Assembly (NCBI RefSeq): GCF_030167915.1 | Contig: NZ_JARGNB010000002.1 | Location: 186,001-250,000, forward strand | From: Aquabacterium humicola | Lineage (GTDB): Bacteria; Pseudomonadota; Gammaproteobacteria; Burkholderiales; Burkholderiaceae_C | DNA: 64,000 nt | Direction of reading: 5' to 3' | In this document: positions 1 to 64,000 of the stretch, in pieces | How the letters are laid out: every line of letters begins with the position of its first letter | How positions within the stretch are numbered: the stretch's first letter is position 1 | Program-made: the position numbers and the translations under genes | Notes under the pieces: model-generated | Databases searched by the model: none | Told to the model about the DNA's origin: nothing | Seen by the model: only the letters and a program-made list of their open reading frames with translations

Positions 1-183
1 GTGGACTTCCAGCACGGCGCGCGTTGCCTTGTTCTGCGCGCGCACCCAGTCGAGCGCGCGCTCGCCCTGCACGTCCTCGAGCCACAGGTAGGGGTCGGCC
101 ACCGGGCCGTCGGCACGGGCCGTGCCGAGGGCGGCGCCGAGCAGCAGCGCGGCGGCGATCACCTTCACGAGCGAGGCCTTCAT
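1..183 (-). CDS. Prolyl oligopeptidase family (S9A) protein, N-terminal part only
   Basis: This is the first 61 codons of a gene that runs off the left edge of the window. The protein starts with a signal peptide (lysine near the N terminus, then a run of Ala and Leu ending TARA-D), followed by DPYLWLEDVQG and ALDWVRAQN. The same motif, in nearly the same words, opens the mature part of the complete S9A peptidase just upstream (DPYLWLEDVQG, ALAWVRERN). The ATG overlaps the stop codon of that gene (ATGA), so the two are translationally coupled paralogues. The catalytic domain lies outside the window and cannot be judged. Confidence 0.85.
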   Translation of the reverse strand, partial: MKASLVKVIAAALLLGAALGTARADGPVADPYLWLEDVQGERALDWVRAQNKATRAVLEVH

Positions 184-2342
184 GGCGCCGTGGAGAGTTG
201 CTGCCACAGGAACGAGAACTCCAGTGCCATCAGGTCGGCGCGCTGCGCGTTGTCGGCCGCGCCGCCGTGGCCGCCTTCGATGTTCTCGTAGTACAGCGGC
301 GCATGGCCCTGCTCCAGCATGCGCGCGGCCATCTTGCGGGCATGGCCGGGATGCACGCGGTCGTCGCGGGTGGAGGTCGTGAACAGCACCTTCGGCAGCT
401 TCATGCCGGGCCGGACGTTCTGGTACGGGCTGTACTTCGAGAGCCAGGCCCACTCGTCGGCCTTGTCCGGGTCGCCGTACTCGGCCATCCACGACGCGCC
501 GGCGAGCAGCTTGTGATAGCGGCGCATGTCCAGCAGCGGCACCTGGCAGACGACGGCCTTGAACAGCTCGGGCCGCTGCAGCATCACCGCGCCGACCAGC
601 AGCCCGCCGTTGCTGCCGCCCTCGATGCCCAGGTGCTGCGCGCTGGTGACTTTCTGCGCGATCAGGTCCTCGGCGACGGCCGCGAAGTCGTCGTAGCTCT
701 TCTGCTTGTTGGCCTTCGTGGCAGCCTGATGCCAGGCGGGGCCGTACTCGCCCCCGCCCCGGATGTTGGCAACGACGAGCACGCCGCCTTGGGTGTACCA
801 GGCCGTACCGAACCCCGCCGAATACCACGGCTGCTGCGACACCTCGAAGCCGCCGTAGCCGTACAGCAGTGTCGGGTTCCGGCCATCGGCCTTCGCCCCC
901 GGCGGCCAGACGATGAAGTAGGGCACCTTGGTGCCGTCCTTGGAGGTCGCGAAGCGCTGCTCGACCTTGATGCCCTTGGCATCGAAGAAGGCCGGCCGCG
1001 CCTTCAGCAGCGTGCGCTCGTCGCTGCCGGTGCGCGCGAGCATCAGCGAATCGGGCGTGACGAAGTCCGTGTACGTCACGAGGTAGGACTCGGCCAGCGC
1101 ATCGTCCTTCAGCAGCGGGTCGTGCAGGCTGCTCGCCCCCAGGGTGCCGGGGAAGGGCGCCTTCACCTCGCGGCGCTGCCAGCGCTTGTCCACGTGCCGC
1201 CACTCCTCGAGCCGGCCGGCGACGTTGTCGAGCACCGTCAGCACCACCGTGCCGTGCGTCGTGCTGATGCCGCCCAGCGAACGCGTCGCCGTCGGCGTGA
1301 AGAGGGCGGTGAAGCGGCGCTCGCCGGCGAGGTAGGCCTTGGCGTCGGTCACCAGCAGCGAGCCGCTCTTCCAGGTGACGTCGCCGAGCTTCCAGTCGCT
1401 GCGCAGCTGGATGAGCAACTGGTCGCGCCAGAAGGTGAAGTCGCTGTCGCTCGGGCGTTCCAGCCGCACCGGCTTGCCGCCTTCGAGCAGCGTGAGCTCG
1501 GTGTTGTAGAAGTCGCTCGCGCGGCCGAACACGGTGCGCTCGAAGCCGGGCGTGCGGTCGACGCTGGCATAGGCGTAGACGTCCTTCGGCTGCGCCTCGA
1601 ACACCGTGCTTGCTTCGGCGAGCGGCGTGCCGCGCTTCCAGCGCTTGATGATGCGCGGGTAGCCGGAGTCGGTCATCGAGCCGGGGCCGAAGTCGGTGCC
1701 GACGTACACCGTGTCGGCGTCCTGCCACTCGATCTGCGTCTTGGCCTCGGGCAGCGTGAAGCCGCCGGCGACGAAGGCCTTCTTCGCGATGTCGAACTCG
1801 CGCACCACCACCGCGTCGGCGCCGCCACGCGACAGCTTCAGCAGGCAGCGGTTGTAGTCGGGGCCGAAGCAGTCGGCGCCGGACCAGACCCAGTTCTCGT
1901 TGTCGGCCTTGGCCAGCGCGTCCAGGTCGATCAGCGTTTCCCACGCAGGGTTCGGCTTGCGGTACTCGTCCAGCGTCGTGCGGCGCCACAGGCCACGCTG
2001 GTTGCCGGCATCGCGCCAGAAGTTGTAGAGGTGGCCGCCGCGGCGGCTGACGTAGGGGATCTTCTCGCGCGAATCGAGGATGGCGCGGAAGGTGTCGCGC
2101 ATCGTGCCGAAGCGCGGGAAGGCCTGCAGCAGGGCGCGCGACTGCGCATTGCGCTCGCGCACCCAGGCCAGGGCCTTGTCGCCCTGCACGTCTTCGAGCC
2201 AGAGGTAGGGGTCGTCGGCGGTGGCCGTGCTGGTGGGGCCGGCGGCGCCAGTGGAAGAGTCGGTCGGGGTGGCGGCCATCGTCAAGGGGGTGGTGGCGGC
2301 CAGCAGCAGCGCGGGCAGCAGGGAGGTCAGAACGCGGGGCAT
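180..2342 (-). CDS. Prolyl oligopeptidase family serine peptidase (S9A), secreted
   Basis: A 720-residue serine peptidase that cuts short peptides, by family after proline. A signal peptide of about 23 residues (MPRVLTSLLPALLLAATTPL...) points to the periplasm. The N-terminal part fits the beta-propeller lid. The C-terminal alpha/beta hydrolase domain carries the nucleophile motif GGSNGG (Ser about residue 577), the acid in TRDDRV and the histidine in EGGHGG (about residue 692), so the triad looks complete. The length matches the family. Its stop overlaps the start of a second S9A gene. The substrate is unknown; prolyl endopeptidase is the family default rather than something the sequence proves. 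Confidence 0.9.
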   Translation of the reverse strand: MPRVLTSLLPALLLAATTPLTMAATPTDSSTGAAGPTSTATADDPYLWLEDVQGDKALAWVRERNAQSRALLQAFPRFGTMRDTFRAILDSREKIPYVSRRGGHLYNFWRDAGNQRGLWRRTTLDEYRKPNPAWETLIDLDALAKADNENWVWSGADCFGPDYNRCLLKLSRGGADAVVVREFDIAKKAFVAGGFTLPEAKTQIEWQDADTVYVGTDFGPGSMTDSGYPRIIKRWKRGTPLAEASTVFEAQPKDVYAYASVDRTPGFERTVFGRASDFYNTELTLLEGGKPVRLERPSDSDFTFWRDQLLIQLRSDWKLGDVTWKSGSLLVTDAKAYLAGERRFTALFTPTATRSLGGISTTHGTVVLTVLDNVAGRLEEWRHVDKRWQRREVKAPFPGTLGASSLHDPLLKDDALAESYLVTYTDFVTPDSLMLARTGSDERTLLKARPAFFDAKGIKVEQRFATSKDGTKVPYFIVWPPGAKADGRNPTLLYGYGGFEVSQQPWYSAGFGTAWYTQGGVLVVANIRGGGEYGPAWHQAATKANKQKSYDDFAAVAEDLIAQKVTSAQHLGIEGGSNGGLLVGAVMLQRPELFKAVVCQVPLLDMRRYHKLLAGASWMAEYGDPDKADEWAWLSKYSPYQNVRPGMKLPKVLFTTSTRDDRVHPGHARKMAARMLEQGHAPLYYENIEGGHGGAADNAQRADLMALEFSFLWQQLSTAP

Positions 2343-2349
2343 GAAACGA

Positions 2350-2372
2350 CAGCGGCCCTCATGGGGCCGCTG
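2350..2372 (-). terminator. Strong hairpin between yaeQ and the S9A gene
   Basis: A perfect 9-bp stem CAGCGGCCC / GGGCCGCTG with a 5-base loop lies between the YaeQ stop and the S9A start. On the minus strand it is followed by TCGTTTC, a weak U-rich tail. It could end yaeQ transcription or act as a processing hairpin in the S9A leader, since it sits only 8 bases from that start codon. Confidence 0.45.
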
Positions 2373-2420
2373 GTGTTGGGGCGGTGGCCGGATGATAAAA
2401 GCCCGGCCGGGTGCGAGGCG

Positions 2421-2984
2421 TCAGGGGTTTTCTGGGCGCCAGAGCGGCTTGGGCAGCACCTCGACCGCCGATTTCTCGTCGCGCACCCAGACGTGGCCGT
2501 CCTGGATCTGCACCTGCAGCTGCATCGAGCGCTGGGCCATCGCCGCCAGCGCCTGCGACTCGTCGGCCGCCAGCTGCCAGACCTGCAGGTTGCGCAGCCG
2601 GGTGATCTTGGTCTCGAGGCCCGCCCACCAGACCGGCGTCGACGCGGCGTAGGCATAGATCGTCACCCGTTCGGAGCGCGCGCAGGCCTTGGCCATGCGG
2701 CGCTCGTCGGGGTGGCCGACCTCGATCCAGTGCACGATCTGCTCGGTCAGGTCCTTCTGCCACAGGTCGGGCTCGTCGGTGTCCGACAGCCCGCGCGCGA
2801 ACTGCAGCATGCCGCGCTGGTCGTCGGCCGGCAGCTGCAGCGCGAAGGCCAGCACGCGCACCATCAGCCGTTCTTCGGTTTCCGACGGGTGCAGCGCCAG
2901 CGTCAGCGGGTATTCGCCGTAGACGTGGCGGTCCATGTCGGCGAGCTGGATCGTCGCCTTGTAGATGGTTGACTTGAGGGCCAT
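2421..2984 (-). CDS. yaeQ: YaeQ family protein
   Basis: 187 residues, close to the 181 of E. coli YaeQ. It opens MALKSTIYKATIQLADMDRH and continues with the family pattern YPLTLALHPSETEERLMVR, DEPDLWQKDLT and WIEVGHPDERR. YaeQ proteins have a PD-(D/E)XK nuclease-like fold and have been linked to RfaH suppression, but their biochemical role is not settled. I chose the ATG at 2984 because the family begins with this stretch; an in-frame extension upstream would add 53 unrelated residues. No clear Shine-Dalgarno sequence precedes it. Confidence 0.9.
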   Translation of the reverse strand: MALKSTIYKATIQLADMDRHVYGEYPLTLALHPSETEERLMVRVLAFALQLPADDQRGMLQFARGLSDTDEPDLWQKDLTEQIVHWIEVGHPDERRMAKACARSERVTIYAYAASTPVWWAGLETKITRLRNLQVWQLAADESQALAAMAQRSMQLQVQIQDGHVWVRDEKSAVEVLPKPLWRPENP

Positions 2985-3118
2985 GAGGGGCGGGATGGTA
3001 CTTCGAACGCCGCGGGCAACAATCGCAACAAGCCGGCGCATCGTGCGCGATGTGCATGAAACGGCCATCGCGCACAGTCCGGGCCGTCGCCATCCGATAC
3101 CGACGGAACAGGAGCACC

Positions 3119-3676
3119 GTGCCGACCTCCGCCCCCGATGCATCCCCCCGGCCCGGCGCCGAGCCCTCGGGCGACGTGGCCGAGCTGCAGCGCGCCGTGG
3201 TGCGCGGCCTGCGCCGCGGCGCCCGGTTCTCCACCTCGCACAAGGAAGGCGGCACGACGATCCGTTTCGACGGCCGCCGCTTCGTGCGCGCCGACCACGG
3301 CGAGTGGACCGGCCTGGAGCACTTCGACTCCGAGGCGGCGCTGCTCGCCTTCCTGCGGCGCTTCTTCGACTGGGAGATCACGCGCCAGGCCGGTGCGGCG
3401 GGCGTCGACGAGGCCGCCGCGTGGCGGCTCATCCTCGCGCGGCTCGAGCGGCCGTCAGCCGGTGGCGCGGCGTCGACTCTGCTCGGGCGGTGGAGCCCGG
3501 CGGCGCGCGCCGCCGGCGTGCTCGCCGTCGTCGTGACGGTGTTCGCCGTCATCGGCGCCGCGGCCTGGTGGCACGAGGGCCGGTCGCGCGCCGAGTTCAA
3601 GCCGCCGGCCGCCATGCCCGCGGTGCCGAAGGTGCCGGCCTTCGGCAGCGCACCGGGCCGGACCGAACGTCCCTAG
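3119..3676 (+). CDS. Hypothetical protein with one C-terminal membrane segment
   Basis: I do not recognise the family. The GTG start at 3119 is preceded by AGGAG six bases upstream, giving 185 residues; longer in-frame starts lack such a site. The N-terminal half is soluble and charged (ELQRAVVRGLRRGARF, HKEGGTTIRFDGRRF, FFDWEITR). A hydrophobic segment near residues 137-155 (VLAVVVTVFAVIGAAAWW) should cross the membrane, followed by a short basic, proline-rich tail. The stop overlaps that of the convergent EF-G-like gene by 4 bases, so the two transcripts may run into each other. Confidence 0.7.
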   Translation: MPTSAPDASPRPGAEPSGDVAELQRAVVRGLRRGARFSTSHKEGGTTIRFDGRRFVRADHGEWTGLEHFDSEAALLAFLRRFFDWEITRQAGAAGVDEAAAWRLILARLERPSAGGAASTLLGRWSPAARAAGVLAVVVTVFAVIGAAAWWHEGRSRAEFKPPAAMPAVPKVPAFGSAPGRTERP

Positions 3677-5745
3677 TCCTCGTCCTTGGCCTTGAAGCTG
3701 CCCATCAGCTGCTGCTGCACGGTGGGCGGCACCGGCTCGTAGTGCGACAGCGCCAGCGTGTAGCGGCCCTGGCCGCTGGTCATCGCGTTCAGGCGCGACT
3801 GGTAACCCGACAGCTCCGACAGCGGCGCCTGGCCCTGGACGACCATCGTGCCCTGTCCTCCGGTTCCCACGCCGTTGTGCGTGCCGCTGACCACGCCGCG
3901 CTTGGCCGACAGGTCGCCGGTGATGTCGCCCATCGCCGAATCGGGCGCGGTGATCTCGACGTTGACGATCGGCTCCAGCACGATCGGCCGCGCCTCGCGG
4001 ATTGCCGCCATGAAGGCCTTCTTGCCGGCGGTGACGAAGGCGATTTCCTTGCTGTCGACCGAGTGGCTCTTGCCGTCGTAGACGATCACCCGTACGTCGA
4101 CCACCGGATAACCGGCGATCGCGCCGGTGGCCAGCACCTCGCGCACGCCTTTCTCGACCGCCGGGATGAACTGGTTGGGAATCGTGCCGCCCTTGACCTG
4201 GTCGAGGAACTCGAAGCCCGCGCCGCGCGGCAGCGGCTCGACCTTCAGGTACACCTCGCCGAACTGGCCGGCGCCGCCGGTCTGCTTCTTGTGGCGGTGG
4301 TGGCCCTCGGCATTCGCGGTGATGGTCTCGCGGTAGGCGATGCGCGGCGGGCGGGTGTCGACCTCGAACCGGTAGACCTCGCGCAGCCGGTCCAGCAGCA
4401 TGCGCAGGTGCAGCTCGCCGAGGCCGTAGATGATGGTCTCGTTGGTCGTCGGCACGTGCTCGATCTTCAGGCACGGGTCCTCGTCGACCAGCTTGCTCAT
4501 GATCTCCCACATGCGCTGTTCGTCGCCGCGCCGTTTGGGCGCTATCGCCAGGCCGTGCACCGGCACCGGGAAGGGCAGCGGCTTCAGGTGGATGTGGTCG
4601 TCCTCGGCCGCGTCGTGCAGCACGGCGTCGAAGTGCAGCTCGTCGACCTTGGCGATGGCGCAGATGTCGCCGGGAATCGCGCGCGGCACCTCGACATGGT
4701 CCTTGCCCTGCAGCATGAACAGGTGGCCGACCTTGAACGGCTTGCGGCCGTCGCCGACGTAGAGCAGGCTGTCCTTCGTGATCGTGCCCTGGTGCACGCG
4801 GATCACGCCCATCTTGCCGACGTAGGGATCGACCGCGATCTTGAACACATGCGCCAGCACATGGGCGTCCGGGTCGGGCTGCGCGTGCATCAGCACCGCG
4901 TCGGATCCTTCGCCGTTGAGGAAGTCCGGCGCATTGCCCTCGCCCGGGTGCGGCAGCAGCTTGACGATCACGTCCAGCAGCTCGGCGATGCCGGCGCCGG
5001 TGCGTGCGGACACGAAGCACACCGGGATCAGGTGGCCTTCGCGCAGGGCCTGCTCCAGCGGGGCATGCAGCTCGCTGGCGTCGATGTCACCGTCGTTCAG
5101 ATAACGGTCGACGAACGCGGCATCGACCTCGACCACCTGCTCGACCAGCGCGCGGTGCGCCGCGTCGACCGAGCCGAAGTCCGAGTGCCCTTCGCGGTTG
5201 TAGAAGCAGTCGACCACCTTCGCGCCGCCCTCGTCGGGCAGGTTCAGCGGCAGGCATTCCTTGCCGAAGGCGGCCTGGATCTGGCCCAGCAGCGCCGACA
5301 GGTCGATGCCCTGCGCATCGATCTTGTTGACGATGATCATGCGGTCGAGCTGGCGCTCGGCGGCGTACTCCATCATGCGCACGGCCATCGGCTCGATGCC
5401 GACGGCGGCGTTGATCACCACGGCTGCGGTCTCCACCGCTTCCAGCGCCGGCAGGCTCTGGCCGACGAAGTCCGGTCCGCCAGGGGTGTCGATGAAGTGG
5501 ATGCGGGTGCCGGCATGCGCGGTGTGCATCACGCTGGCGTTCAGCGAGTGCTGCATGCGGCGTTCGAGCGGGTCCCAGTCGCTGACGGTGGAGCCGCGCT
5601 CCAGGGATCCTTGGGCGCCGATCGCGCCCGACTTGTGCAGCAAGGCCTCCGCGAGGCTGGTCTTTCCGGCGGCGGCAGGTCCGACGAGCGCCAGGGTGCG
5701 GATGTCGGCCACCGTGGCGGCGCCGGACGGGAGTGGGCTTGGCAT
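3673..5745 (-). CDS. Elongation factor G-like GTPase (EF-G paralogue)
   Basis: 690 residues, the length of EF-G. The G1 loop reads GPAAAGKTS (residues 22-30), G3 is DTPGGPDF and G4 is NKID. Domain IV/V motifs such as [13 protein letters not shown] and [10 protein letters not shown] follow. Compared with true FusA the G1 loop is changed (FusA has AHIDAGKTT), and the switch II DTPGH histidine, important for GTP hydrolysis on the ribosome, is Gly. This matches the EF-G-2-like group rather than the housekeeping factor, which sits in the str operon of these bacteria. The start at 5745 has GAAGGAGAA upstream. Its exact role is unknown. Confidence 0.85.
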
Positions 5746-5811
5746 GCGTTCTCCTTCGCGTGCGCCGTCCACCCGGGCCGGGCGGGAACGGGCCGCCGTC
5801 TTCGTGAGCCC

Positions 5812-5840
5812 AGCCTATGCCTGTCGGCGGCGCAACGCAA
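5812..5840 (-). promoter_or_regulatory. Candidate sigma-70 promoter for the EF-G-like gene
   Basis: On the minus strand TTGCGT (5840-5835) and TAGGCT (5817-5812) are separated by 17 bases, about 65 bases ahead of the EF-G-like start. The match is moderate and rests on spacing and position only. Confidence 0.35.
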
Positions 5841-5904
5841 TCGGGGGAAATCAACGCGGCTGACCGCCGGACAGGGGGTGGCGGCGGGAGGGCCCGGCGC
5901 CCCC

Positions 5905-7122
5905 CTACTCGTGCCGCAGCGCCTCGATCGGATCCAGCCGGGCCGCCCGCCGCGCCGGCACGAAGCCGAAGACGACGCCGATGGCCGCCGAGAAGGCGAA
6001 GGCCAGCAGGTTGATGCCGGGGTTGAAGAGGAAGGGCACGCTCATCAGCTGCGCGATGGCCCAGGACGCGAGCGTCGCCAGCATCAATCCGGCCAGGCCG
6101 CCCAGCGCCGCCAGCACCACCGCCTCGACCAGGAATTGCGCCAGCACCTCGCGCTCGAAGGCGCCGATCGCCAGCCGCAGCCCGATCTCGCGGGTGCGCT
6201 CGGTGACGCTGACCAGCATGATGTTCATGATGCCGATGCCGCCGACCAGCAGGCTCACCGCGGCCACCGCGCCGAGCAGCGAGGTCAGCAGCCGCGTGGT
6301 GCCCGACAGCGTCTCGGCCACCTGCTGCGTGTCGAGGATGTTGAAGTTGTTCTCGTCGCCGGCATTGAGCTTGCGGCGCTCGCGCAGCAGGTCGGTCAGC
6401 GCGGCCTTCACGCGCTCGGCGTCGCTGGTGGCGTTCATCGACACCAGCAGCGTATTGATGCGCGTCGAGCCGGTGACGCGGCGCTGCACCGTGGCCAGCG
6501 GCAGGATCACGGTGTCGTCCTGGTCCATGCCCATCGCCGCCTGGCCCTTGCCGGCCAGCAGGCCGACCACGGTGCAGCTGAACTGCTTGACGCGCAGCGG
6601 CTGGCCCAGCACCGCATCGGGATCGCGCCGGCCGAAGAGCTCGCGCCGCACCGTCGCCCCGATCACGCAGACCGGGGCGCCGGCTTCCAGCTCGGCCGGC
6701 TCGAAGACCCGGCCGGCGGCCAGGCGCCAGTTGTTGGTCTGGAAGTACTCGTTGGTGGTGCCGGCGACGCTGGTCGACCAGTTCCTGCCCTCGGCCACCA
6801 CGGTGACGCCGGAACGAACCTCCGGCGCCACCGCCGCGATGCCGCCGATCTGGCTGGCGATGGCCTGCACGTCGGCCATCTTGAAGGTCGGCGCACCGCC
6901 GCCGCCGCTGCCCGGGCCCATGCGCTGGCCCGGCCGCACCATCAGCAGGTTGCTGCCCAGGCTCTCGATCTGCGTCTTCACCGCCGAGGTCGCGCCCTGG
7001 CCGACGGTGACCATCGTGACCACCGCGGCGACACCGATGACGATGCCCAGCGTCGTCAGCACCGAGCGCATCAGGTTGCGGCGGATCGCGCGCAGCGCCA
7101 GCAGCAGCGTATTGCCCCACAT
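5905..7122 (-). CDS. MacB-type ABC transporter permease
   Basis: 405-residue permease of the MacB/FtsX type: an N-terminal membrane segment (ALRAIRRNLMRSVLTTLGIVIG), a large periplasmic domain, then three C-terminal membrane segments (LLGAVAAVSLLVGGIGIMNIML, ALGGLAGLMLATLASW, LLAFAFSAAIGVVFGFVPA) and the typical end ARRAARLDPIEALRHE. In E. coli MacB the ATPase and permease are fused; here they are two genes 6 bases apart. It is the last gene of a four-gene operon (outer-membrane factor, adaptor, ATPase, permease) likely to drive export of small molecules, peptides or macrolide-like compounds across the outer membrane. The substrate cannot be told from sequence. Confidence 0.92.
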   Translation of the reverse strand: MWGNTLLLALRAIRRNLMRSVLTTLGIVIGVAAVVTMVTVGQGATSAVKTQIESLGSNLLMVRPGQRMGPGSGGGGAPTFKMADVQAIASQIGGIAAVAPEVRSGVTVVAEGRNWSTSVAGTTNEYFQTNNWRLAAGRVFEPAELEAGAPVCVIGATVRRELFGRRDPDAVLGQPLRVKQFSCTVVGLLAGKGQAAMGMDQDDTVILPLATVQRRVTGSTRINTLLVSMNATSDAERVKAALTDLLRERRKLNAGDENNFNILDTQQVAETLSGTTRLLTSLLGAVAAVSLLVGGIGIMNIMLVSVTERTREIGLRLAIGAFEREVLAQFLVEAVVLAALGGLAGLMLATLASWAIAQLMSVPFLFNPGINLLAFAFSAAIGVVFGFVPARRAARLDPIEALRHE

Positions 7123-7128
7123 GAAACG

Positions 7129-7848
<720 letters not shown>

Positions 7849-7852
7849 GTGG

Positions 7853-7887
7853 CCCCCTTGGGCCTGCGGCCCGTCCCCCCAAGGGGG
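7853..7887. repeat. REP-like palindrome inside the export operon
   Basis: A 10-bp perfect stem CCCCCTTGGG (7853-7862) / CCCAAGGGGG (7878-7887) with inner GCC/GGC pairing fills the gap between adaptor and ATPase genes. Similar CCCCTTGGG palindromes are common as dispersed intergenic elements in Burkholderiales genomes (from memory). Within an operon it could stabilise or trim the transcript. No second copy is in this window. Confidence 0.5.
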
Positions 7888-7915
7888 AATTCGCCCTTCG
7901 GACGGCCGTGCGGGC

Positions 7916-9238
7916 TCATGTCGACGCGCCGTTGGCGGTCTGGTCGGTGATCACCGGCAGGCCCTCGGCGAGGCCTTCGCCGGACACCTCGGTGTGGCGG
8001 CCGTCGCTGAGGCCCTTGCTCACCTTCAGCTGCACCGCCTGGCCGCCGCGCAGCACCCAGATGCGGCCTTCGCCGGTGCCGCCGCGCACGTCGGCGTTGT
8101 TGCCGCCGCGGCGGCCGCCCAGGCCCGGCGCCCGCGGCAACAGCCGGCCGAGGATGCCCGGATCGCTGCTGCTGCGCCCGCCGGCCGCGGCGGCGCTGTC
8201 GGCCGGGCTGAAGCGCAGCGCGCTGTTGGGCACCAGCCAGACGCCGCGGCGCTCCTGGGCGGCGATGGTGGCGGTGGCGGTCATGCCCGGGCGCAGGCTC
8301 AGGTCGGCGTTGGCGACGTCGAGCAGCGTGGTGTAGGTGACGACGTTGTCGGTGGTCGTGGACCCGTAGGCGACACGGGTGACGGTGGCCGGGTACTGCC
8401 GGCCCGGCTGCGCGGCGACGGTGAAGCGCGCGTTCTGGCCGGCCTTCACCTGCCCGACGTCCGCTTCGTCGACATTGACCGACAGCTTCAGCTTGGACAG
8501 GTCCTCGGCCAGCGTGAACAGCGTCACCGCCTGCAGCGAGGCGGCCACCGCGTAGCCCGGCTCGACCGAGCGGCTGAGCACCACGCCATCGATCGGTGAG
8601 CGGATCGCCGCCTTGCCGAGGTTGGTCTGCGCGGTCGACAGGTTGGCGCGCGCCTGCGTCACCGCCGCCTGCGCCGAGCCGGCATCGGCGTTGGCACGGG
8701 CCAGCGTCGCGCGCGCGGCGTCGAGCTCGGCCTTCGACGGCAGCTTGCCGCCGGACAGCCGGGCCAGCTCGTCGAGCCGGCCGAGCGCCGCGGTGGCCTC
8801 GGTGACCGTCGCCGCCGCCTGGCGCTGGCGCGCTTCGGCGGCGGCCAGGTCGGCGCGCGAGGCGGCCTGCGCGTCCTGCAGCTTCGCGGTGTCGAGCTCG
8901 ACCAGCAGCTGGCCCTTCTTGACCGTGTCGTTGACATCGACCAGCACGCGCGCGACGGTGCCCGACAGCTCGCTGCCGATGGCCACCGAGCGCGTCGGCT
9001 GCAGCGTGCCGTTGGCGGTGACGGTGACCGCGAGGTTGCCGCGCGCCAGCGGCGTCGTGACGTAGCGCGGCGCCTGGGCGGCCTGGTTCGACTGGTTCCA
9101 CCACGCGAGGCCGGCGATGGCCGCGAGCAGCGCGGCGGCGATCAGCCAGACGGTGGTGTGCTTCCACCAGGGGCGGTGGGCCGCGTCGCCCAGCACGGCA
9201 CCGAGCGCGGCGGCTTCTTCGCGGGAGCTGGGTTTCAT
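7916..9238 (-). CDS. MacA-like periplasmic adaptor (HlyD/RND adaptor family)
   Basis: 440 residues. An N-terminal anchor (TTVWLIAAALLAAIAGLAWW) leads to the lipoyl half motif GTLQPTRSVAIGSELSGTV, a coiled-coil hairpin rich in Ala, Gln and Arg (about residues 100-200), the second lipoyl half (SPIDGVVLSRSVEPG) and the beta-barrel. The C terminus has a Gly/Arg-rich stretch (PRAPGLGGRRGGNNAD) unusual for the family. The ATG at 9238 overlaps the stop of the outer-membrane factor gene (ATGA). It should bridge the MacB-type pump in the inner membrane to the outer-membrane channel. Confidence 0.92.
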   Translation of the reverse strand: MKPSSREEAAALGAVLGDAAHRPWWKHTTVWLIAAALLAAIAGLAWWNQSNQAAQAPRYVTTPLARGNLAVTVTANGTLQPTRSVAIGSELSGTVARVLVDVNDTVKKGQLLVELDTAKLQDAQAASRADLAAAEARQRQAAATVTEATAALGRLDELARLSGGKLPSKAELDAARATLARANADAGSAQAAVTQARANLSTAQTNLGKAAIRSPIDGVVLSRSVEPGYAVAASLQAVTLFTLAEDLSKLKLSVNVDEADVGQVKAGQNARFTVAAQPGRQYPATVTRVAYGSTTTDNVVTYTTLLDVANADLSLRPGMTATATIAAQERRGVWLVPNSALRFSPADSAAAAGGRSSSDPGILGRLLPRAPGLGGRRGGNNADVRGGTGEGRIWVLRGGQAVQLKVSKGLSDGRHTEVSGEGLAEGLPVITDQTANGAST

Positions 9239-10740
9239 GGTCGGGTCCCGGCGATGGTGGTGGAGGTCGAAGCGGACGCGGCAGCCGGCGTGCCGGCGGT
9301 GGTGGACGGATCCCAGCCCCCACCGAGGGCCTTGTACAGGCGCACCTGGTTCAGCGCCAGCTCGGTGCGTGCGGACGCGAGCGCGTCGTCGGCCGACAAA
9401 GCGCTGCGTTGCGCATCGAGCAGCGGCGTGAAGTCGATCGTGCCGGACTGGTAGCGCAGCCGCGCCAGCGATGCGGCTTCGGTCGCCGCCGCGGCGGCGC
9501 GTTCGAGGCTGGCGACCTGGTCGCGCCCGGCGACGATCGCCGCCAGCGTGTTCTCCACGTCCTGCTGCGCGACCAGCACCGCCGAGCGGTAGGCGAAGCG
9601 CGCGCTGTCCAGCGCCGCCTGCTGCGCGGCGACCTGCGCGCGCCCCGCGCCGCCGTCGATCACCGGCCACTGCACAGCCGCCGTCAGGCCGGCGACCAGC
9701 GCACCCGGCTGGCCCAGCGCGGCCAGTGTCAGCGCCTGCAGGCCGAGCCGGCCGCTGATCGAGAAGCTCGGCAGGCGCTCGGCCTCGCGCTGCGCGAGCG
9801 TCGCGAGGGCCGCGGTGGCGGACGCTTCCGCGGCGCGGATGTCCGGGCGCCGGCGCAGCAGGTCGGCGGGCAGGCCGACCGCGGGCAGGGCCGGCAACGT
9901 GGGCAGCGCGGCGGCGGTCGCCGGGACGCTGATGCGCGACAGGCGCTCGGTCAATGCCGTCGGCGGCTGGCCCAGCAGGAGCGCGAGGCGGTGTTCGGTC
10001 TGCTGCAGGGTCGAGCGCAGCGCCGGAATGCGCGCGCGTGTCTGCTCGGCCGACGAACGCGCCTGCTCGACATCGAGCACCGTCGCGAGGCCGGCGCCCG
10101 AGCGCCATTCGGCGACCTGCTGCGACTCGGCCTGCAGCGCGAGGTTGTCCTCGGCGACGCGGATCTGGCGCCGCGTGCCATGCCATTGCAGGGTGGCCAG
10201 CGCCACCTCGCCGGCGACCGCGATGCGCGTGGCCGCGAGGTTCATCGCGCTGGCCTCGGCCTGCGCGTCGGCAGCGGCGATGCCGGCGCCGATCGCGCCG
10301 AAGACATCGGGCTCCCAGCTGGCGTCGAGGCCCAGCGACAGGCTGGTGCTGTTGCGTTCATTGCTGCGATTGCGGCTGGCCGAGGCATTGCTGCCGACCT
10401 GCGGCGAGGCGCCGGCGGCACTGACGTCGCGCAGTGCCCGCGCCCGGGCCAGCGCGGCCTGCGCGCTCTTCAGGTCGAGGTTGGCGGCCAGCGCCTCGTC
10501 GACCAGCGTGGCGAGCAGCGGATCGTCGACCCCGCGCCACCACGCGGCGAGCGCCTGCGCATCGGCCGGGCCGGCAGCGACGTCGGCCGGCGCACGCTGC
10601 CAGCGCTCGGCCAACGGCGGCTGCAGCGTCGACGCCGCCTCACGCCGCGGCGGAGCGGCGCAACCCGCCGCCAGCGCGGCGGCCAGCAGCAGCACGAGCG
10701 GGGTGCGGTTCGGGAGGCTCATCCGGGGGCGCGTCATCAT
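9235..10740 (-). CDS. Outer-membrane efflux lipoprotein (NodT/OprM family)
   Basis: 501 residues with a lipoprotein signal peptide ending in the lipobox LAAGC, so it is anchored to the outer membrane. Two OEP repeats follow: the first holds WWRGVDDPLLATLVDEALAA and the second LLRRRPDIRAAEASATAALA, the usual NodT hallmarks. It is the first gene of the operon; GAGGA lies just before tandem ATG codons at 10740 and 10737. The export system it completes is a MacA-MacB-like trio, not an RND pump, because no RND inner-membrane gene is present. Confidence 0.92.
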   Translation of the reverse strand: MMTRPRMSLPNRTPLVLLLAAALAAGCAAPPRREAASTLQPPLAERWQRAPADVAAGPADAQALAAWWRGVDDPLLATLVDEALAANLDLKSAQAALARARALRDVSAAGASPQVGSNASASRNRSNERNSTSLSLGLDASWEPDVFGAIGAGIAAADAQAEASAMNLAATRIAVAGEVALATLQWHGTRRQIRVAEDNLALQAESQQVAEWRSGAGLATVLDVEQARSSAEQTRARIPALRSTLQQTEHRLALLLGQPPTALTERLSRISVPATAAALPTLPALPAVGLPADLLRRRPDIRAAEASATAALATLAQREAERLPSFSISGRLGLQALTLAALGQPGALVAGLTAAVQWPVIDGGAGRAQVAAQQAALDSARFAYRSAVLVAQQDVENTLAAIVAGRDQVASLERAAAAATEAASLARLRYQSGTIDFTPLLDAQRSALSADDALASARTELALNQVRLYKALGGGWDPSTTAGTPAAASASTSTTIAGTRP

Positions 10741-10796
10741 CGTCCTCGGGTTTGTACCGAGCCGGCGTCAAGCGTTCGGCGGCGGGCGGTAAAGAA

Positions 10797-11300
10797 TCAT
10801 TGCCCCCCTGCGAATGGGGGATGACGCGATGCCCCTGGCGAACGCCGCTTCGGCGAAGCCCGCGCGGCGGGTGTGCGCGGATTGCGCGCCTTCGGCGTCG
10901 CGCTCGCGATCGGCACCGCGTCGGCCGGCACGCAGTCCAGCATGCCGGCGGCCGCACGCAGCGCGCGCTTCAGGTCCCGCAGGCGGCGGATGTGCGCGTC
11001 GACATCGTCGATCTTGACCTGCAGCGCGCGCTCCAGGTCGGCGCGACCCACCAGGCCCGCGGCCAGCCGGCCGACGATGCTGCGGATCTCGGCGAGCGAG
11101 AAGCCCAGCGCCTGTGCGCCGCGCACGAAGCGCACGCGGGCAAGGGCCTCCGGTCCATAACGCCGATAGCCGTTGGCACCGCGTGCCGGCGTGTCGAGCA
11201 GGCCCTGGTGCTCGTAGAAGCGCAGCGTGTCGGTGGACACGCCGCTCTGTTCGGCGAGCAGGCCGATGCTCATCGACGACGGGCGCGGAAGGCTTGACAT
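10797..11300 (-). CDS. MerR family transcriptional regulator
   Basis: 167 residues. A winged helix at the N terminus (IGLLAEQSGVSTDTLRFYEHQGLL and RRYGPEALARVRFV) is followed by the dimerisation helix (IDDVDAHIRRLRDLKRALR). Only one cysteine, in MLDCVPADAVP, is visible, so a multi-Cys metal site like MerR or CueR is not supported. A basic, proline-rich tail follows. The start could be the ATG at 11300 or the ATG at 11273 (MSIGLLAE), which better fits family length; neither has a clear ribosome site. It faces the hydrolase gene across a MerR-type promoter and is very likely its regulator. Confidence 0.88.
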   Translation of the reverse strand: MSSLPRPSSMSIGLLAEQSGVSTDTLRFYEHQGLLDTPARGANGYRRYGPEALARVRFVRGAQALGFSLAEIRSIVGRLAAGLVGRADLERALQVKIDDVDAHIRRLRDLKRALRAAAGMLDCVPADAVPIASATPKARNPRTPAARASPKRRSPGASRHPPFAGGQ

Positions 11301-11325
11301 TGGAGTGGACTCCAGACTTTAGGCT
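11294..11325 (+). promoter_or_regulatory. MerR-type promoter and operator for the MBL-fold hydrolase
   Basis: TTGACA (11294-11299) and TAGGCT (11320-11325) stand 20 bases apart, the overlong spacing typical of promoters that MerR proteins untwist. The spacer holds a perfect inverted repeat TGGAGT-GG-ACTCCA (11301-11314). The promoter points at the hydrolase gene, whose ATG lies about 40 bases downstream. Its -35 box overlaps the first start codon of merR, so regulator binding would also affect the regulator's own expression. Confidence 0.7.
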
Positions 11326-11366
11326 GCCGGCCATTGTCCACACGCCGACCCTCCGGTCCCGACCCC

Positions 11367-12299
11367 ATGCCGACCCTGCTGCAAGCGCTGCTCGTCTCAA
11401 TCCTCTGCGTGGTTCACGGCACCGACGCCGCCGCCGCGCCCGATGCGCCCGCGGCGCGGGCGCCGACCGTCGCGGCGCGGCCCCAGGCCAGCTTCACGAT
11501 CCTGCCGACCGGCCAGGTGACGGTGCGCGAGGCGATGCTCTTCGCCGGCGGCCGCTTCGGCGAGAAGGCGCACAGCGTCTTCGCCGCGTTCCTGATCCGC
11601 CATGGCGACCAGACGCTGATGCTGGACACCGGCCTGGGCGGCCGCATCGCCGAACAGTTCGCGCAGGACATGCCGTGGTGGGCCCGCGGCGCCTTCGGCT
11701 ACGAGCAGCCGGTGCGGCCCGCGGCTGCGCAGCTGCGGGCCGCGGGCGTCCCGCTGCCGCAGCGCATCGTGCTGAGCCATGCGCACTGGGACCATGCCAG
11801 CGCGCTCGAGGAGTTTCCCGGCGCCGAGGTCTACGCCGCCGCCGAGGAACTGGCGCAGATCCGCCAGGCCCGCGCCGGCGTCGCCACCGCGTGGCCCTCG
11901 CAGGTCAGCGACAAGCCGCTGAGCTGGCATGCCCTGGTGTTCGACGGACCGGCGCACGAGGGCTTCGAGACCAGCCGCGACTGGTTCGGCGACGGCAGCG
12001 TGGTGTTCGTGCCGATGCGCGGCCACACGCCCGGCTCGGTGGGCCTGTTCCTGACCACCGGTTCGGGGCGGCGCTTCTTCTTCGTCGGCGACGTGCTCTG
12101 GCACAGCGGCGCGCTGGCCGAGGGTCGGCCCAAGATCTGGGCCGCGCGACTGCTGGTGGATGCCGACGTGGACGGCACGCAGCGGGCGATCGAGCGCATC
12201 CGCGCCGCGGCCGCGCGTGACCCGGCGCTGGTCATCGTGCCGGCGCACGACGGCGCCGTGTTCGACCGGCTCGGCCGCTTTCCCGCCTGGATCGACTGA
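11367..12299 (+). CDS. Secreted metallo-beta-lactamase-fold hydrolase (lactonase-like)
   Basis: 310 residues with a signal peptide (MPTLLQALLVSILCVVHGTDA). Zinc ligands of the MBL fold are present: SHAHWDH (HxHxDH), then GHTPGS, GDV and PAHD. The sequence style (FLIRHGDQTLMLDTGLGG) resembles the N-acyl homoserine lactonase/lactone hydrolase branch, but substrate cannot be fixed. The ATG at 11367 is preferred over an upstream TTG because it starts the signal peptide. Expression is probably controlled by the divergent MerR regulator. Confidence 0.85.
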   Translation: MPTLLQALLVSILCVVHGTDAAAAPDAPAARAPTVAARPQASFTILPTGQVTVREAMLFAGGRFGEKAHSVFAAFLIRHGDQTLMLDTGLGGRIAEQFAQDMPWWARGAFGYEQPVRPAAAQLRAAGVPLPQRIVLSHAHWDHASALEEFPGAEVYAAAEELAQIRQARAGVATAWPSQVSDKPLSWHALVFDGPAHEGFETSRDWFGDGSVVFVPMRGHTPGSVGLFLTTGSGRRFFFVGDVLWHSGALAEGRPKIWAARLLVDADVDGTQRAIERIRAAAARDPALVIVPAHDGAVFDRLGRFPAWID

Positions 12300-12315
12300 A
12301 GGCCGGTGGCGGGCG

Positions 12316-13845
12316 CTACTGGAAGGCCACCTCGGCGAAGCTGCGCAGTTTGCGCGAATGCAGCTGGTCCAGCCGCTGGCGGCGCAGCAGCTCGACCGCA
12401 CGCATGCCGATGCGCAGGTGCTGGTCGACGCGCTCGCGGTAGAACTGGTTGGCCATGCCGGGCAGCTTGATCTCGCCGTGCAGTGGCTTGTCGCTGACGC
12501 ACAGCAGGGTGCCGTAGGGCACGCGGAAGCGGAAGCCGTTGGCGGCGATGGTCGCGCTTTCCATGTCCAGCGCCACCGCGCGGCTCTGGCTGAAGCGGCG
12601 CTCCGGACCCGGGTGCGGCAGCAGCTCCCAGTTGCGGTTGTCGGTCGACGCGACGGTGCCGGTGCGCAGCAGGCGCTTGAGCTCGAAGCCGGTGAGCCGG
12701 GTGACGTCGGCCACCGCCTGCTCGAGCGCGCGCTGCACCTCGGCCAGCGGCGGGATCGGCACCCACAGCGGCAGCTCCTCGTCGAGCACGTGGTCCTCGC
12801 GCACGTAGCCGTGGGCCAGCACGTAGTCGCCCAGTTGCTGCGTATTGCGCAGGCCCGCGCAGTGGCCGAGCATCAGCCAGGCGTGCGGGCGCAGCACCGC
12901 GATGTGGTCGCTGATGTTCTTGGCGTTCGCCGGGCCGACGCCGATGTTGACCATCGTGATGCCCGAACGATCCGGTCGGATCAGGTGATAGGCGGGCATC
13001 TGCGGCAGCCGCGGGGGCGGCGCGCCGAGCTGGTCCTCGGGTTCCGGCGCCATGCCCGCACGCCGCGTGACGACGTTGCCCGGCTCGACGAAGGCGACGT
13101 AGCCGTCGCTGCCGACGGCCTGCTCCGGCGCGTCGCCGAGCAGCCCGCCACCCTGGCCGAGCGGCTTGGCCATCATCTCGTGGCCCAGGCGCACGAACTC
13201 GTCGATGTAGAACTGGTAGTTCGTGAACAGCACGAAGTTCTGGAAGTGCTCGGGGTTCGTGCCGGTGTAGTGGCGCAGCCGGTGCAGCGAATAGTCCACG
13301 CGCGGCGCGGTGAACAGCGCCAGCGGCTGTGGGTCGCCGGGGCGCAGTTCCTGCGTGCCGTTGGCGATGCCGTCGTCCATCGCCGCGAGGTCGGGCAGGT
13401 CGAACAGGTCGCGCATCAGCACGCGGCGCTCGGGCGACAGCGTGCCTTCGAGGTGGTCGTGCTGCGCCAGCGAGAAGTGGATCGGGATCGGCTGGCTCGA
13501 CAGCCCGACTTCGAGCACGCCGCCGTGGTTCTTCAGCAGCAGCTGGAACTGCTCGCGGTAGTAGTCGGCGAAGAGGTCGGGCCGCGTCAGCGTCGTCTCG
13601 TAGACGCCGGGGCCGGCGACGAAGCCGAAGGACAGCCGCGAATCGGCCCGCACGACGGTGTGGGTGCGCACGCGCACGAACGGGTAGCAGGCGCGCACGC
13701 GGGCGGACGGCGTGTGCCCGGTCACGAAGTCCTGCAAGGTCTGGCGCAGGTACTGGATGCCGCTCTGGTAGATGGTCGCCGCGTGCGCGAGGGCCGCGTC
13801 GGCGTCGGCGAAGGTCTGCGTCGTGATCAGCGTCGGGCTCGTCAT
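12316..13845 (-). CDS. amn: AMP nucleosidase
   Basis: 509 residues, slightly longer than E. coli Amn (484). Amn hydrolyses AMP to adenine and ribose 5-phosphate in purine salvage. Recognised by its N-terminal domain (YQSGIQYLRQTLQDFVTGH) and the C-terminal phosphorylase-like domain, with MVNIGVGPANAKNISDHIAVLRPHAWLMLGHCAGLR, VAPLDMES-like VALDMESATIAANG and LLCVSDKPLHGEIK. It lies 16 bases from the convergent hydrolase gene and is a single-gene unit. Confidence 0.93.
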   Translation of the reverse strand: MTSPTLITTQTFADADAALAHAATIYQSGIQYLRQTLQDFVTGHTPSARVRACYPFVRVRTHTVVRADSRLSFGFVAGPGVYETTLTRPDLFADYYREQFQLLLKNHGGVLEVGLSSQPIPIHFSLAQHDHLEGTLSPERRVLMRDLFDLPDLAAMDDGIANGTQELRPGDPQPLALFTAPRVDYSLHRLRHYTGTNPEHFQNFVLFTNYQFYIDEFVRLGHEMMAKPLGQGGGLLGDAPEQAVGSDGYVAFVEPGNVVTRRAGMAPEPEDQLGAPPPRLPQMPAYHLIRPDRSGITMVNIGVGPANAKNISDHIAVLRPHAWLMLGHCAGLRNTQQLGDYVLAHGYVREDHVLDEELPLWVPIPPLAEVQRALEQAVADVTRLTGFELKRLLRTGTVASTDNRNWELLPHPGPERRFSQSRAVALDMESATIAANGFRFRVPYGTLLCVSDKPLHGEIKLPGMANQFYRERVDQHLRIGMRAVELLRRQRLDQLHSRKLRSFAEVAFQ

Positions 13846-13892
13846 GGCCCATTTTGCCAGCGCGGGCGGACGCGCGCCCGACGTGCGCTACG

Positions 13893-14756
13893 CTAGCGCA
13901 GCGTCTCGCACTGCTGCATCGAGCCGCCCTGCAGGCCGCGCTTGAACCACGCCACGCGCTGCGCGCTGCTGCCGTGCGTGAAGCTCTCGGGCACGACGCG
14001 GCGGCCGGCGGCCTTCTGCAGCGCGTCGTCGCCGATCTTCGACGCGGCGTTCAGGCCTTCCTCGATGTCGCCCTGCTCGAGCACCTGGCGCGCGCGCTGC
14101 GCGTGGTGCGCCCAGACGCCGGCGTAGCAGTCGGCCTGCAGCTCGAGCGCGACGCTCAGCTGGTTGCCGGTGCGCTGGTCGCTGCGGGCGCGCGCCTGCT
14201 GCACACGTTCGGACGTGCCGAGCAGGTTCTGCACATGGTGGCCGACCTCGTGCGCGATGACATAGGCCTGTGCGAAGTCGCCCGGCGCGCCGAGCTTGCT
14301 GCGCATGTCCTCGTAGAACGACAGGTCGATGTAGACCTTCTGATCGGCCGGGCAGTAGAACGGTCCCATGGCCGCTTCGCCGCCGCCGCAGGCGGTGACC
14401 TCGGACCCGCTGTACAGGCGCAGCTTGGGCTCGCGGTAGGTCTGGCCCATGGCCTGGAACTGCGCGCGCCACACGTCCTCGGTGTCGGCCAGGATCATCG
14501 AGACGAAGCGCGCCTTCGGATCGTCCGCCGGCGGCGCGCCGGCCGGGGCCTGCTGCTCGGCCACCGGCATGCCGCCGCCGCTGAGCGCGCCGAGGATCGT
14601 CAGCGGGTTGATGCCGAAGATCCAGCCGGCCACCAGCGCGACCGCCACCGTGCCGATGCCGATGCCGCGGCCGCCGATGAAGCGCCGGCCGCCACCGCCG
14701 CCCAGCCCGCGGGCATCCTCGACGTTCGAGCTTTCACGATGGCCATCGAGTCGCAT
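13893..14756 (-). CDS. YpfJ-like neutral zinc metallopeptidase
   Basis: 287 residues. The zinc site HEVGHHVQN is clear, and the family N terminus (MRLDGHRESSNVEDARG, then a Gly/Arg-rich stretch and a membrane segment IGIGTVAVALVAGWIFG) matches the YpfJ/KPN_02809 neutral metallopeptidase group. Other family blocks are CPADQKVYIDLSFYE, ELQADCYAGVWAHHAQ and KIGDDALQKAAGRRVVPESFTHGSSAQR. The enzyme is probably membrane-tethered facing the periplasm; its substrates are unknown. It is 10 bases downstream of the oxidoreductase gene and probably cotranscribed. Confidence 0.9.
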   Translation of the reverse strand: MRLDGHRESSNVEDARGLGGGGGRRFIGGRGIGIGTVAVALVAGWIFGINPLTILGALSGGGMPVAEQQAPAGAPPADDPKARFVSMILADTEDVWRAQFQAMGQTYREPKLRLYSGSEVTACGGGEAAMGPFYCPADQKVYIDLSFYEDMRSKLGAPGDFAQAYVIAHEVGHHVQNLLGTSERVQQARARSDQRTGNQLSVALELQADCYAGVWAHHAQRARQVLEQGDIEEGLNAASKIGDDALQKAAGRRVVPESFTHGSSAQRVAWFKRGLQGGSMQQCETLR

Positions 14757-14766
14757 GACGGTCTCC

Positions 14767-15810
14767 TCAAGGTTCGACGGGCAGCTCGCGCCGCGCCGCG
14801 GCAGCCGCGCGGGCGAGGTCCTGCAGCTTCAGCACGCGGCATGCCTGGTCGGGCGGCACGGGGTTCGGCCCGCGACCGAGCATCGCGTCGCGCAGCTGCG
14901 CGTAGTAGTGGCTCCAGCGGCCCGAGCGGGTCGGCCAGGCCCGTGCGCGGGGCTCGCCGGCGTCGCCCTCGACGATGCACAGCTCGCCGGGGGCGGCTTC
15001 GGCGGCATCCGGGGACAGGCCCGCCTTCAGCGCGTCTTCCTGCGGATCGAGCGCCCACGAGGTCCAGCTGCCGCGCGTGCCATGCAGCGCAAAACGCGGG
15101 CCCGGCAGCGCGGCCAGCATGCTCGCGGCCAGCGTCACGCGCAGGCCGCTGGCATAACGCAGCCGGCACTCGAAAGCGTCGTCGGTCAGGCCGCCGTCGC
15201 GCAGGATCATGATGTCGGCCGACAGCGCGACCGGCTCGCCGAAGAGCTGCAGCGCCTGGTCGATCAGGTGCGGCGACAGGTCGGCGAAGAGCCCGCCGCC
15301 CGGTTCGGCGCTTTCGCGCCAGCGGGCGCGCACCTGCGGCCGGTAGCGGTCGAAATGCAGCCGCGCTTCGGTGATGCGGCCCAGCGTGCCGTCGGCCAGC
15401 AGCGCCTGCGCGGTGAGGAAGTCACCGTCGAAACGCCGGTTGTGGAAGACGCTCAGCACGCGCCGGGCTGCCTGCGCCAGCGGCAGCAGCGGCGCGGCTT
15501 CGGCGGCGTGCAGCGCCATCGGCTTGTCGATCACGACGTGGCGGCCGGCCTCGAGCGCGCGGCGCGCGAGCGGCGCATGCGTGGCGTTCGGGGACGCGAG
15601 CACCACGAGGTCCAGCGAAGCGTCGTCGATCAGCGCGTCGGCGCTGGCATGCACGCGGACGTCCGGGCCGAGTGCGGCCTGCACCGCGCCGGCATCGCGG
15701 CTCGACACCGCGGCGAGCACGAGCCCGGGCGTCGCGCGGATCAGCGGCGCATGCAGCGTGCGGCCGGCATAACCGAAGCCGACGAGGCCGACGTTCAAGG
15801 CAGCGGTCAC
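14767..15810 (-). CDS. Gfo/Idh/MocA family oxidoreductase
   Basis: 347 residues. A Rossmann fold opens the protein (LNVGLVGFGYAGRTLHAPLI), the NAD(P) pocket continues with LVVLASPNATHAPLARRALEAG, and the catalytic-type motif HVVIDKPMAL has the conserved EKP lysine in the form DKP. The C-terminal domain has GGGLFADLSPHLIDQALQLFG. This fits the YdgJ-like branch acting on sugars or inositols; the substrate is not known. Its start overlaps the stop of the SRPBCC gene (ATGA), so the two are coupled. Confidence 0.9.
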   Translation of the reverse strand: MTAALNVGLVGFGYAGRTLHAPLIRATPGLVLAAVSSRDAGAVQAALGPDVRVHASADALIDDASLDLVVLASPNATHAPLARRALEAGRHVVIDKPMALHAAEAAPLLPLAQAARRVLSVFHNRRFDGDFLTAQALLADGTLGRITEARLHFDRYRPQVRARWRESAEPGGGLFADLSPHLIDQALQLFGEPVALSADIMILRDGGLTDDAFECRLRYASGLRVTLAASMLAALPGPRFALHGTRGSWTSWALDPQEDALKAGLSPDAAEAAPGELCIVEGDAGEPRARAWPTRSGRWSHYYAQLRDAMLGRGPNPVPPDQACRVLKLQDLARAAAAARRELPVEP

Positions 15811-16337
15811 GGCTTCTCCGCCAGCGCCTTCAGGTTCGCGAGCCCGGCGTCGAAATCGTTGCCGACCATGCTGTCGGCATTCAGCGCGAGCCAGCGGAAC
15901 AGCGGGTTGCGGCCCATGTTGCCGTTCATCGCCCAGGTCACGCGGTGGCCGGCGCCGTCGGGCGCGATCTCGATCTCGCCGTGCGACGTGGTGCCGAAAT
16001 CGGGGAAGTACAGCTCGTAGATCACGTGGCGGCCCGGCACGGCCTCGGTGAAGGTCATGCGGCCATCGCCTTCACTCTTGCTCTGCCACGCCCAGGTGGC
16101 GCCCTTGCCGGACGGCGGCCCGCTGTACTCGATCTTCATCTGCGGGTCGCGCTGGTTCCACACCGCCCAGCGGTTCCATGCGCGCGGGTCGGCGATCAGC
16201 GCGTAGATCTTGTCGGCCGGCGCGGCGATGGTGATGCTGCGCGTGACCTTGAACTGCGGCGACAGGAAGAGGCCGCCGACGAACAGCACGGCCGCCAGGC
16301 CGAGCACGGCGATCAGCAGCCACTTGACGAGCTTCAT
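15807..16337 (-). CDS. SRPBCC (polyketide cyclase/START-like) family protein
   Basis: 176 residues. One N-terminal membrane segment (WLLIAVLGLAAVLFVGGLFL) is followed by a Bet v1-like lipid-binding fold: TRSITIAAPADKIYALIADPRAWNRWAVWNQRDP, GKGATWAWQSKSEGDG and the C-terminal helix DFDAGLANLKALAEK. Such proteins bind hydrophobic ligands; the ligand is unknown. It is the first gene of a coupled pair with the oxidoreductase and diverges from the M3 peptidase. Confidence 0.87.
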   Translation of the reverse strand: MKLVKWLLIAVLGLAAVLFVGGLFLSPQFKVTRSITIAAPADKIYALIADPRAWNRWAVWNQRDPQMKIEYSGPPSGKGATWAWQSKSEGDGRMTFTEAVPGRHVIYELYFPDFGTTSHGEIEIAPDGAGHRVTWAMNGNMGRNPLFRWLALNADSMVGNDFDAGLANLKALAEKP

Positions 16338-16479
16338 GCGCGCATGCCCCTGCGGTGTCCAGTGTGGCGCGCAGTCTCACCAGATTCGTGTCGGGGCGCA
16401 ATGGCATCATTGCCGCCGATCGCAAGACCCTGGCAAGACCTTGGCGCGAGGCGGCCACGAGCCGGCCACCCGCGCAGAC

Positions 16480-18543
16480 ATGGAGACTTCTTTGGACGCC
16501 GAAACCAACCCGCTGCTGGTCGACTGGGACCTGCCCTTCGGACTGCCGCCGTTCGCGCAGGCCAAGCCCGAACACTTCCGCCCGGCGCTCGAACGTGCGA
16601 TGCGGCTGCACAAGTCCGAGCTGGCGGCGATCGCGCAGCAGGCCGCCGCGCCCGACTTCCACAACACCATCGCCGCCTTCGACCGTGCCGGCGAATTGCT
16701 CACCCGCATCGAGGCCGCCTTCTACAACCTGACCGCGTCGGCCACCTCGCCCGCGCTGCAGGCGGTGCAGCGCGAGCTGGCCGGGCCGATGGCCGCGCAC
16801 TGGAGCAGCGTCTACCAGGACGCGACGCTGTTCGCTCGCGTCGACGCGGTGCACGCGCGTCGCGCGGACAGCGGCCTGACGCCCGAGCAGCAGCGCCTGG
16901 TCGAACGCTTCCACATCGATTTCGTGCGCGCCGGCGCGCAACTCGCGGACGCGCCACGTGCGCGTTATGCCGCGGTGGTGCAGAAGCTCGCCGAACTGAC
17001 GACGGCGTTCGGCCAGAACGTGCTGCACGACGAGGCCGCCTACACGCTGCCGCTGCCGGACGAGGCCGCGATGGCCGGGCTGCCCGACTTCGTGCGCGCG
17101 GCTGCCCGCCAGGCGGCCAGCGAACGCGGGCTGGACGGGCCGGTGGTCACGCTGTCGCGTTCGCTGATCGTGCCCTTCCTGACCTTCTCCGAGCGCCGCG
17201 ACCTGCGCGAGCAGGCCTGGCGCGCGTGGGTCGGCCGCGGCGAGCAGGCCGGCGAACACGACAACCGCCCGCTGGCCCGCGAGATCCTCGCGCTGCGCCG
17301 GGAGCAGGCGCAGCTGCTCGGCTTCCCGACCTATGCCGACTACGCGCTCAGCGACACGATGGCGCAGACGCGCGCGCAGGTCTGGAAGCTGCTGGACGAG
17401 GTCTGGGAACGCGCGCTGGTGGCTTTCGACGCCGAACGTTCGCTGCTCGACGAAGCGCGCTCGCGCGCCGGTGTGACCGGCCCGATCGAGCCCTGGGACT
17501 GGCGCTATTGGGCCGAGAAGGTGCGCCTGACGCGCTTCGCGGTCGACGAAGCCGAGCTGAAGCCGTACTTCGCGCTGCCCAACATGGTGGCCGCGGTCTT
17601 CGACTGCGCCGGCCGGCTGTTCGGCCTGCGCTTCACCCGCCGCGACGACCTCGCCGCCTACCACGGCGACGTGCTGGCCTACGAGGTCAGCGATGCCGCG
17701 GGGCGTTCGATCGGCCTGTTCCTGCACGACAACTTCTCGCGCCCCGCCAAGCGCAGCGGCGCGTGGATGAGCGCACTGCGCTGGCAGCACCGCAACGGCG
17801 GCGACGGCGCCGAGGCCGTGCGGCCGGTGATCCTGAACAACAACAACTTCGCGAAGGCCGCGCCGGGCGAAGCGACGCTGCTGTCGCTGGACGACGTGCG
17901 CACGCTGTTCCACGAGTTCGGCCATGGCCTGCACGGCCTGCTGTCGGACGTCGGCTACGCGCGCCTGTCCGGCACCAAGGTGCTGCGCGACTTCGTCGAG
18001 CTGCCGTCGCAGCTGTTCGAGCACTGGGCACAGGAGCGCGAGGTGCTCAAGGCCCATGCGCTGCATGCCCAGACCGGCGAGCCGATCCCCGACGCGCTGA
18101 TCGAGCGCATCGAGGCCGCGCGCAAGTTCGGGCAGGGCTACGAGACGGTGCGCTACACCGCCAGCGCGATCGTCGACATGGCCGCGCACGAGGCGGCCGA
18201 GCCGGTGGACGACATCGTCGACTTCGAGCGCCGCGTGCTGGCCGACCGGCGCGCGCCGGCGGCCGCCGGCATGAACCACCGGCTGCCGCACTTCCAGCAC
18301 CTGTTCTCCGGTGCGTCGTACGCGGCCGGCTACTACGTCTACCTGTGGGCCGAAGTGCTGGACTGCGACGCCTTCGAGGCCTTCGTCGAGGCCGGCGACG
18401 CGTTCGACGCGCCGACCGCCGCACGCCTGCGGCAGTGGATCTACGGCAGCGGCAACAGCGTCGAGCCGGGGGCCGCGTTCCGCGCCTTCCGCGGCCGCGA
18501 CCCGCGGCTCGAGCCGATGCTCAAGGACCGCGGGCTGCTGTAG
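16480..18543 (+). CDS. prlC: M3 family oligopeptidase (oligopeptidase A)
   Basis: 687 residues, matching E. coli PrlC/OpdA (680). The zinc motif FHEFGHGLHG lies at about residues 476-485, preceded by DDVRTLF and followed by GTKVLRDFVELPSQLFEHWA, the M3 catalytic block. There is no signal peptide, so the enzyme works in the cytosol on short peptides, including cleaved signal peptides. I chose the ATG at 16480; the in-frame extension upstream has no family character. No strong ribosome site is seen. It stops just short of the convergent PEP-CTERM gene. Confidence 0.93.
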   Translation: METSLDAETNPLLVDWDLPFGLPPFAQAKPEHFRPALERAMRLHKSELAAIAQQAAAPDFHNTIAAFDRAGELLTRIEAAFYNLTASATSPALQAVQRELAGPMAAHWSSVYQDATLFARVDAVHARRADSGLTPEQQRLVERFHIDFVRAGAQLADAPRARYAAVVQKLAELTTAFGQNVLHDEAAYTLPLPDEAAMAGLPDFVRAAARQAASERGLDGPVVTLSRSLIVPFLTFSERRDLREQAWRAWVGRGEQAGEHDNRPLAREILALRREQAQLLGFPTYADYALSDTMAQTRAQVWKLLDEVWERALVAFDAERSLLDEARSRAGVTGPIEPWDWRYWAEKVRLTRFAVDEAELKPYFALPNMVAAVFDCAGRLFGLRFTRRDDLAAYHGDVLAYEVSDAAGRSIGLFLHDNFSRPAKRSGAWMSALRWQHRNGGDGAEAVRPVILNNNNFAKAAPGEATLLSLDDVRTLFHEFGHGLHGLLSDVGYARLSGTKVLRDFVELPSQLFEHWAQEREVLKAHALHAQTGEPIPDALIERIEAARKFGQGYETVRYTASAIVDMAAHEAAEPVDDIVDFERRVLADRRAPAAAGMNHRLPHFQHLFSGASYAAGYYVYLWAEVLDCDAFEAFVEAGDAFDAPTAARLRQWIYGSGNSVEPGAAFRAFRGRDPRLEPMLKDRGLL

Positions 18544-18549
18544 GCGCCT

Positions 18550-19251
18550 TCAGCCGCGGCGGCGGCGCGACAGGCCCAGCGCGCCGAGGGCGGTGAGGGC
18601 CAGCAGCCACGCGCTCGGCTCCGGCACTGCGGCGGCGCCGGTGCCGGCGGTGCCGCCGGTCGGACCGTTGTCCACCGGCACGGTGATCACCGGCGCGGCC
18701 TGCAGCAGCGTGACCGTCGCGGTCTGCGTCAGGGTCTGCTGGGTGGTGAACTCGAGCGCATTCAGCGCGATGCCGAGCACGGCACCATCGGCGAGTACCC
18801 ACTCGATCGGCGTCCACGACAGCGTCAGGTCCACCCAGCTGTCGGACACCGAGCCGGCGACGGCGTCGCCGGTGAACTGGAAGGCCAGCGGGGCGGCGAA
18901 GGGGCTGGCGAAGGTCAGCGTCGCCAGCACGCCGAGGCCGTCGGTTTCGGCGGCGCGGATGCCGCCGTGGGCGTTGGCTTCGCGCAGCTGCACGCTGCCC
19001 ACGTCGAAGGTGTAGGCCGCGCCGGCGGTGGCCAGCGAGAAGCTGCTGCCGCCGAAGCCGGCGCTGCTGAACAGCACGTCCAGCAGCGTGCCGCTGTTCT
19101 CGGCCGCATCGACGCCGTAGCCACCGCCCGGTGTGAAGCTGAAGCCGCTGACGGCGACCGACACGGGTGCGGCCTGCGCCGAGAGTGCGGCGGCCGCCAG
19201 TAGGGGCGCGGCGAGGGCCTGCACGAGACGACGCGGGGACGGGAAGGGCAT
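18550..19251 (-). CDS. PEP-CTERM sorting-signal exported protein
   Basis: 233 residues. A signal peptide (PSPRRLVQALAAPLLAAAALSAQA) starts the protein. The C terminus shows the full PEP-CTERM layout: VPEPSAWLL, a hydrophobic helix (ALTALGALGL) and the basic end SRRRRG. The middle is rich in Gly, Ser, Thr and Ala with no catalytic motif visible. Such proteins are processed by an exosortase and often link to exopolysaccharide and biofilm matrix. The start at 19251 has GGAG five bases upstream. No exosortase gene is in the window. Confidence 0.85.
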   Translation of the reverse strand: MPFPSPRRLVQALAAPLLAAAALSAQAAPVSVAVSGFSFTPGGGYGVDAAENSGTLLDVLFSSAGFGGSSFSLATAGAAYTFDVGSVQLREANAHGGIRAAETDGLGVLATLTFASPFAAPLAFQFTGDAVAGSVSDSWVDLTLSWTPIEWVLADGAVLGIALNALEFTTQQTLTQTATVTLLQAAPVITVPVDNGPTGGTAGTGAAAVPEPSAWLLALTALGALGLSRRRRG

Positions 19252-19330
19252 GGAGGCTCCGGATACAAATTGCAACGAACCGGAGTCTAGGTGCTAAAAG
19301 TGATACTCGAGCGGCAATAAGTCCCGCTTC

Positions 19331-19344
19331 CCCCGACGTCGGGG
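19331..19344. other. Perfect 14-bp palindrome after the hybrid kinase gene
   Basis: CCCCGAC/GTCGGGG lies between the stop of the hybrid kinase and the PEP-CTERM leader. It could be a protein-binding site or part of a weak terminator; there is no T-tract. Confidence 0.25.
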
Positions 19345-19348
19345 CCAC

Positions 19349-22300
19349 TCAAGCGGGGGGCGGCGCGGGGCTCAGCAGGGCCTCCAGCGAGGCCATGAAG
19401 CGGCGGAGGTCCAGCGGCTTGGTCCAGTAGTCGTCGAAGCCCGCCGCCAGGGCCCGGCGGATGTCGTCCGGCATCGCATTGGCCGACAGCGCGACGCAGC
19501 GGATACAGGCGGTCGACGGGTCGGCGCGCAGGCGGCGCAGTACCTCGTGGCCGTCGATGTCGGGCAACTGCATGTCGATCAGGATCAGCGCCGGCTGCGT
19601 GGCCCGGGCGCGCGCGATGCCGCTCAGGCCGTCCGGGGCGGCATCGAAGTGAAGGTCGTGCCGGCGGCTCAGCAGCTCGCTGACGATCAGCAGGTTGACG
19701 GGGTTGTCCTCGATGTAGAGCACCCGCCGCGCGGCCGCCGGCGGCGCCTGCGCCTCGGCGGCCAGCGGCTGGAAGCCGCTGTCGGGCAGCGTGTCGTCGG
19801 CCGGATCGGCCGCGTCGAGTACCAGGGCAAACGCGCTGCCGATGCCGGCTTCGCTGCGCACCTCGATGCGCCCGCCCATGCGCTGCACCGAGGCCTGCAC
19901 GATGGCCAGGCCGATGCCGGTGCCGTCGATGCCCTCGGCTTCGCGGCCGAGGCGGTTGAAGGGCTCGAAGACCTGCTGCAGCTGCTCGGCGGTCATGCCG
20001 CGACCGCCGTCCTCGACGACCAGCCGCACGCGCCCGGTCTCGGGGGCCGGGGCCGCTTCGGCGCCGATGCGCACCCAGCCACCGGCGCGGTTGTACTTGA
20101 TGGCGTTGGTCAGCAGGTTGATCAGCACCTGGCGCAAGCGCATCGGGTCGCCGCGCACCGCGCCCTCGAGCGCACCGCAGCGGATCGCGACGTCCGCCGC
20201 CTGCGCCATGTGCTCGATCAGCGGCAGCACCGACTGCAGCAGCGGCTGCAGCGGCACGGCGACGAGCTCCAGCGGCCGCTCGCCGGACTCCAGGCTCGAC
20301 AGGTCGAGCACGTCGTTGATCAGCAGCAGCAGGTGCTTGCCGGCGGCGTGGATGTGCTCGGCGCGCCGCTGCACCATCGCCGCGTCCTGGGCCGGGCCGT
20401 CCGCCAGCAGCAGCTGCGCGAATCCCATCACCGCGTTCAGCGGGGTGCGCAGCTCGTGGCTCATGCGCGCGAGGAAGCGGGACTTGGCCTGGCTCTCGCG
20501 CTGCGCGAGCCGGATCTCGTCCTGGGCCTCGGCGGCGGCGCGCGCGTCGGTGATGTCCCAGTTGATGCCGATGCGCCGCACCGTGCGACCGTTGTCGTCG
20601 TGCATCGCCACCGAGCGCGACGCCAGCCAGTGCACGCTGCCGTCGGGCCAGACGACGCGGAAGGCGTAGTTCGACGCGCGGCCATCGGCGCTCGAGGCGC
20701 GGATCTCGTTCGTCACCATCTCGCGGTCGGCCGGATGCACCCAGGTCAGCGCGAGCTCGCGGCTGATCGGCCCGTCCAGCGGGGCGCGGCCGCGCAGGCG
20801 GTACATCTGCTCGTCCCACCAGCCCTGTTCGGCGACCACGTCGGTGGTCCAGGTACCGATGCCGGCGCCGCGCGTGGCCAGCGCGATGCGCTCCGCCGCC
20901 TCGCGCAGGCGTGCCTCCGCGGCGTGGCGCTCGGTGACGTCGAGCATCACGCCGGCCAGCGTGCGTCCGCCCGGGCCGATCTCCAACGAGGTGCGCGAGG
21001 CCACGCGCCGCTCGCTGCCGTCGGGCCGGAGGATGCGCAGGTCGACGTCGACGAGCCGGCCCTGGCGCCCGAGGGTCGCCTGCGCCGCCTTCAGCGCGGC
21101 GGCCCGGTCGTCGGGATGGAGATAACGCGTGATGTAATCGTCCACGGTCGGCGAGACGACCGCCTCGGCACCGCCGTGCAGGCGCCGCATCTGCTCGTCC
21201 CAGTGCACCTCGCCGGTGTCGAGCGACAGCGTCCACACGGCGACGCCGGCGGCGCCGGTGGCCATCTCCAGGCGCCGCGCCAGCGCCAGTTCGCGGCTCG
21301 ACTGCTCGAAGCGCTCGCTGATGTCGATCGCCACGCCGACATAGGCGCCGAGCGCGGGGCCGGCTTCGGCGTGCTGGGCGATGCAGCGCGCCATCAGGTA
21401 GCGCAGCTCGCCGTCGCCGCGCCGCATGCGCAGGCCGATCTCCACCGCACCGTCCTGCGCGCGCGCCTGGCGCAGCCGCTCGCGCAGCTCGGCGCGATCG
21501 CCGTGGTCGACGAGTCGCAGCAGCGCGCGCACAGGCAGGCCGTCCTCGGGGGCCGGCCGCGACAGCAGCGCCCAGCCGCGTTCATTGGCATATACGCGGC
21601 GCCGCGCCGCGTCGTAGCGCCACAGCGCGATGTCGGCCAGGTCCATCGCCAGCCGCAGCTGGGCATGGGTCTCGCCGTAGGTCTGCGCCAGCTGGAAGGC
21701 CTCGGTGTCGTCCATCAGCACGCCCAGCGCGCGCTCGGGCATGCCGTCGGCGCCGGGGCGCACTTCCCATTGCGAGCGCACATGGCGCAGCCGCCCGTCG
21801 CCCGAGCGCAGGCGGAAGCGGATGGCGTAGCGGCCGCAGCGCTGCAGCGAGCGCTTGAACAGCGTCTCCAGCGGCTCGCGGTCCTCCGCCACGACGCCGC
21901 TCAGCGCGGTGTCGAAGCTCAACGCGCCGCTGCGCGGGTCCAGGCCCCAGAACTGCCACACATGGCGATCCCAGCGGCCTTCGAGCGTGCGCACGTCGCG
22001 TTCCCAGACGCCGATGTGGCCGTAGTCCTGCGCCATGTCCAGCAGCTCGGTCAGCCGCCGCCGGTCGGCCACCAGCGCCTGCGTGCGCGCGGCTGGCTGC
22101 AGCGTGAGGACCCCGCTGCCGTCGGGCGCGAAACGCAGGCCCAGCTGCGCATGCAGTGCCGCGCCGCGCGCGTCCTGGCCGTTGAAGTCGACTGGCGCGA
22201 AGCCCTCGCCGGTGCGCAGGCGCTTGAGCAGCCACAACCGCAGCGCCGGATCGGTGCTGCTGTCGCACAGCAGTTCGTCGAAGCGGTGGCCGACCCAGCG

Positions 22301-22444
22301 GGCCGGGTCGGCGAAGCCGGTGAAACGCACGAAGGCCTGGTTGACCGCCTGCAGCCGGCCCTGCGCATCGGTGAGCGCCACCGGCAGGTCGAGCAACTCG
22401 TAGGCGGCGATGTCCGGCGGGGCCGGCGGGTGCTGCGGCGTCAT
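19349..22444 (-). CDS. Multi-PAS hybrid histidine kinase with receiver domain
   Basis: 1031 residues with no obvious membrane segment, so a cytosolic sensor. About five PAS/PAC units run from the N terminus (the first at LPVALTDAQGRLQAVNQAF), with PAC-type blocks such as EVHWDEQMRRLHGG and GWWDEQMYRLRGRAP. Then come HisKA (ARMSHELRTPLNAVMGFAQ), HATPase (LLTNAIKYNRAGG, VVEDGGRGMT, GTGIGLAIV) and a C-terminal receiver (VLYIEDNPVNLL, LILIDMQLPDIDG, the Lys of YWTKPLD). The ATG at 22444 avoids overlap with the upstream small gene. The output partner is unknown; no Hpt or response regulator is adjacent. Confidence 0.92.
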   Translation of the reverse strand: MTPQHPPAPPDIAAYELLDLPVALTDAQGRLQAVNQAFVRFTGFADPARWVGHRFDELLCDSSTDPALRLWLLKRLRTGEGFAPVDFNGQDARGAALHAQLGLRFAPDGSGVLTLQPAARTQALVADRRRLTELLDMAQDYGHIGVWERDVRTLEGRWDRHVWQFWGLDPRSGALSFDTALSGVVAEDREPLETLFKRSLQRCGRYAIRFRLRSGDGRLRHVRSQWEVRPGADGMPERALGVLMDDTEAFQLAQTYGETHAQLRLAMDLADIALWRYDAARRRVYANERGWALLSRPAPEDGLPVRALLRLVDHGDRAELRERLRQARAQDGAVEIGLRMRRGDGELRYLMARCIAQHAEAGPALGAYVGVAIDISERFEQSSRELALARRLEMATGAAGVAVWTLSLDTGEVHWDEQMRRLHGGAEAVVSPTVDDYITRYLHPDDRAAALKAAQATLGRQGRLVDVDLRILRPDGSERRVASRTSLEIGPGGRTLAGVMLDVTERHAAEARLREAAERIALATRGAGIGTWTTDVVAEQGWWDEQMYRLRGRAPLDGPISRELALTWVHPADREMVTNEIRASSADGRASNYAFRVVWPDGSVHWLASRSVAMHDDNGRTVRRIGINWDITDARAAAEAQDEIRLAQRESQAKSRFLARMSHELRTPLNAVMGFAQLLLADGPAQDAAMVQRRAEHIHAAGKHLLLLINDVLDLSSLESGERPLELVAVPLQPLLQSVLPLIEHMAQAADVAIRCGALEGAVRGDPMRLRQVLINLLTNAIKYNRAGGWVRIGAEAAPAPETGRVRLVVEDGGRGMTAEQLQQVFEPFNRLGREAEGIDGTGIGLAIVQASVQRMGGRIEVRSEAGIGSAFALVLDAADPADDTLPDSGFQPLAAEAQAPPAAARRVLYIEDNPVNLLIVSELLSRRHDLHFDAAPDGLSGIARARATQPALILIDMQLPDIDGHEVLRRLRADPSTACIRCVALSANAMPDDIRRALAAGFDDYWTKPLDLRRFMASLEALLSPAPPPA

Positions 22445-22494
22445 CGAAAGGCCGCCGGCAGGACAGCCGTCGGGCGGCAGGAGGTCGGCGCAGT

Positions 22495-22704
22495 CTAAAC
22501 CGCGACCTGCGCCGCGCGCAGCCGCTTCGCCAGCCGGCGCAGCGCGGCCTGCGGCGAGGCCTGCGCCAGCTCGCAGCATCGCGAGGCGTACAGCGGGTCG
22601 CTGGTCAGCCGGTCGAGGTCGACGCAGTGGCCTTCGGCGGCCATCAGCCACTTGAGGTCGACCCAGTCGACCAGCAGGCGGGTGGAGGCGTTGACGTCGT
22701 TCAT
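22495..22704 (-). CDS. Small hypothetical protein
   Basis: 69 residues (MNDVNASTRLLVDWVDLKWL...). Not recognised. It is mostly helical, with two cysteines in SRCCELAQAS and a basic C terminus (RRLAKRLRAAQVAV). It lies 50 bases upstream of the hybrid kinase on the same strand, so it may be the first gene of that unit. A longer in-frame start at 22767 exists but would run into the leader of the divergent dioxygenase gene. Confidence 0.6.
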   Translation of the reverse strand: MNDVNASTRLLVDWVDLKWLMAAEGHCVDLDRLTSDPLYASRCCELAQASPQAALRRLAKRLRAAQVAV

Positions 22705-22786
22705 GGCAAGCGAGAATGCGTCAGCACTCAACGTTGCGACGGCCCGCGGCGCCGACAAGCCGACCACCGCTAGAGAGAGGACTCTG

Positions 22787-23554
22787 ATGAGCCTGCCGCC
22801 GCCCCTGACCGCGCTGGCCGACCTGGATGCGCAACTCGCCGCCAGCGGCTATGCGGTGCTGGACGCCCCGTCGCTGGCCCGCCTGGCCGGTGTCGCGGTG
22901 GCCGACTTCGAGGCCTGGCGGGGCTGCTGGGACGCGCTGCCGCCTGATCCGCACCTGCGCGACGGCGGCCGCTACCGGCGGCGGCGCCACGGCTGCTTCG
23001 TTGTCGCGCCGGGTTCGGCCGGCGCGGTGTCGCGGCTGCAGGCGGCGCCGCACCGGGCGCACTGGCAGCCCGTCGAGTACAACGCGCTGCACGGCGGCAT
23101 CGAGCGCTGGTTCGAGCCGATGGCGCCGGCGATGACCGACGATCCTCACTGGGCGAAGCTGCTGGTCGCGCTGGCCGACCGGGCCTCCCACCTTCGCGGC
23201 GACGGCGCGGCCGATGCGCCGTGGTACGTCGAGGCGCACCCGTTCCGCATCGACACCACCGACGGCATCGGCCGACCGACACCCGAAGGCGCGCACCGTG
23301 ACGGCGTCGACCTCGTCGCGGTGCTGATGGTCGGCCGCCACGGCGTGAAAGGCGGCGAGACGCGGGTGTTCGACGCACGCGGCCCGCAGGGCATGCGCTT
23401 CACGCTGGCCGAGCCGTGGAGCGTGCTGCTGCTCGACGACGAGCGCGTGATCCACGAGACGACACCGATCCAGCCGGCCTCGCCGAACGAGCCGCGGCAC
23501 CGCGACACGCTGGTGCTGACCTTCCGCCGGCATGGCTTCCAGGGTCCCGCCTGA
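22787..23554 (+). CDS. 2OG-Fe dioxygenase family protein
   Basis: 255 residues. The facial triad is visible: HRDGVD (His and Asp) and the distal His in VIHETTPI, followed by the Arg in RHRDTLVLTFR that would bind 2-oxoglutarate. The pattern matches the 2OG-Fe_Oxy_2 family (PF10014), which includes amino-acid hydroxylases such as L-isoleucine dioxygenase. A free amino acid is thus a reasonable but unproven substrate. The ATG has AGAGAGG upstream. The next gene, a carboxypeptidase, follows closely. Confidence 0.85.
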   Translation: MSLPPPLTALADLDAQLAASGYAVLDAPSLARLAGVAVADFEAWRGCWDALPPDPHLRDGGRYRRRRHGCFVVAPGSAGAVSRLQAAPHRAHWQPVEYNALHGGIERWFEPMAPAMTDDPHWAKLLVALADRASHLRGDGAADAPWYVEAHPFRIDTTDGIGRPTPEGAHRDGVDLVAVLMVGRHGVKGGETRVFDARGPQGMRFTLAEPWSVLLLDDERVIHETTPIQPASPNEPRHRDTLVLTFRRHGFQGPA

Positions 23555-23594
23555 ACCGGCGGGTCCCCACGACAACGACATTGCGGAGACGACC

Positions 23595-25112
23595 TTGAGC
23601 GACAAGACGAACAACGACAAACCCCAGGATGCCGATGCCGACAAGCGCCAGCGCGAGAAGGTCGAGCAGTTGCTGGCCCGCGCACCGGCGCTCGGCAGCG
23701 GCTCGGTGACGCTGGCCGGCGGCCGGCGCCTCGACTACGGCGTGCGCGCCGCCTTCGTGCCGGTGGCGCAGGGCGGCATCGACGCGCAGCGCGGCGAGTT
23801 GCAGGCGGCGATCTTCACCATCGCCTACAGCGTCGCGCCCCAGGAGGGGAAGCAGCGCCCGGTGTGCTTCGCCTTCAACGGCGGGCCCGGCTCGAGCTCG
23901 GTGTGGCTGCACTTCGGTGCGCTGGGCCCGAAGCGGGTTCCGATCAACGACGACGGCACGATGCCGCGCGCGCCCTACACGCTGGTCGACAACCCGCTGA
24001 CCTGGCTCGAACACTTCGACCTGGTGTTCATCGATCCGCCGCACACCGGCTACTCGCTGGCGGTGAACGACGCCGCGCGCAAGACGCTGCTGTCGGTCGA
24101 CGGCGACGTCGACGCACTGGCCGAGGCGATGCGCCACTGGCTGGCGAGCAACGGCCGCTTCGGCGCGCCGCTGTACCTGGCGGGCGAGAGCTACGGCACC
24201 ACGCGCGGCGCGGCGCTGGCCGACAAGATGCTGGACCTCGGGCTGGTCTTCGATGGCGTGATCCTGGTGTCCTGCGCGATGGACCTGCAGACGCTGGTCT
24301 TCGCGCCGCGCAACGACCTGCCCTACGCGCTGTTCCTGCCGGCCTTCGCCAACGTCGCGCAGTTCCACGGCCGGTTGAAGGGCTCGCTGAGCGAATCGCC
24401 GGAGGCCGCACGCGCTGCCGCCGAGGCCTTCGTCGCCGAGGACTATCTTGGCGCGCTGCACCTGGGCGCGCGCCTGGACGGGCGCGCGCGCACGCGCATC
24501 GAGAAGCGCATCGCCGAACTGACCGGCCTGGCGCCGGCGCTGGTGCAGGAGAAGAACCTGCGCATCAGCGAGCAGACCTTCTTCTTCGAGGCGCTGCGCG
24601 ACGAGGGCCGCATCGTCGGCCGGCTCGAGGCGCGCGTCACCGGTCCGATGGCCGCGAGCCGCACGCGCGACTGGGAGTTCGATCCCGGCATCGAGGCGAT
24701 CGCCGCGCCGTACACGACGGCGGCGCTGGCCAATTACGCCGCGCTCGGCATTCCGACCGAGACACGCTACGAGGTGCTGTCGCGAGAGGTCAACCGGGGC
24801 TGGAAATGGACGCGCGGCAGCGGCGAGGGCATGCACGAGGCCAACGGGTTCACCTGCACCAGCGTCGACCTGGGAAGGGCCTTACGGCGCAACCCGCACC
24901 TGCGGGTGCTGGCCGCCAGCGGCCGCTACGACCTGGGCACGCCGTATTCGGCATCGGACTGGTCGCTGGCGCAGCTCGACGTGCCGGCCGAGGTCATGAA
25001 GCGGGTGACGCACCGCTACTACGACGCCGGGCACATGTTCTACACCCGGCCGGCGGACCTGAAGCAGCTGAAGGACGATCTCGCTGCATGGCTGGAAGCC
25101 GGATCGCGTTGA
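23595..25112 (+). CDS. S10 family serine carboxypeptidase
   Basis: About 505 residues. The S10 motifs are plain: FAFNGGPGSSSVWLH (oxyanion region), GESYGTTRG (Ser nucleophile), the Asp region GRYDLGTPYSASDW and the His in YDAGHMFYT. S10 enzymes are best known from eukaryotes; a set of bacterial members exists. No clear signal peptide is seen; the N terminus is charged (SDKTNNDKPQDADADKRQ), suggesting a cytosolic enzyme. I chose the TTG at 23595, preceded by GCGGAG, over an ATG at 23532 that would overlap the dioxygenase gene. Confidence 0.88.
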   Translation: MSDKTNNDKPQDADADKRQREKVEQLLARAPALGSGSVTLAGGRRLDYGVRAAFVPVAQGGIDAQRGELQAAIFTIAYSVAPQEGKQRPVCFAFNGGPGSSSVWLHFGALGPKRVPINDDGTMPRAPYTLVDNPLTWLEHFDLVFIDPPHTGYSLAVNDAARKTLLSVDGDVDALAEAMRHWLASNGRFGAPLYLAGESYGTTRGAALADKMLDLGLVFDGVILVSCAMDLQTLVFAPRNDLPYALFLPAFANVAQFHGRLKGSLSESPEAARAAAEAFVAEDYLGALHLGARLDGRARTRIEKRIAELTGLAPALVQEKNLRISEQTFFFEALRDEGRIVGRLEARVTGPMAASRTRDWEFDPGIEAIAAPYTTAALANYAALGIPTETRYEVLSREVNRGWKWTRGSGEGMHEANGFTCTSVDLGRALRRNPHLRVLAASGRYDLGTPYSASDWSLAQLDVPAEVMKRVTHRYYDAGHMFYTRPADLKQLKDDLAAWLEAGSR

Positions 25113-25307
25113 CACGCGGCAAGGCGTTTGCCGTGGAATACGGCACGGGGCCAAAAGTTCCTCTGGTTTTTCACGGATGCACGGCAGCCGGTGCGGGCGT
25201 AGTCTGCACTCGCTGCTGTGCCGGAACCGATGCTTCCGGCCCTCCGACAGCGGCGAAAGCGATGAGGAGCATTTCCCCTGGTGTGTGACCGCACCAGGGG
25301 ATTTTTT
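25109..25307 (+). ncRNA. Candidate small RNA or long 3' leader ending in a strong terminator
   Basis: The 199 bases between the S10 and diguanylate cyclase genes hold no reading frame that I can support. They contain a TTGACA at 25109-25114 that overlaps the S10 stop, TGGAAT 19 bases later, a perfect 7-bp hairpin GCCGGAA/TTCCGGC (25218-25238) and the intrinsic terminator. This is either the 3' UTR of the S10 gene or an independent small RNA of about 160 bases. Confidence 0.3.
25274..25307 (+). terminator. Rho-independent terminator
   Basis: A 9-bp perfect stem CCCCTGGTG (25274-25282) / CACCAGGGG (25291-25299) with an 8-base loop is followed by A and seven T residues. It is the clearest intrinsic terminator in the window and ends plus-strand transcription before the convergent diguanylate cyclase gene. 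Confidence 0.92.
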
Positions 25308-25311
25308 TCAG

Positions 25312-26397
25312 CTATTGGAGGATCTCGACCCGGTTGCGGCCGTTGCGCTTGGCCTGGTACAGCGCCGCGTCGGCGTTGTGCACCAGCGCGGCGGCGCCGG
25401 CGCCGGCCAGCGGCACGCTGGCGGCGACGCCGATGCTCACGCTGATCGGGTAGCCGCCTTCGACGATCGCCGAGTAGTCGGCGCTGGCGACGGCGCGGCG
25501 GATGGTTTCGGCGGTGTCGAGCGCGCCGGACGAACCGGTGCCGGGCAGCACCACCGCGAACTCCTCGCCGCCGTAGCGCGCGGCCATGTCGCCGGCGCGG
25601 CGCACGCTGTCGCGGATCAGCCGGCCGACGCGGGCGAGGAAGCTGTCGCCGGTCTGGTGGCCGAAGAGGTCGTTCAGCGCCTTGAAGTGGTCGACGTCGA
25701 TCATCATCAGCGCCAGCGGCGCGCCGTCGCGCAGCGCGCGGTACCACTCCTTCTGCAGCGTCGCGTCGAACTGGCGCCGGTTCGGCAGGCCGGTCAGCGC
25801 ATCGGTCGAGGCCAGCGCGGACAGCTCGGCATTCGCCTGGCCCAGCGCTTCCTCGGCGCGGCGGCGCTGCTCGGCGTCGCGCAGGGTGACGAGGTAGTCG
25901 CCGAGGCCGTTGCCCGGCGGCAGCGACGCAACACGCGCCTCGACCCAGCGCGTGCCGCCGTCGCGCCGCAGCACGCGGAACAGGTCGGGCCCGCGGGCCT
26001 GCTGCGCGGTCTTGGTGAAATGGCGGGTGATGAAGGCGGCCCGGTCCTCGGGCACCAGCAGCTCGGCCAGCGTGTGGCCGTGCAGCTCCGGCGGCTGGCT
26101 GCCGAGCAGCGTTCGGGTCGCCGGTGACGCGTAGCGGATCGCGAGGTCGGCATCGACCGCGACGATCAGGTCGGTGGAGTGTTCGGCCAGCAGCTTGAAG
26201 CGCAGGTCGGTGTCCACCGGGCGCGGCAGGATCGCGACGCGGCGGCCATCGTTGAGGGTCAGCGTGTGGCCGCGCGACGCGCCGTGCCGGTGCAGCTTGT
26301 TGCTGACCAGCGCCCGGCCGACCGTGTCGGTCAGCGCGAAACCCAGGCCCTGGCCCTCGAGCAGTTGCGCGAGCGCGAGAAAGTCAGCCTCGTTCAA
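25312..26397 (-). CDS. PAS domain diguanylate cyclase
   Basis: 361 residues. A PAS domain (LLAEHSTDLIVAVDADLAIRYASPATRTLLG) with PAC region leads through a short coiled coil (RRRAEEALGQANAELSALAS) to a GGDEF domain: TDALTGLPNRRQFD, DVDHFKALND and an intact active site RYGGEEF. The product-inhibition I-site RAGD sits five residues before GGEEF. It should make cyclic di-GMP. The start is a TTG with GGGAGGGA upstream. It lies 48 bases behind the MFS gene and may share its transcript. Confidence 0.92.
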   Translation of the reverse strand: MNEADFLALAQLLEGQGLGFALTDTVGRALVSNKLHRHGASRGHTLTLNDGRRVAILPRPVDTDLRFKLLAEHSTDLIVAVDADLAIRYASPATRTLLGSQPPELHGHTLAELLVPEDRAAFITRHFTKTAQQARGPDLFRVLRRDGGTRWVEARVASLPPGNGLGDYLVTLRDAEQRRRAEEALGQANAELSALASTDALTGLPNRRQFDATLQKEWYRALRDGAPLALMMIDVDHFKALNDLFGHQTGDSFLARVGRLIRDSVRRAGDMAARYGGEEFAVVLPGTGSSGALDTAETIRRAVASADYSAIVEGGYPISVSIGVAASVPLAGAGAAALVHNADAALYQAKRNGRNRVEILQ

Positions 26398-26445
26398 GCC
26401 GTGGTCCCTCCCCAGCAGCCCGTGGTGGTGCCTTTGGTGTTGGCG

Positions 26446-27675
26446 CTAGTCGCGGACCAGGCGGTCGCGCCGCGCCAGGGCGGGGAACAGCCGGGTCCAC
26501 GTCAATACGACCAGCACCGTGCCGATGCCGCCCGTGACCGCGGATGCTACCGGGCCGAGCCACGCGGCGACAGCCCCCGACTCGAATTCACCGAGCTGGT
26601 TGCTGGCGCCGATGAACACCGAGTTGACCGCGCTCACCCGGCCGCGCATCGCGTCGGGCGTTTCCAGCTGCACCAGCGTGTGGCGGATCACCACGCTGAC
26701 CATGTCGGCCGCGCCCGACAGCGCCAGCGCCACGAGCGACAGCCAGAACCCCTTTGACAGCCCGAACACCACCATCGTGATGCCGTAGGCGGCCACCGAG
26801 CCGAGCAGCCAGGTGCCGGTGCGGCGCTCGATCGGCCAGCGCGCCAGCGCCAGCGACATGCCCAGTGCGCCGACCGCCGGCGCGCCGCGCAGCAGACCCA
26901 GGCCGCTCGGACCGACGTCGAGGATGTCCTTCGCGAAGATCGGCAGCAGCGCGGTGGCGCCGCCGAGCAGCACCGCGAAGAGGTCCAGCGACACGGCGCC
27001 CAGCACCACCTTGCGCTCGATGATGAAGTGCAGCCCTGCGAGCATCGTCGCCAGCGACATCGGCTCGCGCGACAGCTGTGCCGGCCGCGGATGCAACTGC
27101 GCGATGGCGATCGTCGACAGCGCGAAGCCGGCGGCTGCGCTGCCGTAGACCACCGCCGCGCCGGTCCCGTACAGCAGCCCGCCGAGCGCCGGGCCGGCGA
27201 TGATCGCGCCCTGCATCGCCGACGACGACAGCGCCAGCGCACGCGGCAGCGATTCCACCGGCACCAGCTGCGGCAGCAGCGCCTGCGACGCCGGCATCTG
27301 GAAGGCGCGCACGGCCCCCAGCACCATCGACAGCGCGAGCAGGCTGGTGCGGCCGAGCGCGTCATGCCACGAGCCGAGCGCGAGCACCGCGGCGACGATC
27401 AGCTGCACCGCCATCGACGCGGCCAGCACGCGCTTGCGATCGCTGCGGTCGATCGCATGGCCGGCGGGCAGCGCCAGCACCAGCGCGGGCACGAACTGCG
27501 CGAGGCCGATCAGCCCCAGGTCCCACGCGCTGCCGGTCAGGTCGTACATCTGCCAGCCGAGCGCGACCATCATCATCTGGCCGGCCGCGGTGGCGACCAG
27601 CCGCGCCGACCAGAAGCGGAAGAAGTCGGGCTGGCGCAGCAGGCCCGGCGTCGCGGCGGCGGCCCCGTCGCTCAC
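26446..27675 (-). CDS. MFS transporter (EntS-like exporter family)
   Basis: 409 residues with about 12 hydrophobic segments. The N-terminal pattern LLRQPDFFRFWSARLVATAAGQMMMVALGWQMYDLTGSAWDLGLIG and the loop DRSDRKRVL are typical of the MFS_3/EntS-type exporters. The start is a GTG that overlaps the stop of the upstream ABC gene (GTGA), implying coupled translation with the ABC exporter. The substrate is unknown. Confidence 0.88.
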   Translation of the reverse strand: MSDGAAAATPGLLRQPDFFRFWSARLVATAAGQMMMVALGWQMYDLTGSAWDLGLIGLAQFVPALVLALPAGHAIDRSDRKRVLAASMAVQLIVAAVLALGSWHDALGRTSLLALSMVLGAVRAFQMPASQALLPQLVPVESLPRALALSSSAMQGAIIAGPALGGLLYGTGAAVVYGSAAAGFALSTIAIAQLHPRPAQLSREPMSLATMLAGLHFIIERKVVLGAVSLDLFAVLLGGATALLPIFAKDILDVGPSGLGLLRGAPAVGALGMSLALARWPIERRTGTWLLGSVAAYGITMVVFGLSKGFWLSLVALALSGAADMVSVVIRHTLVQLETPDAMRGRVSAVNSVFIGASNQLGEFESGAVAAWLGPVASAVTGGIGTVLVVLTWTRLFPALARRDRLVRD

Positions 27676-29483
27676 TGCTCGTCTTCTTCCTCGTCCAGCG
27701 CTTCGAGCTGCTGCAGCTGCACCAGGCGCTGGTAGAGGCCGCCGTCGATCGCCATCAGCGCGGCATGGCGGCCGCGCTCGGCGAGCCGGCCGTGGTTCAG
27801 CACGACGATCTCGTCGGCATCGCGGATCGTCGACAGCCGGTGCGCGATCGCCACCACGGTGACGTGGCCGCGCAGCCCGGCGAGGGCCTGCTGCACGACG
27901 CCTTCGGTCTCGCTGTCGATGTGCGAGGTGGCCTCGTCGAGGAACAGGATCTTCGGCTCGCCGGCCAGCGCGCGGGCGATCGCGATCAGCTGCTTCTCGC
28001 CGACCGACAGCCGCGCGCCGCCTTCGCCGAGCGGCGTGTCGTAGCCGTGCTCGAGCCGGCGGATGAAGCCGTCGGCATGCGCAGCGCGGGCGGCGGCCTC
28101 GATCTCGTCGGTGCTCAGGCCCCGGCCCATGTCGATGTTCTCGCGGGCACTGGCCGCAAGCAGGAAGGGCTCCTGCGGCACCAGGCCGACGGCGCGGCGG
28201 AACGCGGCATCGCCGAGCTGGTCGATGGGCTGGCCGTCCATCAGCAGCGCACCCGGCGGCGCCTCGTAGAAGCGCAGCAGCAGCGACAGCAGCGTGCTCT
28301 TGCCCGACCCGGTGTGGCCGACGATGCCGACGAAGCTGCCGGGCGCGATCTCGAGGTCGATGTCGTGAAGCACCGGGCGGCCGGGCAGGTAGGCGAAGTT
28401 GAGGCCGCGGATGCTGATCGCACCGTCGCTGACCTCGCCGTGGTCCTGGGCCGGCAGGCTTTCGGCTTCGTCGAGCAGCGTGTTGACGCGGGCCGCCGCG
28501 ACCATCGCCTGCTGCAGCTGCGAGAACTGCATCGTGATCTGGATCAGCGGCTCGACGACGCGCGAGATGTAGGCGACGAAGGCGTACAGCACGCCGACCT
28601 CGATCGCCGACAGGCCACCGGCGCCGCCGCCGCCGCTGCGCTGGCTGAAGACGAAGATCACGGCGCCCAGCATCGCGACGTTCAGGAAGTCGAGCGCCGG
28701 CCGCAGCAGCCAGGCGTTCGCGCGTAGCTCGTCGCGGCGGGCCGCGTAGTGCGCGGCGTTGGTCGCGGCGAAGCGTGCGCTGAAGGTCGGCGCCGCACCG
28801 CTGGCCTGGATCACCGCCATGCCGGCGATCGACTCGGCGGCCTGCGCGTTGAGGTCGCTGCGCAGCGCGCGGCTGCGTGTCACCGCCGGGGCCGACAGGC
28901 GCTGGTAAAGCCACACGATGCCGAAGACCGCGGGCACCAGCGTGGCGACGATCAGCATCAGCCGCCAGTCGAGCCAGGCCATCATCGCCATCATGCCGAG
29001 CAGCGAGATCACGCTGTCGAGCATCACGAACAGCACCTGCACGTACAGCGTCTTCACCGCCTCGGTGTCGTTGGTGACGCGGCTGACGAGCTGGCCGGTG
29101 ATCGCGCGGTCGAAGAAGCGCATCGGCAGCCGCAGCACATGGCCGTAGACCGACTCGCGGATGCGCTGCACCGAGCGCATCGCGAGCCCCGCCAGGCGCA
29201 CCAGCTGGCCGTAGCGGACCCAGCTGGCCAGGCAGCCGGTGACCAGCGCGCCGCCGAGCAGGCCGACGATCGCCGGGATGTCGGCGTTGCGCGGCAGCAG
29301 GTAGTGGTCGATGAAGGCCTTGCCGAGCGCCGGGCCGGCGGCTTCGAGCGCGGCGGCCAGCACCAGCCAGGCAATGGACGTCTTCAGCAGCGCGACCTCG
29401 GGCAGCGCGGCGCGCAGCAGCAGTTCGAGGGCCGCGCGCTTCTCGCCACGCGGTGCGGCCGCGGCGTTCTCAGTCGGACTCAA
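27672..29483 (-). CDS. ABC exporter half-transporter, MdlB-like subunit
   Basis: 603 residues: six membrane segments, then a nucleotide-binding domain with Walker A GHTGSGKST, Q-loop VPQEPFL, Walker B ILFLDEATSHID (catalytic Glu present) and H-loop IAHRLST. The signature motif is altered to LSVGEKQ. The start is a TTG at 29483 with a good ribosome site (GGAGG), overlapping the end of the partner gene by 14 bases. With its neighbour it should form a heterodimeric multidrug-type exporter like MdlAB/SmdAB. Confidence 0.9.
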   Translation of the reverse strand: MSPTENAAAAPRGEKRAALELLLRAALPEVALLKTSIAWLVLAAALEAAGPALGKAFIDHYLLPRNADIPAIVGLLGGALVTGCLASWVRYGQLVRLAGLAMRSVQRIRESVYGHVLRLPMRFFDRAITGQLVSRVTNDTEAVKTLYVQVLFVMLDSVISLLGMMAMMAWLDWRLMLIVATLVPAVFGIVWLYQRLSAPAVTRSRALRSDLNAQAAESIAGMAVIQASGAAPTFSARFAATNAAHYAARRDELRANAWLLRPALDFLNVAMLGAVIFVFSQRSGGGGAGGLSAIEVGVLYAFVAYISRVVEPLIQITMQFSQLQQAMVAAARVNTLLDEAESLPAQDHGEVSDGAISIRGLNFAYLPGRPVLHDIDLEIAPGSFVGIVGHTGSGKSTLLSLLLRFYEAPPGALLMDGQPIDQLGDAAFRRAVGLVPQEPFLLAASARENIDMGRGLSTDEIEAAARAAHADGFIRRLEHGYDTPLGEGGARLSVGEKQLIAIARALAGEPKILFLDEATSHIDSETEGVVQQALAGLRGHVTVVAIAHRLSTIRDADEIVVLNHGRLAERGRHAALMAIDGGLYQRLVQLQQLEALDEEEDEQ

Positions 29484-31212
29484 GCGACGCCTCCAGTTGC
29501 TGCACCCGCCATTGCGTCGCGTACCAGCCGCCGAGCTCGACCAGCTCGCGGTGGCTGCCGCGTTCGGTGACGTGGCCATGGCGCAGCACCACCACCTGGT
29601 CGGCGTCCTGCAGCGTCGACAGCCGATGGCTGGCGATGATCACCGTGCGGCCGCGCCGCGCATCGCGCAGCGACGCCAGGATGCGCGCTTCGGTCTCGGT
29701 GTCGACGGCCGACAGCGCGTCGTCCAGCAGCAGCAGCGGCGCATCGGCCAGCAGCGCGCGAGCGATCGCCACACGCTGGCGCTGGCCGCCGGACAAAGTG
29801 ACGCCGCGTTCGCCGACCGGCGTGTCGTAGCCCTGCGGCAGGTGCACGATATCGTCGTGCACGGCGGCGGCGCGGGCGGCGGATTCGATCTGTTCACGCG
29901 TGGCATCCGGCCGCGCCAGTGCGATGTTCTCGGCCACGCTGGCGGAGAACAGGAAGGCCTCCTGCGGCACCCAGGCGATGCCGGCGTGCAGCGCGTCGAG
30001 CGTGTAGTCGGCCAGGGGCACGCCGCCCCAGCGCAGGCTGCCGGCCTGCGGCGGCCATTGGCGCAACAGCAGCTTCAGCAGCGTGCTCTTGCCGGCGCCG
30101 GTGGGGCCGACCAGGCCGAGCGTCGACCCTGCGGGCAGGTGCAGCGTCACGCCATCGAGCGCCGGCTGCGCCTGGCCGGGGTAGGCGAAGCGCACGCCGT
30201 CGGCATCCAGCGCGCCCGGCTGCAGCGTCGCGGCGGTGCCGTGGTCGTCGACCGTCAGCGGCTCGTCGAGCACCGGCTGCAGGCGGCCCCACGCGGCGCG
30301 GCCGCGCTCGATCAGCGACAGCACCCAGCCGGTGGCGAACATCGGCCAGATCAGCTGGCCGAGGTACATGCCGAAGCTCGTGAGCTGGCCGACGGTCATC
30401 TCGCCGCGCCACACCAGCCAGCCGCCGAAGCCGAGGGCGAGCACGATCGCCGTGGTCAGCGTGAAGCCGACGGCCGGCTCGTAGCTCGCCTCCCAGCGCT
30501 GGGCCTGGAAGCTGGCGTCGGCGGCGCCGCGCGCGAGCTCGCCGAAGCGTTGCGCGCTGCGCGCTTCGAGCCCCAGCGCGCGCAGCGTGCGCACGCCGGC
30601 CAGCGTCTCCTGCACATGGTCGTTCAAGGTGCCGAAGGCGGCCAGCGACGCGCGGGAGGCGTCGTGCACATGGCGCGAGATCCACCAGAACGACAGCGCC
30701 ATCGCCGGGAAGGGCAGCAGCACGACGAGGCCGAGGCGCCAGTCGACGCCCAGCGTCATCGTCGCGACGACGAGGATCAAGGTCAGCGTGCCGTCGAAGC
30801 CGGCGAGCATCGCCTCGCCGGCGGCCATCTCGACCGCGTCGACGTCGTTGGTGGCCAGCGCCATCAGGTCGCCGGTGCGGCGGGTCTGGAAGAAACGCGG
30901 GCCCTGCAGCGACAGCCGCCGGTACAGCGAAGTGCGCAGCTCGACGCCCATGCGGTAGGCGGCCGAGTACAGCTGCAGCCGCCACGCCACGCGCAGCCCG
31001 TAGATCAGCGCGCCGGCGCCGAGCAGCAGCGCCAGCTCACGCCACAGCGCGGGCCCGCTCAGCTGGCGCGCGACCAGGCCGTCGACCATCGATCCGATCT
31101 GCCGCGGCAGCCAGACGATCAGCAGCGCGATGCCGAACAGCATCACCCCCGACGCGGCATAGGCACGCCAGTGGCGGAGCACGAAGCTCCCGATCAGACG
31201 GGACAGGGACAT
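29470..31212 (-). CDS. ABC exporter half-transporter, MdlA-like subunit
   Basis: 580 residues: membrane domain (FVLRHWRAYAASGVMLFGIALLIVWLPRQIGSMVDGL) and nucleotide-binding domain with Walker A GPTGAGKST, canonical signature LSGGQRQ and H-loop ASHRLST. The Walker B reads LLLLDDALSAVD, with Asp in place of the catalytic Glu, as in E. coli MdlA. That degenerate site would pair with the altered signature of the neighbouring subunit, leaving one hydrolysing site, the usual asymmetry of heterodimeric exporters. It is 6 bases after the SDR gene. Confidence 0.9.
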   Translation of the reverse strand: MSLSRLIGSFVLRHWRAYAASGVMLFGIALLIVWLPRQIGSMVDGLVARQLSGPALWRELALLLGAGALIYGLRVAWRLQLYSAAYRMGVELRTSLYRRLSLQGPRFFQTRRTGDLMALATNDVDAVEMAAGEAMLAGFDGTLTLILVVATMTLGVDWRLGLVVLLPFPAMALSFWWISRHVHDASRASLAAFGTLNDHVQETLAGVRTLRALGLEARSAQRFGELARGAADASFQAQRWEASYEPAVGFTLTTAIVLALGFGGWLVWRGEMTVGQLTSFGMYLGQLIWPMFATGWVLSLIERGRAAWGRLQPVLDEPLTVDDHGTAATLQPGALDADGVRFAYPGQAQPALDGVTLHLPAGSTLGLVGPTGAGKSTLLKLLLRQWPPQAGSLRWGGVPLADYTLDALHAGIAWVPQEAFLFSASVAENIALARPDATREQIESAARAAAVHDDIVHLPQGYDTPVGERGVTLSGGQRQRVAIARALLADAPLLLLDDALSAVDTETEARILASLRDARRGRTVIIASHRLSTLQDADQVVVLRHGHVTERGSHRELVELGGWYATQWRVQQLEASLESD

Positions 31213-31218
31213 GCGGCG

Positions 31219-31974
31219 TCAGTCGCGCAGGTCGCCGATCGGATCGCTGCCGAAGTCGTCGCGTTCGAGCCGCGCGAGCAGCGCTTCGGCGCAGGTGTCG
31301 GCCGTCACCAGCAGGCCGTCGGCCTGCAGCTTGACGAACCGTTCGCGCTCCGGGAAGCGCTCGGGATCGGCCGATCGCAGCTCGACCTGCATGTCGGTGT
31401 CGATCACGCCGGGCGCCATCGACACCACGCGCGCCGGGTTCGCTTCGGTCGCCTGCTCCAGCTGCAGCGCGCGGCTGAAGTGGTCCATGCCGGCCTTGGC
31501 CGCGCAGTACGCGGCGCTGCCCGCCATCGCGCGGCGGCCGAGGCCCGACGAGATGTTCAGCACTCGGCGCTGGCCGCTCCAGTGGGCCGTCACGTCGAGG
31601 AAGGTGGCCGACAGCAGCAGCGCCGCTTCGAGGCCGACGCGCAGGGCGTTCGACAGGGCGGTCAGCGGCACCTGCTGCAGCGGTGCACCGCCGCCGATCG
31701 CCGCGGCATTGTTGATCAGCGTCGCGCTGGCGATCTGCGCCGCGTCGACGTCGCACAACCAGGCGCGCAGGCGCTCGGCCACCGGCAGCGGGTTGTTCAG
31801 GTCGAGCGGCCACTGCGCCAGCGCGCTGCCGGCGGCTTCGGCCTTCGCCTGCAGGGCGGGACTGGCATGGCGCGCGATGCCCAGCACCACGTGCTCGGGC
31901 TTCAGCAGCCGGCCCACCAACGCAGCGCCGAGGCCACGCGACGAGCCGGTGACGATGTAGAGATGGTGTTGCAT
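31219..31974 (-). CDS. Short-chain dehydrogenase/reductase
   Basis: 251 residues. The NAD(P) motif TGSSRGLG lies at residues 9-16, LINNAA is the NNAG-type block, and the catalytic YCAAKAG (Tyr, Lys) and preceding Ser (NISSG) are present. The length and C-terminal region (VSMAPGVIDTDMQ) fit classical SDRs, with some likeness to the sepiapterin/benzil reductase group. The substrate is unknown. It is the gene upstream of the ABC exporter and closely spaced to it. Confidence 0.9.
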   Translation of the reverse strand: MQHHLYIVTGSSRGLGAALVGRLLKPEHVVLGIARHASPALQAKAEAAGSALAQWPLDLNNPLPVAERLRAWLCDVDAAQIASATLINNAAAIGGGAPLQQVPLTALSNALRVGLEAALLLSATFLDVTAHWSGQRRVLNISSGLGRRAMAGSAAYCAAKAGMDHFSRALQLEQATEANPARVVSMAPGVIDTDMQVELRSADPERFPERERFVKLQADGLLVTADTCAEALLARLERDDFGSDPIGDLRD

Positions 31975-32004
31975 GGCGCGGCAGCATACGCCAGCACGAG
32001 GCGC

Positions 32005-32634
32005 TCAAAAGGGCGGGGGGCTGTGCAGATCGAGGGCGTCGCCGGTGGAAGGATGTGCGAGCTGCAAGCGGCTCGCGTGCAGCAGCAGGCGCGGTGCCGC
32101 CGCGGCGACATCGGGCGGGGCATACAGCTCGTCGCCGAGCATCGCATGGCCGATCGCCATCAGGTGCACGCGCAACTGGTGGGAACGGCCGGTGACCGGT
32201 TGCAGCGCGATGCGGGTGCGGCCGCGTTCGGGGTCGCGTTCGAGCACGCGCCAGCGTGTGCGCGAGGGCTTGCCATGCTGGTGGTCGACCCTCTGCCGCG
32301 GGCGGTTCGGCCAGTCGCAGATCATCGGCAGATTCACCTCGCCTTCGTCGTCGGCGACCAGCCCGTCGACGATCGCGACGTAGGTCTTGTCGACGCGCCG
32401 CTCGGCGAAGGCGATCGACAGCGCACGCTGCATCGCCGCGCCGCGGCCGAAGACGATCAGCCCCGAGGTCGCCATGTCGAGCCGGTGCACGATCAGCGCA
32501 TCGGCATGCAGCGCCTGCACGCGTACGGCAAGGCAGTCGGCCTTGTCCGGCCCGCGGCCGGGCACCGCCAGCAGCCCGGCGGGCTTGTCGGCGGCGATCA
32601 GCGCGTCGTCGAGGTGGATCAGCGTCGTCGTCAT
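32005..32634 (-). CDS. RluA family pseudouridine synthase
   Basis: 209 residues. The catalytic motif HRLDMATSGLIVF carries the essential Asp. Family blocks AADKPAGLLAVPGRG, KTYVAIVDG, GRSHQLRVHL and LLLHASRL follow. There is no S4 RNA-binding domain, so it is the short RluA type, which modifies 23S rRNA U746 and tRNA U32 in E. coli; target here is inferred. I take the ATG at 32634; a GTG at 32655 would add seven residues. Confidence 0.9.
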   Translation of the reverse strand: MTTTLIHLDDALIAADKPAGLLAVPGRGPDKADCLAVRVQALHADALIVHRLDMATSGLIVFGRGAAMQRALSIAFAERRVDKTYVAIVDGLVADDEGEVNLPMICDWPNRPRQRVDHQHGKPSRTRWRVLERDPERGRTRIALQPVTGRSHQLRVHLMAIGHAMLGDELYAPPDVAAAAPRLLLHASRLQLAHPSTGDALDLHSPPPF

Positions 32635-32741
32635 CGGTGAAAAGAAACGATACACGGCGAAACCGCGGCGAAAGGACGCCGCGCGGCGCGGCCGCGACGA
32701 TGGCGTGCATCTTCACCGCAAGGCCCACGAAAGGACTCCCC

Positions 32742-33221
32742 ATGCGACGCTGGCTCAAACGAACCTTCATCGGCGCGATCGGCGCCACCTTCCTGATCGG
32801 CGGCGGCCTCGCGGCCTGCTCGCACCACCGCCAGCACGGCGGCACGCCGATGACCGAGGCCGAGATCGCCAAGCTGCGCGAGCGGGTGATGGACAAGGCC
32901 ACGCGTGCGCTCGAGCTCGACGCCGCGCAGCAGGCCCGCCTCGGCGTGCTCGCCGATGCCATCAAGGCGCAGCGCAACGCGCTGATGAGCGGCGGCGAGC
33001 GGCCGCGCGATGCGCTGCAGTCGCTGGTCGCCGGCGCGCAGTTCGATCGCGCGAAGGCGCAGGCGCTGATCGACGGCAAGACGAGCGCGATCCGCGAGCA
33101 GGCGCCGTCGCTGATCACCGCCTTCGGCGACTTCTACGACAGCCTGCGCCCCGAGCAGCAGCAGAAGCTGCGCGACTACATGAACCGCGGCCATGGCCAC
33201 CGTCACTTCTTCCGCGGCTGA
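32742..33221 (+). CDS. Spy/CpxP-like periplasmic lipoprotein
   Basis: 159 residues. The signal peptide ends with the lipobox LAAC, followed by His-rich HHRQHGG. The mature part is helical with an LTxxQ-like motif (LRPEQQQKLRDYM), as in the Spy/CpxP refolding chaperones, and the C terminus is again His-rich (RGHGHRHFF), suggesting metal contact. AAGGA precedes the ATG. It heads an operon with a response regulator and a sensor kinase, as CpxP does with CpxR/CpxA in function, so a role in envelope or metal stress sensing is inferred. Confidence 0.82.
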   Translation: MRRWLKRTFIGAIGATFLIGGGLAACSHHRQHGGTPMTEAEIAKLRERVMDKATRALELDAAQQARLGVLADAIKAQRNALMSGGERPRDALQSLVAGAQFDRAKAQALIDGKTSAIREQAPSLITAFGDFYDSLRPEQQQKLRDYMNRGHGHRHFFRG

Positions 33222-33705
33222 GGCCGCCTCGCCCGGCGCGGTGGACCGATCGCCGCCACGCTGGGTGACGCTGCGGCCGCCGCGCATCGCACAGGCGCTG
33301 ATGGCCGCGGCGGTGGCGCTGCATGCGGCGCTGTGGGGCATCGAGGCGCCGCTGGGCCGGCTGCCGGCGGTCGGCGCACTGATCGCCGCGGCCGGCGCGG
33401 CCTGGGTGCTGTGGGCGTGGTGGTGCTTCCGCCGCGCGGCGACGCCGGTGCTGCCGACCGCGGAGCCACGCGTGCTGGTCGACGAGGGGCCGTTCCGCTA
33501 CGGCCGCAACCCGATGTACCTGGGGCTGGCGCTGGTGATCACCGGCGGCGGCGTCGCGCTCGGCTCGCCGCTGCTGGCGCTGGCGGCGGTGGCTTTCGTG
33601 CTGATCGTCGACCGGCTGCACATCCCGTTCGAGGAAGCCCGGCTGCGCCGCCGTTTCGGTGGTTGGTACAGTGACTACGCTGCCGACGTTCGGCGATGGA
33701 TCTGA
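33193..33705 (+). CDS. Membrane isoprenylcysteine/phospholipid methyltransferase-family protein
   Basis: 170 residues with three or four membrane segments. The PEMT/ICMT signature is present: GPFRYGRNPMYLG (SAM-binding) and the C-terminal FEEARLRRRFGGWYSDYAADVRRW. Bacterial members methylate lipids or small thiols; the substrate here is unknown. It overlaps the end of the Spy-like gene by 29 bases and is followed after 13 bases by the response regulator gene, so it sits inside a stress-signalling operon. Confidence 0.85.
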   Translation: MATVTSSAAEAASPGAVDRSPPRWVTLRPPRIAQALMAAAVALHAALWGIEAPLGRLPAVGALIAAAGAAWVLWAWWCFRRAATPVLPTAEPRVLVDEGPFRYGRNPMYLGLALVITGGGVALGSPLLALAAVAFVLIVDRLHIPFEEARLRRRFGGWYSDYAADVRRWI

Positions 33706-33718
33706 TGTCCTGAAGGTG

Positions 33719-34417
33719 ATGCACCGCATCCTGCTGATCGACGACGACGAGCACCTGGCCGCGCCGCTGGCGGTGTACCTGAAGCGCTTCGACCTCGAGC
33801 TGGAATCGGCGTTGCGGCCGAGCGACGGCCTCGCGCGGCTGGCCGCCGGCGGCATCGACGCGGTGATCCTCGACGTGATGCTGCCGGAGATGGACGGCTT
33901 CGAGGTCTGCCGCCGCATCCGTCGCGACAACCGCGAGGTGCCGGTGCTGATGCTGACCGCGCGTGGCGACGTCACCGACCGCATCGTCGGCCTCGAGCTC
34001 GGCGCCGACGACTACCTGCCGAAGCCCTTCGAGCCGCGCGAGCTCGCCGCGCGTCTGCAGACCATCCTGCGCCGGCTGCGTCCCGCCGCGCCGCCGGCAG
34101 GCGCCGTTGCCGAGCCGATGCAGCTGCGCTTCGATGGCCTGTCGATCGACGTCGAGCGCCGCGAGGTGCGGCGCCAGGGCGAGCCGGTCGAGCTGACGGG
34201 CACCGAGTTCGAGCTGCTGCTGCTGCTGGCGCGCGAGCCGAACAAGGTCTGGCACCGCGACGACATCCTGAACCGGCTGCGCGGCCGCGATGCCGACCTC
34301 TACACGCGGGCGGTCGACATCCTGGTCAGCCGGCTGCGACGCAAGCTGGAGCCGCTGGCCTGCATCAAGACGCTGCGCAACGCCGGCTACACCTTCGCGC
34401 TGGCGCGCAGCGCATGA
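33719..34417 (+). CDS. OmpR-family response regulator (CpxR-like)
   Basis: 232 residues. Receiver domain: acidic pocket IDDDEH, phosphoacceptor Asp in VILDVMLPEMDG, Thr in MLTARG and Lys in YLPKPFEP. The C-terminal winged helix is of OmpR type (VELTGTEFELLLLLAREPNKVWHRDDILNRLRG, TRAVDILVSRLRRKLE). The ATG at 33719 starts directly at the receiver domain. The gene is coupled to the kinase gene by an ATGA overlap. Confidence 0.93.
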   Translation: MHRILLIDDDEHLAAPLAVYLKRFDLELESALRPSDGLARLAAGGIDAVILDVMLPEMDGFEVCRRIRRDNREVPVLMLTARGDVTDRIVGLELGADDYLPKPFEPRELAARLQTILRRLRPAAPPAGAVAEPMQLRFDGLSIDVERREVRRQGEPVELTGTEFELLLLLAREPNKVWHRDDILNRLRGRDADLYTRAVDILVSRLRRKLEPLACIKTLRNAGYTFALARSA

Positions 34418-35700
34418 AACACCGACGGCACTGCCCGCCGCGGCCCTGGCACAAGCGCCTGCGCCATTCGCTGCGCTGGCGCCTGGTCACGCTGTTCCTG
34501 CTGCTGGCGGTGTGCACGTCCTTCGTCTTCATCGGCGGCACGCGGCAGATGGTCGGCAGCGGCTGGCGCCAGCTGGTGCAGCCGCTGTTCCGCGACTACG
34601 TCGATCGCCTCGCGAACGAAGTCGGCAGCCCGCCCGACGTCGCCCGCGCGCAGGCGCTGGTGCAGCGGCTGCCGATCTCGGTGCGCATCGAGGGGCCGGC
34701 GGTCAACTGGGCCTCGCACGAGCGGCCGTCGGGGCCGAAGGACGCGGCCTTCGCCGCATTGCTGACGCGCAGCACGGCCGACGGCCACACGATCCGCTTC
34801 GGCCTCGGCGACGTCTGGCACAACGAGGACCGGCCCCGGCGCGTCGGCTGGTGGATGCTGGCCGGCCTGCTGCTGCTGCTGCTGCTGGCCTACGGCTACG
34901 TGCGGCACCTGTTCCGGCCGATCGACGACATCCGTGCCGGCGCGCTGCGCTACGGCGCCGGGGACTTCAGCCAGCCGATTCCGCTGCGCCGGCGCGACGA
35001 ACTGGGCGACCTGGCGGCGCAGGTCAACGGCATGGCCGACGGGCTGCAACGCCTGCTCGAAGGCCAGCGCGGGCTGCTGCTGGCGATCAGCCACGAGCTG
35101 CGCTCGCCGCTGACACGCGCGCGCTTGAATGCCGAGCTGGTGGCCGAGGGCACGTCGCGCGACGCGCTGCTGCGCGACCTGAACCTGATGCGCGACCTGA
35201 TCAGCGACCTGCTGGAGAGCGAGCGCCTGGCCGGCGGCGCGGCGGCGCTGCAGACCGAGCGGCTGGACCTCAACGCACTGGCGACGGAGCTCGTCACGCA
35301 GCAGTTCGCCGGGCAGGCGGTCGAACTGGCGCTCGACGATGCGCTGCCGCCGCTGCTGCTGGACCGGGCGCGCATCCGGATGCTGCTGCGCAACCTGCTG
35401 GACAATGCGCTGCGGCACAACGCCGGGTCCGGCACGCCGGTGCGGCTGAGCACATCGCCGGTTGACGGCACGTCGGTGCGCATCGTCGTGCGCGACGCCG
35501 GGCCCGGTGTCGCCGACGAGGATCTGCAGAAGCTGGCGCAGCCGTTCTACCGGCCCGATGCCGCGCGCAGCCGCAGCGGCGGCGGGGTCGGGCTGGGCCT
35601 GTACCTGTGCCGGCTGGTCGCCGAATCGCACGGCGGCAGGCTGACGCTGCGCAATGCGCAGCCCGGGCTGGAGGTGACGGCCGAGCTGCCTTGGCGTTAG
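34414..35700 (+). CDS. Sensor histidine kinase (CpxA-like)
   Basis: 428 residues. Two membrane segments (LRWRLVTLFLLLAVCTSFVFIGG and WWMLAGLLLLLLLAYGYV) enclose a periplasmic loop of about 100 residues. Then HAMP (FRPIDDIRAGALRYGAGDFS), HisKA (AISHELRSPLTRARL) and HATPase (NLLDNALRHNAG, DAGPGVADED, GGGVGLGLYLCRLVAESHGG). All catalytic boxes are intact. With the Spy-like lipoprotein it makes a Cpx-like envelope-sensing set. Confidence 0.93.
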   Translation: MKHRRHCPPRPWHKRLRHSLRWRLVTLFLLLAVCTSFVFIGGTRQMVGSGWRQLVQPLFRDYVDRLANEVGSPPDVARAQALVQRLPISVRIEGPAVNWASHERPSGPKDAAFAALLTRSTADGHTIRFGLGDVWHNEDRPRRVGWWMLAGLLLLLLLAYGYVRHLFRPIDDIRAGALRYGAGDFSQPIPLRRRDELGDLAAQVNGMADGLQRLLEGQRGLLLAISHELRSPLTRARLNAELVAEGTSRDALLRDLNLMRDLISDLLESERLAGGAAALQTERLDLNALATELVTQQFAGQAVELALDDALPPLLLDRARIRMLLRNLLDNALRHNAGSGTPVRLSTSPVDGTSVRIVVRDAGPGVADEDLQKLAQPFYRPDAARSRSGGGVGLGLYLCRLVAESHGGRLTLRNAQPGLEVTAELPWR

Positions 35701-36527
35701 CCGCGTTTCGGCCGGTTCAGCACGATGTCGCCGTACCAGGCCTGCTGCTCGTGCTTCAGCGCATCGCTGTCGGTCAAGACGCCGACGCTGCTGATCATGC
35801 CGGGTGCTTCGCCGTAGACACGCTTGTAGTCGGCGACCACGTCCCGTTCGTAGTGCAGCCACTGGCCGGTGCGCTTGGCGCCGCTCTCCACCGTCAGGTA
35901 GTGGATGCGCGAGGTGCGGTGGTTGCGCACGACCGACTCCGGCGGCAGCGTTGCGCACCACACGTACATCAGCGTCGCGAAAGGCAGGCGCTGGCCGGTG
36001 AAGAGCTCGACCTGGTCGAAGATCAGACGGTCGCGCAGCGACAGGCGGGCATCGTCGCCGTCGAAGGCCAGGATCACGCGAGCCGGGGCGTCGTCGTATT
36101 CGGGCACGTCGACGCTGGCCTGGCTCGGCACCTGCTGCACGCGCCAGCTGAACTGGAGCGTCGAGTGCTGCTTCGGATCGATGCGCACGGGGCAGCGCAG
36201 GCCGGTGGCGCCGGCGGTTGAACGCGCGTGCAGCACCATTCGGTCGTTGTCGCGCACCACGCTGTAGCGCGTCGGCGCCTTGTCCTTGCGCAGCGCGTAA
36301 GGCTGCCAGCCCGCGGGCGGGCGGGTGCCGGCGGTCGCCGACGAGAACGGCGCGATCGCATCGGGCATCGGCGACGACACGGCGGGGGCCGCCTCGTCGA
36401 TCAGCGGACCCCGCTGCGCGCAGGCCCCGAGCCCGAGCGCACCGAGGCCAACCAAGCGGCGGAAGACGGCGCGGCGGGCGCCGGGGGGCTGGTCGTCATC
36501 GGCGACCAGCGGATACTGCGGGGGCAT
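35697..36527 (-). CDS. DUF3047 domain lipoprotein
   Basis: 276 residues with a lipobox LGAC after a short hydrophobic stretch (RRLVGLGALGLGAC). The rest matches the DUF3047 family (LQFSWRVQQVPSQASV, ARVILAFDGD, LMYVWCATLPPESVVRNHRTSRIHYLTVESG, ERDVVADYKRVYGE), whose function is not known. The ATG at 36527 has AAGGATG upstream. The gene ends convergent with the sensor kinase, sharing 4 bases. Confidence 0.85.
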   Translation of the reverse strand: MPPQYPLVADDDQPPGARRAVFRRLVGLGALGLGACAQRGPLIDEAAPAVSSPMPDAIAPFSSATAGTRPPAGWQPYALRKDKAPTRYSVVRDNDRMVLHARSTAGATGLRCPVRIDPKQHSTLQFSWRVQQVPSQASVDVPEYDDAPARVILAFDGDDARLSLRDRLIFDQVELFTGQRLPFATLMYVWCATLPPESVVRNHRTSRIHYLTVESGAKRTGQWLHYERDVVADYKRVYGEAPGMISSVGVLTDSDALKHEQQAWYGDIVLNRPKRG

Positions 36528-36653
36528 GCCACATCCTTGAACATCAGCCGGCAAGCGACGCGGCCTTGCGTCGACCACCGGCGGCGCGGATGTTAACGGT
36601 CGTTGCTGACGGGCAATTGACCGAACAGCAGGTCCATCCCGATCAGTTCGCGA

Positions 36654-36908
36654 TCAGTTGTCGCGGCTTTGCGAGCGGTAGACCGCCGCGCGCAGGTCGG
36701 CTGCGAAGCCGGGGTCCGAGCCTTCGATGCTGCGGGCCCATTGCAGGACTTCTTCGGCGTTCTGCGGTTCGGCCTTCGCGCGCTCGAGCTGCCACTGGTC
36801 GAGACGGCGCAGGAAGCTGATCAGCGCGGCGGCGGCGTTGGCGAACCAGATGGACCCACGGGGAGCCGACAGGCGTGTAGCGCGGCCGAAGGTCATGGAG
36901 GCGGACAT
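36654..36908 (-). CDS. Small hypothetical protein
   Basis: 84 residues (MSASMTFGRATRLSAPRGS...). Not recognised. It has a mildly hydrophobic helix (IWFANAAAALISFLRRLDQW) and a polar, acidic C-terminal half (AEPQNAEEVLQWARSIEGSDPGFAADL). The ATG at 36908 has GGAGAA upstream and a TATACT box about 50 bases further, supporting a real, separately transcribed gene. Confidence 0.65.
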   Translation of the reverse strand: MSASMTFGRATRLSAPRGSIWFANAAAALISFLRRLDQWQLERAKAEPQNAEEVLQWARSIEGSDPGFAADLRAAVYRSQSRDN

Positions 36909-36957
36909 GGTGTGTTCTCCGTTGAAACGAACCCGGTTTGGTTTCGTGTTGCGGTGC

Positions 36958-37000
36958 AGTATAGGGTTAGTACTTAGCCAACGCCTAGGGTAAACACCTA
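36958..37000 (-). promoter_or_regulatory. Promoter region of the small gene, with TAGG-N7-CCTA element
   Basis: On the minus strand TATACT (36963-36958) is close to the -10 consensus and lies about 50 bases before the ATG at 36908. There is no good -35 box at 17 bases. Upstream, 36986-37000 reads TAGGGTAAACACCTA, an imperfect palindrome that may bind an activator and make up for the poor -35. Confidence 0.45.
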
Positions 37001-37044
37001 AATCACTGGCGACCGTGAGGATTTCGCAAACTTCGGGTCCCGCA

Positions 37045-37073
37045 TTGACGCGGGCGCTCGCTGCGTTCACACT
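37045..37073 (+). promoter_or_regulatory. Candidate promoter for the rsgA transcript
   Basis: TTGACG (37045-37050) and CACACT (37068-37073) are 17 bases apart, about 38 bases ahead of the micro-ORF start. The -35 is good and the -10 weak. Confidence 0.35.
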
Positions 37074-37110
37074 CGCGGCCTTCTTCAACCCAGCCGACAG
37101 GAGGCCGACG

Positions 37111-37164
37111 ATGACTGCCACGCAGATTGCCCTTGCCCTGTCGGCGGCGCGTTCCTCGCGCTAG
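37111..37164 (+). CDS. 17-residue micro-ORF upstream of rsgA
   Basis: Reads MTATQIALALSAARSSR and stops at TAG. The ribosome site is one of the best in the window: GGAGG with six bases to the ATG. The stop is 147 bases before the rsgA ATG. It could be a translated leader peptide, or the stub of a decayed gene. No functional claim is made. Confidence 0.45.
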   Translation: MTATQIALALSAARSSR

Positions 37165-37311
37165 GCGTTCACCCGCTTCTCGGGTCCTTCGGCCCGGATC
37201 GATTCCGCCGCGGCGCCTGCTCGCCGCCGACCCTCGTTTGCCGAACCGCTGCCACCGGCCCTGTGCCGCGCGGCGCGGACCTCTCTCGAGCATCGAACGG
37301 ATCGATCCGAC

Positions 37312-38403
37312 ATGTTGGAATTCCTCGACTTCGAGGCGCTGCGCAGCATCGGGCTGCGCGCGCCCATCCTCCAGCAACTGAACACGCTGATGCTGGACCC
37401 GGCGGTGCGCCTGATGCGCGTCGTCGAACTGCAGCGCGAGCACCTGCTGCTGCATGACGGCCAGGCGCTCGCCCGCGGACGCCTGGACCACGCGCTGATC
37501 CGCCTGCTGGACAGCGGCGACGACGCGGTGGCCGTCGGCGACTGGGTGCTGGGCCGGCCCGACCCGCCGCTCGGCTGGCGGGTGGTCGACCGGCTGACGC
37601 CCTCGACGCAGCTGTCGCGCCGCACGAACGACGGCCGCGGCAGCCCGCAGCGGCAGGTGCTTGTGGCCAACGTCGACGCGGCGCTGCTGGTCATGGGCCT
37701 GGACCATGACTTCAACCTGCGGCGGCTGGAACGCTACCTGGCGCTGGTGCGGCTGGCGGGCATAGCCGCGGCCCTGGTGCTGACCAAGGCCGACCAGGCG
37801 GAACCTTCGCTGATGGCGCGGCGCATCGAGCAGGCGAGCGGCTGCGTGCCGGAGGGCACGCCGGTGTTCGCGCTCGACGGCCGTGACCCGGCATCGGCGG
37901 CGGCGCTCGCGCCGTGGCTGGTCGCTGGCCAGACGCTGGTGCTGCTGGGCTCCAGCGGCGCCGGCAAGAGCACGCTGACGAACACGCTGACCGGCCAGGC
38001 GCTGCAGTACACCGGGCCCGTGCGCGACGACGACAGCCGCGGCCGCCACACGACGACCACGCGCACGCTGCACCGCACGCCGTCTGGCGCCTGCATCATC
38101 GACACGCCGGGCCTGCGCGCCCTGCGGCTCGATGTCGGCGACGAGCAGCAGCTGCAGCAGGTGTTCGGCGACATCGCGCGGTGGGCGACGGCCTGCCGCT
38201 TCCGCAACTGCCGGCACCAGGAGGAGCCCGGCTGCGCGGTGCGGGCCGAGGTGGCGCCGGAGCGCGTGCGCAACTTCCACAAGCTGCAGCGCGAGGCGAA
38301 GCGCGACACGCTGACCGCGCTGGAGAAACGCGAGGTGGTGTCGCAGTGGAAGGCGCGTGGCCGTGCGGCGGCGCAACGCATTCGCGCGAAACGATCGGGC
38401 TGA
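37312..38403 (+). CDS. rsgA: Ribosome small subunit-dependent GTPase A
   Basis: 363 residues. RsgA is a circularly permuted GTPase that helps mature the 30S subunit. An N-terminal OB fold is followed by G4 LTKAD, then G1 GSSGAGKST (residues 213-221), a permuted switch region (GRHTTTTRTL) and G3 DTPG. The C-terminal zinc knuckle has CRFRNCRHQEEPGC. The N-terminal 60 residues (MLEFLDFEALRSIGLRAPIL) are unusual and probably an extension. No strong ribosome site precedes this ATG. Confidence 0.92.
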   Translation: MLEFLDFEALRSIGLRAPILQQLNTLMLDPAVRLMRVVELQREHLLLHDGQALARGRLDHALIRLLDSGDDAVAVGDWVLGRPDPPLGWRVVDRLTPSTQLSRRTNDGRGSPQRQVLVANVDAALLVMGLDHDFNLRRLERYLALVRLAGIAAALVLTKADQAEPSLMARRIEQASGCVPEGTPVFALDGRDPASAAALAPWLVAGQTLVLLGSSGAGKSTLTNTLTGQALQYTGPVRDDDSRGRHTTTTRTLHRTPSGACIIDTPGLRALRLDVGDEQQLQQVFGDIARWATACRFRNCRHQEEPGCAVRAEVAPERVRNFHKLQREAKRDTLTALEKREVVSQWKARGRAAAQRIRAKRSG

Positions 38404-38456
38404 GCGCCGCGGCAGGGAAGGGCCGCGGAGCCCGGCGGCATACTGTGCGGCGGCCC

Positions 38457-39671
38457 ATGACCCTGCACATCCCGACCCTGATGCTCGCCCTGCTGCTGGG
38501 CTTCCTGCTGCTGACGCTGGAGCTCGGCGTGGCGCTGCGCCGGCTGCACAACCGGCCGGAGTTGCGCAGCTGGACCTGGGGCTGCTGGGCGCTGTTCGGC
38601 GGCTTCGCGATGCTGGCCGCGCGGCTGGTGCTGCCGGTGTCGATGTCGATCGTGATCGGCAACGGCCTGATCTGCCTCGGCATCCTGATGTACACCCGGG
38701 CGCTCTACCGCATGTTGCTGGACGCGCCGCTGCCGCGCTGGCAGGCGGTGGGCTGCGGCGGCTTCGTGCTGGGCATCGTTGCGCTGCTGCCGTGGCCGCT
38801 GCACCAGCGCACGGCGGTGGTGTCGCTGTTCTTCGTCGTGCTGCTGCTGCCCGCGGTGTGGGTCGTCGTGCGCCATGGCTGGAACGCCGAACGCTCGCTG
38901 CGCACGGTCGCCGTCACGATGGGACTGGCCGCCGGCGCGCTGCTGGTGCGCGCGGTGCACGCGTGGTTCAACGCCGCGGAATACACCGACCTGCTGCAGG
39001 CCAGCCTCGGCCAGGGCCTGACCTTCCTGATGTCCTTCCTGAGCATCATGGGCGCGGGCTTCGCCTTCGTGCTGGCGGTCTTCGAGCGGGTGGCGCTGCA
39101 GATGGAAAAGCTGGCCACGCACGACGGCCTGACCGGCTGCCTGAACCGCAGCACCATCGACGCGATGCTGGCGCACGCGCTCGACCGCGGCCGTCGCGAG
39201 GGGGCGCCGGTGAGCTTCGTGCTGCTCGACCTGGACCACTTCAAGCTGGTCAACGACCAGCATGGCCACCGCACCGGCGACGCGGCGCTGCGTGCATTCG
39301 CGCGCACGGTGCGCGAGCGGCTTCGCGCATCGGACATCTTCGGCCGCACCGGCGGCGAGGAGTTCGGGCTGGTGCTGCCGGGCACCGACGCCACGGGTGC
39401 GCGGCGCCTGCTCGAACAGATCCGTGCCGCGGTCGAGGCGATGCCGGTGCGCGATGCGCTCGGCCATCCGGTGCGCATCACCGTGTCGGCCGGGCTGGCG
39501 GTGGCCGATCCCGCTTCAGGGATCTCCGGCGACCGGCTCTACGGCCGCGCCGACCGCGCGCTGTACGAGGCCAAGCATGCCGGCCGCAACCGCGTCGAGA
39601 CTTATTCGGGCAGCAGCGAATCGGGCTTCTTCGTGCTGGACAAGGCGGCCGCGGGCGCCAAGGTTCAGTAG
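38457..39671 (+). CDS. Membrane-bound diguanylate cyclase
   Basis: 404 residues. Six or so membrane segments occupy the first 190 residues (LMLALLLGFLLLTLELGVAL and others), of the MHYT/7TM-like unclassified kind, followed by a GGDEF domain: HDGLTGCLNRSTID, DLDHFKLVND and the active site RTGGEEF. The I-site RASD lies five residues before it. It should make cyclic di-GMP in response to a membrane signal. The gene is 53 bases after rsgA and ends overlapping convergent trpS by 7 bases. Confidence 0.9.
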   Translation: MTLHIPTLMLALLLGFLLLTLELGVALRRLHNRPELRSWTWGCWALFGGFAMLAARLVLPVSMSIVIGNGLICLGILMYTRALYRMLLDAPLPRWQAVGCGGFVLGIVALLPWPLHQRTAVVSLFFVVLLLPAVWVVVRHGWNAERSLRTVAVTMGLAAGALLVRAVHAWFNAAEYTDLLQASLGQGLTFLMSFLSIMGAGFAFVLAVFERVALQMEKLATHDGLTGCLNRSTIDAMLAHALDRGRREGAPVSFVLLDLDHFKLVNDQHGHRTGDAALRAFARTVRERLRASDIFGRTGGEEFGLVLPGTDATGARRLLEQIRAAVEAMPVRDALGHPVRITVSAGLAVADPASGISGDRLYGRADRALYEAKHAGRNRVETYSGSSESGFFVLDKAAAGAKVQ

Positions 39672-40864
39672 TTCAGCCCCATTGCGTCGCGCACGTCCTT
39701 CATCGTCTGGCGGGCGACCGTGCGCGCGCGCTCGGTGCCCATCTCGACGATCCAGTGCACCTGCTTCGGATTCGCGAGGTAGCTCTCCGCGCGCTCGCGC
39801 CACGGCTGCTGTTCCTTCAGCACCGCCTCGATCACGGGTTGCTTGCACTCCAGGCAGCCGATGCCGGCGCTGGTGCAGCCCTTGACCACCCAGTCGCGCG
39901 TCGATTCGTCGGAGTAGACCTTGTGGAACTCCCACACCGGGCAGCGCTCGGGGTTCCCGGCGTCCGTGCGCCGCACGCGCTGCGGGTCGGTCGGCATGCG
40001 CTTGATCTTGTGCTCGACCTGGGCCGGTTCCTCGCGCATCGCGATGGTATTGCCGTAGCTCTTGCTCATCTTCGCGCCATCGAGGCCGGGCAGCTTGGTG
40101 ACCTCGGTGTGCAGCGCGCGCGGCTCTGTCAGCACGGTGCGGCCGCTGCCCTTCAGGTGGCCCAGCAGCAGCTCGGTCTCTTCCTCGGACAGCACGGTGG
40201 TGGCCTTGCGCACCACGGCCTCGCCCTTGCCCAGCGCCTCGGGCGAGCCGGTCTCGCCGAAGGCCTTGCGCTGCTTGTCGTAGTAGCGCGAATCGTCCTT
40301 GCCGAGCTTGGCCTGCGCGGCGGCCACCTGGGCGTCGAACGTGGGGCCGCGGCCATAGAGGTGGTTGAAGCGGCGCGCCACCTCGCGCGTCAGCTCGACA
40401 TGCGAAGCCTGGTCCTCGCCCACCGGCACATAGCTGGCCTTGTAGATCAGGATGTCGGCCGCCTGCAGCAGCGGGTAGCCGAGGAAGCCGTAGGTCGCGA
40501 GGTCGCGGTCCTTCAGCTTTTCCATCTGATCCTTGTAGGTCGGCACGCGCTCCAGCCAGCCCAGCGGCGTGCCCATGGCCAGCAGCGTGAACAGCTCGGC
40601 ATGCTCGGGCAGGCGGCTCTGGATGAAGAGGGTCGCCTTCTCGGGATCGAGGCCGGCGGCGATCCAGTCGATCACCATGTCGTAGACGTTGCGCTCGATG
40701 ACCTCGCGGTCCTCGTAGTGCGTGGTCAGCGCGTGCCAGTCGGCGACGAAGTAGAAGCAGTCGTAGTCCTGCTGCAGCTTGACCCAGTTCTTCAGCGCAC
40801 CGTGGTAGTGGCCGAGATGCAGGGCGCCGGTCGGGCGCATGCCGGAGAGTACGCGGGGTCGCAT
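39665..40864 (-). CDS. trpS: Tryptophanyl-tRNA synthetase
   Basis: 399 residues. Class I signatures HLGHYHG (HIGH) and KMSKS are present, with LSGMRPTGALHLGHYHG at the start. It is longer than the 334-residue E. coli enzyme and contains four cysteines in the spacing C-x21-C-x6-C-x2-C (CPVWEF ... GCTSAGIGCLEC), close to the C-x22-C-x6-C-x2-C iron-sulfur site known in the Thermotoga maritima TrpRS. I chose the ATG at 40864 because the family begins there; no ribosome site is seen. It diverges from purN. Confidence 0.95.
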   Translation of the reverse strand: MRPRVLSGMRPTGALHLGHYHGALKNWVKLQQDYDCFYFVADWHALTTHYEDREVIERNVYDMVIDWIAAGLDPEKATLFIQSRLPEHAELFTLLAMGTPLGWLERVPTYKDQMEKLKDRDLATYGFLGYPLLQAADILIYKASYVPVGEDQASHVELTREVARRFNHLYGRGPTFDAQVAAAQAKLGKDDSRYYDKQRKAFGETGSPEALGKGEAVVRKATTVLSEEETELLLGHLKGSGRTVLTEPRALHTEVTKLPGLDGAKMSKSYGNTIAMREEPAQVEHKIKRMPTDPQRVRRTDAGNPERCPVWEFHKVYSDESTRDWVVKGCTSAGIGCLECKQPVIEAVLKEQQPWRERAESYLANPKQVHWIVEMGTERARTVARQTMKDVRDAMGLNY

Positions 40865-40874
40865 GGCGGGAGGC

Positions 40875-40908
40875 GTCTGAGAGGAACGAGCCGGCGATTC
40901 TCTCAGAC
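40875..40908. promoter_or_regulatory. Perfect 9-bp inverted repeat between trpS and purN
   Basis: GTCTGAGAG (40875-40883) and CTCTCAGAC (40900-40908) flank 16 bases in the 62-base divergent gap. For trpS it would form a hairpin in the 5' leader ending 10 bases before the ATG. TACACT (40911-40916) just after it may be the purN -10 box. Operator and leader hairpin are both possible. Confidence 0.5.
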
Positions 40909-40926
40909 CGTACACTGCCGGCCCTC

Positions 40927-41559
40927 ATGAAGCGCATCGTCATCCTGATCTCCGGCCGGGGCTCGAACATGGAGGCCATCGTGCAGCGCTGCGCGGCCGA
41001 GGGCTGGCCCGCGCGGGTGGTGGCGGTGATCGCCAACAAGCCCGATGCGAAGGGCCTGCAGTTCGCCGCAGCGCAGGGCATCGCCACCGCGGTGGTCGAC
41101 CACCGCGCGCACGGGGTTCGGGCCGACTTCGATGCCGCGCTTGCCGCCTGCATCGACGGCTTCGCGCCCGACCTCGTCGTGCTGGCCGGCTTCATGCGCA
41201 TCCTCGGCGAGCCCTTCGTGCAGCGTTACGCCGGGCGGCTGATGAACATCCACCCGTCGCTGCTGCCGGCCTTCCCGGGGCTGCACACGCACCGCTCGGC
41301 GATCGATGCCGGCTGCAAGCTCGCCGGGGCGACGGTTCACTTCGTCACCACGCAGCTCGACCACGGGCCCATCGTGATGCAGTCCGTCGTGCCGGTGAAG
41401 CCGGACGACGACGACGCGGCGCTGTCCGCGCGCGTGCTGGCGACCGAGCACGTGATCTATCCGCTGTCGGTGCGCTGGTTCGTCGAGGACAAGCTGTCGA
41501 TCGACGAGGGCGGCCGCGTGCGGCATCGCGACGGGGCGTCGCAGCTGCTGATCGGTTGA
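40927..41559 (+). CDS. purN: Phosphoribosylglycinamide formyltransferase
   Basis: 210 residues, the usual length. PurN transfers formyl from 10-formyl-THF to GAR in purine synthesis. The start ILISGRGSNMEAI, the catalytic Asn/His block RLMNIHPSLLPAFPG and the Asp in TTQLDHGPIV are present. It is a single-gene unit. Confidence 0.96.
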   Translation: MKRIVILISGRGSNMEAIVQRCAAEGWPARVVAVIANKPDAKGLQFAAAQGIATAVVDHRAHGVRADFDAALAACIDGFAPDLVVLAGFMRILGEPFVQRYAGRLMNIHPSLLPAFPGLHTHRSAIDAGCKLAGATVHFVTTQLDHGPIVMQSVVPVKPDDDDAALSARVLATEHVIYPLSVRWFVEDKLSIDEGGRVRHRDGASQLLIG

Positions 41560-41571
41560 TCGGCGGCCGGT

Positions 41572-41652
41572 CAGCCGCCAATCGATCCAACGGCGGCTTT
41601 CATCGACCTAACGGGGCTTTCAGCCGCCAATCGTTTCCAACGGCGGCCTTCA
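41572..41652. repeat. Two tandem hairpin repeats, 49-base period
   Basis: Copies at 41572-41602 and 41621-41652 share CAGCCGCCAATCG and CCAACGGCGGC with one indel and two changes. Each copy can fold as GCCGCC/GGCGGC hairpins with a 12-13 base loop. They fill the gap after purN, and the second copy reaches the stop codon of the convergent DUF1653 gene. They may act as a bidirectional terminator. Confidence 0.7.
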
Positions 41653-41883
41653 GCCATCGAGGGGCTGAAAGCGTCGTTGCTCGATGCCGTCGATCACCAC
41701 GGTCTCGAAGAACATCGCATAGGGGCGCACCCACAGCGCACCTTCGCCGTACAGCGGCCGATACACCACCATCGGCTCCAGCGTCTCGCTGTGGCGTGCG
41801 ACGCCGACGAGTTCGTAGTGGTTGCCCTTGTAGTGTCGATAACGCCCCAAAGGCGCGGCAGGCAGGGGCGGCAGGTCGTCCAT
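41650..41883 (-). CDS. DUF1653 domain protein
   Basis: 77 residues matching the small DUF1653 family: GRYRHYKGNHYELVGVARHSETLEPMVVYRPLYG and LWVRPYAMFFETV. Its function is not known. The start at 41883 matches the family length; longer frames have no conserved sequence. It diverges from the RNA methyltransferase gene. Confidence 0.85.
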   Translation of the reverse strand: MDDLPPLPAAPLGRYRHYKGNHYELVGVARHSETLEPMVVYRPLYGEGALWVRPYAMFFETVVIDGIEQRRFQPLDG

Positions 41884-41908
41884 CGGGGGCTGCGGGGATA
41901 ATCCGGGC

Positions 41909-43168
41909 ATGCATCCTAACGCCCTGCTGGACCTGGCGACCGAGCTGCTGCGCGGCTTGAGCAAGCTCGACGCGCCGGCCGACGGCATCGTCTCGGCCTT
42001 CTTCCGCAAGCACAAGAACCTCGGCCTGCGCGAACGCCATGCGCTGGCCGAGACCGCCTACGCGGTGCTGCGGCGCAGGCCGCTGTACCAGCACCTCGCG
42101 CAAAGCGGCCACGGCGCGCTCGAACGCCGGCTGGCCATCCTCGCCTGGCAGGGCCCGGACGCGCTGCTGCGCGGCGCGCTCGGACCGACCGAGCAGCAGT
42201 GGCGCGCGCAGGTGCAGGCGCTGGACCGCAGCGGCTTCTCCGAGAAGCTGCGCCACAACCTGCCCGACTGGCTGGCCGGTGCGCTGCGCACGCAGCTGGG
42301 CGACGAAGCCTTCTGGGCGCTGGTCACCGCGCTCGACGCGCCGGCGCCGCTGGACCTGCGTGTCAATACGATGAAGCTGCGGCGCGAACAGGCGCAACAG
42401 ACGCTGGCCGACGCCGGCATCGAGTCGCAGCCGACGCCCTATTCACCCTGGGGCCTGCGCGTGCACGGCAAGCCGGGGCTGAACAAGCTGCCGATCTTCA
42501 TCGGCGGCGGCGTCGAGGTGCAGGACGAGGGCAGCCAGCTGCTGGTGTCGCTGCTCGACCCGAAGCGCGGCGAGATGGTGGTCGACTTCTGCGCCGGCGC
42601 TGGCGGCAAGACGCTGGCGATCGGTGCCGCGATGCGCAGCACCGGCCGGCTTTATGCCTTCGATGTGTCCGGCCATCGGCTGGAGGCGCTGAAACCGCGC
42701 CTGAAGCGCAGCGGGCTGTCGAACGTGCATCCGGCGCAGATCGCGCACGAGCGCGACGACCGCGTCAAGCGCCTGGCCGGCAAGATCGACCGCGTGCTGG
42801 TCGACGCGCCGTGCTCGGGCCTCGGCACGCTGCGCCGCAACCCGGACCTGAAGTGGCGCCAGTCGCCGAAGGCCGTCGCCGAGCTGCAGGCCAAGCAGCG
42901 CGCGATCCTCGACAGCGCGGCACGGCTGGTCAAACCAGGCGGGCGCCTCGTCTACGCCACCTGCAGCCTGCTGGTCGAGGAGAACGAGCAGGTCGCCGGT
43001 GCCTTCGCCGAAGCGCACACCGACTTCGTGCCCTTGAAGGCGCACCGTTTGCTGGAGCAGGCGCATGTGGGCGACCCCGAAGCACTGGACCAGGATGGCT
43101 ACCTGCGGCTGTGGCCGCACCGCCATGCCACCGACGGCTTCTTCGCGGCGGCCTGGGAGCGGCGCTGA
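41909..43168 (+). CDS. RsmB/NOP family 5-methylcytosine RNA methyltransferase
   Basis: 419 residues. SAM motif I FCAGAGGKTLAIGA, motif IV VDAPCSGLGTLRRNPDLKWR (with one conserved Cys) and motif VI YATCSLLVEENE (catalytic Cys) are complete. The N-terminal part resembles a NusB-like fold, as in RsmB. The target, probably rRNA, is inferred. Canonical RsmB with the fmt-sun gene order is not seen here, so it may be a paralogue. Confidence 0.9.
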   Translation: MHPNALLDLATELLRGLSKLDAPADGIVSAFFRKHKNLGLRERHALAETAYAVLRRRPLYQHLAQSGHGALERRLAILAWQGPDALLRGALGPTEQQWRAQVQALDRSGFSEKLRHNLPDWLAGALRTQLGDEAFWALVTALDAPAPLDLRVNTMKLRREQAQQTLADAGIESQPTPYSPWGLRVHGKPGLNKLPIFIGGGVEVQDEGSQLLVSLLDPKRGEMVVDFCAGAGGKTLAIGAAMRSTGRLYAFDVSGHRLEALKPRLKRSGLSNVHPAQIAHERDDRVKRLAGKIDRVLVDAPCSGLGTLRRNPDLKWRQSPKAVAELQAKQRAILDSAARLVKPGGRLVYATCSLLVEENEQVAGAFAEAHTDFVPLKAHRLLEQAHVGDPEALDQDGYLRLWPHRHATDGFFAAAWERR

Positions 43169-43274
43169 CCCGGCCACGGGCCACGGGATGGCGGGCGCCG
43201 GGGCGCCGGGGAGCTCCAGGAATGGCCCGGGATTGCTAGGCAGTTTCCACACCTGCGAGCCACACCCCCTCGCC

Positions 43275-43280
43275 TACAAT
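43275..43280 (+). promoter_or_regulatory. Candidate -10 box (TACAAT) for the desaturase gene
   Basis: CCTACAAT lies 38 bases before the ATG. The same CCTACAAT is found ahead of livH. No convincing -35 box is present. Confidence 0.35.
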
Positions 43281-43317
43281 CGATGATCCGCCTGTTCTCT
43301 GGGTGGCAAGGTTGACT

Positions 43318-44541
43318 ATGACGGTGATGACGACACTCTGGGATGCACTGATCGCCTGGCTGGCGAACGGGCTGACGGATGCTGCCTGGTGGCAGATCCT
43401 GCTGTTCACGCTGGTCACGACGCACATCACCATCTCGGCGGTGACGATCTTCCTGCACCGGGCGCAGTCGCACCGTGCGCTCGAACTGGGCCCGATCCCG
43501 TCGCACTTCTTCCGCTTCTGGCTGTGGATCGGCACCGGCATGGTGACGAAGGAGTTCGTCGCCATCCACCGCAAGCACCATGCGAAGTGCGAAACCATCG
43601 AGGATCCGCACAGCCCGCAGACGCGCGGCCTGAAGGCCTTGCTGCTGACCGGCGTCGAGCTCTACCGCGCCGAGTCGAAGAACGCTGAAACGATGGTCAA
43701 GTTCGGCCACGGCACGCCGGACGACTGGCTGGAGCGCAACGTCTATTCGCGCTTCACCTGGCAGGGCGTCGGCCTGATGCTGATCCTCGACGTCGCGCTG
43801 TTCGGCGCGATCGGCCTGACGGTCTGGGCGATCCAGATGGCGTGGATCCCGGTGTGGGCCACCGGCGTCATCAACGGCATCGGCCACTACTGGGGCTACC
43901 GCAACTTCGAGGTGGCCGATGCGTCGACCAACGTCTCGCCGTGGGGCATCCTGATCGGCGGCGAAGAGCTGCACAACAACCACCACACCTACCCGACGTC
44001 GGCGAAGTTCTCGGTCAAGCCCTTCGAATTCGACATCGCCTGGGGCTACATCCGCGCGCTGGAGATGCTCGGCTGGGCCAAGGTGCGCAAGACAGCGCCG
44101 CAGCTCAAGCTCGGCCAGATCAAGCCGCAGGCGGATGCGAAGACGCTCGAGGCGATCATCGCCAACCGCTACGAGGTGATGGCCAAGTACGCGAAGGAAC
44201 TTCGCGCTGCCTGTGCCGGGGAACTGCAGCATCTGAAGGAGCAGGGCGCCAGGAACAGCGCGCGCCTGTCCGACCTGAAGCTCGCCAAGCGCTGGCTGCA
44301 CCGCGACGACGAAAAGATCCCCGAAGCCGTGCGCCCGCAGCTGGCCAGTGCTGTCAGCGACAGCCCGAAGCTCGCGAAGCTGGTGGCGATGCGCGAGGAA
44401 CTGCGCCAGCTCTGGACGCGCACCAACGTGTCGGCCGAGCAGCTGGTCGTCGACCTGCAGGCCTGGTGCAAGAAGGCCGAAGCCAGTGGCATCGTGGCGC
44501 TCGAGCAGTTCTCGATGAAGCTGCGCGCGGCGCACGCCTGA
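43318..44541 (+). CDS. Membrane fatty acid desaturase (delta-9 type)
   Basis: 407 residues. The three di-iron histidine boxes are present: HRAQSH, HRKHH and HNNHH, between membrane segments (LLFTLVTTHITISAVTIFL; GVGLMLILDVALFGAIGLTVW). They introduce a double bond into acyl chains and so control membrane fluidity. The C-terminal 130 residues are hydrophilic and helical (LGQIKPQADAKTLEAIIAN, HLKEQGARNSARLSDLKLAKRWL), a tail common in betaproteobacterial members. The ATG at 43318 has AAGG upstream. Confidence 0.9.
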   Translation: MTVMTTLWDALIAWLANGLTDAAWWQILLFTLVTTHITISAVTIFLHRAQSHRALELGPIPSHFFRFWLWIGTGMVTKEFVAIHRKHHAKCETIEDPHSPQTRGLKALLLTGVELYRAESKNAETMVKFGHGTPDDWLERNVYSRFTWQGVGLMLILDVALFGAIGLTVWAIQMAWIPVWATGVINGIGHYWGYRNFEVADASTNVSPWGILIGGEELHNNHHTYPTSAKFSVKPFEFDIAWGYIRALEMLGWAKVRKTAPQLKLGQIKPQADAKTLEAIIANRYEVMAKYAKELRAACAGELQHLKEQGARNSARLSDLKLAKRWLHRDDEKIPEAVRPQLASAVSDSPKLAKLVAMREELRQLWTRTNVSAEQLVVDLQAWCKKAEASGIVALEQFSMKLRAAHA

Positions 44542-44575
44542 TCGATCGACCGGTGCTCCTGGCGCCGGCATGACG

Positions 44576-44597
44576 AACGGGCCCTGCGGGGCCCGTT
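44576..44597 (+). terminator. Terminator after the desaturase gene
   Basis: Perfect 8-bp stem AACGGGCC/GGCCCGTT with a 6-base loop, followed by GTCGTTGG, a modest T-rich tail. It lies 35 bases after the stop codon. Confidence 0.7.
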
Positions 44598-44702
44598 GTC
44601 GTTGGTGCTGCACGGTGGTGGGTGCCATACAGGCGGTGTCAGGCGGTCACGTCGTCAGCGCTGTTCCGCCCCCGAGAGCCCACACCGGAAGACGCAGGCA
44701 AC

Positions 44703-44727
44703 AAAAAACCCGCCTTCAGGGCGGGTT
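44703..44727 (-). terminator. Terminator of the rpmB-rpmG operon
   Basis: Stem AACCCGCC (44707-44714) / GGCGGGTT (44720-44727), loop of 5. On the minus strand it is followed by a run of T residues (A run 44703-44708 on the plus strand). It lies just after the rpmG stop. Confidence 0.88.
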
Positions 44728-44749
44728 CTTCGTTTGAAGCGGGGCCGAA

Positions 44750-44920
44750 TTACTTCAGCTTCACTTCCTTGTAGGCCACGTGCTTGCGTGCCTTCGGATC
44801 GAACTTCATGAATTCGAGCTTCTCGGGCGTGGTCTTCTTGTTCTTGCTGGTGGTGTAGAAGTGGCCGGTCCCCGCAGTGGATTCCAGCTTGATCTTTTCG
44901 CGTCCGCCTTTGGCTGCCAT
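44750..44920 (-). CDS. rpmG: 50S ribosomal protein L33
   Basis: 56 residues. Starts [15 protein letters not shown], continues [18 protein letters not shown] and ends [11 protein letters not shown], the standard L33. No cysteines, so it is the zinc-free form. It lies 30 bases after rpmB and is followed by an intrinsic terminator. Confidence 0.97.
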
Positions 44921-44950
44921 GGTGTGCTCCTGTTTGCAGTTGCTAGGGGA

Positions 44951-45184
44951 TTACAGCGCGCCCTTGGCGCGCAGGTCGGCCAGCACGCTGTCGATGCCGA
45001 CCTTGTCGATCAGGCGCAGCGCGGCGCTCGACACGCGAAGGCGCACCCAGCGGTTCTCGCTCTCGACCCAGAAGCGGCGGTACTGCAGGTTCGGCAACCA
45101 GCGACGCTTGGTCTTGTTGTTGGCGTGGGAGACATTGTTTCCCACCATCGGGCCCTTGCCCGTGACTTGACAGACGCGTGCCAT
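44951..45184 (-). CDS. rpmB: 50S ribosomal protein L28
   Basis: 77 residues. Starts [20 protein letters not shown], then [20 protein letters not shown] and the end [17 protein letters not shown]. One Cys near the start only. GGAG lies seven bases before the ATG at 45184. Forms the usual operon with rpmG. Confidence 0.97.
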
Positions 45185-45375
45185 GACGCTTCTCCAGACT
45201 CTTGACTGTTGCAGGCACGGCAACCAGAGCAGGGGGACCGCGATCGGCGTCAGGGATGCTGACTACCGACATCGACCGCCTGGTGGCTGCCCTTCGATTT
45301 CCGGCCTCTTCCGTCGCTGGCCGATCCGTCCGGATCGATCAAATGCAGAAGGTGCCGCTTTCGGCAAAGACCGCG

Positions 45376-45381
45376 ATTATA
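45376..45381 (-). promoter_or_regulatory. Consensus -10 box (TATAAT) for rpmB-rpmG
   Basis: A perfect TATAAT on the minus strand, preceded by TGGC, lies after the trxB stop and about 190 bases before the rpmB ATG. The expected -35 position reads GCGGCC, which is poor. The leader carries small hairpins (TGCCG-AAAG-CGGCA near its 5' end; GTTGC/GCAAC near 45206-45222). Confidence 0.6.
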
Positions 45382-45405
45382 GCCAGATTTCTCCGGCCGG
45401 CCGCG

Positions 45406-46428
<1,023 letters not shown>

Positions 46429-46579
46429 TCACATGGGGGTCGATCGCTATGCCGTGAGCGCTGTCAATCGGCACAATAGTGAAATTGAACACGAAAGCGG
46501 CGGTTTGCCGCACGGCCGCGCTGTCGGGACAGGCTCGGCTGCCAACGAACTGCGAAGCGCCAAGAAGGGGATCACCGCG

Positions 46580-47251
46580 ATGTCGATGCTGACGAATCTG
46601 GACCTGATTCGCCGTGTACCGCTGTTCTCGATGCTGACCAACGAACAAGCCCAGAGCATCGCCGACAGCGTCGTCAAGCGCCGCTTCCGCCGCGGCGAGC
46701 TGGTGGTCGAACAAGGCCGCAAGAGCAATGCGCTGTTCATCCTGCTCAACGGCCGGGCCCGCGTGCTGACCTCCGATGCGCGCGGCCGCGAGGTGATCCT
46801 GGCGGTGCTGGAGTCCGGCGACTACGTCGGCGAGATGAGCCTGATCGACAACGAGGCGCACTCCGCGACCGTGCGTTGCGAGATCCAGACCGACATGCTG
46901 ATCCTCGGCCGCGCCGAGTTCGCGCGCTGCCTGCCCGAGAACTCCACGCTGTCCTATGCCATCCTGCGCGGCCTCGTGCGCCGCCTGCGCCACGCCGACC
47001 GGCAGATCGAGTCGCTGGCGCTGCTGGACGTCTACGGCCGCGTCGCGCGCACGCTGCTCGAGATGGCCGAGGACATCAACGGCGTCAAGATGATCCGCGG
47101 CAAGGTGTCGCGCCAGGACATGGCCAAGGTGGTCGGGGCCTCGCGCGAGATGGTCAGCCGGGTGATGAAGGACCTCGAGGAGCGCGGTGTCATCGAGACC
47201 CAGGAGAACGGCTCGGTGATCATCAAGGAACGCGTGCAGCAGCCCGAGTAG
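46580..47251 (+). CDS. Crp/Fnr family transcriptional regulator
   Basis: 223 residues. The cyclic-nucleotide fold has [41 protein letters not shown]; the cAMP-binding RSA of Crp is HSA, so cAMP binding is doubtful. No N-terminal Fnr-type cysteine cluster. The helix-turn-helix reads [28 protein letters not shown]. The ATG at 46580 has AGGGG upstream. It is divergent from trxB and 22 bases ahead of ftsK. Confidence 0.9.
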
Positions 47252-47273
47252 TCGCGATGGTCACTGCGCCACA

Positions 47274-49628
47274 ATGCGGCGCATGACCTTTCCGCTCGGT
47301 TCCCTGCGCGCCGATGGCCCGGCCGGCGTCGGCACCCCGCGTGATGCCCGATCGCCGAACGGCGCCGGCGCGATGCGCTGGCCGCGCCAGTTCGCGCTGA
47401 TCATCGCGGCCGTCGTGTGGCTGCTGGCCCTGCTGGCGCTGGCGACGCACGATGCCACCGACCCCGGCTTCTCGACCTCCGGTGCCGGCGACGCCATTCG
47501 CAACCGCGCCGGACTGCTGGGCGCGTGGGCGTCCGACCTCGCGCTCTTCCTCTTCGGTTACTCGTCCTGGTGGCTGATGCTGGTCAGCCTGCGGGCCTGG
47601 CTCGCGGGCCTGGCGCGCTGGCTGCGTGGCAGCGCGCCCGATCCGACGCTGCCGCCGCGCTGGGTCTTCTGGTGCGGCCTCGGGCTGCTGATGCTGGCCA
47701 GCTGCGCACTCGAGTGGACGCGCCTGTACCGTTTCGACGCCGCGCTGCCTGGCGGTCAAGCCGGCGGCGTGCTGGGCATCGTCGCTGGCGGTACCTCGAT
47801 GAAGTGGCTGGGCTTCGCCGGTTCCGGCGTGCTGTGGATCGCCGTGCTGGTGCTCGGCCTGTCGCTCGCCTTGCGCTTCTCGTGGACGCGCGTGGCCGAC
47901 AGCCTCGGCGCGTGGATCGAAAGCATCGGCCAGCGCCGCAGTGCCGCGCGCGAGCAGCAGGAGGACAAGCGCATCGGCGAACGCGCGGTCAAGGAGCGCG
48001 AGAAGGTCGTCGAGGTCGAGCGCGCGGTGGTCGAGGACCATGCGCCGATCGTCATCGAGCCGACCGTCGTCGAGGTGCCGAAGTCGACGCGCGTCGCCAA
48101 GGAACGCCAGAAGCCGCTCTTCGTCGAGCTGTCGGACACGAAGCTGCCGCAGGTCGACCTGCTCGATGCGGCGCCAGGCCGGATGGAATCCGTGCCGCCG
48201 GAGTCGCTGGAGATGACCTCGCGGCTGATCGAGAAGAAGCTGCGCGACTTCGGCGTTGAGGTGCGCGTGGTGGCCGCGTCGCCCGGCCCGGTGATCACCC
48301 GCTACGAGATCGAGCCGGCCACCGGCGTGAAGGGCGCGCAGGTGGTGAACCTCGCGAAGGACCTCGCGCGTTCGCTGTCGCTGGTGTCGATCCGCGTCGT
48401 CGAGACGATTCCCGGCAAGACGACGATGGCGCTGGAGCTGCCGAACGCCAAGCGGCAGACCATCCGCCTGGCCGAGATCCTCGGCTCGCAGGTCTATGCC
48501 GATGCGGCGTCGCAGCTGACGATGGGCCTGGGCAAGGACATCGTCGGCGCGCCGGTGGTGGCCGACCTCGCGAAGATGCCGCACTGCCTGGTCGCCGGCA
48601 CCACCGGCTCGGGCAAGTCGGTGGGCATCAACGCGATGATCCTGAGCCTGCTGTACAAGGCCGAGGCGCGCGACGTGCGCCTGATCCTCATCGATCCGAA
48701 GATGCTCGAGATGAGCGTCTACGAGGGCATCCCGCACCTGCTGTGCCCGGTCGTCACCGACATGAAGCAGGCGGCCAACGCGCTCAACTGGTGCGTCGGC
48801 GAGATGGAGCGGCGCTACAAGCTGATGAGCAAGCTCGGCGTGCGCAACCTCGCCGGCTACAACAAGAAGATCGCCGAGGCCACCGAGCGCGGCGAGAAAC
48901 TGCCGAACCCGTTCAGCCTGACGCCCGAGGAGCCCGAGCCGCTCGACCGCCTGCCCTTCGTCGTCGTGGTGATCGACGAGCTGGCCGACCTGATGATGGT
49001 GGTCGGCAAGAAGATCGAGGAGCTGATCGCGCGGCTGGCGCAGAAGGCGCGCGCCGCCGGCATCCACCTCGTGCTCGCGACGCAGCGGCCGAGCGTCGAC
49101 GTGATCACCGGCCTGATCAAGGCCAACATCCCGACCCGGCTGTCGTTCCAGGTGTCGAGCAAGATCGACTCGCGCACCATCCTCGACCAGATGGGCGCCG
49201 AGGCGCTGCTGGGTCAGGGCGACATGCTGTACCTGACGCCCGGCGGCGGCATTCCGGTGCGCGTGCACGGTGCGTTCGTGTCCGACGACGAGGTGCACCG
49301 CGTCGTCGAGTACCTGAAGTCGCAGGGCGAGCCGAACTACATCGAGGGCATCCTCGAAGGCGGCACGCTGGACCTCGAGCTAGATGGCGGCGCCGGGGGC
49401 GGCGCAGGCGGCGGCGGCGACGGCGAGTCCGATGCGATGTACGACCAGGCCGTGGCCATCGTGCTGCAGCACAAGAAGGCGTCGATCTCGCTGGTGCAAC
49501 GGCACCTGCGCATCGGTTACAACCGCGCCGCGCGGCTGCTGGAACAAATGGAGAAGTCGGGTCTCGTATCGGCCATGGCCACCAACGGCAACCGGGACCT
49601 GCTGGTCCCGCGCCGCGACAACGAATGA
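47274..49628 (+). CDS. ftsK: DNA translocase FtsK
   Basis: 784 residues. N-terminal membrane segments ([36 protein letters not shown] and others), a charged linker, then the RecA-like motor: Walker A GTTGSGKS (residues 442-449), Walker [30 protein letters not shown] and the C-terminal gamma domain ([21 protein letters not shown]), which reads KOPS. It pumps DNA at the septum and helps resolve dimers. The stop overlaps the lolA start. Confidence 0.96.
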
Positions 49629-50233
49629 AGACACTGCTCCTTGGCGCCGCGCTGGCGCTTTCGCTCGGCACCGCGCGGGCCGATGCGCTGGACACGCTGC
49701 GCAGCTTCACGCGCGAGGCGGCCAGCGGCCGCGCCGAGTTCACGCAGACGGTGACCTCGCCCGACGGCGCGAAGAAGAAGACCTCGAGCGGCAGCTTCGA
49801 GTTCTCGCGGCCCGACCGTTTCCGCTTCGCGTATGCCAAGCCCTTCGAGCAGTTGATCGTCTCGGACGGCAAGAAGGTCTGGCTGCACGACCCGGAGCTG
49901 AACCAGGTCGCGGTGCGGCCGGTGTCGCGTGCGCTCGGTGCGACGCCGGTGGCGTTGCTGGCCGGCGGCGCGATCGAGAAGGACTTCGACCTCGCGGCAC
50001 TGCCTGCCAAGGACGGCCTCGAGTGGGTGCAGGCGACGCCGAAGCTCAAGGAGGGCCAGATCCAGGCGCTGAAGATCGGCTTCCAGGGCAAGGCACTGGC
50101 GGCGCTGGAAATCGTCGACGCCTTCGGCCAGCGGTCGCTGCTGCAGTTTCGCGACGTCGCGCTGAACCCGAAGCTCGCCGAAGAGCGCTTCCGCTTCCTC
50201 GTCCCGAAGGGCGCCGACGTGATCGAGCAGTGA
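49625..50233 (+). CDS. lolA: Outer-membrane lipoprotein carrier protein
   Basis: 202 residues with signal peptide [19 protein letters not shown]. LolA carries lipoproteins from the LolCDE complex to LolB across the periplasm. Family blocks [48 protein letters not shown] and [12 protein letters not shown]. Coupled to ftsK by an ATGA overlap, a common arrangement. Confidence 0.95.
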
Positions 50234-50257
50234 ACTTGCCTCGGCGCTGAAATGACG

Positions 50258-50278
50258 ACGGGCGCCTCGGGCGCCCGT
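50258..50278 (+). terminator. Terminator after lolA
   Basis: Perfect 9-bp stem ACGGGCGCC/GGCGCCCGT with a 3-base loop followed by TGCTGCTT. Lies 24 bases after lolA. The stem may serve both directions. Confidence 0.7.
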
Positions 50279-50318
50279 TGCTGCTTCAGTGCCGCTGGAT
50301 GGCGGCCGTGATGCGAGG

Positions 50319-50867
50319 TCAGTGCGTGACGACGTCCATCAGCCCCATCTCGGCGCTGCTCATCATCTGCTCGATGTCCATCAGGATCAGCATGCGCTCG
50401 ACGTCGCCGGTCTTCACCGTGCCGAGGCCGGTGATGTAGGCCGAGTCGATCTGGCCGTTGAACTCGGGCGCCGCCTTGATCTGGTCGCTGCGCAGTTCCA
50501 GCACGTCGCTGACCGAGTCGACGACGATGCCGATCGTGCGGCCCGCGATGTTCAGGATGATCACGACGGTGAAGGCGTCGTACTTGACCTCGTCCAGCGC
50601 GAAGCGCACGCGCATGTCGACGATGGGCACGATCACGCCGCGCAGGTTCACGACGCCCTTCATGAAGCCGGGCGTGTTGGCGATGCGGGTGGGCTGTTCG
50701 TAGCCGCGGATCTCCTGCACCTTCAGGATGTCGATGCCGTACTCCTCGGCGCCGAGCTTGAAGGACAGCACTTCGCGCGGCGTGCCATGCACGGCAGCCG
50801 CGGCACCACCGGCCAGCGACGGCGACACGGCGGCGGACGGGGTTTCGATCGCGATGCTGGCGCTCAT
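50319..50867 (-). CDS. cheW: CheW-like chemotaxis coupling protein
   Basis: 182 residues. The CheW fold is clear: [53 protein letters not shown], then [15 protein letters not shown]-type ([15 protein letters not shown]). CheW links chemoreceptors to CheA. The N terminus has a poly-Ala/Ser extension. The start at 50867 has GAGGAG upstream. No other chemotaxis gene is near; it sits alone between lolA and rarA. Confidence 0.92.
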
Positions 50868-50984
50868 GGGGGACTCCTCGGGTGGTGAACAGCGTGCCGG
50901 GCAGTGTGCGGCGCGCGGTTCCTGGCGGATCGGCGGAAAAAGCGCGCCGACTAACCGCTTTTCCACCGCTGCCAGAATGGCGCC

Positions 50985-52343
50985 ATGCCTTCCCAGGAGT
51001 CCCTGTTCGGCGGTGAGGACGAGCCGACCGCAGCACCGCCCGCGGCGGCCACGGAACCCGCTGCCGACGCGCCGCTGGCCGAGCGCCTGCGCCCGCGCAC
51101 GCTCGACGAGGTGATCGGCCAGCAGCACCTGCTGGGCCCCGGCAAGCCGCTGCGCGTGGCCTTCGAGACGCACCGCCTGCCGTCCTTCATCCTGTGGGGG
51201 CCGCCGGGTGTCGGCAAGACCACGCTGGCGCGGCTGATGGCCGGCGCGTCGAATGCGCACTTCATCGTGCTGTCGGCGGTGCTGTCGGGCGTCAAGGACA
51301 TCCGCGATGCGGTCGAGCAGGCCAAGGCGCGGCGGCAGCGCGGGCAGGGCACGGTGGTCTTCGTCGACGAGGTGCATCGCTTCAACAAGGCGCAGCAGGA
51401 CGCCTTCCTGCCGCATGTCGAGTCGGGTCTCTTCACCTTCATCGGCGCGACGACCGAGAACCCGTCGTTCGAGGTCAACTCGGCGCTGCTGTCGCGCGCG
51501 ACGGTGCATGTGCTCAAGCCGCTGGAGCCGGCCGAACTGACGCAGCTGATCGAGCGTGCACGCAGCGCGCTGAACGCGCCATCGCTGACCGACGCGGCGC
51601 GCGATCGCCTGATCGGTTATGCCGATGGCGATGCGCGCCGGCTGCTCAATGCCGTCGAGACATTGGTGCACCTGGCCGGTCCCGGCCGCGCCGAGCCGCT
51701 GGACGAGGCGATGCTGGAGCAGGCGCTCGGCGAGATGCTGCGTCGCTACGACAAGGGCGGCGAGCAGTTCTACGACGCGATCTCGGCGCTGCACAAGTCG
51801 GTGCGCGGCTCCGATCCCGATGCGGCGCTGTACTGGCTCGCGCGCATGCTCGACGGCGGTGTCGACCCGCGCTACGTCGCGCGCCGCGTGATCCGCATGG
51901 CCAGCGAGGACATCGGCCTGGCCGATCCGCGCGGGCAGGAGCTGGCGCTGCAGGCGGCCGCCATCTACGAACGCCTGGGCTCGCCCGAAGGCGAGCTGGC
52001 GCTCGCCCAGGCCGTGGTCTACCTCGCGATCGCGCCAAAGTCGAACGCCGTCTACAAGGCATGGAACGCGGTGCGCGCCTTCGTGCAGGCCGACGGCACG
52101 CGGCCGGTGCCGCTGCACCTGCGCAATGCGCCGACGAAGCTGATGAAGGGCCTGGGCTACGGCCGCGACTACCGCTACGCGCACGACGAGGCCGACGGCT
52201 TCGCGGCCGGCGAGCACTACCTGCCCGAGGGCCTGCCGCCGCAGGTCTTCTACGAGCCGACCGAGCGCGGTCTCGAGCAGCGCCTGGGCGAAAGATTGGC
52301 GGAATTCCGCCGCCGGAACCAGGAAGCGAAGAACCCTCGGTAG
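50985..52343 (+). CDS. rarA: Replication-associated recombination protein A
   Basis: 452 residues. AAA+ ATPase: Walker A GPPGVGKT (72-79), Walker [11 protein letters not shown], sensor [10 protein letters not shown], and the C-terminal MgsA tetramer domain ([32 protein letters not shown]). It works on stalled forks. The upstream gap holds GGAAAAAGCG/CGCTTTTCC near 50935-50964, an imperfect inverted repeat. Confidence 0.95.
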
Positions 52344-52416
52344 TGCGCTTGCACAACCGCGGATAGTTCGGCGGACCAGCGGGAATCTCCCCCCGTTTCT
52401 CAGGAGGACCCCCTCC

Positions 52417-52422
52417 TACAAT
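52417..52422 (+). promoter_or_regulatory. Candidate -10 box (TACAAT) for the liv operon
   Basis: CCTACAAT is 92 bases before livH and directly follows a small hairpin AGGAGG-ACCC-CCTCCT (52402-52417). The -35 is not recognisable. The 171-base gap holds no gene. Confidence 0.4.
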
Positions 52423-52514
52423 CCCGCGCAGCCTGCAGCCGCCACCGATGGCCGGCTTCTTGCAAACACGCCAGAAGATGCCCGCCAAGGTTGGCGGCGC
52501 GAGGAGACCCGCCG

Positions 52515-53438
52515 ATGGAAATACTGTTGCAGCAGATCATCAACGGTCTGGTGCTGGGCAGCATGTATGCGCTCGTGGCACTGGGCTACACGATGGTCTA
52601 CGGGATCATCAACCTGATCAACTTCGCGCACGGCGAGGTGTTGATGGTCGGGGCCTATACCAGCTGGACGGTCGTGATGGCATTGCAGGGTGCGGGCCTG
52701 CCGGGCTGGCTGGTGCTGCTGCTGTCGCTGATCGCCGCGATCATCATCTGCGCGGCACTGAACTTCGTCATCGAGAAGATCGCCTACCGGCCGCTGCGCA
52801 ATGCGCCGCGCCTCGCGCCGCTGATCACCGCGATGGGCATGAGCCTCTTGCTGCAGACGCTGGCGATGATGGTCTGGCAGCCGAGCACCAAGCCGTATCC
52901 GATCCTGCTGCCCTCCGAGCCCTTCTTCATCGGCGGCGCGGTGATCAACGTGACGCAGATCCTGATCCTCGGCGTGACGGTCTCGACGCTCGCGGGCCTG
53001 ATGTACCTCGTCAACCGCACCAAGCTCGGCCGCGCGATGCGGGCCACCGCGGAGAACCCGCGTGTCGCCGCGCTGATGGGCGTGCGGCCCGACATGGTGA
53101 TCTCGGCCACCTTCATCATCGGCGCCGCGCTCGCCGCACTGGCCGGCGTGATGTACGCGGCCAACTACGGTTCGGTGCAGCACACGATGGGCTTCATGCC
53201 GGGCCTGAAGGCCTTCACCGCGGCCGTGTTCGGCGGCATCGGCAACCTGGCCGGCGCCGTGGTCGGCGGTGTGCTGCTGGGGCTGATCGAGGCACTGGGT
53301 GCCGGCTACATCGGCGTGCTGACCGGCGGTGTGCTCGGCAGCCAGTACCAGGACATCTTCGCGTTCATCGTGCTGATCCTCGTGCTCACCGTGCGTCCGC
53401 AGGGCCTGCTCGGCGAACGCGTCGCGGACCGCGCCTGA
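52515..53438 (+). CDS. livH: Branched-chain amino acid ABC permease LivH
   Basis: 307 residues, about eight membrane segments. Starts MEILLQQIINGLVLGSMYAL with GLYTMVYGIINLINFAHGE-type LivH motif (LGYTMVYGIINLINFAHGE) and the cytosolic EAA-like MRATAENPRVAALMG. GAGGAG precedes the ATG. First gene of livHMGF, 22 bases before livM. Confidence 0.95.
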   Translation: MEILLQQIINGLVLGSMYALVALGYTMVYGIINLINFAHGEVLMVGAYTSWTVVMALQGAGLPGWLVLLLSLIAAIIICAALNFVIEKIAYRPLRNAPRLAPLITAMGMSLLLQTLAMMVWQPSTKPYPILLPSEPFFIGGAVINVTQILILGVTVSTLAGLMYLVNRTKLGRAMRATAENPRVAALMGVRPDMVISATFIIGAALAALAGVMYAANYGSVQHTMGFMPGLKAFTAAVFGGIGNLAGAVVGGVLLGLIEALGAGYIGVLTGGVLGSQYQDIFAFIVLILVLTVRPQGLLGERVADRA

Positions 53439-53460
53439 CGCGCCCCGGAGTCATCGGACC

Positions 53461-54555
53461 ATGAAAAACAAACTCGTCGTCTTCCTGATCGCCGCGATCG
53501 GACTGCTGGTGCTGCCGCTGATCGCGCAGGCCGCCGGCAACTTCTGGGTGCGGATGATCGACTTCGCGCTGCTGTACGTGCTGCTGGCGCTGGGCCTGAA
53601 CATCGTCGTCGGCTACGCCGGCCTGCTGGACCTGGGCTATGTCGCGTTCTACGCGATCGGGGCCTACATGTTCGGCCTGATGGCCTCGCCGCACCTGGCC
53701 GAGACCTTCGAGGGCTTCAAGCAGATGTTCCCGAACGGACTGCACTCGCCGATCTGGCTGGTGATTCCGCTCGGCGCGGCGCTGGCCGGCATCGCCGGCA
53801 TGGTGCTGGGCGCGCCGACGCTGAAGCTGCGCGGCGACTACCTGGCGATCGTCACGCTCGGCTTCGGCGAGATCATCCGCGTCTTCATGAACAACCTCGA
53901 CCGGCCGGTGAACATCACCAACGGTCCGAAGGGCCTGCAGCAGATCGACAGCACCAAGATCTTCGGCATCGACCTCGGCCGCACCGGTGAGCTGTTCGGC
54001 TACGAGATCTCCGGCGTCACGAAGTACTACTACCTGTTCCTCGCGCTGGTGATCGCCAGCGTCATCATCTGTTATCGGCTCGAGCGTTCGCGCATCGGCC
54101 GGGCCTGGATGGCGATCCGCGAGGACGAGATCGCTGCCAAGGCGATGGGCCTGAACACCCGCAACCTGAAGCTGCTGGCCTTCGGCATGGGCGCCACCTT
54201 CGGCGGCGTGTCCGGCGTGATGTTCGCCACCTTCCAGGGCTTCGTCTCGCCCGAGTCGTTCGCGCTGCAGGAGTCGGTGATGATCGTCGCGATGGTCGTG
54301 CTCGGCGGCATCGGCCACATCCCCGGCGTCGTGCTCGGCGCGGTGCTGCTGGCCGCGCTGCCCGAGGCGCTGCGCTGGGTCGCCGGCGAGCTCGACCTGC
54401 AGCGGCTGACCGACGGCCGCCTCGACGCCGCGATCCTGCGCCAGCTGCTGATCGCGCTGGCGATGATCGTGATCATGCTGATGCGCCCGCGCGGCCTGTG
54501 GCCGTCGCCGGAGCACGGCAAGGCCGCGCCGCAGCCGACGTCGTCGACGCGCTGA
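53461..54555 (+). CDS. livM: Branched-chain amino acid ABC permease LivM
   Basis: 364 residues. Membrane segments throughout; LivM marks are ALGLNIVVGYAGLLDLGYVAFYAIGAY, LRGDYLAIVTLGFGEIIR and the loop GRAWMAIREDEIAAKAMGLN. It pairs with LivH in the inner membrane. CACCTGGAG-like site not clear; the spacing of 22 bases from livH and to livG suggests one transcript. Confidence 0.95.
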   Translation: MKNKLVVFLIAAIGLLVLPLIAQAAGNFWVRMIDFALLYVLLALGLNIVVGYAGLLDLGYVAFYAIGAYMFGLMASPHLAETFEGFKQMFPNGLHSPIWLVIPLGAALAGIAGMVLGAPTLKLRGDYLAIVTLGFGEIIRVFMNNLDRPVNITNGPKGLQQIDSTKIFGIDLGRTGELFGYEISGVTKYYYLFLALVIASVIICYRLERSRIGRAWMAIREDEIAAKAMGLNTRNLKLLAFGMGATFGGVSGVMFATFQGFVSPESFALQESVMIVAMVVLGGIGHIPGVVLGAVLLAALPEALRWVAGELDLQRLTDGRLDAAILRQLLIALAMIVIMLMRPRGLWPSPEHGKAAPQPTSSTR

Positions 54556-54577
54556 TGCTCGAGAAGGACCTACAACG

Positions 54578-55354
54578 ATGAGCCAAGCAGTCCTCAAGGT
54601 GGCCAACGTCTCCAAGCGCTTCGGCGGCTTGCAGGCGCTGTCCGACGTCGGCATCACGATCCAGCCGGGGCAGGTCTACGGCCTGATCGGCCCCAACGGC
54701 GCCGGCAAGACGACCTTCTTCAACGTCATCACCGGCCTCTACACGCCGGACTCCGGCAGCTTCGAGCTCGGCGGCGCGCCGTACGTGCCGACCGCGGTGC
54801 ACGAGGTGGCCAAGGCCGGCATCGCGCGCACCTTCCAGAACATCCGCCTCTTCGCCGAGATGACGGCGCTGGAGAACGTGATGGTCGGCCGTCACGTGCG
54901 CTCCGGCTCGGGCCTGCTGGGCGCGATCTTCCGCACGCCCAAGTTCAACGCCGAGGAAGCGGCGATCGCCGCGCGCGCGCAGGAACTGCTCGACTACGTG
55001 GGCATCGGGCGTTATGCCGAGTACAAGGCGCGCACGCTGAGCTACGGCGACCAGCGCCGCCTGGAGATCGCCCGTGCGCTGGCCACCGACCCGAAGCTGA
55101 TCGCGCTGGACGAACCGGCCGCCGGCATGAACGCCACCGAGAAGGTGGTGCTGCGCGAGCTGATCGACCGCATCCGCAAGGACGGCCGCACGATCCTCTT
55201 GATCGAGCACGACGTGAAGCTGGTGATGGGCCTGTGCGACCGCGTCACGGTGCTCGACTACGGCAAGCAGATCGCCGAAGGCACGCCGTACGACGTGCAG
55301 CGCGACGAGAAGGTGATCGAGGCCTACCTGGGCGCCGGCCATAAAGCACATTGA
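54578..55354 (+). CDS. livG: Branched-chain amino acid ABC ATPase LivG
   Basis: 258 residues. Walker A GPNGAGKTTFFNVITG, Q-loop TFQNIRLF, signature region LSYGDQRRLEIARAL, Walker B LIALDEPAAGMN and H-loop IEHDVKLV. AAGGA lies ahead of the ATG. LSYGDQR is the standard LivG variant of LSGGQ. Confidence 0.95.
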   Translation: MSQAVLKVANVSKRFGGLQALSDVGITIQPGQVYGLIGPNGAGKTTFFNVITGLYTPDSGSFELGGAPYVPTAVHEVAKAGIARTFQNIRLFAEMTALENVMVGRHVRSGSGLLGAIFRTPKFNAEEAAIAARAQELLDYVGIGRYAEYKARTLSYGDQRRLEIARALATDPKLIALDEPAAGMNATEKVVLRELIDRIRKDGRTILLIEHDVKLVMGLCDRVTVLDYGKQIAEGTPYDVQRDEKVIEAYLGAGHKAH

Positions 55355-55373
55355 CCGACACGGAACGAATCAC

Positions 55374-56096
55374 ATGGCGAACAACGACAACGTTCTGCTG
55401 AAGGTCACCGGCCTGAAGGTGGCCTATGGCGGCATCCAGGCGGTCAAGGGCGCGAGCTTCGAGGTGCGCCAGGGTGAGCTGGTCAGCCTGATCGGCGCCA
55501 ATGGCGCGGGCAAGACGACGACGCTGAAGGCCGTCACCGGCACGCAGCCGATGGCCGCCGGCACGATCGAGTTCATGGGCCGCAACATCGCCGGCCAGGG
55601 TGCGTGGGACCTCGTCAAGCAGGGCCTGGTGATGGTGCCGGAAGGTCGCGGCACCTTCACCCGCATGACCATCGTCGAGAACCTGCTGATGGGCGCCTAC
55701 GTGCGCAACGACAACGAGGTCGAAGCCGACATCGACAAGGTGTTCTCGATCTTCCCGCGCCTGAAGGAGCGCGCGGCCCAGCTCGCCGGCACGATGTCCG
55801 GCGGCGAGCAGCAGATGCTGGCGATGGGCCGCGCGCTGATGGCGCGCCCGAAGGTGCTGCTGCTCGACGAGCCGTCGATGGGCCTGTCGCCGATCATGGT
55901 CGACAAGATCTTCGAGGTCGTGAACGACATCCACAGCCGTGGCACCACGGTGCTGCTGGTCGAGCAGAACGCCAGCCGCGCGCTGCAGCTGGCCAACCGC
56001 GGCTACGTGATGGAGTCCGGCGAGGTCACGATGAGCGGCGACGCGAAGGCGCTGCTGAACGACCCCAAGGTGCGCGCGGCCTACCTGGGCGAGTGA
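55374..56096 (+). CDS. livF: Branched-chain amino acid ABC ATPase LivF
   Basis: 240 residues. Walker A GANGAGKTTTLKAVTG, VPEGRGTFTRMTIVENLLMG, signature MSGGEQQMLAMGRAL, Walker B LLLDEPSMGLSP and H-loop VEQNASRAL. Last of the four clustered liv genes, 19 bases after livG. Confidence 0.95.
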   Translation: MANNDNVLLKVTGLKVAYGGIQAVKGASFEVRQGELVSLIGANGAGKTTTLKAVTGTQPMAAGTIEFMGRNIAGQGAWDLVKQGLVMVPEGRGTFTRMTIVENLLMGAYVRNDNEVEADIDKVFSIFPRLKERAAQLAGTMSGGEQQMLAMGRALMARPKVLLLDEPSMGLSPIMVDKIFEVVNDIHSRGTTVLLVEQNASRALQLANRGYVMESGEVTMSGDAKALLNDPKVRAAYLGE

Positions 56097-56098
56097 TC

Positions 56099-56131
56099 CC
56101 CGCCTGGCGGCACGCGCTGCCGCAAGGCGGG
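56099..56131 (+). terminator. Large hairpin after livF
   Basis: A 14-bp stem with a single mismatch, CCCGCCTGGCGGCA (56099-56112) / TGCCGCAAGGCGGG (56118-56131), loop of 5, starts 2 bases after the livF stop. There is no T-tract, so it may protect the transcript's 3' end or mark a Rho-assisted stop. Confidence 0.5.
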
Positions 56132-56186
56132 CGTCAGGCAAGGCACGCACCATGGCGCGGCCCCTCCCCGGGGTTGGAGCCGACCG

Positions 56187-57065
56187 ATGCGATGCCTGTA
56201 CCGGATCCTCGCTGTCCTGCTCACCTGCGGCGCGTTCGCCGCGGCGGCGCAGACCGTCGCCATCTATCCGCGCAGCCTGTCGACCACCGACAGCCGGTAC
56301 CGCTACGACTACGAGCTGCTGCGCCTGGCGCTGGAGGCCACCCGCGACAGCCACGGCGCCTACGAGCTGCGGCCCTCCGACGAGGCGATGAACCAGGCCC
56401 GCACAGCGGACGAACTCGCGCGCGGCAGCGGGCGGGTCACCATCTTCGCGCGCTCGACCTCGATCGAGCATGAGCAGCGCCTGCTGCCGATCCGCATCCC
56501 GGTCGACAAGGGCCTGGTCAGCTACCGGCTGTTCCTGATCCGCGCCGACAGCCAGTCGCGCCTGGACGACGTGCGCACGCTCGACGACCTGCTGCGCTTC
56601 AGCGTCGGCTCCTTCGTCACCTGGACCGATACGCAGGTGCTGCGCCGCGGCGGCTTCGAGGTGATCACCGGCGACAACTACGACGGGCTCTTCCGCATGC
56701 TAGTCGCCAAGCGCTTCGAGCTCTTCTCGCGCAGCGTCGACGAGGCGCTGCGCGAATGCGACGAGCGCCGGGCCGAGCTGCCGGACCTGGCGGTCGAGAA
56801 CGGCCTGCTGCTGTATTTCCCGCATACGCGCTACTTCTTCGTCGCCCGCCATGGCGATGGCCAGCGCCTGGCCGCACGCGTCGAGGCCGGCCTCGAGCAG
56901 CTGATCCGCGACGGCCGCTTCGACGCGCACTTCCTGCAGCACAAGGGCGCGTTGATCGAGCGCGCGAAGCTGAAGTCGCGGCGCCTCTTCCGCATCGACA
57001 ACCCGCTGCTGTCGCCGCAGACGCCGCTGGCCAGGCGTGAACTCTGGTACGACCCGCTGCGTTGA
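56187..57065 (+). CDS. Periplasmic solute-binding-like protein of unknown function
   Basis: 292 residues with signal peptide ending AAAAQ. The fold looks like a family 3 solute-binding protein: QTVAIYPRSLSTTDSRYRYDYELLRLALEATRDSHG, DDVRTLDDLLRFSVGSF, DNYDGLFRMLVAKRFELFSRSVDEAL. Similar proteins are annotated as transporter substrate-binding domain proteins; no permease partner of that type is near. It lies between livF and the amino-acid binding protein. Confidence 0.75.
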   Translation: MRCLYRILAVLLTCGAFAAAAQTVAIYPRSLSTTDSRYRYDYELLRLALEATRDSHGAYELRPSDEAMNQARTADELARGSGRVTIFARSTSIEHEQRLLPIRIPVDKGLVSYRLFLIRADSQSRLDDVRTLDDLLRFSVGSFVTWTDTQVLRRGGFEVITGDNYDGLFRMLVAKRFELFSRSVDEALRECDERRAELPDLAVENGLLLYFPHTRYFFVARHGDGQRLAARVEAGLEQLIRDGRFDAHFLQHKGALIERAKLKSRRLFRIDNPLLSPQTPLARRELWYDPLR

Positions 57066-57186
57066 GTGCGGCCGGGGCCCCCGTACTTTCCCTCGCCGGC
57101 CCCGCGCTTCAAGCCAGCTTTAAGCCTGGCACCGCTACCGTGCGCACCCTGCGCCGCCGGCCCTCGGTGGCGAGAGGAGACTTCTC

Positions 57187-58395
57187 ATGCGGTACCGGGA
57201 TCTCTGTGGGCGGGCGCTGGCGACGATGGCCGTCGTGTTCGCACCAGCACTGGTGCAGGCGCAAGGCGCCGGCCCGCTGCGCATCGGCTTCATCTGCCCG
57301 GCCAGCGGCGGCTCGGCCGATTTCGGCACCAGCGCGCGGCTCGGTGCCGAGCTCGCGGTGCAGGAAATCAACGAAGCCGGCGGCTTCCTCGGCCGCACGG
57401 TGCAGCTCGTCGCGCGCGACGACCAGGCCAATCCGGACAAAGGCCGCGCGATGGCCGAGGACCTGGTGCTGAAGGAGAAGGTCGACTTCACGATCGGCTT
57501 CTGCAATACCGGCGTGGCGCTGAAGTCGCTCGACGTGTTCCAGGACAACAAGCACCTGCTGCTGGTTCCGGTGTCCACCGGCTCGGCGGTGACCGCCAAG
57601 TACCCGGCCGCCGAGAGCTTCATCTTCCGCCTGTCTCCGCGCGACCGCCTGCAGGCCGCGGCGCTGGTGGCCGACCTGGTCGAGCGGCGCAAGCTGACGA
57701 AGATCGCGGTCTTCGCCGACCGCACCGGCTACGGCGAAGGCGGTTACAAGGACGTGGTCGGCTTCCTCGGCGAGCGCGGGCTGCAGCCGGTGTACAGCGG
57801 CCGCTTCGATCTCGGCGTCAAGAGCCTCGTCGCCGAGGTGCAGGCGGCGAAAGCCGCCGGCGCGCAGGCGCTGATCGGCTACTCGGTCGGCCCCGAGCTC
57901 GCGGTGCTGGCCGCCGCGCGCCGCGAGGCGAAGTTCGACGGCCTGCTGTACGGGCCCTGGCCGATGTCCTTCCGCACCGTCTGGGAACACTCCGGCGGCG
58001 GCGCCGAAGGCGCGGTGATGGTGCAGTCGATCATCCCGAACCTGGCGAACGAGCGCCGCAGCTCGTTCATCGCACGGCTGAAGCGCCATGCGGGCAGCCA
58101 GAGCATCGCCTCGCTGATGGCCGCGGCGCAAACCTACGACTCGGTGCACCTGATGCTGCGCGCGCTGTTCCAGACCCGCGGCGCCGGCGGCGCCGCGAGC
58201 CTGAAGAACGCGCTCGAGAACCTCGAGAAGCCCTACGTCGGCGTGATCACCACCTACGAACGGCCGTTCTCGAAGGCCGACCACGACGCGTTCACGATGA
58301 ACATGATCTGGCTCGGCACCTGGCGCGGCGGCGAGATCCGCTACCAGTACGCCGAGGATGAGAAGCGCGCCGGCTTCATCCGACGGAAAGAGTGA
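57187..58395 (+). CDS. Branched-chain amino acid ABC transporter binding protein (LivK-like)
   Basis: 402 residues with signal peptide (MAVVFAPALVQA). The type 1 periplasmic fold is clear: LRIGFICPASGGSADFGTSARLGAELAVQEINEAGGFLGR, VDFTIGFCNTGVALKSLDV, KIAVFADRTGYGEGG. GAGGAG precedes the ATG. It is the likely partner of LivHMGF although it follows rather than leads the operon. Ligand unknown; aromatic acids, amides and urea are bound by relatives. Its end overlaps convergent argD by 20 bases. Confidence 0.9.
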   Translation: MRYRDLCGRALATMAVVFAPALVQAQGAGPLRIGFICPASGGSADFGTSARLGAELAVQEINEAGGFLGRTVQLVARDDQANPDKGRAMAEDLVLKEKVDFTIGFCNTGVALKSLDVFQDNKHLLLVPVSTGSAVTAKYPAAESFIFRLSPRDRLQAAALVADLVERRKLTKIAVFADRTGYGEGGYKDVVGFLGERGLQPVYSGRFDLGVKSLVAEVQAAKAAGAQALIGYSVGPELAVLAAARREAKFDGLLYGPWPMSFRTVWEHSGGGAEGAVMVQSIIPNLANERRSSFIARLKRHAGSQSIASLMAAAQTYDSVHLMLRALFQTRGAGGAASLKNALENLEKPYVGVITTYERPFSKADHDAFTMNMIWLGTWRGGEIRYQYAEDEKRAGFIRRKE

Positions 58396-59599
58396 GCTCG
58401 GCGAGCACCTCGTCGAGCATCGCCAGCGCCAGCTCGACCTCGCCGCTGCCGACGTTCAGTGCCGGCATGAAGCGCAAGGTGCCGGGCCTGGCGGCGTTGA
58501 CCAGCAGCCCCGGCCGCTTGTCGTCGGCGCGCCGACGCAGCGCGTCGACGATCGTCGCGGCGCCGTCGTCCGGCACGTCGAGCGCGCGCAGCAGGCCCTG
58601 ACCGCGCACTGCGCCGAGCCCGTGCCGCTTCGACAGCTCCGCCAGCCCCTGCGCCAGCTGCTCGCCGCGCGCGCACACCGCTGCCAGGAACGAGGGCCGC
58701 GCAACCTGCTGCAGCACCGCGCGCGCGACCGCGCAGACCAGCGAGTTGCCGTTGTAGGTGCCGCCCTGGTCGCCGGGCGCGAAGCAGCAGACCGCTTCGC
58801 TGGCCAGCAGCGCGCCGATCGGCACGCCGCCGCCCAGGCCTTTGCCGAGCGTGACGATGTCCGGCCGCAGCCCCAGGCCCTGGTGCAGGAAGAGCGGGCC
58901 GCAGCGGCCGACGCCGGTCTGCACTTCGTCGACGATCAGCAGCAAGCCGTGCCGGTCGCACAGGCGCCGCAGGCCGGCGACGAAGCCGGCATCGGCCTCG
59001 ATCACGCCGGCCTCGCCCTGCACCAGCTCCAGCATCACCGCGACCGTGTGGCCGTCGATGGCGGCCTCGACCGCATCCAGGTCGTTGTACGGCAGCTTGA
59101 CGAAGCCCGGCAGCACCGGCGGGAACAGGCGGTCGAAGCCGGGCTTGCCGCTCGCTGCCATCGTCGCCAGCGTGCGGCCGTGGAAGCTGTTGCCGAAGCT
59201 GAGGATCGTGCTGGCGCCGCGCCGGTGCAGTTGCCCCCATTTGCGCGCGAGCTTGATCGCGCCTTCGTTGGCCTCGGCGCCCGAGTTGGTGAAGAACACG
59301 CGGTCCAGGCTCGCCAGGCGCGTCAGCTCGGCCGCCAGCCCGATCGCCTGGTCGTTGTGGAAGCCGGGACCGGTGTGCAGCAGCCGGCCCGACTGCTGCA
59401 CCAGCGCGTCGGTGATGACGGCGGGCGCATGGCCCAGCGCGTTGACCGCCCAGCCCTGCACGAAGTCGAGGTAGCGGTGGCCGGTCGAGTCCCACAGCCA
59501 GCTGCCGAGGCCGCGCACGAACACGGCGGGCGGGCGCTGGGTGACGTGCATCAGCGCGTCGGTGGGGAACTGCTCGAAAGCAAGCGTCGTCGGGGTCAT
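58376..59599 (-). CDS. argD: Acetylornithine aminotransferase
   Basis: 407 residues. Class III PLP enzyme: GHRYLDFVQGWAVNALGH (the Burkholderiales ArgD pattern), FFTNSGAEANEGAIKLARKWG, SFHGRTLATMAASG, IVDEVQTGVGRCG and the PLP lysine in TLGKGLGGG. ArgD makes N-acetylornithine in arginine synthesis. AGGAAA lies before the ATG inside a 10-bp hairpin, and an Arg-rich leader frame lies upstream, suggesting cis control by arginine supply. No other arg gene is near. Confidence 0.9.
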   Translation of the reverse strand: MTPTTLAFEQFPTDALMHVTQRPPAVFVRGLGSWLWDSTGHRYLDFVQGWAVNALGHAPAVITDALVQQSGRLLHTGPGFHNDQAIGLAAELTRLASLDRVFFTNSGAEANEGAIKLARKWGQLHRRGASTILSFGNSFHGRTLATMAASGKPGFDRLFPPVLPGFVKLPYNDLDAVEAAIDGHTVAVMLELVQGEAGVIEADAGFVAGLRRLCDRHGLLLIVDEVQTGVGRCGPLFLHQGLGLRPDIVTLGKGLGGGVPIGALLASEAVCCFAPGDQGGTYNGNSLVCAVARAVLQQVARPSFLAAVCARGEQLAQGLAELSKRHGLGAVRGQGLLRALDVPDDGAATIVDALRRRADDKRPGLLVNAARPGTLRFMPALNVGSGEVELALAMLDEVLAELTLSVG

Positions 59600-59632
59600 C
59601 GGGTTTCCTGGGGTGGAGAGGAAGGAAACCCG
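59600..59632 (-). promoter_or_regulatory. Hairpin that sequesters the argD ribosome site
   Basis: On the minus strand CGGGTTTCCT (59632-59623) pairs perfectly with AGGAAACCCG (59609-59600), loop of 13 bases. The second arm holds the argD Shine-Dalgarno AGGA and abuts the ATG at 59599. Such a hairpin would block initiation unless opened. Confidence 0.65.
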
Positions 59633-59679
59633 CCGCGGCCTGGAAGAGGGAGCCCCGGGAAGGCGACCCTGAAAGCGAT

Positions 59680-59707
59680 GAAGGCCACGACGGGTGTCGT
59701 GGCCTTC
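59680..59707 (-). promoter_or_regulatory. Perfect 12-bp hairpin in the argD leader
   Basis: GAAGGCCACGAC (59707-59696 on the minus strand) pairs with GTCGTGGCCTTC (59691-59680), loop ACCC. It lies 43 bases after the leader peptide stop and about 80 bases before argD. After it comes ATCGCTTTC, a weak U-rich tail. It could be a terminator-like or pausing structure in an attenuator. Confidence 0.6.
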
Positions 59708-59750
59708 GGTGGTGCCCTTCGGTGGGCCCTACGCAGTCGCTACGTCCCGC

Positions 59751-59810
59751 TCAACGGTGTCGTCGAGCGCGGCGTCGCAGCGAAAGTTGTGGGGTCGAAA
59801 GGGTCCTCAT
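59751..59810 (-). CDS. Arginine-rich leader peptide upstream of argD
   Basis: A 19-codon frame reading MRTLSTPQLSLRRRARRHR, stop TGA. Seven of 19 residues are Arg, six within the last eight codons. Three are CGA and one AGG, codons that the neighbouring genes use little. There is no ribosome site; the candidate transcription start lies only a few bases upstream, so it would be translated nearly leaderless. The position between a promoter and two strong hairpins ahead of argD supports a role as an arginine-sensing leader. The call is inference. Confidence 0.55.
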   Translation of the reverse strand: MRTLSTPQLSLRRRARRHR

Positions 59811-59819
59811 GGCGCGCGA

Positions 59820-59849
59820 AGACTAATCGACGCTGCTGCAGTGCGTCAA
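59820..59849 (-). promoter_or_regulatory. Candidate argD promoter
   Basis: On the minus strand TTGACG (59849-59844), then 17 bases, then TTAGTC (59826-59821), or TAGTCT with 18. Transcription would start near 59812-59816, right at the leader peptide ATG (59810). Confidence 0.5.
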
Positions 59850-59856
59850 GCGGCAG

Positions 59857-60849
59857 TCAGTCGACCTTGGCGCCGGAGGCCTTCACCACCGGCTCGTAGC
59901 GCCGGAGCTCGGCGGCGACGAAGGCCGCGAACTGTTCGGGCGTGGTCGGCGCAGGCTCGGCCATCAGCGTCGCGAGGCGGCTCTTCAGCTCGGCGCTGGC
60001 CAGCGCGTCGGAGAAGGCCTTGTGCAGCCGCGCCAGTACGTCGGCCGGCAGCTTCGCCGGGCCGAAGAGGCCGAACCAGGTGCCGACGTCGAAGTCCTTC
60101 AGGCCCAGCGTGGCGCCGGTGTCGGCGATCGTCGGCAACTCGGGAAGCGCGCTAGAACGGGTCTTCGTCGTCAGCGCCAGCGCGCGCAGCTTGCCGGACT
60201 TGATGTTGGCCGAGGCCGACGCCAGGTTGTCGAAGTTGAGATCCACCTGGCCGGACAGCAGCGCCAGCTGCGCCGGGTTGCCGCCGGCGTAGGGGATGTG
60301 GACCATGAACACGCCGGCCTGCGCCTTGAACATCTCGCCGGCCAGGTGCCCCGCGCTGCCGTTGCCGCCCGAGCCGTAGTTCAGCTTCGCGGGATGGCGC
60401 TTCGCGTAGCTGACGAGGTCGGCGACGCTCGCGATGTTCAGCCTCGCCGCGGTCTCGGCGTTCATCACCAGCACGTTGGGCACCAGCGCGACACGGGTGA
60501 TCGGCGTGAAGTCCTTGATCGGGTCGTAGGGCAGCCTGGCGTACAGCCAGGGGTTGATCGCGTGCGTCGCGACCGCGCCCATCACGATGGAATGGCCGTC
60601 CGGTGCGGCCTTGGCGATCTGATCGGCGCCGAGGTTGCCGCCGGCGCCAGGCCGGTTCTCGACGATCACGGTGCCCAGCGAGTCCTTCACCGCGTTCGCG
60701 AGCGCGCGCGCAACGATGTCCAGCGGCCCGCCGGGCGGGTAGGGCACCACCAGGCGGATCGGGCGCGGCGCCTGCGCGAAGGCGGGGGCGGTGCCGGCGG
60801 CGAGCAGCGCGGCGAGTTGGCGGAGGTGGGTGCGTCGATCGATCGTCAT
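59857..60849 (-). CDS. Tripartite tricarboxylate transporter binding protein (TctC/Bug family)
   Basis: 330 residues. Signal peptide (LAALLAAGTAPAFAQ) and the Bug fold: PIRLVVPYPPGGPLDIVARAL, VIVENRPGAGGNLGADQIAKAAPDGHS, LNYGSGGNGSAGHLAGEMFK. Bug proteins bind carboxylates or other small acids. No TctA or TctB gene is near, typical of the many orphan Bug proteins of Burkholderiales. The ATG overlaps the stop of the reductase gene (ATGA). Confidence 0.93.
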   Translation of the reverse strand: MTIDRRTHLRQLAALLAAGTAPAFAQAPRPIRLVVPYPPGGPLDIVARALANAVKDSLGTVIVENRPGAGGNLGADQIAKAAPDGHSIVMGAVATHAINPWLYARLPYDPIKDFTPITRVALVPNVLVMNAETAARLNIASVADLVSYAKRHPAKLNYGSGGNGSAGHLAGEMFKAQAGVFMVHIPYAGGNPAQLALLSGQVDLNFDNLASASANIKSGKLRALALTTKTRSSALPELPTIADTGATLGLKDFDVGTWFGLFGPAKLPADVLARLHKAFSDALASAELKSRLATLMAEPAPTTPEQFAAFVAAELRRYEPVVKASGAKVD

Positions 60850-61889
60850 GCGAGCTCGCCGTGCTTGTCGGCTTCGGAGGTGAAAGCGTCGGCGTAGAAC
60901 TCCTCCGCCGGCAGGCCGCAGCGGGCGACGAAGTCGCGCTGCGCGGACTCGACCATGATCGGCGCGCCGCAGGCATAGACCTGGTGGCCGGACAGATCGG
61001 GCAGGTCGTGCATGACCGCTTCGTGCACGAAGCCGGCCCGGCCGCCCCAGCCATCCTCGGGCTTCGCCTCCGACAGCACCGGCACGTAGCGCAGGCTCGG
61101 CAGCTCCTGCGTCGCGGCCTCGGCCCAGTCGTGAAGGTACAGGTCGCCACGCTGGCGGCAACCCCAGTACAGCACCGCGGGGCGCGTGCTGCCGATCTCG
61201 ATCAGCCGTTCGATGATCGCCTTGATCGGCGCGAAGCCGGTGCCCGACGCCAGCAGCACGATCGGCTTGTCCGACGCCTCGCGCAGGAAGAAGCTGCCGA
61301 AGGGGCCCTCCATGCGCAGGATGTCGCGCTCCTTCATCACGTTGAACACATGGTCGGTGAACTTGCCGCCGGGCATGTGGCGCAGGTGCAGCTCGATCGC
61401 CGGCGGGCTGCCGAGGCGGCTCGGCGCATTGGCCATCGAGTAGCTGCGGCGCGAACCATCGCGCAGGATGAACTCGATGTACTGACCGGCGTGGTACTGG
61501 AAGTTCTGGTTCGCCGGCAGTTGCACCTTCAGCACGGCGACGTCCGGCGCGCGGCGCTCGATCGTCAGCACGCGGCCCGGCATCTTCAGGATCGGGAACT
61601 CGCCGGCGCCCGGCACGCTGCGCGCTTCGATCACGCAATCGGTCTGCGGCGTCGAGCAGCAGGTCAGCACCAGGCCGGCCTCTTCCTCGGCGTGCGACAG
61701 CGCCTTCGCCTGGTGCGCGCCGTGCAGCACGCGCCCTTCGAGCAATCGGCTCTTGCACGAGCCGCACGCGCCGTCGCGGCAGCCGTAGGGCAGGCCGATG
61801 CCCTGGCGGATGGCCGCTGCCAGGATCGGTTCGTCGCGGGCCACGTCGAACTGGCGGCCGGCGGGGAGAATGGTGACACTGAACGTCAT
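60846..61889 (-). CDS. 2Fe-2S ferredoxin/FAD/NAD(P)H reductase (CDP-6-deoxyglucoseen reductase-like)
   Basis: 347 residues. The N-terminal plant-type ferredoxin domain has YGCRDGACGSCKSRLLEG plus CCS for the 2Fe-2S cluster. The reductase part has the FAD motif RRSYSMANAP and the NAD(P) motif LASGTGFAPIKAIIERL, with YACGAPIMVESAQRDF near the end. Such proteins feed electrons to an oxygenase or the AscD-type enzyme; no oxygenase is near. The start at 61889 fits the family. First gene of a coupled pair with the TctC gene. Confidence 0.9.
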   Translation of the reverse strand: MTFSVTILPAGRQFDVARDEPILAAAIRQGIGLPYGCRDGACGSCKSRLLEGRVLHGAHQAKALSHAEEEAGLVLTCCSTPQTDCVIEARSVPGAGEFPILKMPGRVLTIERRAPDVAVLKVQLPANQNFQYHAGQYIEFILRDGSRRSYSMANAPSRLGSPPAIELHLRHMPGGKFTDHVFNVMKERDILRMEGPFGSFFLREASDKPIVLLASGTGFAPIKAIIERLIEIGSTRPAVLYWGCRQRGDLYLHDWAEAATQELPSLRYVPVLSEAKPEDGWGGRAGFVHEAVMHDLPDLSGHQVYACGAPIMVESAQRDFVARCGLPAEEFYADAFTSEADKHGELA

Positions 61890-61982
61890 GATCGGGTCGC
61901 GCGTGCGGCCGAGTTGAGGCGGCCGAGTTACAGCGGCCGCCATTGTGCCCGCCGCTGCCTGCCCGCCCTGGATGCCGTCCCG

Positions 61983-62885
61983 ATGAGCCTACCCCTTGCT
62001 GCGATGCGCCGGCCGACGCTGCTGATCGTCGGCTGCGGCGATGTGGGCCTGCGCGTGCTGAAGCTGCTGGCGCCGCGCTGGCGGCTGCTGGCGCTGACCT
62101 CGTCGCCGGCGCGCTGCGACGAGCTGCGCACGGCGGGCGCGGTGCCGCTGGTCGGCAACCTCGACCAGCCGGCGACGCTGGCGCGCCTGGCCGGCCTCGC
62201 CGACGCGGTGCTGCACCTCGCGCCGCCCGCGGGCGACGGCGCGATCGACCGCCGCAGCCGCGACCTGCTGGCCGCGCTGGCGCGCAGCACGCGGCTGCGG
62301 CGGCTGGTCTACGCCAGCACCAGCGGCGTCTACGGCGATGCCGGCGGGGCGTTCATCGACGAGACGCGGGCGCCTCGCCCGGCGACCGCGCGCGGCGCAC
62401 GGCGTGTCGATGCCGAGGCGCGCATGCGCCACTTCGGCCGCTTCACCGGCGTCGCGGTCAGCGTGCTGCGAATCCCCGGCATCTACGCGCCCGGCCGCGT
62501 CGGCGGCGATCCGCGCGAGCGCCTCGCGCGCGGCACGCCGGTGCTGCGCGCCGAGGACGACGTCCATACCAACCACATCCATGCCGACGATCTCGCGCGG
62601 GCCTGCGTCGCCGCGCTGCACCGCGGCCGGCCGCAGCGCATCGTGCATGCCAGCGACGACACGCAGCTGAAGATGGGCGACTACTTCGACCTGGCGGCCG
62701 ACTTCGCCGGCGTCCCGCGGCCGCCGCGTTTCGGCCGCGACGAAGCCGCGCAGCGGCTGACGCCGGTGCAGATGAGCTTCCTGTCCGAATCGCGCCGCCT
62801 GTCGAACCGGCGGCTCAAGCGCGAGCTCAGGCTCGTGCTGCGTTATCCGACCGTGGCCGAGGGCCTGGCGGCGCTGAAGGGCTGA
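61983..62885 (+). CDS. NAD(P)-dependent epimerase/dehydratase-like protein (YeeZ-like)
   Basis: 300 residues. Rossmann start LLIVGCGDVGLRVLKLL; the active-site Tyr is in STSGVYGDAGG, with RRLVYAST before it. The following lysine of the classical YxxxK is not evident (YGDAG), as in the YeeZ-like extended SDR subgroup. It ends with FLSESRRLSNRRLKRELRLVLRYPTVAEGLAAL, which matches that subgroup. Function unknown. It diverges from the reductase gene. Confidence 0.85.
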   Translation: MSLPLAAMRRPTLLIVGCGDVGLRVLKLLAPRWRLLALTSSPARCDELRTAGAVPLVGNLDQPATLARLAGLADAVLHLAPPAGDGAIDRRSRDLLAALARSTRLRRLVYASTSGVYGDAGGAFIDETRAPRPATARGARRVDAEARMRHFGRFTGVAVSVLRIPGIYAPGRVGGDPRERLARGTPVLRAEDDVHTNHIHADDLARACVAALHRGRPQRIVHASDDTQLKMGDYFDLAADFAGVPRPPRFGRDEAAQRLTPVQMSFLSESRRLSNRRLKRELRLVLRYPTVAEGLAALKG

Positions 62886-62942
62886 GTGCGGCGCTGGCCG
62901 ACCTCGAGCGGATCGGCCACCGCGAGACAGGCCGGCCCGGCC

Positions 62943-63995
62943 TCAGATGCCCTGCGCCCGCTTCAGCGTCTTCATGCGGTCGACGCTGAACACGCGCACC
63001 GTCTGCGCCTCGCCGTTGCGGCGGATGTCGAGCACCACCTCGCGCTCCGGCGCGCCGCCGGCCCACAGCCTGGTCCACAACTCTTCCAGCGCGTGCACGT
63101 CGTTGCCGTCGATGCGCAGGATGTGGTCGCCGGCCTGCAGCCCCGCGACGTCGGCCGGGCTGTCGTCGTTGACGCGCACGATGCGCACCGCGCCTTCATG
63201 CTCGACGCAGTTGACGCCGATCCACGCGCGGCGGCTCGAGGCGCTGGTGCCGGCGCGCAGCAACTCGTCGAAAATCGGCGACAGCAGGTCGATCGGCACG
63301 AACATGTTGCCCGGCAGGCGCTCGTCGCCGCCGGCGGCATCGGCGACGATCAGCGAGCCGATGCCGACCAGCTCGCCGCGGATGTTGAACAGGCCCGCAC
63401 CGCTGTGGTCGCGGCGCGGCGGCGTGGTGAACAGCGCGCCGGGGATGTGGTACTCCCAGTAGCCGGCGAACGAGCGCTTGGACACCAGCCATGCGGCGCT
63501 GACGGCGCCATCCTCGCCGCCGCTGGCGATCATCAGTCCCTCGCGCTGCTTCAGCGATTCCGAGCGACCCAGCGGCACCGCATCGATGCGCAGCGGCGCC
63601 AGCGCCTGCACCAGGCCGAAGCCGGTCGCCACGTCGTAGCCCATCGTGCGGGCCGGGATCACGCGGCCGTCGTCGGTGACGATCTGCACCTGCTCGGCCT
63701 CGAGCACCAGGTAGCCGATCGTCAGCACCAGGCCTTCGCGGCTGATGACGACGCCCGAGCCTTCGCGCACCTTGCCCAGTGAACTGGCAGAGCGTGCACC
63801 CTCGACGGCGATCACCTGCACGCCGACCACCGCGGCCTGCGCCCGCTGCAGCGCGCGCGAGGCTTCGCTCATCTCGCCGTCGGTGGGGTCGGGCGCGGCT
63901 GCCGCGGCGGGCGGCCAGATCAGGGTCCAGACGGCCAGCATCGCCAGCAGGATGGTCCATGCGGCGGCAGGTACATGCAGTCGTGGCAGCTTCAT
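62943..63995 (-). CDS. S1C (HtrA/DegP-like) protein with PDZ domain, probably catalytically inactive
   Basis: 350 residues with a signal peptide or anchor (AAWTILLAMLAVWTLIWPPAAAAA). A trypsin-like fold (GKVREGSGVVISREGLVLTIGYLVLEAEQVQIV) is followed by a PDZ domain (AWIGVNCVEHEGAVRIVRVNDDSPADVAGLQAGDHILRIDG). The catalytic His position (normally T-N-x-H) is Tyr in TIGYLV, the Asp position (normally TDLAV) reads TGFGLV, and the Ser motif is DHSGAGL instead of GNSGGPL. So Ser is kept but His and Asp seem lost. A non-proteolytic, PDZ-based role is inferred. Confidence 0.8.
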   Translation of the reverse strand: MKLPRLHVPAAAWTILLAMLAVWTLIWPPAAAAAPDPTDGEMSEASRALQRAQAAVVGVQVIAVEGARSASSLGKVREGSGVVISREGLVLTIGYLVLEAEQVQIVTDDGRVIPARTMGYDVATGFGLVQALAPLRIDAVPLGRSESLKQREGLMIASGGEDGAVSAAWLVSKRSFAGYWEYHIPGALFTTPPRRDHSGAGLFNIRGELVGIGSLIVADAAGGDERLPGNMFVPIDLLSPIFDELLRAGTSASSRRAWIGVNCVEHEGAVRIVRVNDDSPADVAGLQAGDHILRIDGNDVHALEELWTRLWAGGAPEREVVLDIRRNGEAQTVRVFSVDRMKTLKRAQGI

Positions 63996-64000
63996 CGCGA

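Follow-up and report, generated by a model that had tools for sequence, protein, structure and literature searches.

The 210 bases that precede an argD-type gene in Aquabacterium humicola very probably act as an arginine attenuator. The mechanism would be ribosome-mediated attenuation of transcription, with a leaderless, arginine-rich peptide as the leader. We observed an open reading frame with a conserved run of arginine codons and accompanying hairpins, which recur before argD-type genes across many lineages; ArgR had no match in the genomes searched. The leader is real and conserved, and most likely works as an arginine attenuator.

We infer a chain of events that runs from a promoter through leaderless translation, stalling and termination to an arginine response. 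The RNA would begin at, or adjoining, the start codon of the 19-codon leader, whose translation would proceed in the absence of a Shine-Dalgarno sequence. If charged Arg-tRNA runs low, the ribosome would stall in the arginine run and open the hairpin that spans the arginine codons, freeing the bases just 3′ of the stop codon; by pairing with the downstream hairpin at its 5′ arm and loop, these bases would keep the terminator from forming, and argD would be transcribed. When arginine is plentiful, a ribosome at the stop codon would cover the same bases, and the terminator would form and end transcription early. Because an arginine-rich leader and a putative terminator hairpin stand before an arginine gene, here and in many relatives in which no ArgR was found, the gene is very probably switched on upon arginine shortage.

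The leader locus and its downstream gene

Leader and argD both lie on the minus strand of the window, by which we mean the whole 64,000-nt stretch of A. humicola DNA that was analyzed (Table 1). The original prediction had described a 19-codon frame on the argD strand, and this frame was located at 59810-59751, with its ATG at 59810 and its TGA at 59753-59751. It contains seven arginine codons, six of them within the final eight codons and four of them CGA or AGG, just as had been described.

Table 1. Features of the leader locus and argD (window coordinates).
Feature	Position	Strand	Basis or remark
-35-like hexamer TTGACG	59844..59849	-	Read from sequence
-10-like hexamer TAGTCT	59820..59825	-	Spacer to TTGACG, 18 nt; read from sequence
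Predicted transcript start	about 59813-59811	-	Inferred from promoter-like site
Leader ORF MRTLSTPQLSLRRRARRHR and stop	59751..59810	-	Conserved Arg-rich ORF at equivalent place in relatives
Arg codon run CGA CGC CGC GCT CGA CGA CAC CGT, proposed regulatory	59754..59777	-	Sequence; CGA over-used relative to window genes
Protector (1:2) hairpin GCTCGACG-ACAC-CGTTGAGC	59749..59768	-	Spans last Arg codons and stop; MFE fold
Proposed antiterminator 5′ arm CGGGACGT	59742..59749	-	Immediately 3′ of stop codon; can base-pair with the terminator (5′ arm and loop)
Putative terminator hairpin GAAGGCCACGAC-ACCC-GTCGTGGCCTTC, then weak U-tract ATCGCTTTCA	59680..59707	-	Sequence, fold, relatives
Shine-Dalgarno-like AGGAA of argD	59605..59609	-	Read from sequence
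argD paralog, acetylornithine transaminase, NF002985/PRK03715 type	58376..59599	-	Aminotran_3 match

A promoter had also been proposed for this frame. The pair TTGACG/TAGTCT makes one plausible, but it does not look strong, and a consensus scan reported neither a promoter nor a terminator at the leader region. TAGTCT ends nine bases 5′ of the leader ATG, and the RNA is therefore predicted to start at the ATG or no more than about 3 nt from it. No Shine-Dalgarno sequence was seen for the leader ORF, which would be leaderless, or nearly so, with its ATG at about +1. Between this ORF and argD lies a perfect hairpin of 12 bp (59707-59680), and the leader from 59810 to 59660 folds at -75.8 kcal/mol, compared with a mean of -50.7 for shuffled sequences (z -6.6, 200 shuffles). 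Upstream of the leader is a gene of the TctC family, tctC, with its 3′ end at 59857; together with a 2Fe-2S flavin reductase frame it occupies 59857-61943 on the same strand, and frames with similar final residues were noticed by eye upstream of argD in Cupriavidus and Oxalobacteraceae as well.

The next gene had been named as argD of arginine synthesis. It is indeed of argD type and on the same strand, but it is a second gene of this kind. The product of 59599-58376 is a class-III aminotransferase whose best NCBIfam model is NF002985, acetylornithine transaminase, with a score of 548.5 bits that narrowly misses the cut-off of 568. The same genome (G000) also has a canonical argD (TIGR00707, 465 bits), adjoining argF on the same contig, and by these model matches the window argD is a second, NF002985-type acetylornithine transaminase. 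Control of the window argD therefore need not govern arginine flux in this organism. The canonical argD-argF pair (L002, G000:C12:79202-80335, and L148) is about 165 kb away from the window argD.

Other leader-bearing genes are of NF002985 type too, among them those of Cupriavidus sp. BIS7 (779 bits), Bradyrhizobium (643) and the family member G127 (572), and so is the gene without a leader in G011 (578), a genome of the same genus. The leader-bearing gene is the sole strong argD match in Cupriavidus sp. BIS7 (402.9 bits; next 275.8) and the best one in Herminiimonas (392.6; next 352.8). In five genomes, no arginine leader of the same build was found before argF, argG or canonical argD, and no terminator-like hairpin was found upstream of these genes at 11 loci. 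In G000 an arginine-bearing GTG frame, MEVLRRSMPKSGRTPHRSRRPPPSHPAV, precedes the canonical argD, and in G143 a similar frame lies about 1.4 kb 5′ of argF, both without a terminator. For argC, the only matches were below the cut-off. NF002985-like argD genes without a leader were also seen in G011 and five family genomes (L109, L123-L127); they form a branch of their own, and several have an almost zero gap to the preceding gene.

Conservation of the leader and of its arginine codons

A close argD is present in 6 of the 21 genomes of the genus, A. humicola included, and the leader is present in five of these six (G000, G143, G155, G157 and G160) and absent from G011, despite its close argD. 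The leader also precedes argD in Caldimonas mangrovi, in the family member G178, and in G053. Among these relatives the leader peptides differ (MRSPTPLLSLRRRARRHR, MHALTQASTHTVALRRRTRRHR, MCMTLARALRRRARRSC, MHSTLARALRRRVRRPR, MLTQLLLTAKHWNRRTRRRR), with the arginine run and the hairpin kept. A covariance model, run on 298 family genomes, gave matches in 16 of them; in nine these are argD leaders, strong in G000, G143, G157, G160 and G053 and weak in G056, G127, G076 and G191. Matches in the other seven genomes, which do not lie before argD and resemble chance hairpins, were rejected. A DNA search of 150 genomes returned 20 matches, all of them short (22-113 bases) outside the own genome and G143. 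At tight cut-offs, protein searches of family genomes returned few of them (6 of 299 at 1e-140; 16 of 150 at 1e-100). Four family genomes (L112-L115) carry a variant leader before argD, in which the arginines are spaced by alanine (RAARAARARR) and a T-rich terminator follows.

At greater distances, an arginine-rich upstream ORF followed by a terminator was found at 42 of 84 distinct argD loci (after removal of the duplicates L005, L006 and L100 and of loci at ≤50% identity), a count that probably includes a few ORFs other than the true leader. The same rule applied to other residues gave 9 loci for Pro, 7 for Ala, 5 for Ser, one each for Leu and Thr, and none for Gly, Val, His, Asp, Lys, Glu or Gln; on shuffled sequence it gave 0-2 matches per round in ten rounds.

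We also applied a strict rule that is blind to arginine: TTGAC had to be followed after 34-48 nt by the start codon of a frame of 10-45 codons, with a terminator no more than 120 nt away and then argD. This arrangement was found at 47 of 101 argD loci, and in all 47 the ORF is Arg-rich (three or more Arg in 9 residues); many of the 47 are closely related and so not independent. Elsewhere in these loci (1.56 Mb, both strands) the rule gave two matches, neither of them Arg-rich. The 47 come from the window genus (5), Caldimonas, other family members (3), Oxalobacteraceae (7), the Cupriavidus group (7), Pandoraea, Propionivibrio, Bradyrhizobium (18) and metagenome bins (4). The device is not local; its occurrences are spread over Beta- and some Alphaproteobacteria.

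These counts bear directly on the idea that GC-rich DNA is simply full of arginine-rich frames and that the hairpin is the terminator of the upstream tctC. Arginine-rich chance frames are indeed common in such DNA, and the consensus scan finds no promoter, but the difference between 47 of 47 strict matches at argD and 0 of 2 elsewhere led us to reject a chance frame; chance is excluded because the leader is conserved in relatives. A tctC terminator was rejected as well, for in G157, G160, Cupriavidus and Bradyrhizobium the leader is found before argD although the sequence farther upstream is different. We regard this whole explanation as barely credible.

The strict rule found nothing at the remaining 54 of the 101 argD loci, G011 among them, and at the Alcaligenaceae argD loci nothing resembling the leader was seen. 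At eight loci missed by the rule (L032, L052, L077, L110, L112-L115), an arginine ORF and a hairpin are present, a judgement made partly by eye. On a tree of the 101 ArgD proteins, the leader label requires 12 changes, compared with 33.8 in shuffles; the labels were taken from the strict rule, and some of the 'none' labels are therefore false. In L052, from Rhodocyclaceae, five consecutive arginines (MLNIPVPLRRRRRFPSHGRLCAMPGWAVTGD) and an imperfect terminator are found about 165 nt 5′ of argD. In L039, a Glaciimonas bin without a leader, a nearly perfect 20-bp inverted repeat lies about 95 nt 5′ of argD.

Within the leader peptide, conservation is concentrated on arginine. Summed over four clades, columns that are mostly arginine hold 16 other residues in 27 columns, compared with 116 in the 62 remaining columns, and all but one of the four clades show synonymous change among the arginine codons (extra codons: 4, 0, 2 and 3). 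The choice of codons is unusual: CGA accounts for 94 of the 361 arginine codons pooled from the 47 leaders, whereas among 1,448 arginine codons of window genes (44 long high-GC3 ORFs) CGA makes up 1.9% and AGG 1.3%. Relative to this usage, the share of CGA or AGG in the window leader has a binomial probability of 3e-5.

A polybasic chain or rare CGA codons could in principle arrest the ribosome by themselves, and the leader would then sense translation speed or a ligand instead of the charging of arginyl-tRNA. The over-use of CGA and the polybasic nature of the arginine runs are what such an arrest peptide might display. The sequence around the arginine codons, however, varies from lineage to lineage (RRRARRHR, RAARAARARR, SRRSMNARR, RRRSRDDDGLRHVRRRR), and the downstream genes are of argD type. 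The lack of conservation around the arginine codons therefore speaks for codon sensing, and we consider an arrest peptide very unlikely.

Predicted alternative pairings and a modeled ribosome stall

Pairing was analyzed first in A2, an alignment of the seven leaders near the window. The protector hairpin (GCTCGACG/CGTTGAGC) is paired in 96.3% of cells, and two of its pairs show two-sided change, a number equalled by 7 of 500 shuffles. In the comparison with relatives suggested at the outset, the arginine codons were conserved with synonymous change, the hairpin was compensated, and the argD context was kept; together these support the arginine-attenuation reading of the original prediction.

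A proposed antiterminator can form between the terminator's 5′ arm and loop (ACGACACCCG) and the bases 3′ of the stop codon, which read CGGGATCGT in relatives and CGGGACGT in the window. In A2 it is paired in 96.3% of cells, compared with 36-61% when the segments are slid, with no two-sided changes. The Cupriavidus and Bradyrhizobium groups have different sequences and the same antiterminator pairing, in 94.8% and 95.1% of cells, with no two-sided change in the former and one in the latter; over all three clade alignments, slid pairings reach 26-63%. In Bradyrhizobium, two-sided change is seen at two pairs of the terminator and at one pair of the hairpin over the arginine codons.

We then modeled a stalled ribosome that hides everything up to 12 nt beyond the stalled arginine codon. 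Three leaders (L044, L053 and L069) were set aside as wrongly picked, and with no value for G007 the count covers 51 of 52 leaders. In 50 of these 51 the 5′ arm of the terminator is predicted to pair upstream above shuffles. In 48 the stalled state shows more of this pairing than RNA free of ribosomes, and in 47 more than RNA with a ribosome at the stop codon. Of 18 lineage representatives, which were picked after the first results, 17 show this pairing above shuffles (Fisher p 2e-4). L068 and L029 show no stall-model signal.

The window's own leader gives a weaker picture, and its present role is less sure than that of the copies in relatives. Its antiterminator has a probability of 0.47, compared with a shuffled mean of 0.45 (39.5% of shuffles are equally high), whereas that of G143 has 0.66, compared with 0.48. 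The antiterminator region of the window is one base shorter than in relatives; relatives including Caldimonas have T-rich tails after the hairpin, whereas the U-tract of the window is poor.

The poor U-tract in the window, and a scan that finds no terminator, would fit a leader with translation, RNA decay or Rho-dependent termination as its target, stalling in the arginine run altering access to the argD mRNA or to a Rho site, as at speF of Salmonella. There is precedent for this in the speF study, in which two consecutive arginine codons act via Rho, access to the ribosome-binding site, and RNase G (PMC6386406). On the other side, many relatives have a hairpin followed by tails of T5 or longer (for example TTTTTCTTT and TTTTTGTTTTT), and we judge this route unlikely.

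A further alternative is an action mainly in trans, by the attenuated RNA or the peptide, like that of rnTrpL/peTrpL of Sinorhizobium. A leaderless ORF within an attenuator is a build shared with rnTrpL (PMC10117765), but the argD leader peptide is poorly conserved outside its arginine run, and a main role in trans is quite unlikely.

A known RNA family (T-box, riboswitch or sRNA) was rejected. At gathering score, Rfam gave no match in the whole window or at 10 relative loci; there were subthreshold matches only (E up to 5), the best of which, RAGATH-10 and CcsR1, are far under their gathering scores.

Probable arginine control where ArgR was not found, and relation to known leaders

The original prediction had noted that arginine genes in proteobacteria are normally controlled by ArgR. 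This does not apply here: a search for the N-terminal ArgR family, PF01316, gave no match in any of the 150 family genomes, the own genome included, or of the 19 chosen genomes, and it matched in 9 of 14 control genomes. ArgR control of argD was rejected on the absence of PF01316 from the searched genomes. The ArgR/AhrC repressor also places argD-type genes under arginine control, and differs from the present device in being a protein repressor. One published study states that ArgR is absent outside gammaproteobacteria in the genome set used (PMC5343134).

The leader has likenesses to several described systems. The leader ORF orf34/SpeFL of Salmonella speF likewise has consecutive arginine codons, and its translation responds to arginine, but the gene controlled is an ornithine decarboxylase, and control is exerted via Rho, access to the ribosome-binding site, and RNase G (PMC6386406). 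The core motif HIRRT given there for SpeFL is absent, by reading, from the 19-residue window peptide. The rnTrpL/peTrpL leader of Sinorhizobium meliloti is alike in having a leaderless ORF in an attenuator and differs in its amino acid, tryptophan, and its gene, trpE (PMC10117765). The carA leader of Pseudomonas aeruginosa shares a leader peptide before a gene of arginine and pyrimidine synthesis, but concerns another gene, and the attenuation reported for it is pyrimidine control (PMC4997734).

Our searches of the open-access literature, with subscription papers mostly outside their reach, found no earlier report of an arginine attenuator at argD, in line with the novelty that had been claimed for a peptide-based arginine switch at this gene. 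The main text of a genome-wide attenuator study contains neither 'argD' nor 'arginine' (PMC2965389).

What would be new here is arginine as the amino acid; the mechanism itself is known. Ribosome-mediated transcription attenuators are known at the trp, his, leu, ilv, thr and phe operons. With these classical devices the argD leader shares an ORF rich in codons for the end product and a place before a synthesis gene, with predicted alternative hairpins and a putative terminator; it differs in that the amino acid is arginine, the ORF is seemingly leaderless, and a single argD-type gene follows. We know of no ribosome-mediated transcription attenuator for arginine, and Vitreschak et al. (2004) reportedly list none.

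Taken more broadly, leaderless attenuators of this kind probably form a widespread class, the first of the classical type for arginine, which would control argD of NF002985 type in Beta- and some Alphaproteobacteria and serve as an arginine sensor where ArgR is missing, with the arginine run, the terminator and the pairing logic kept while peptide and RNA sequences changed almost beyond recognition. How bacteria without ArgR adjust arginine synthesis to supply has been little described, and the lineages concerned include Cupriavidus and Bradyrhizobium. A switch at argD that counts codons would extend classical attenuation to one more amino acid, arginine. Attenuation through arginine codons would also mark the NF002985-type argD as biosynthetic, and the switch would help assign transaminases of this type to arginine synthesis and not to its breakdown.
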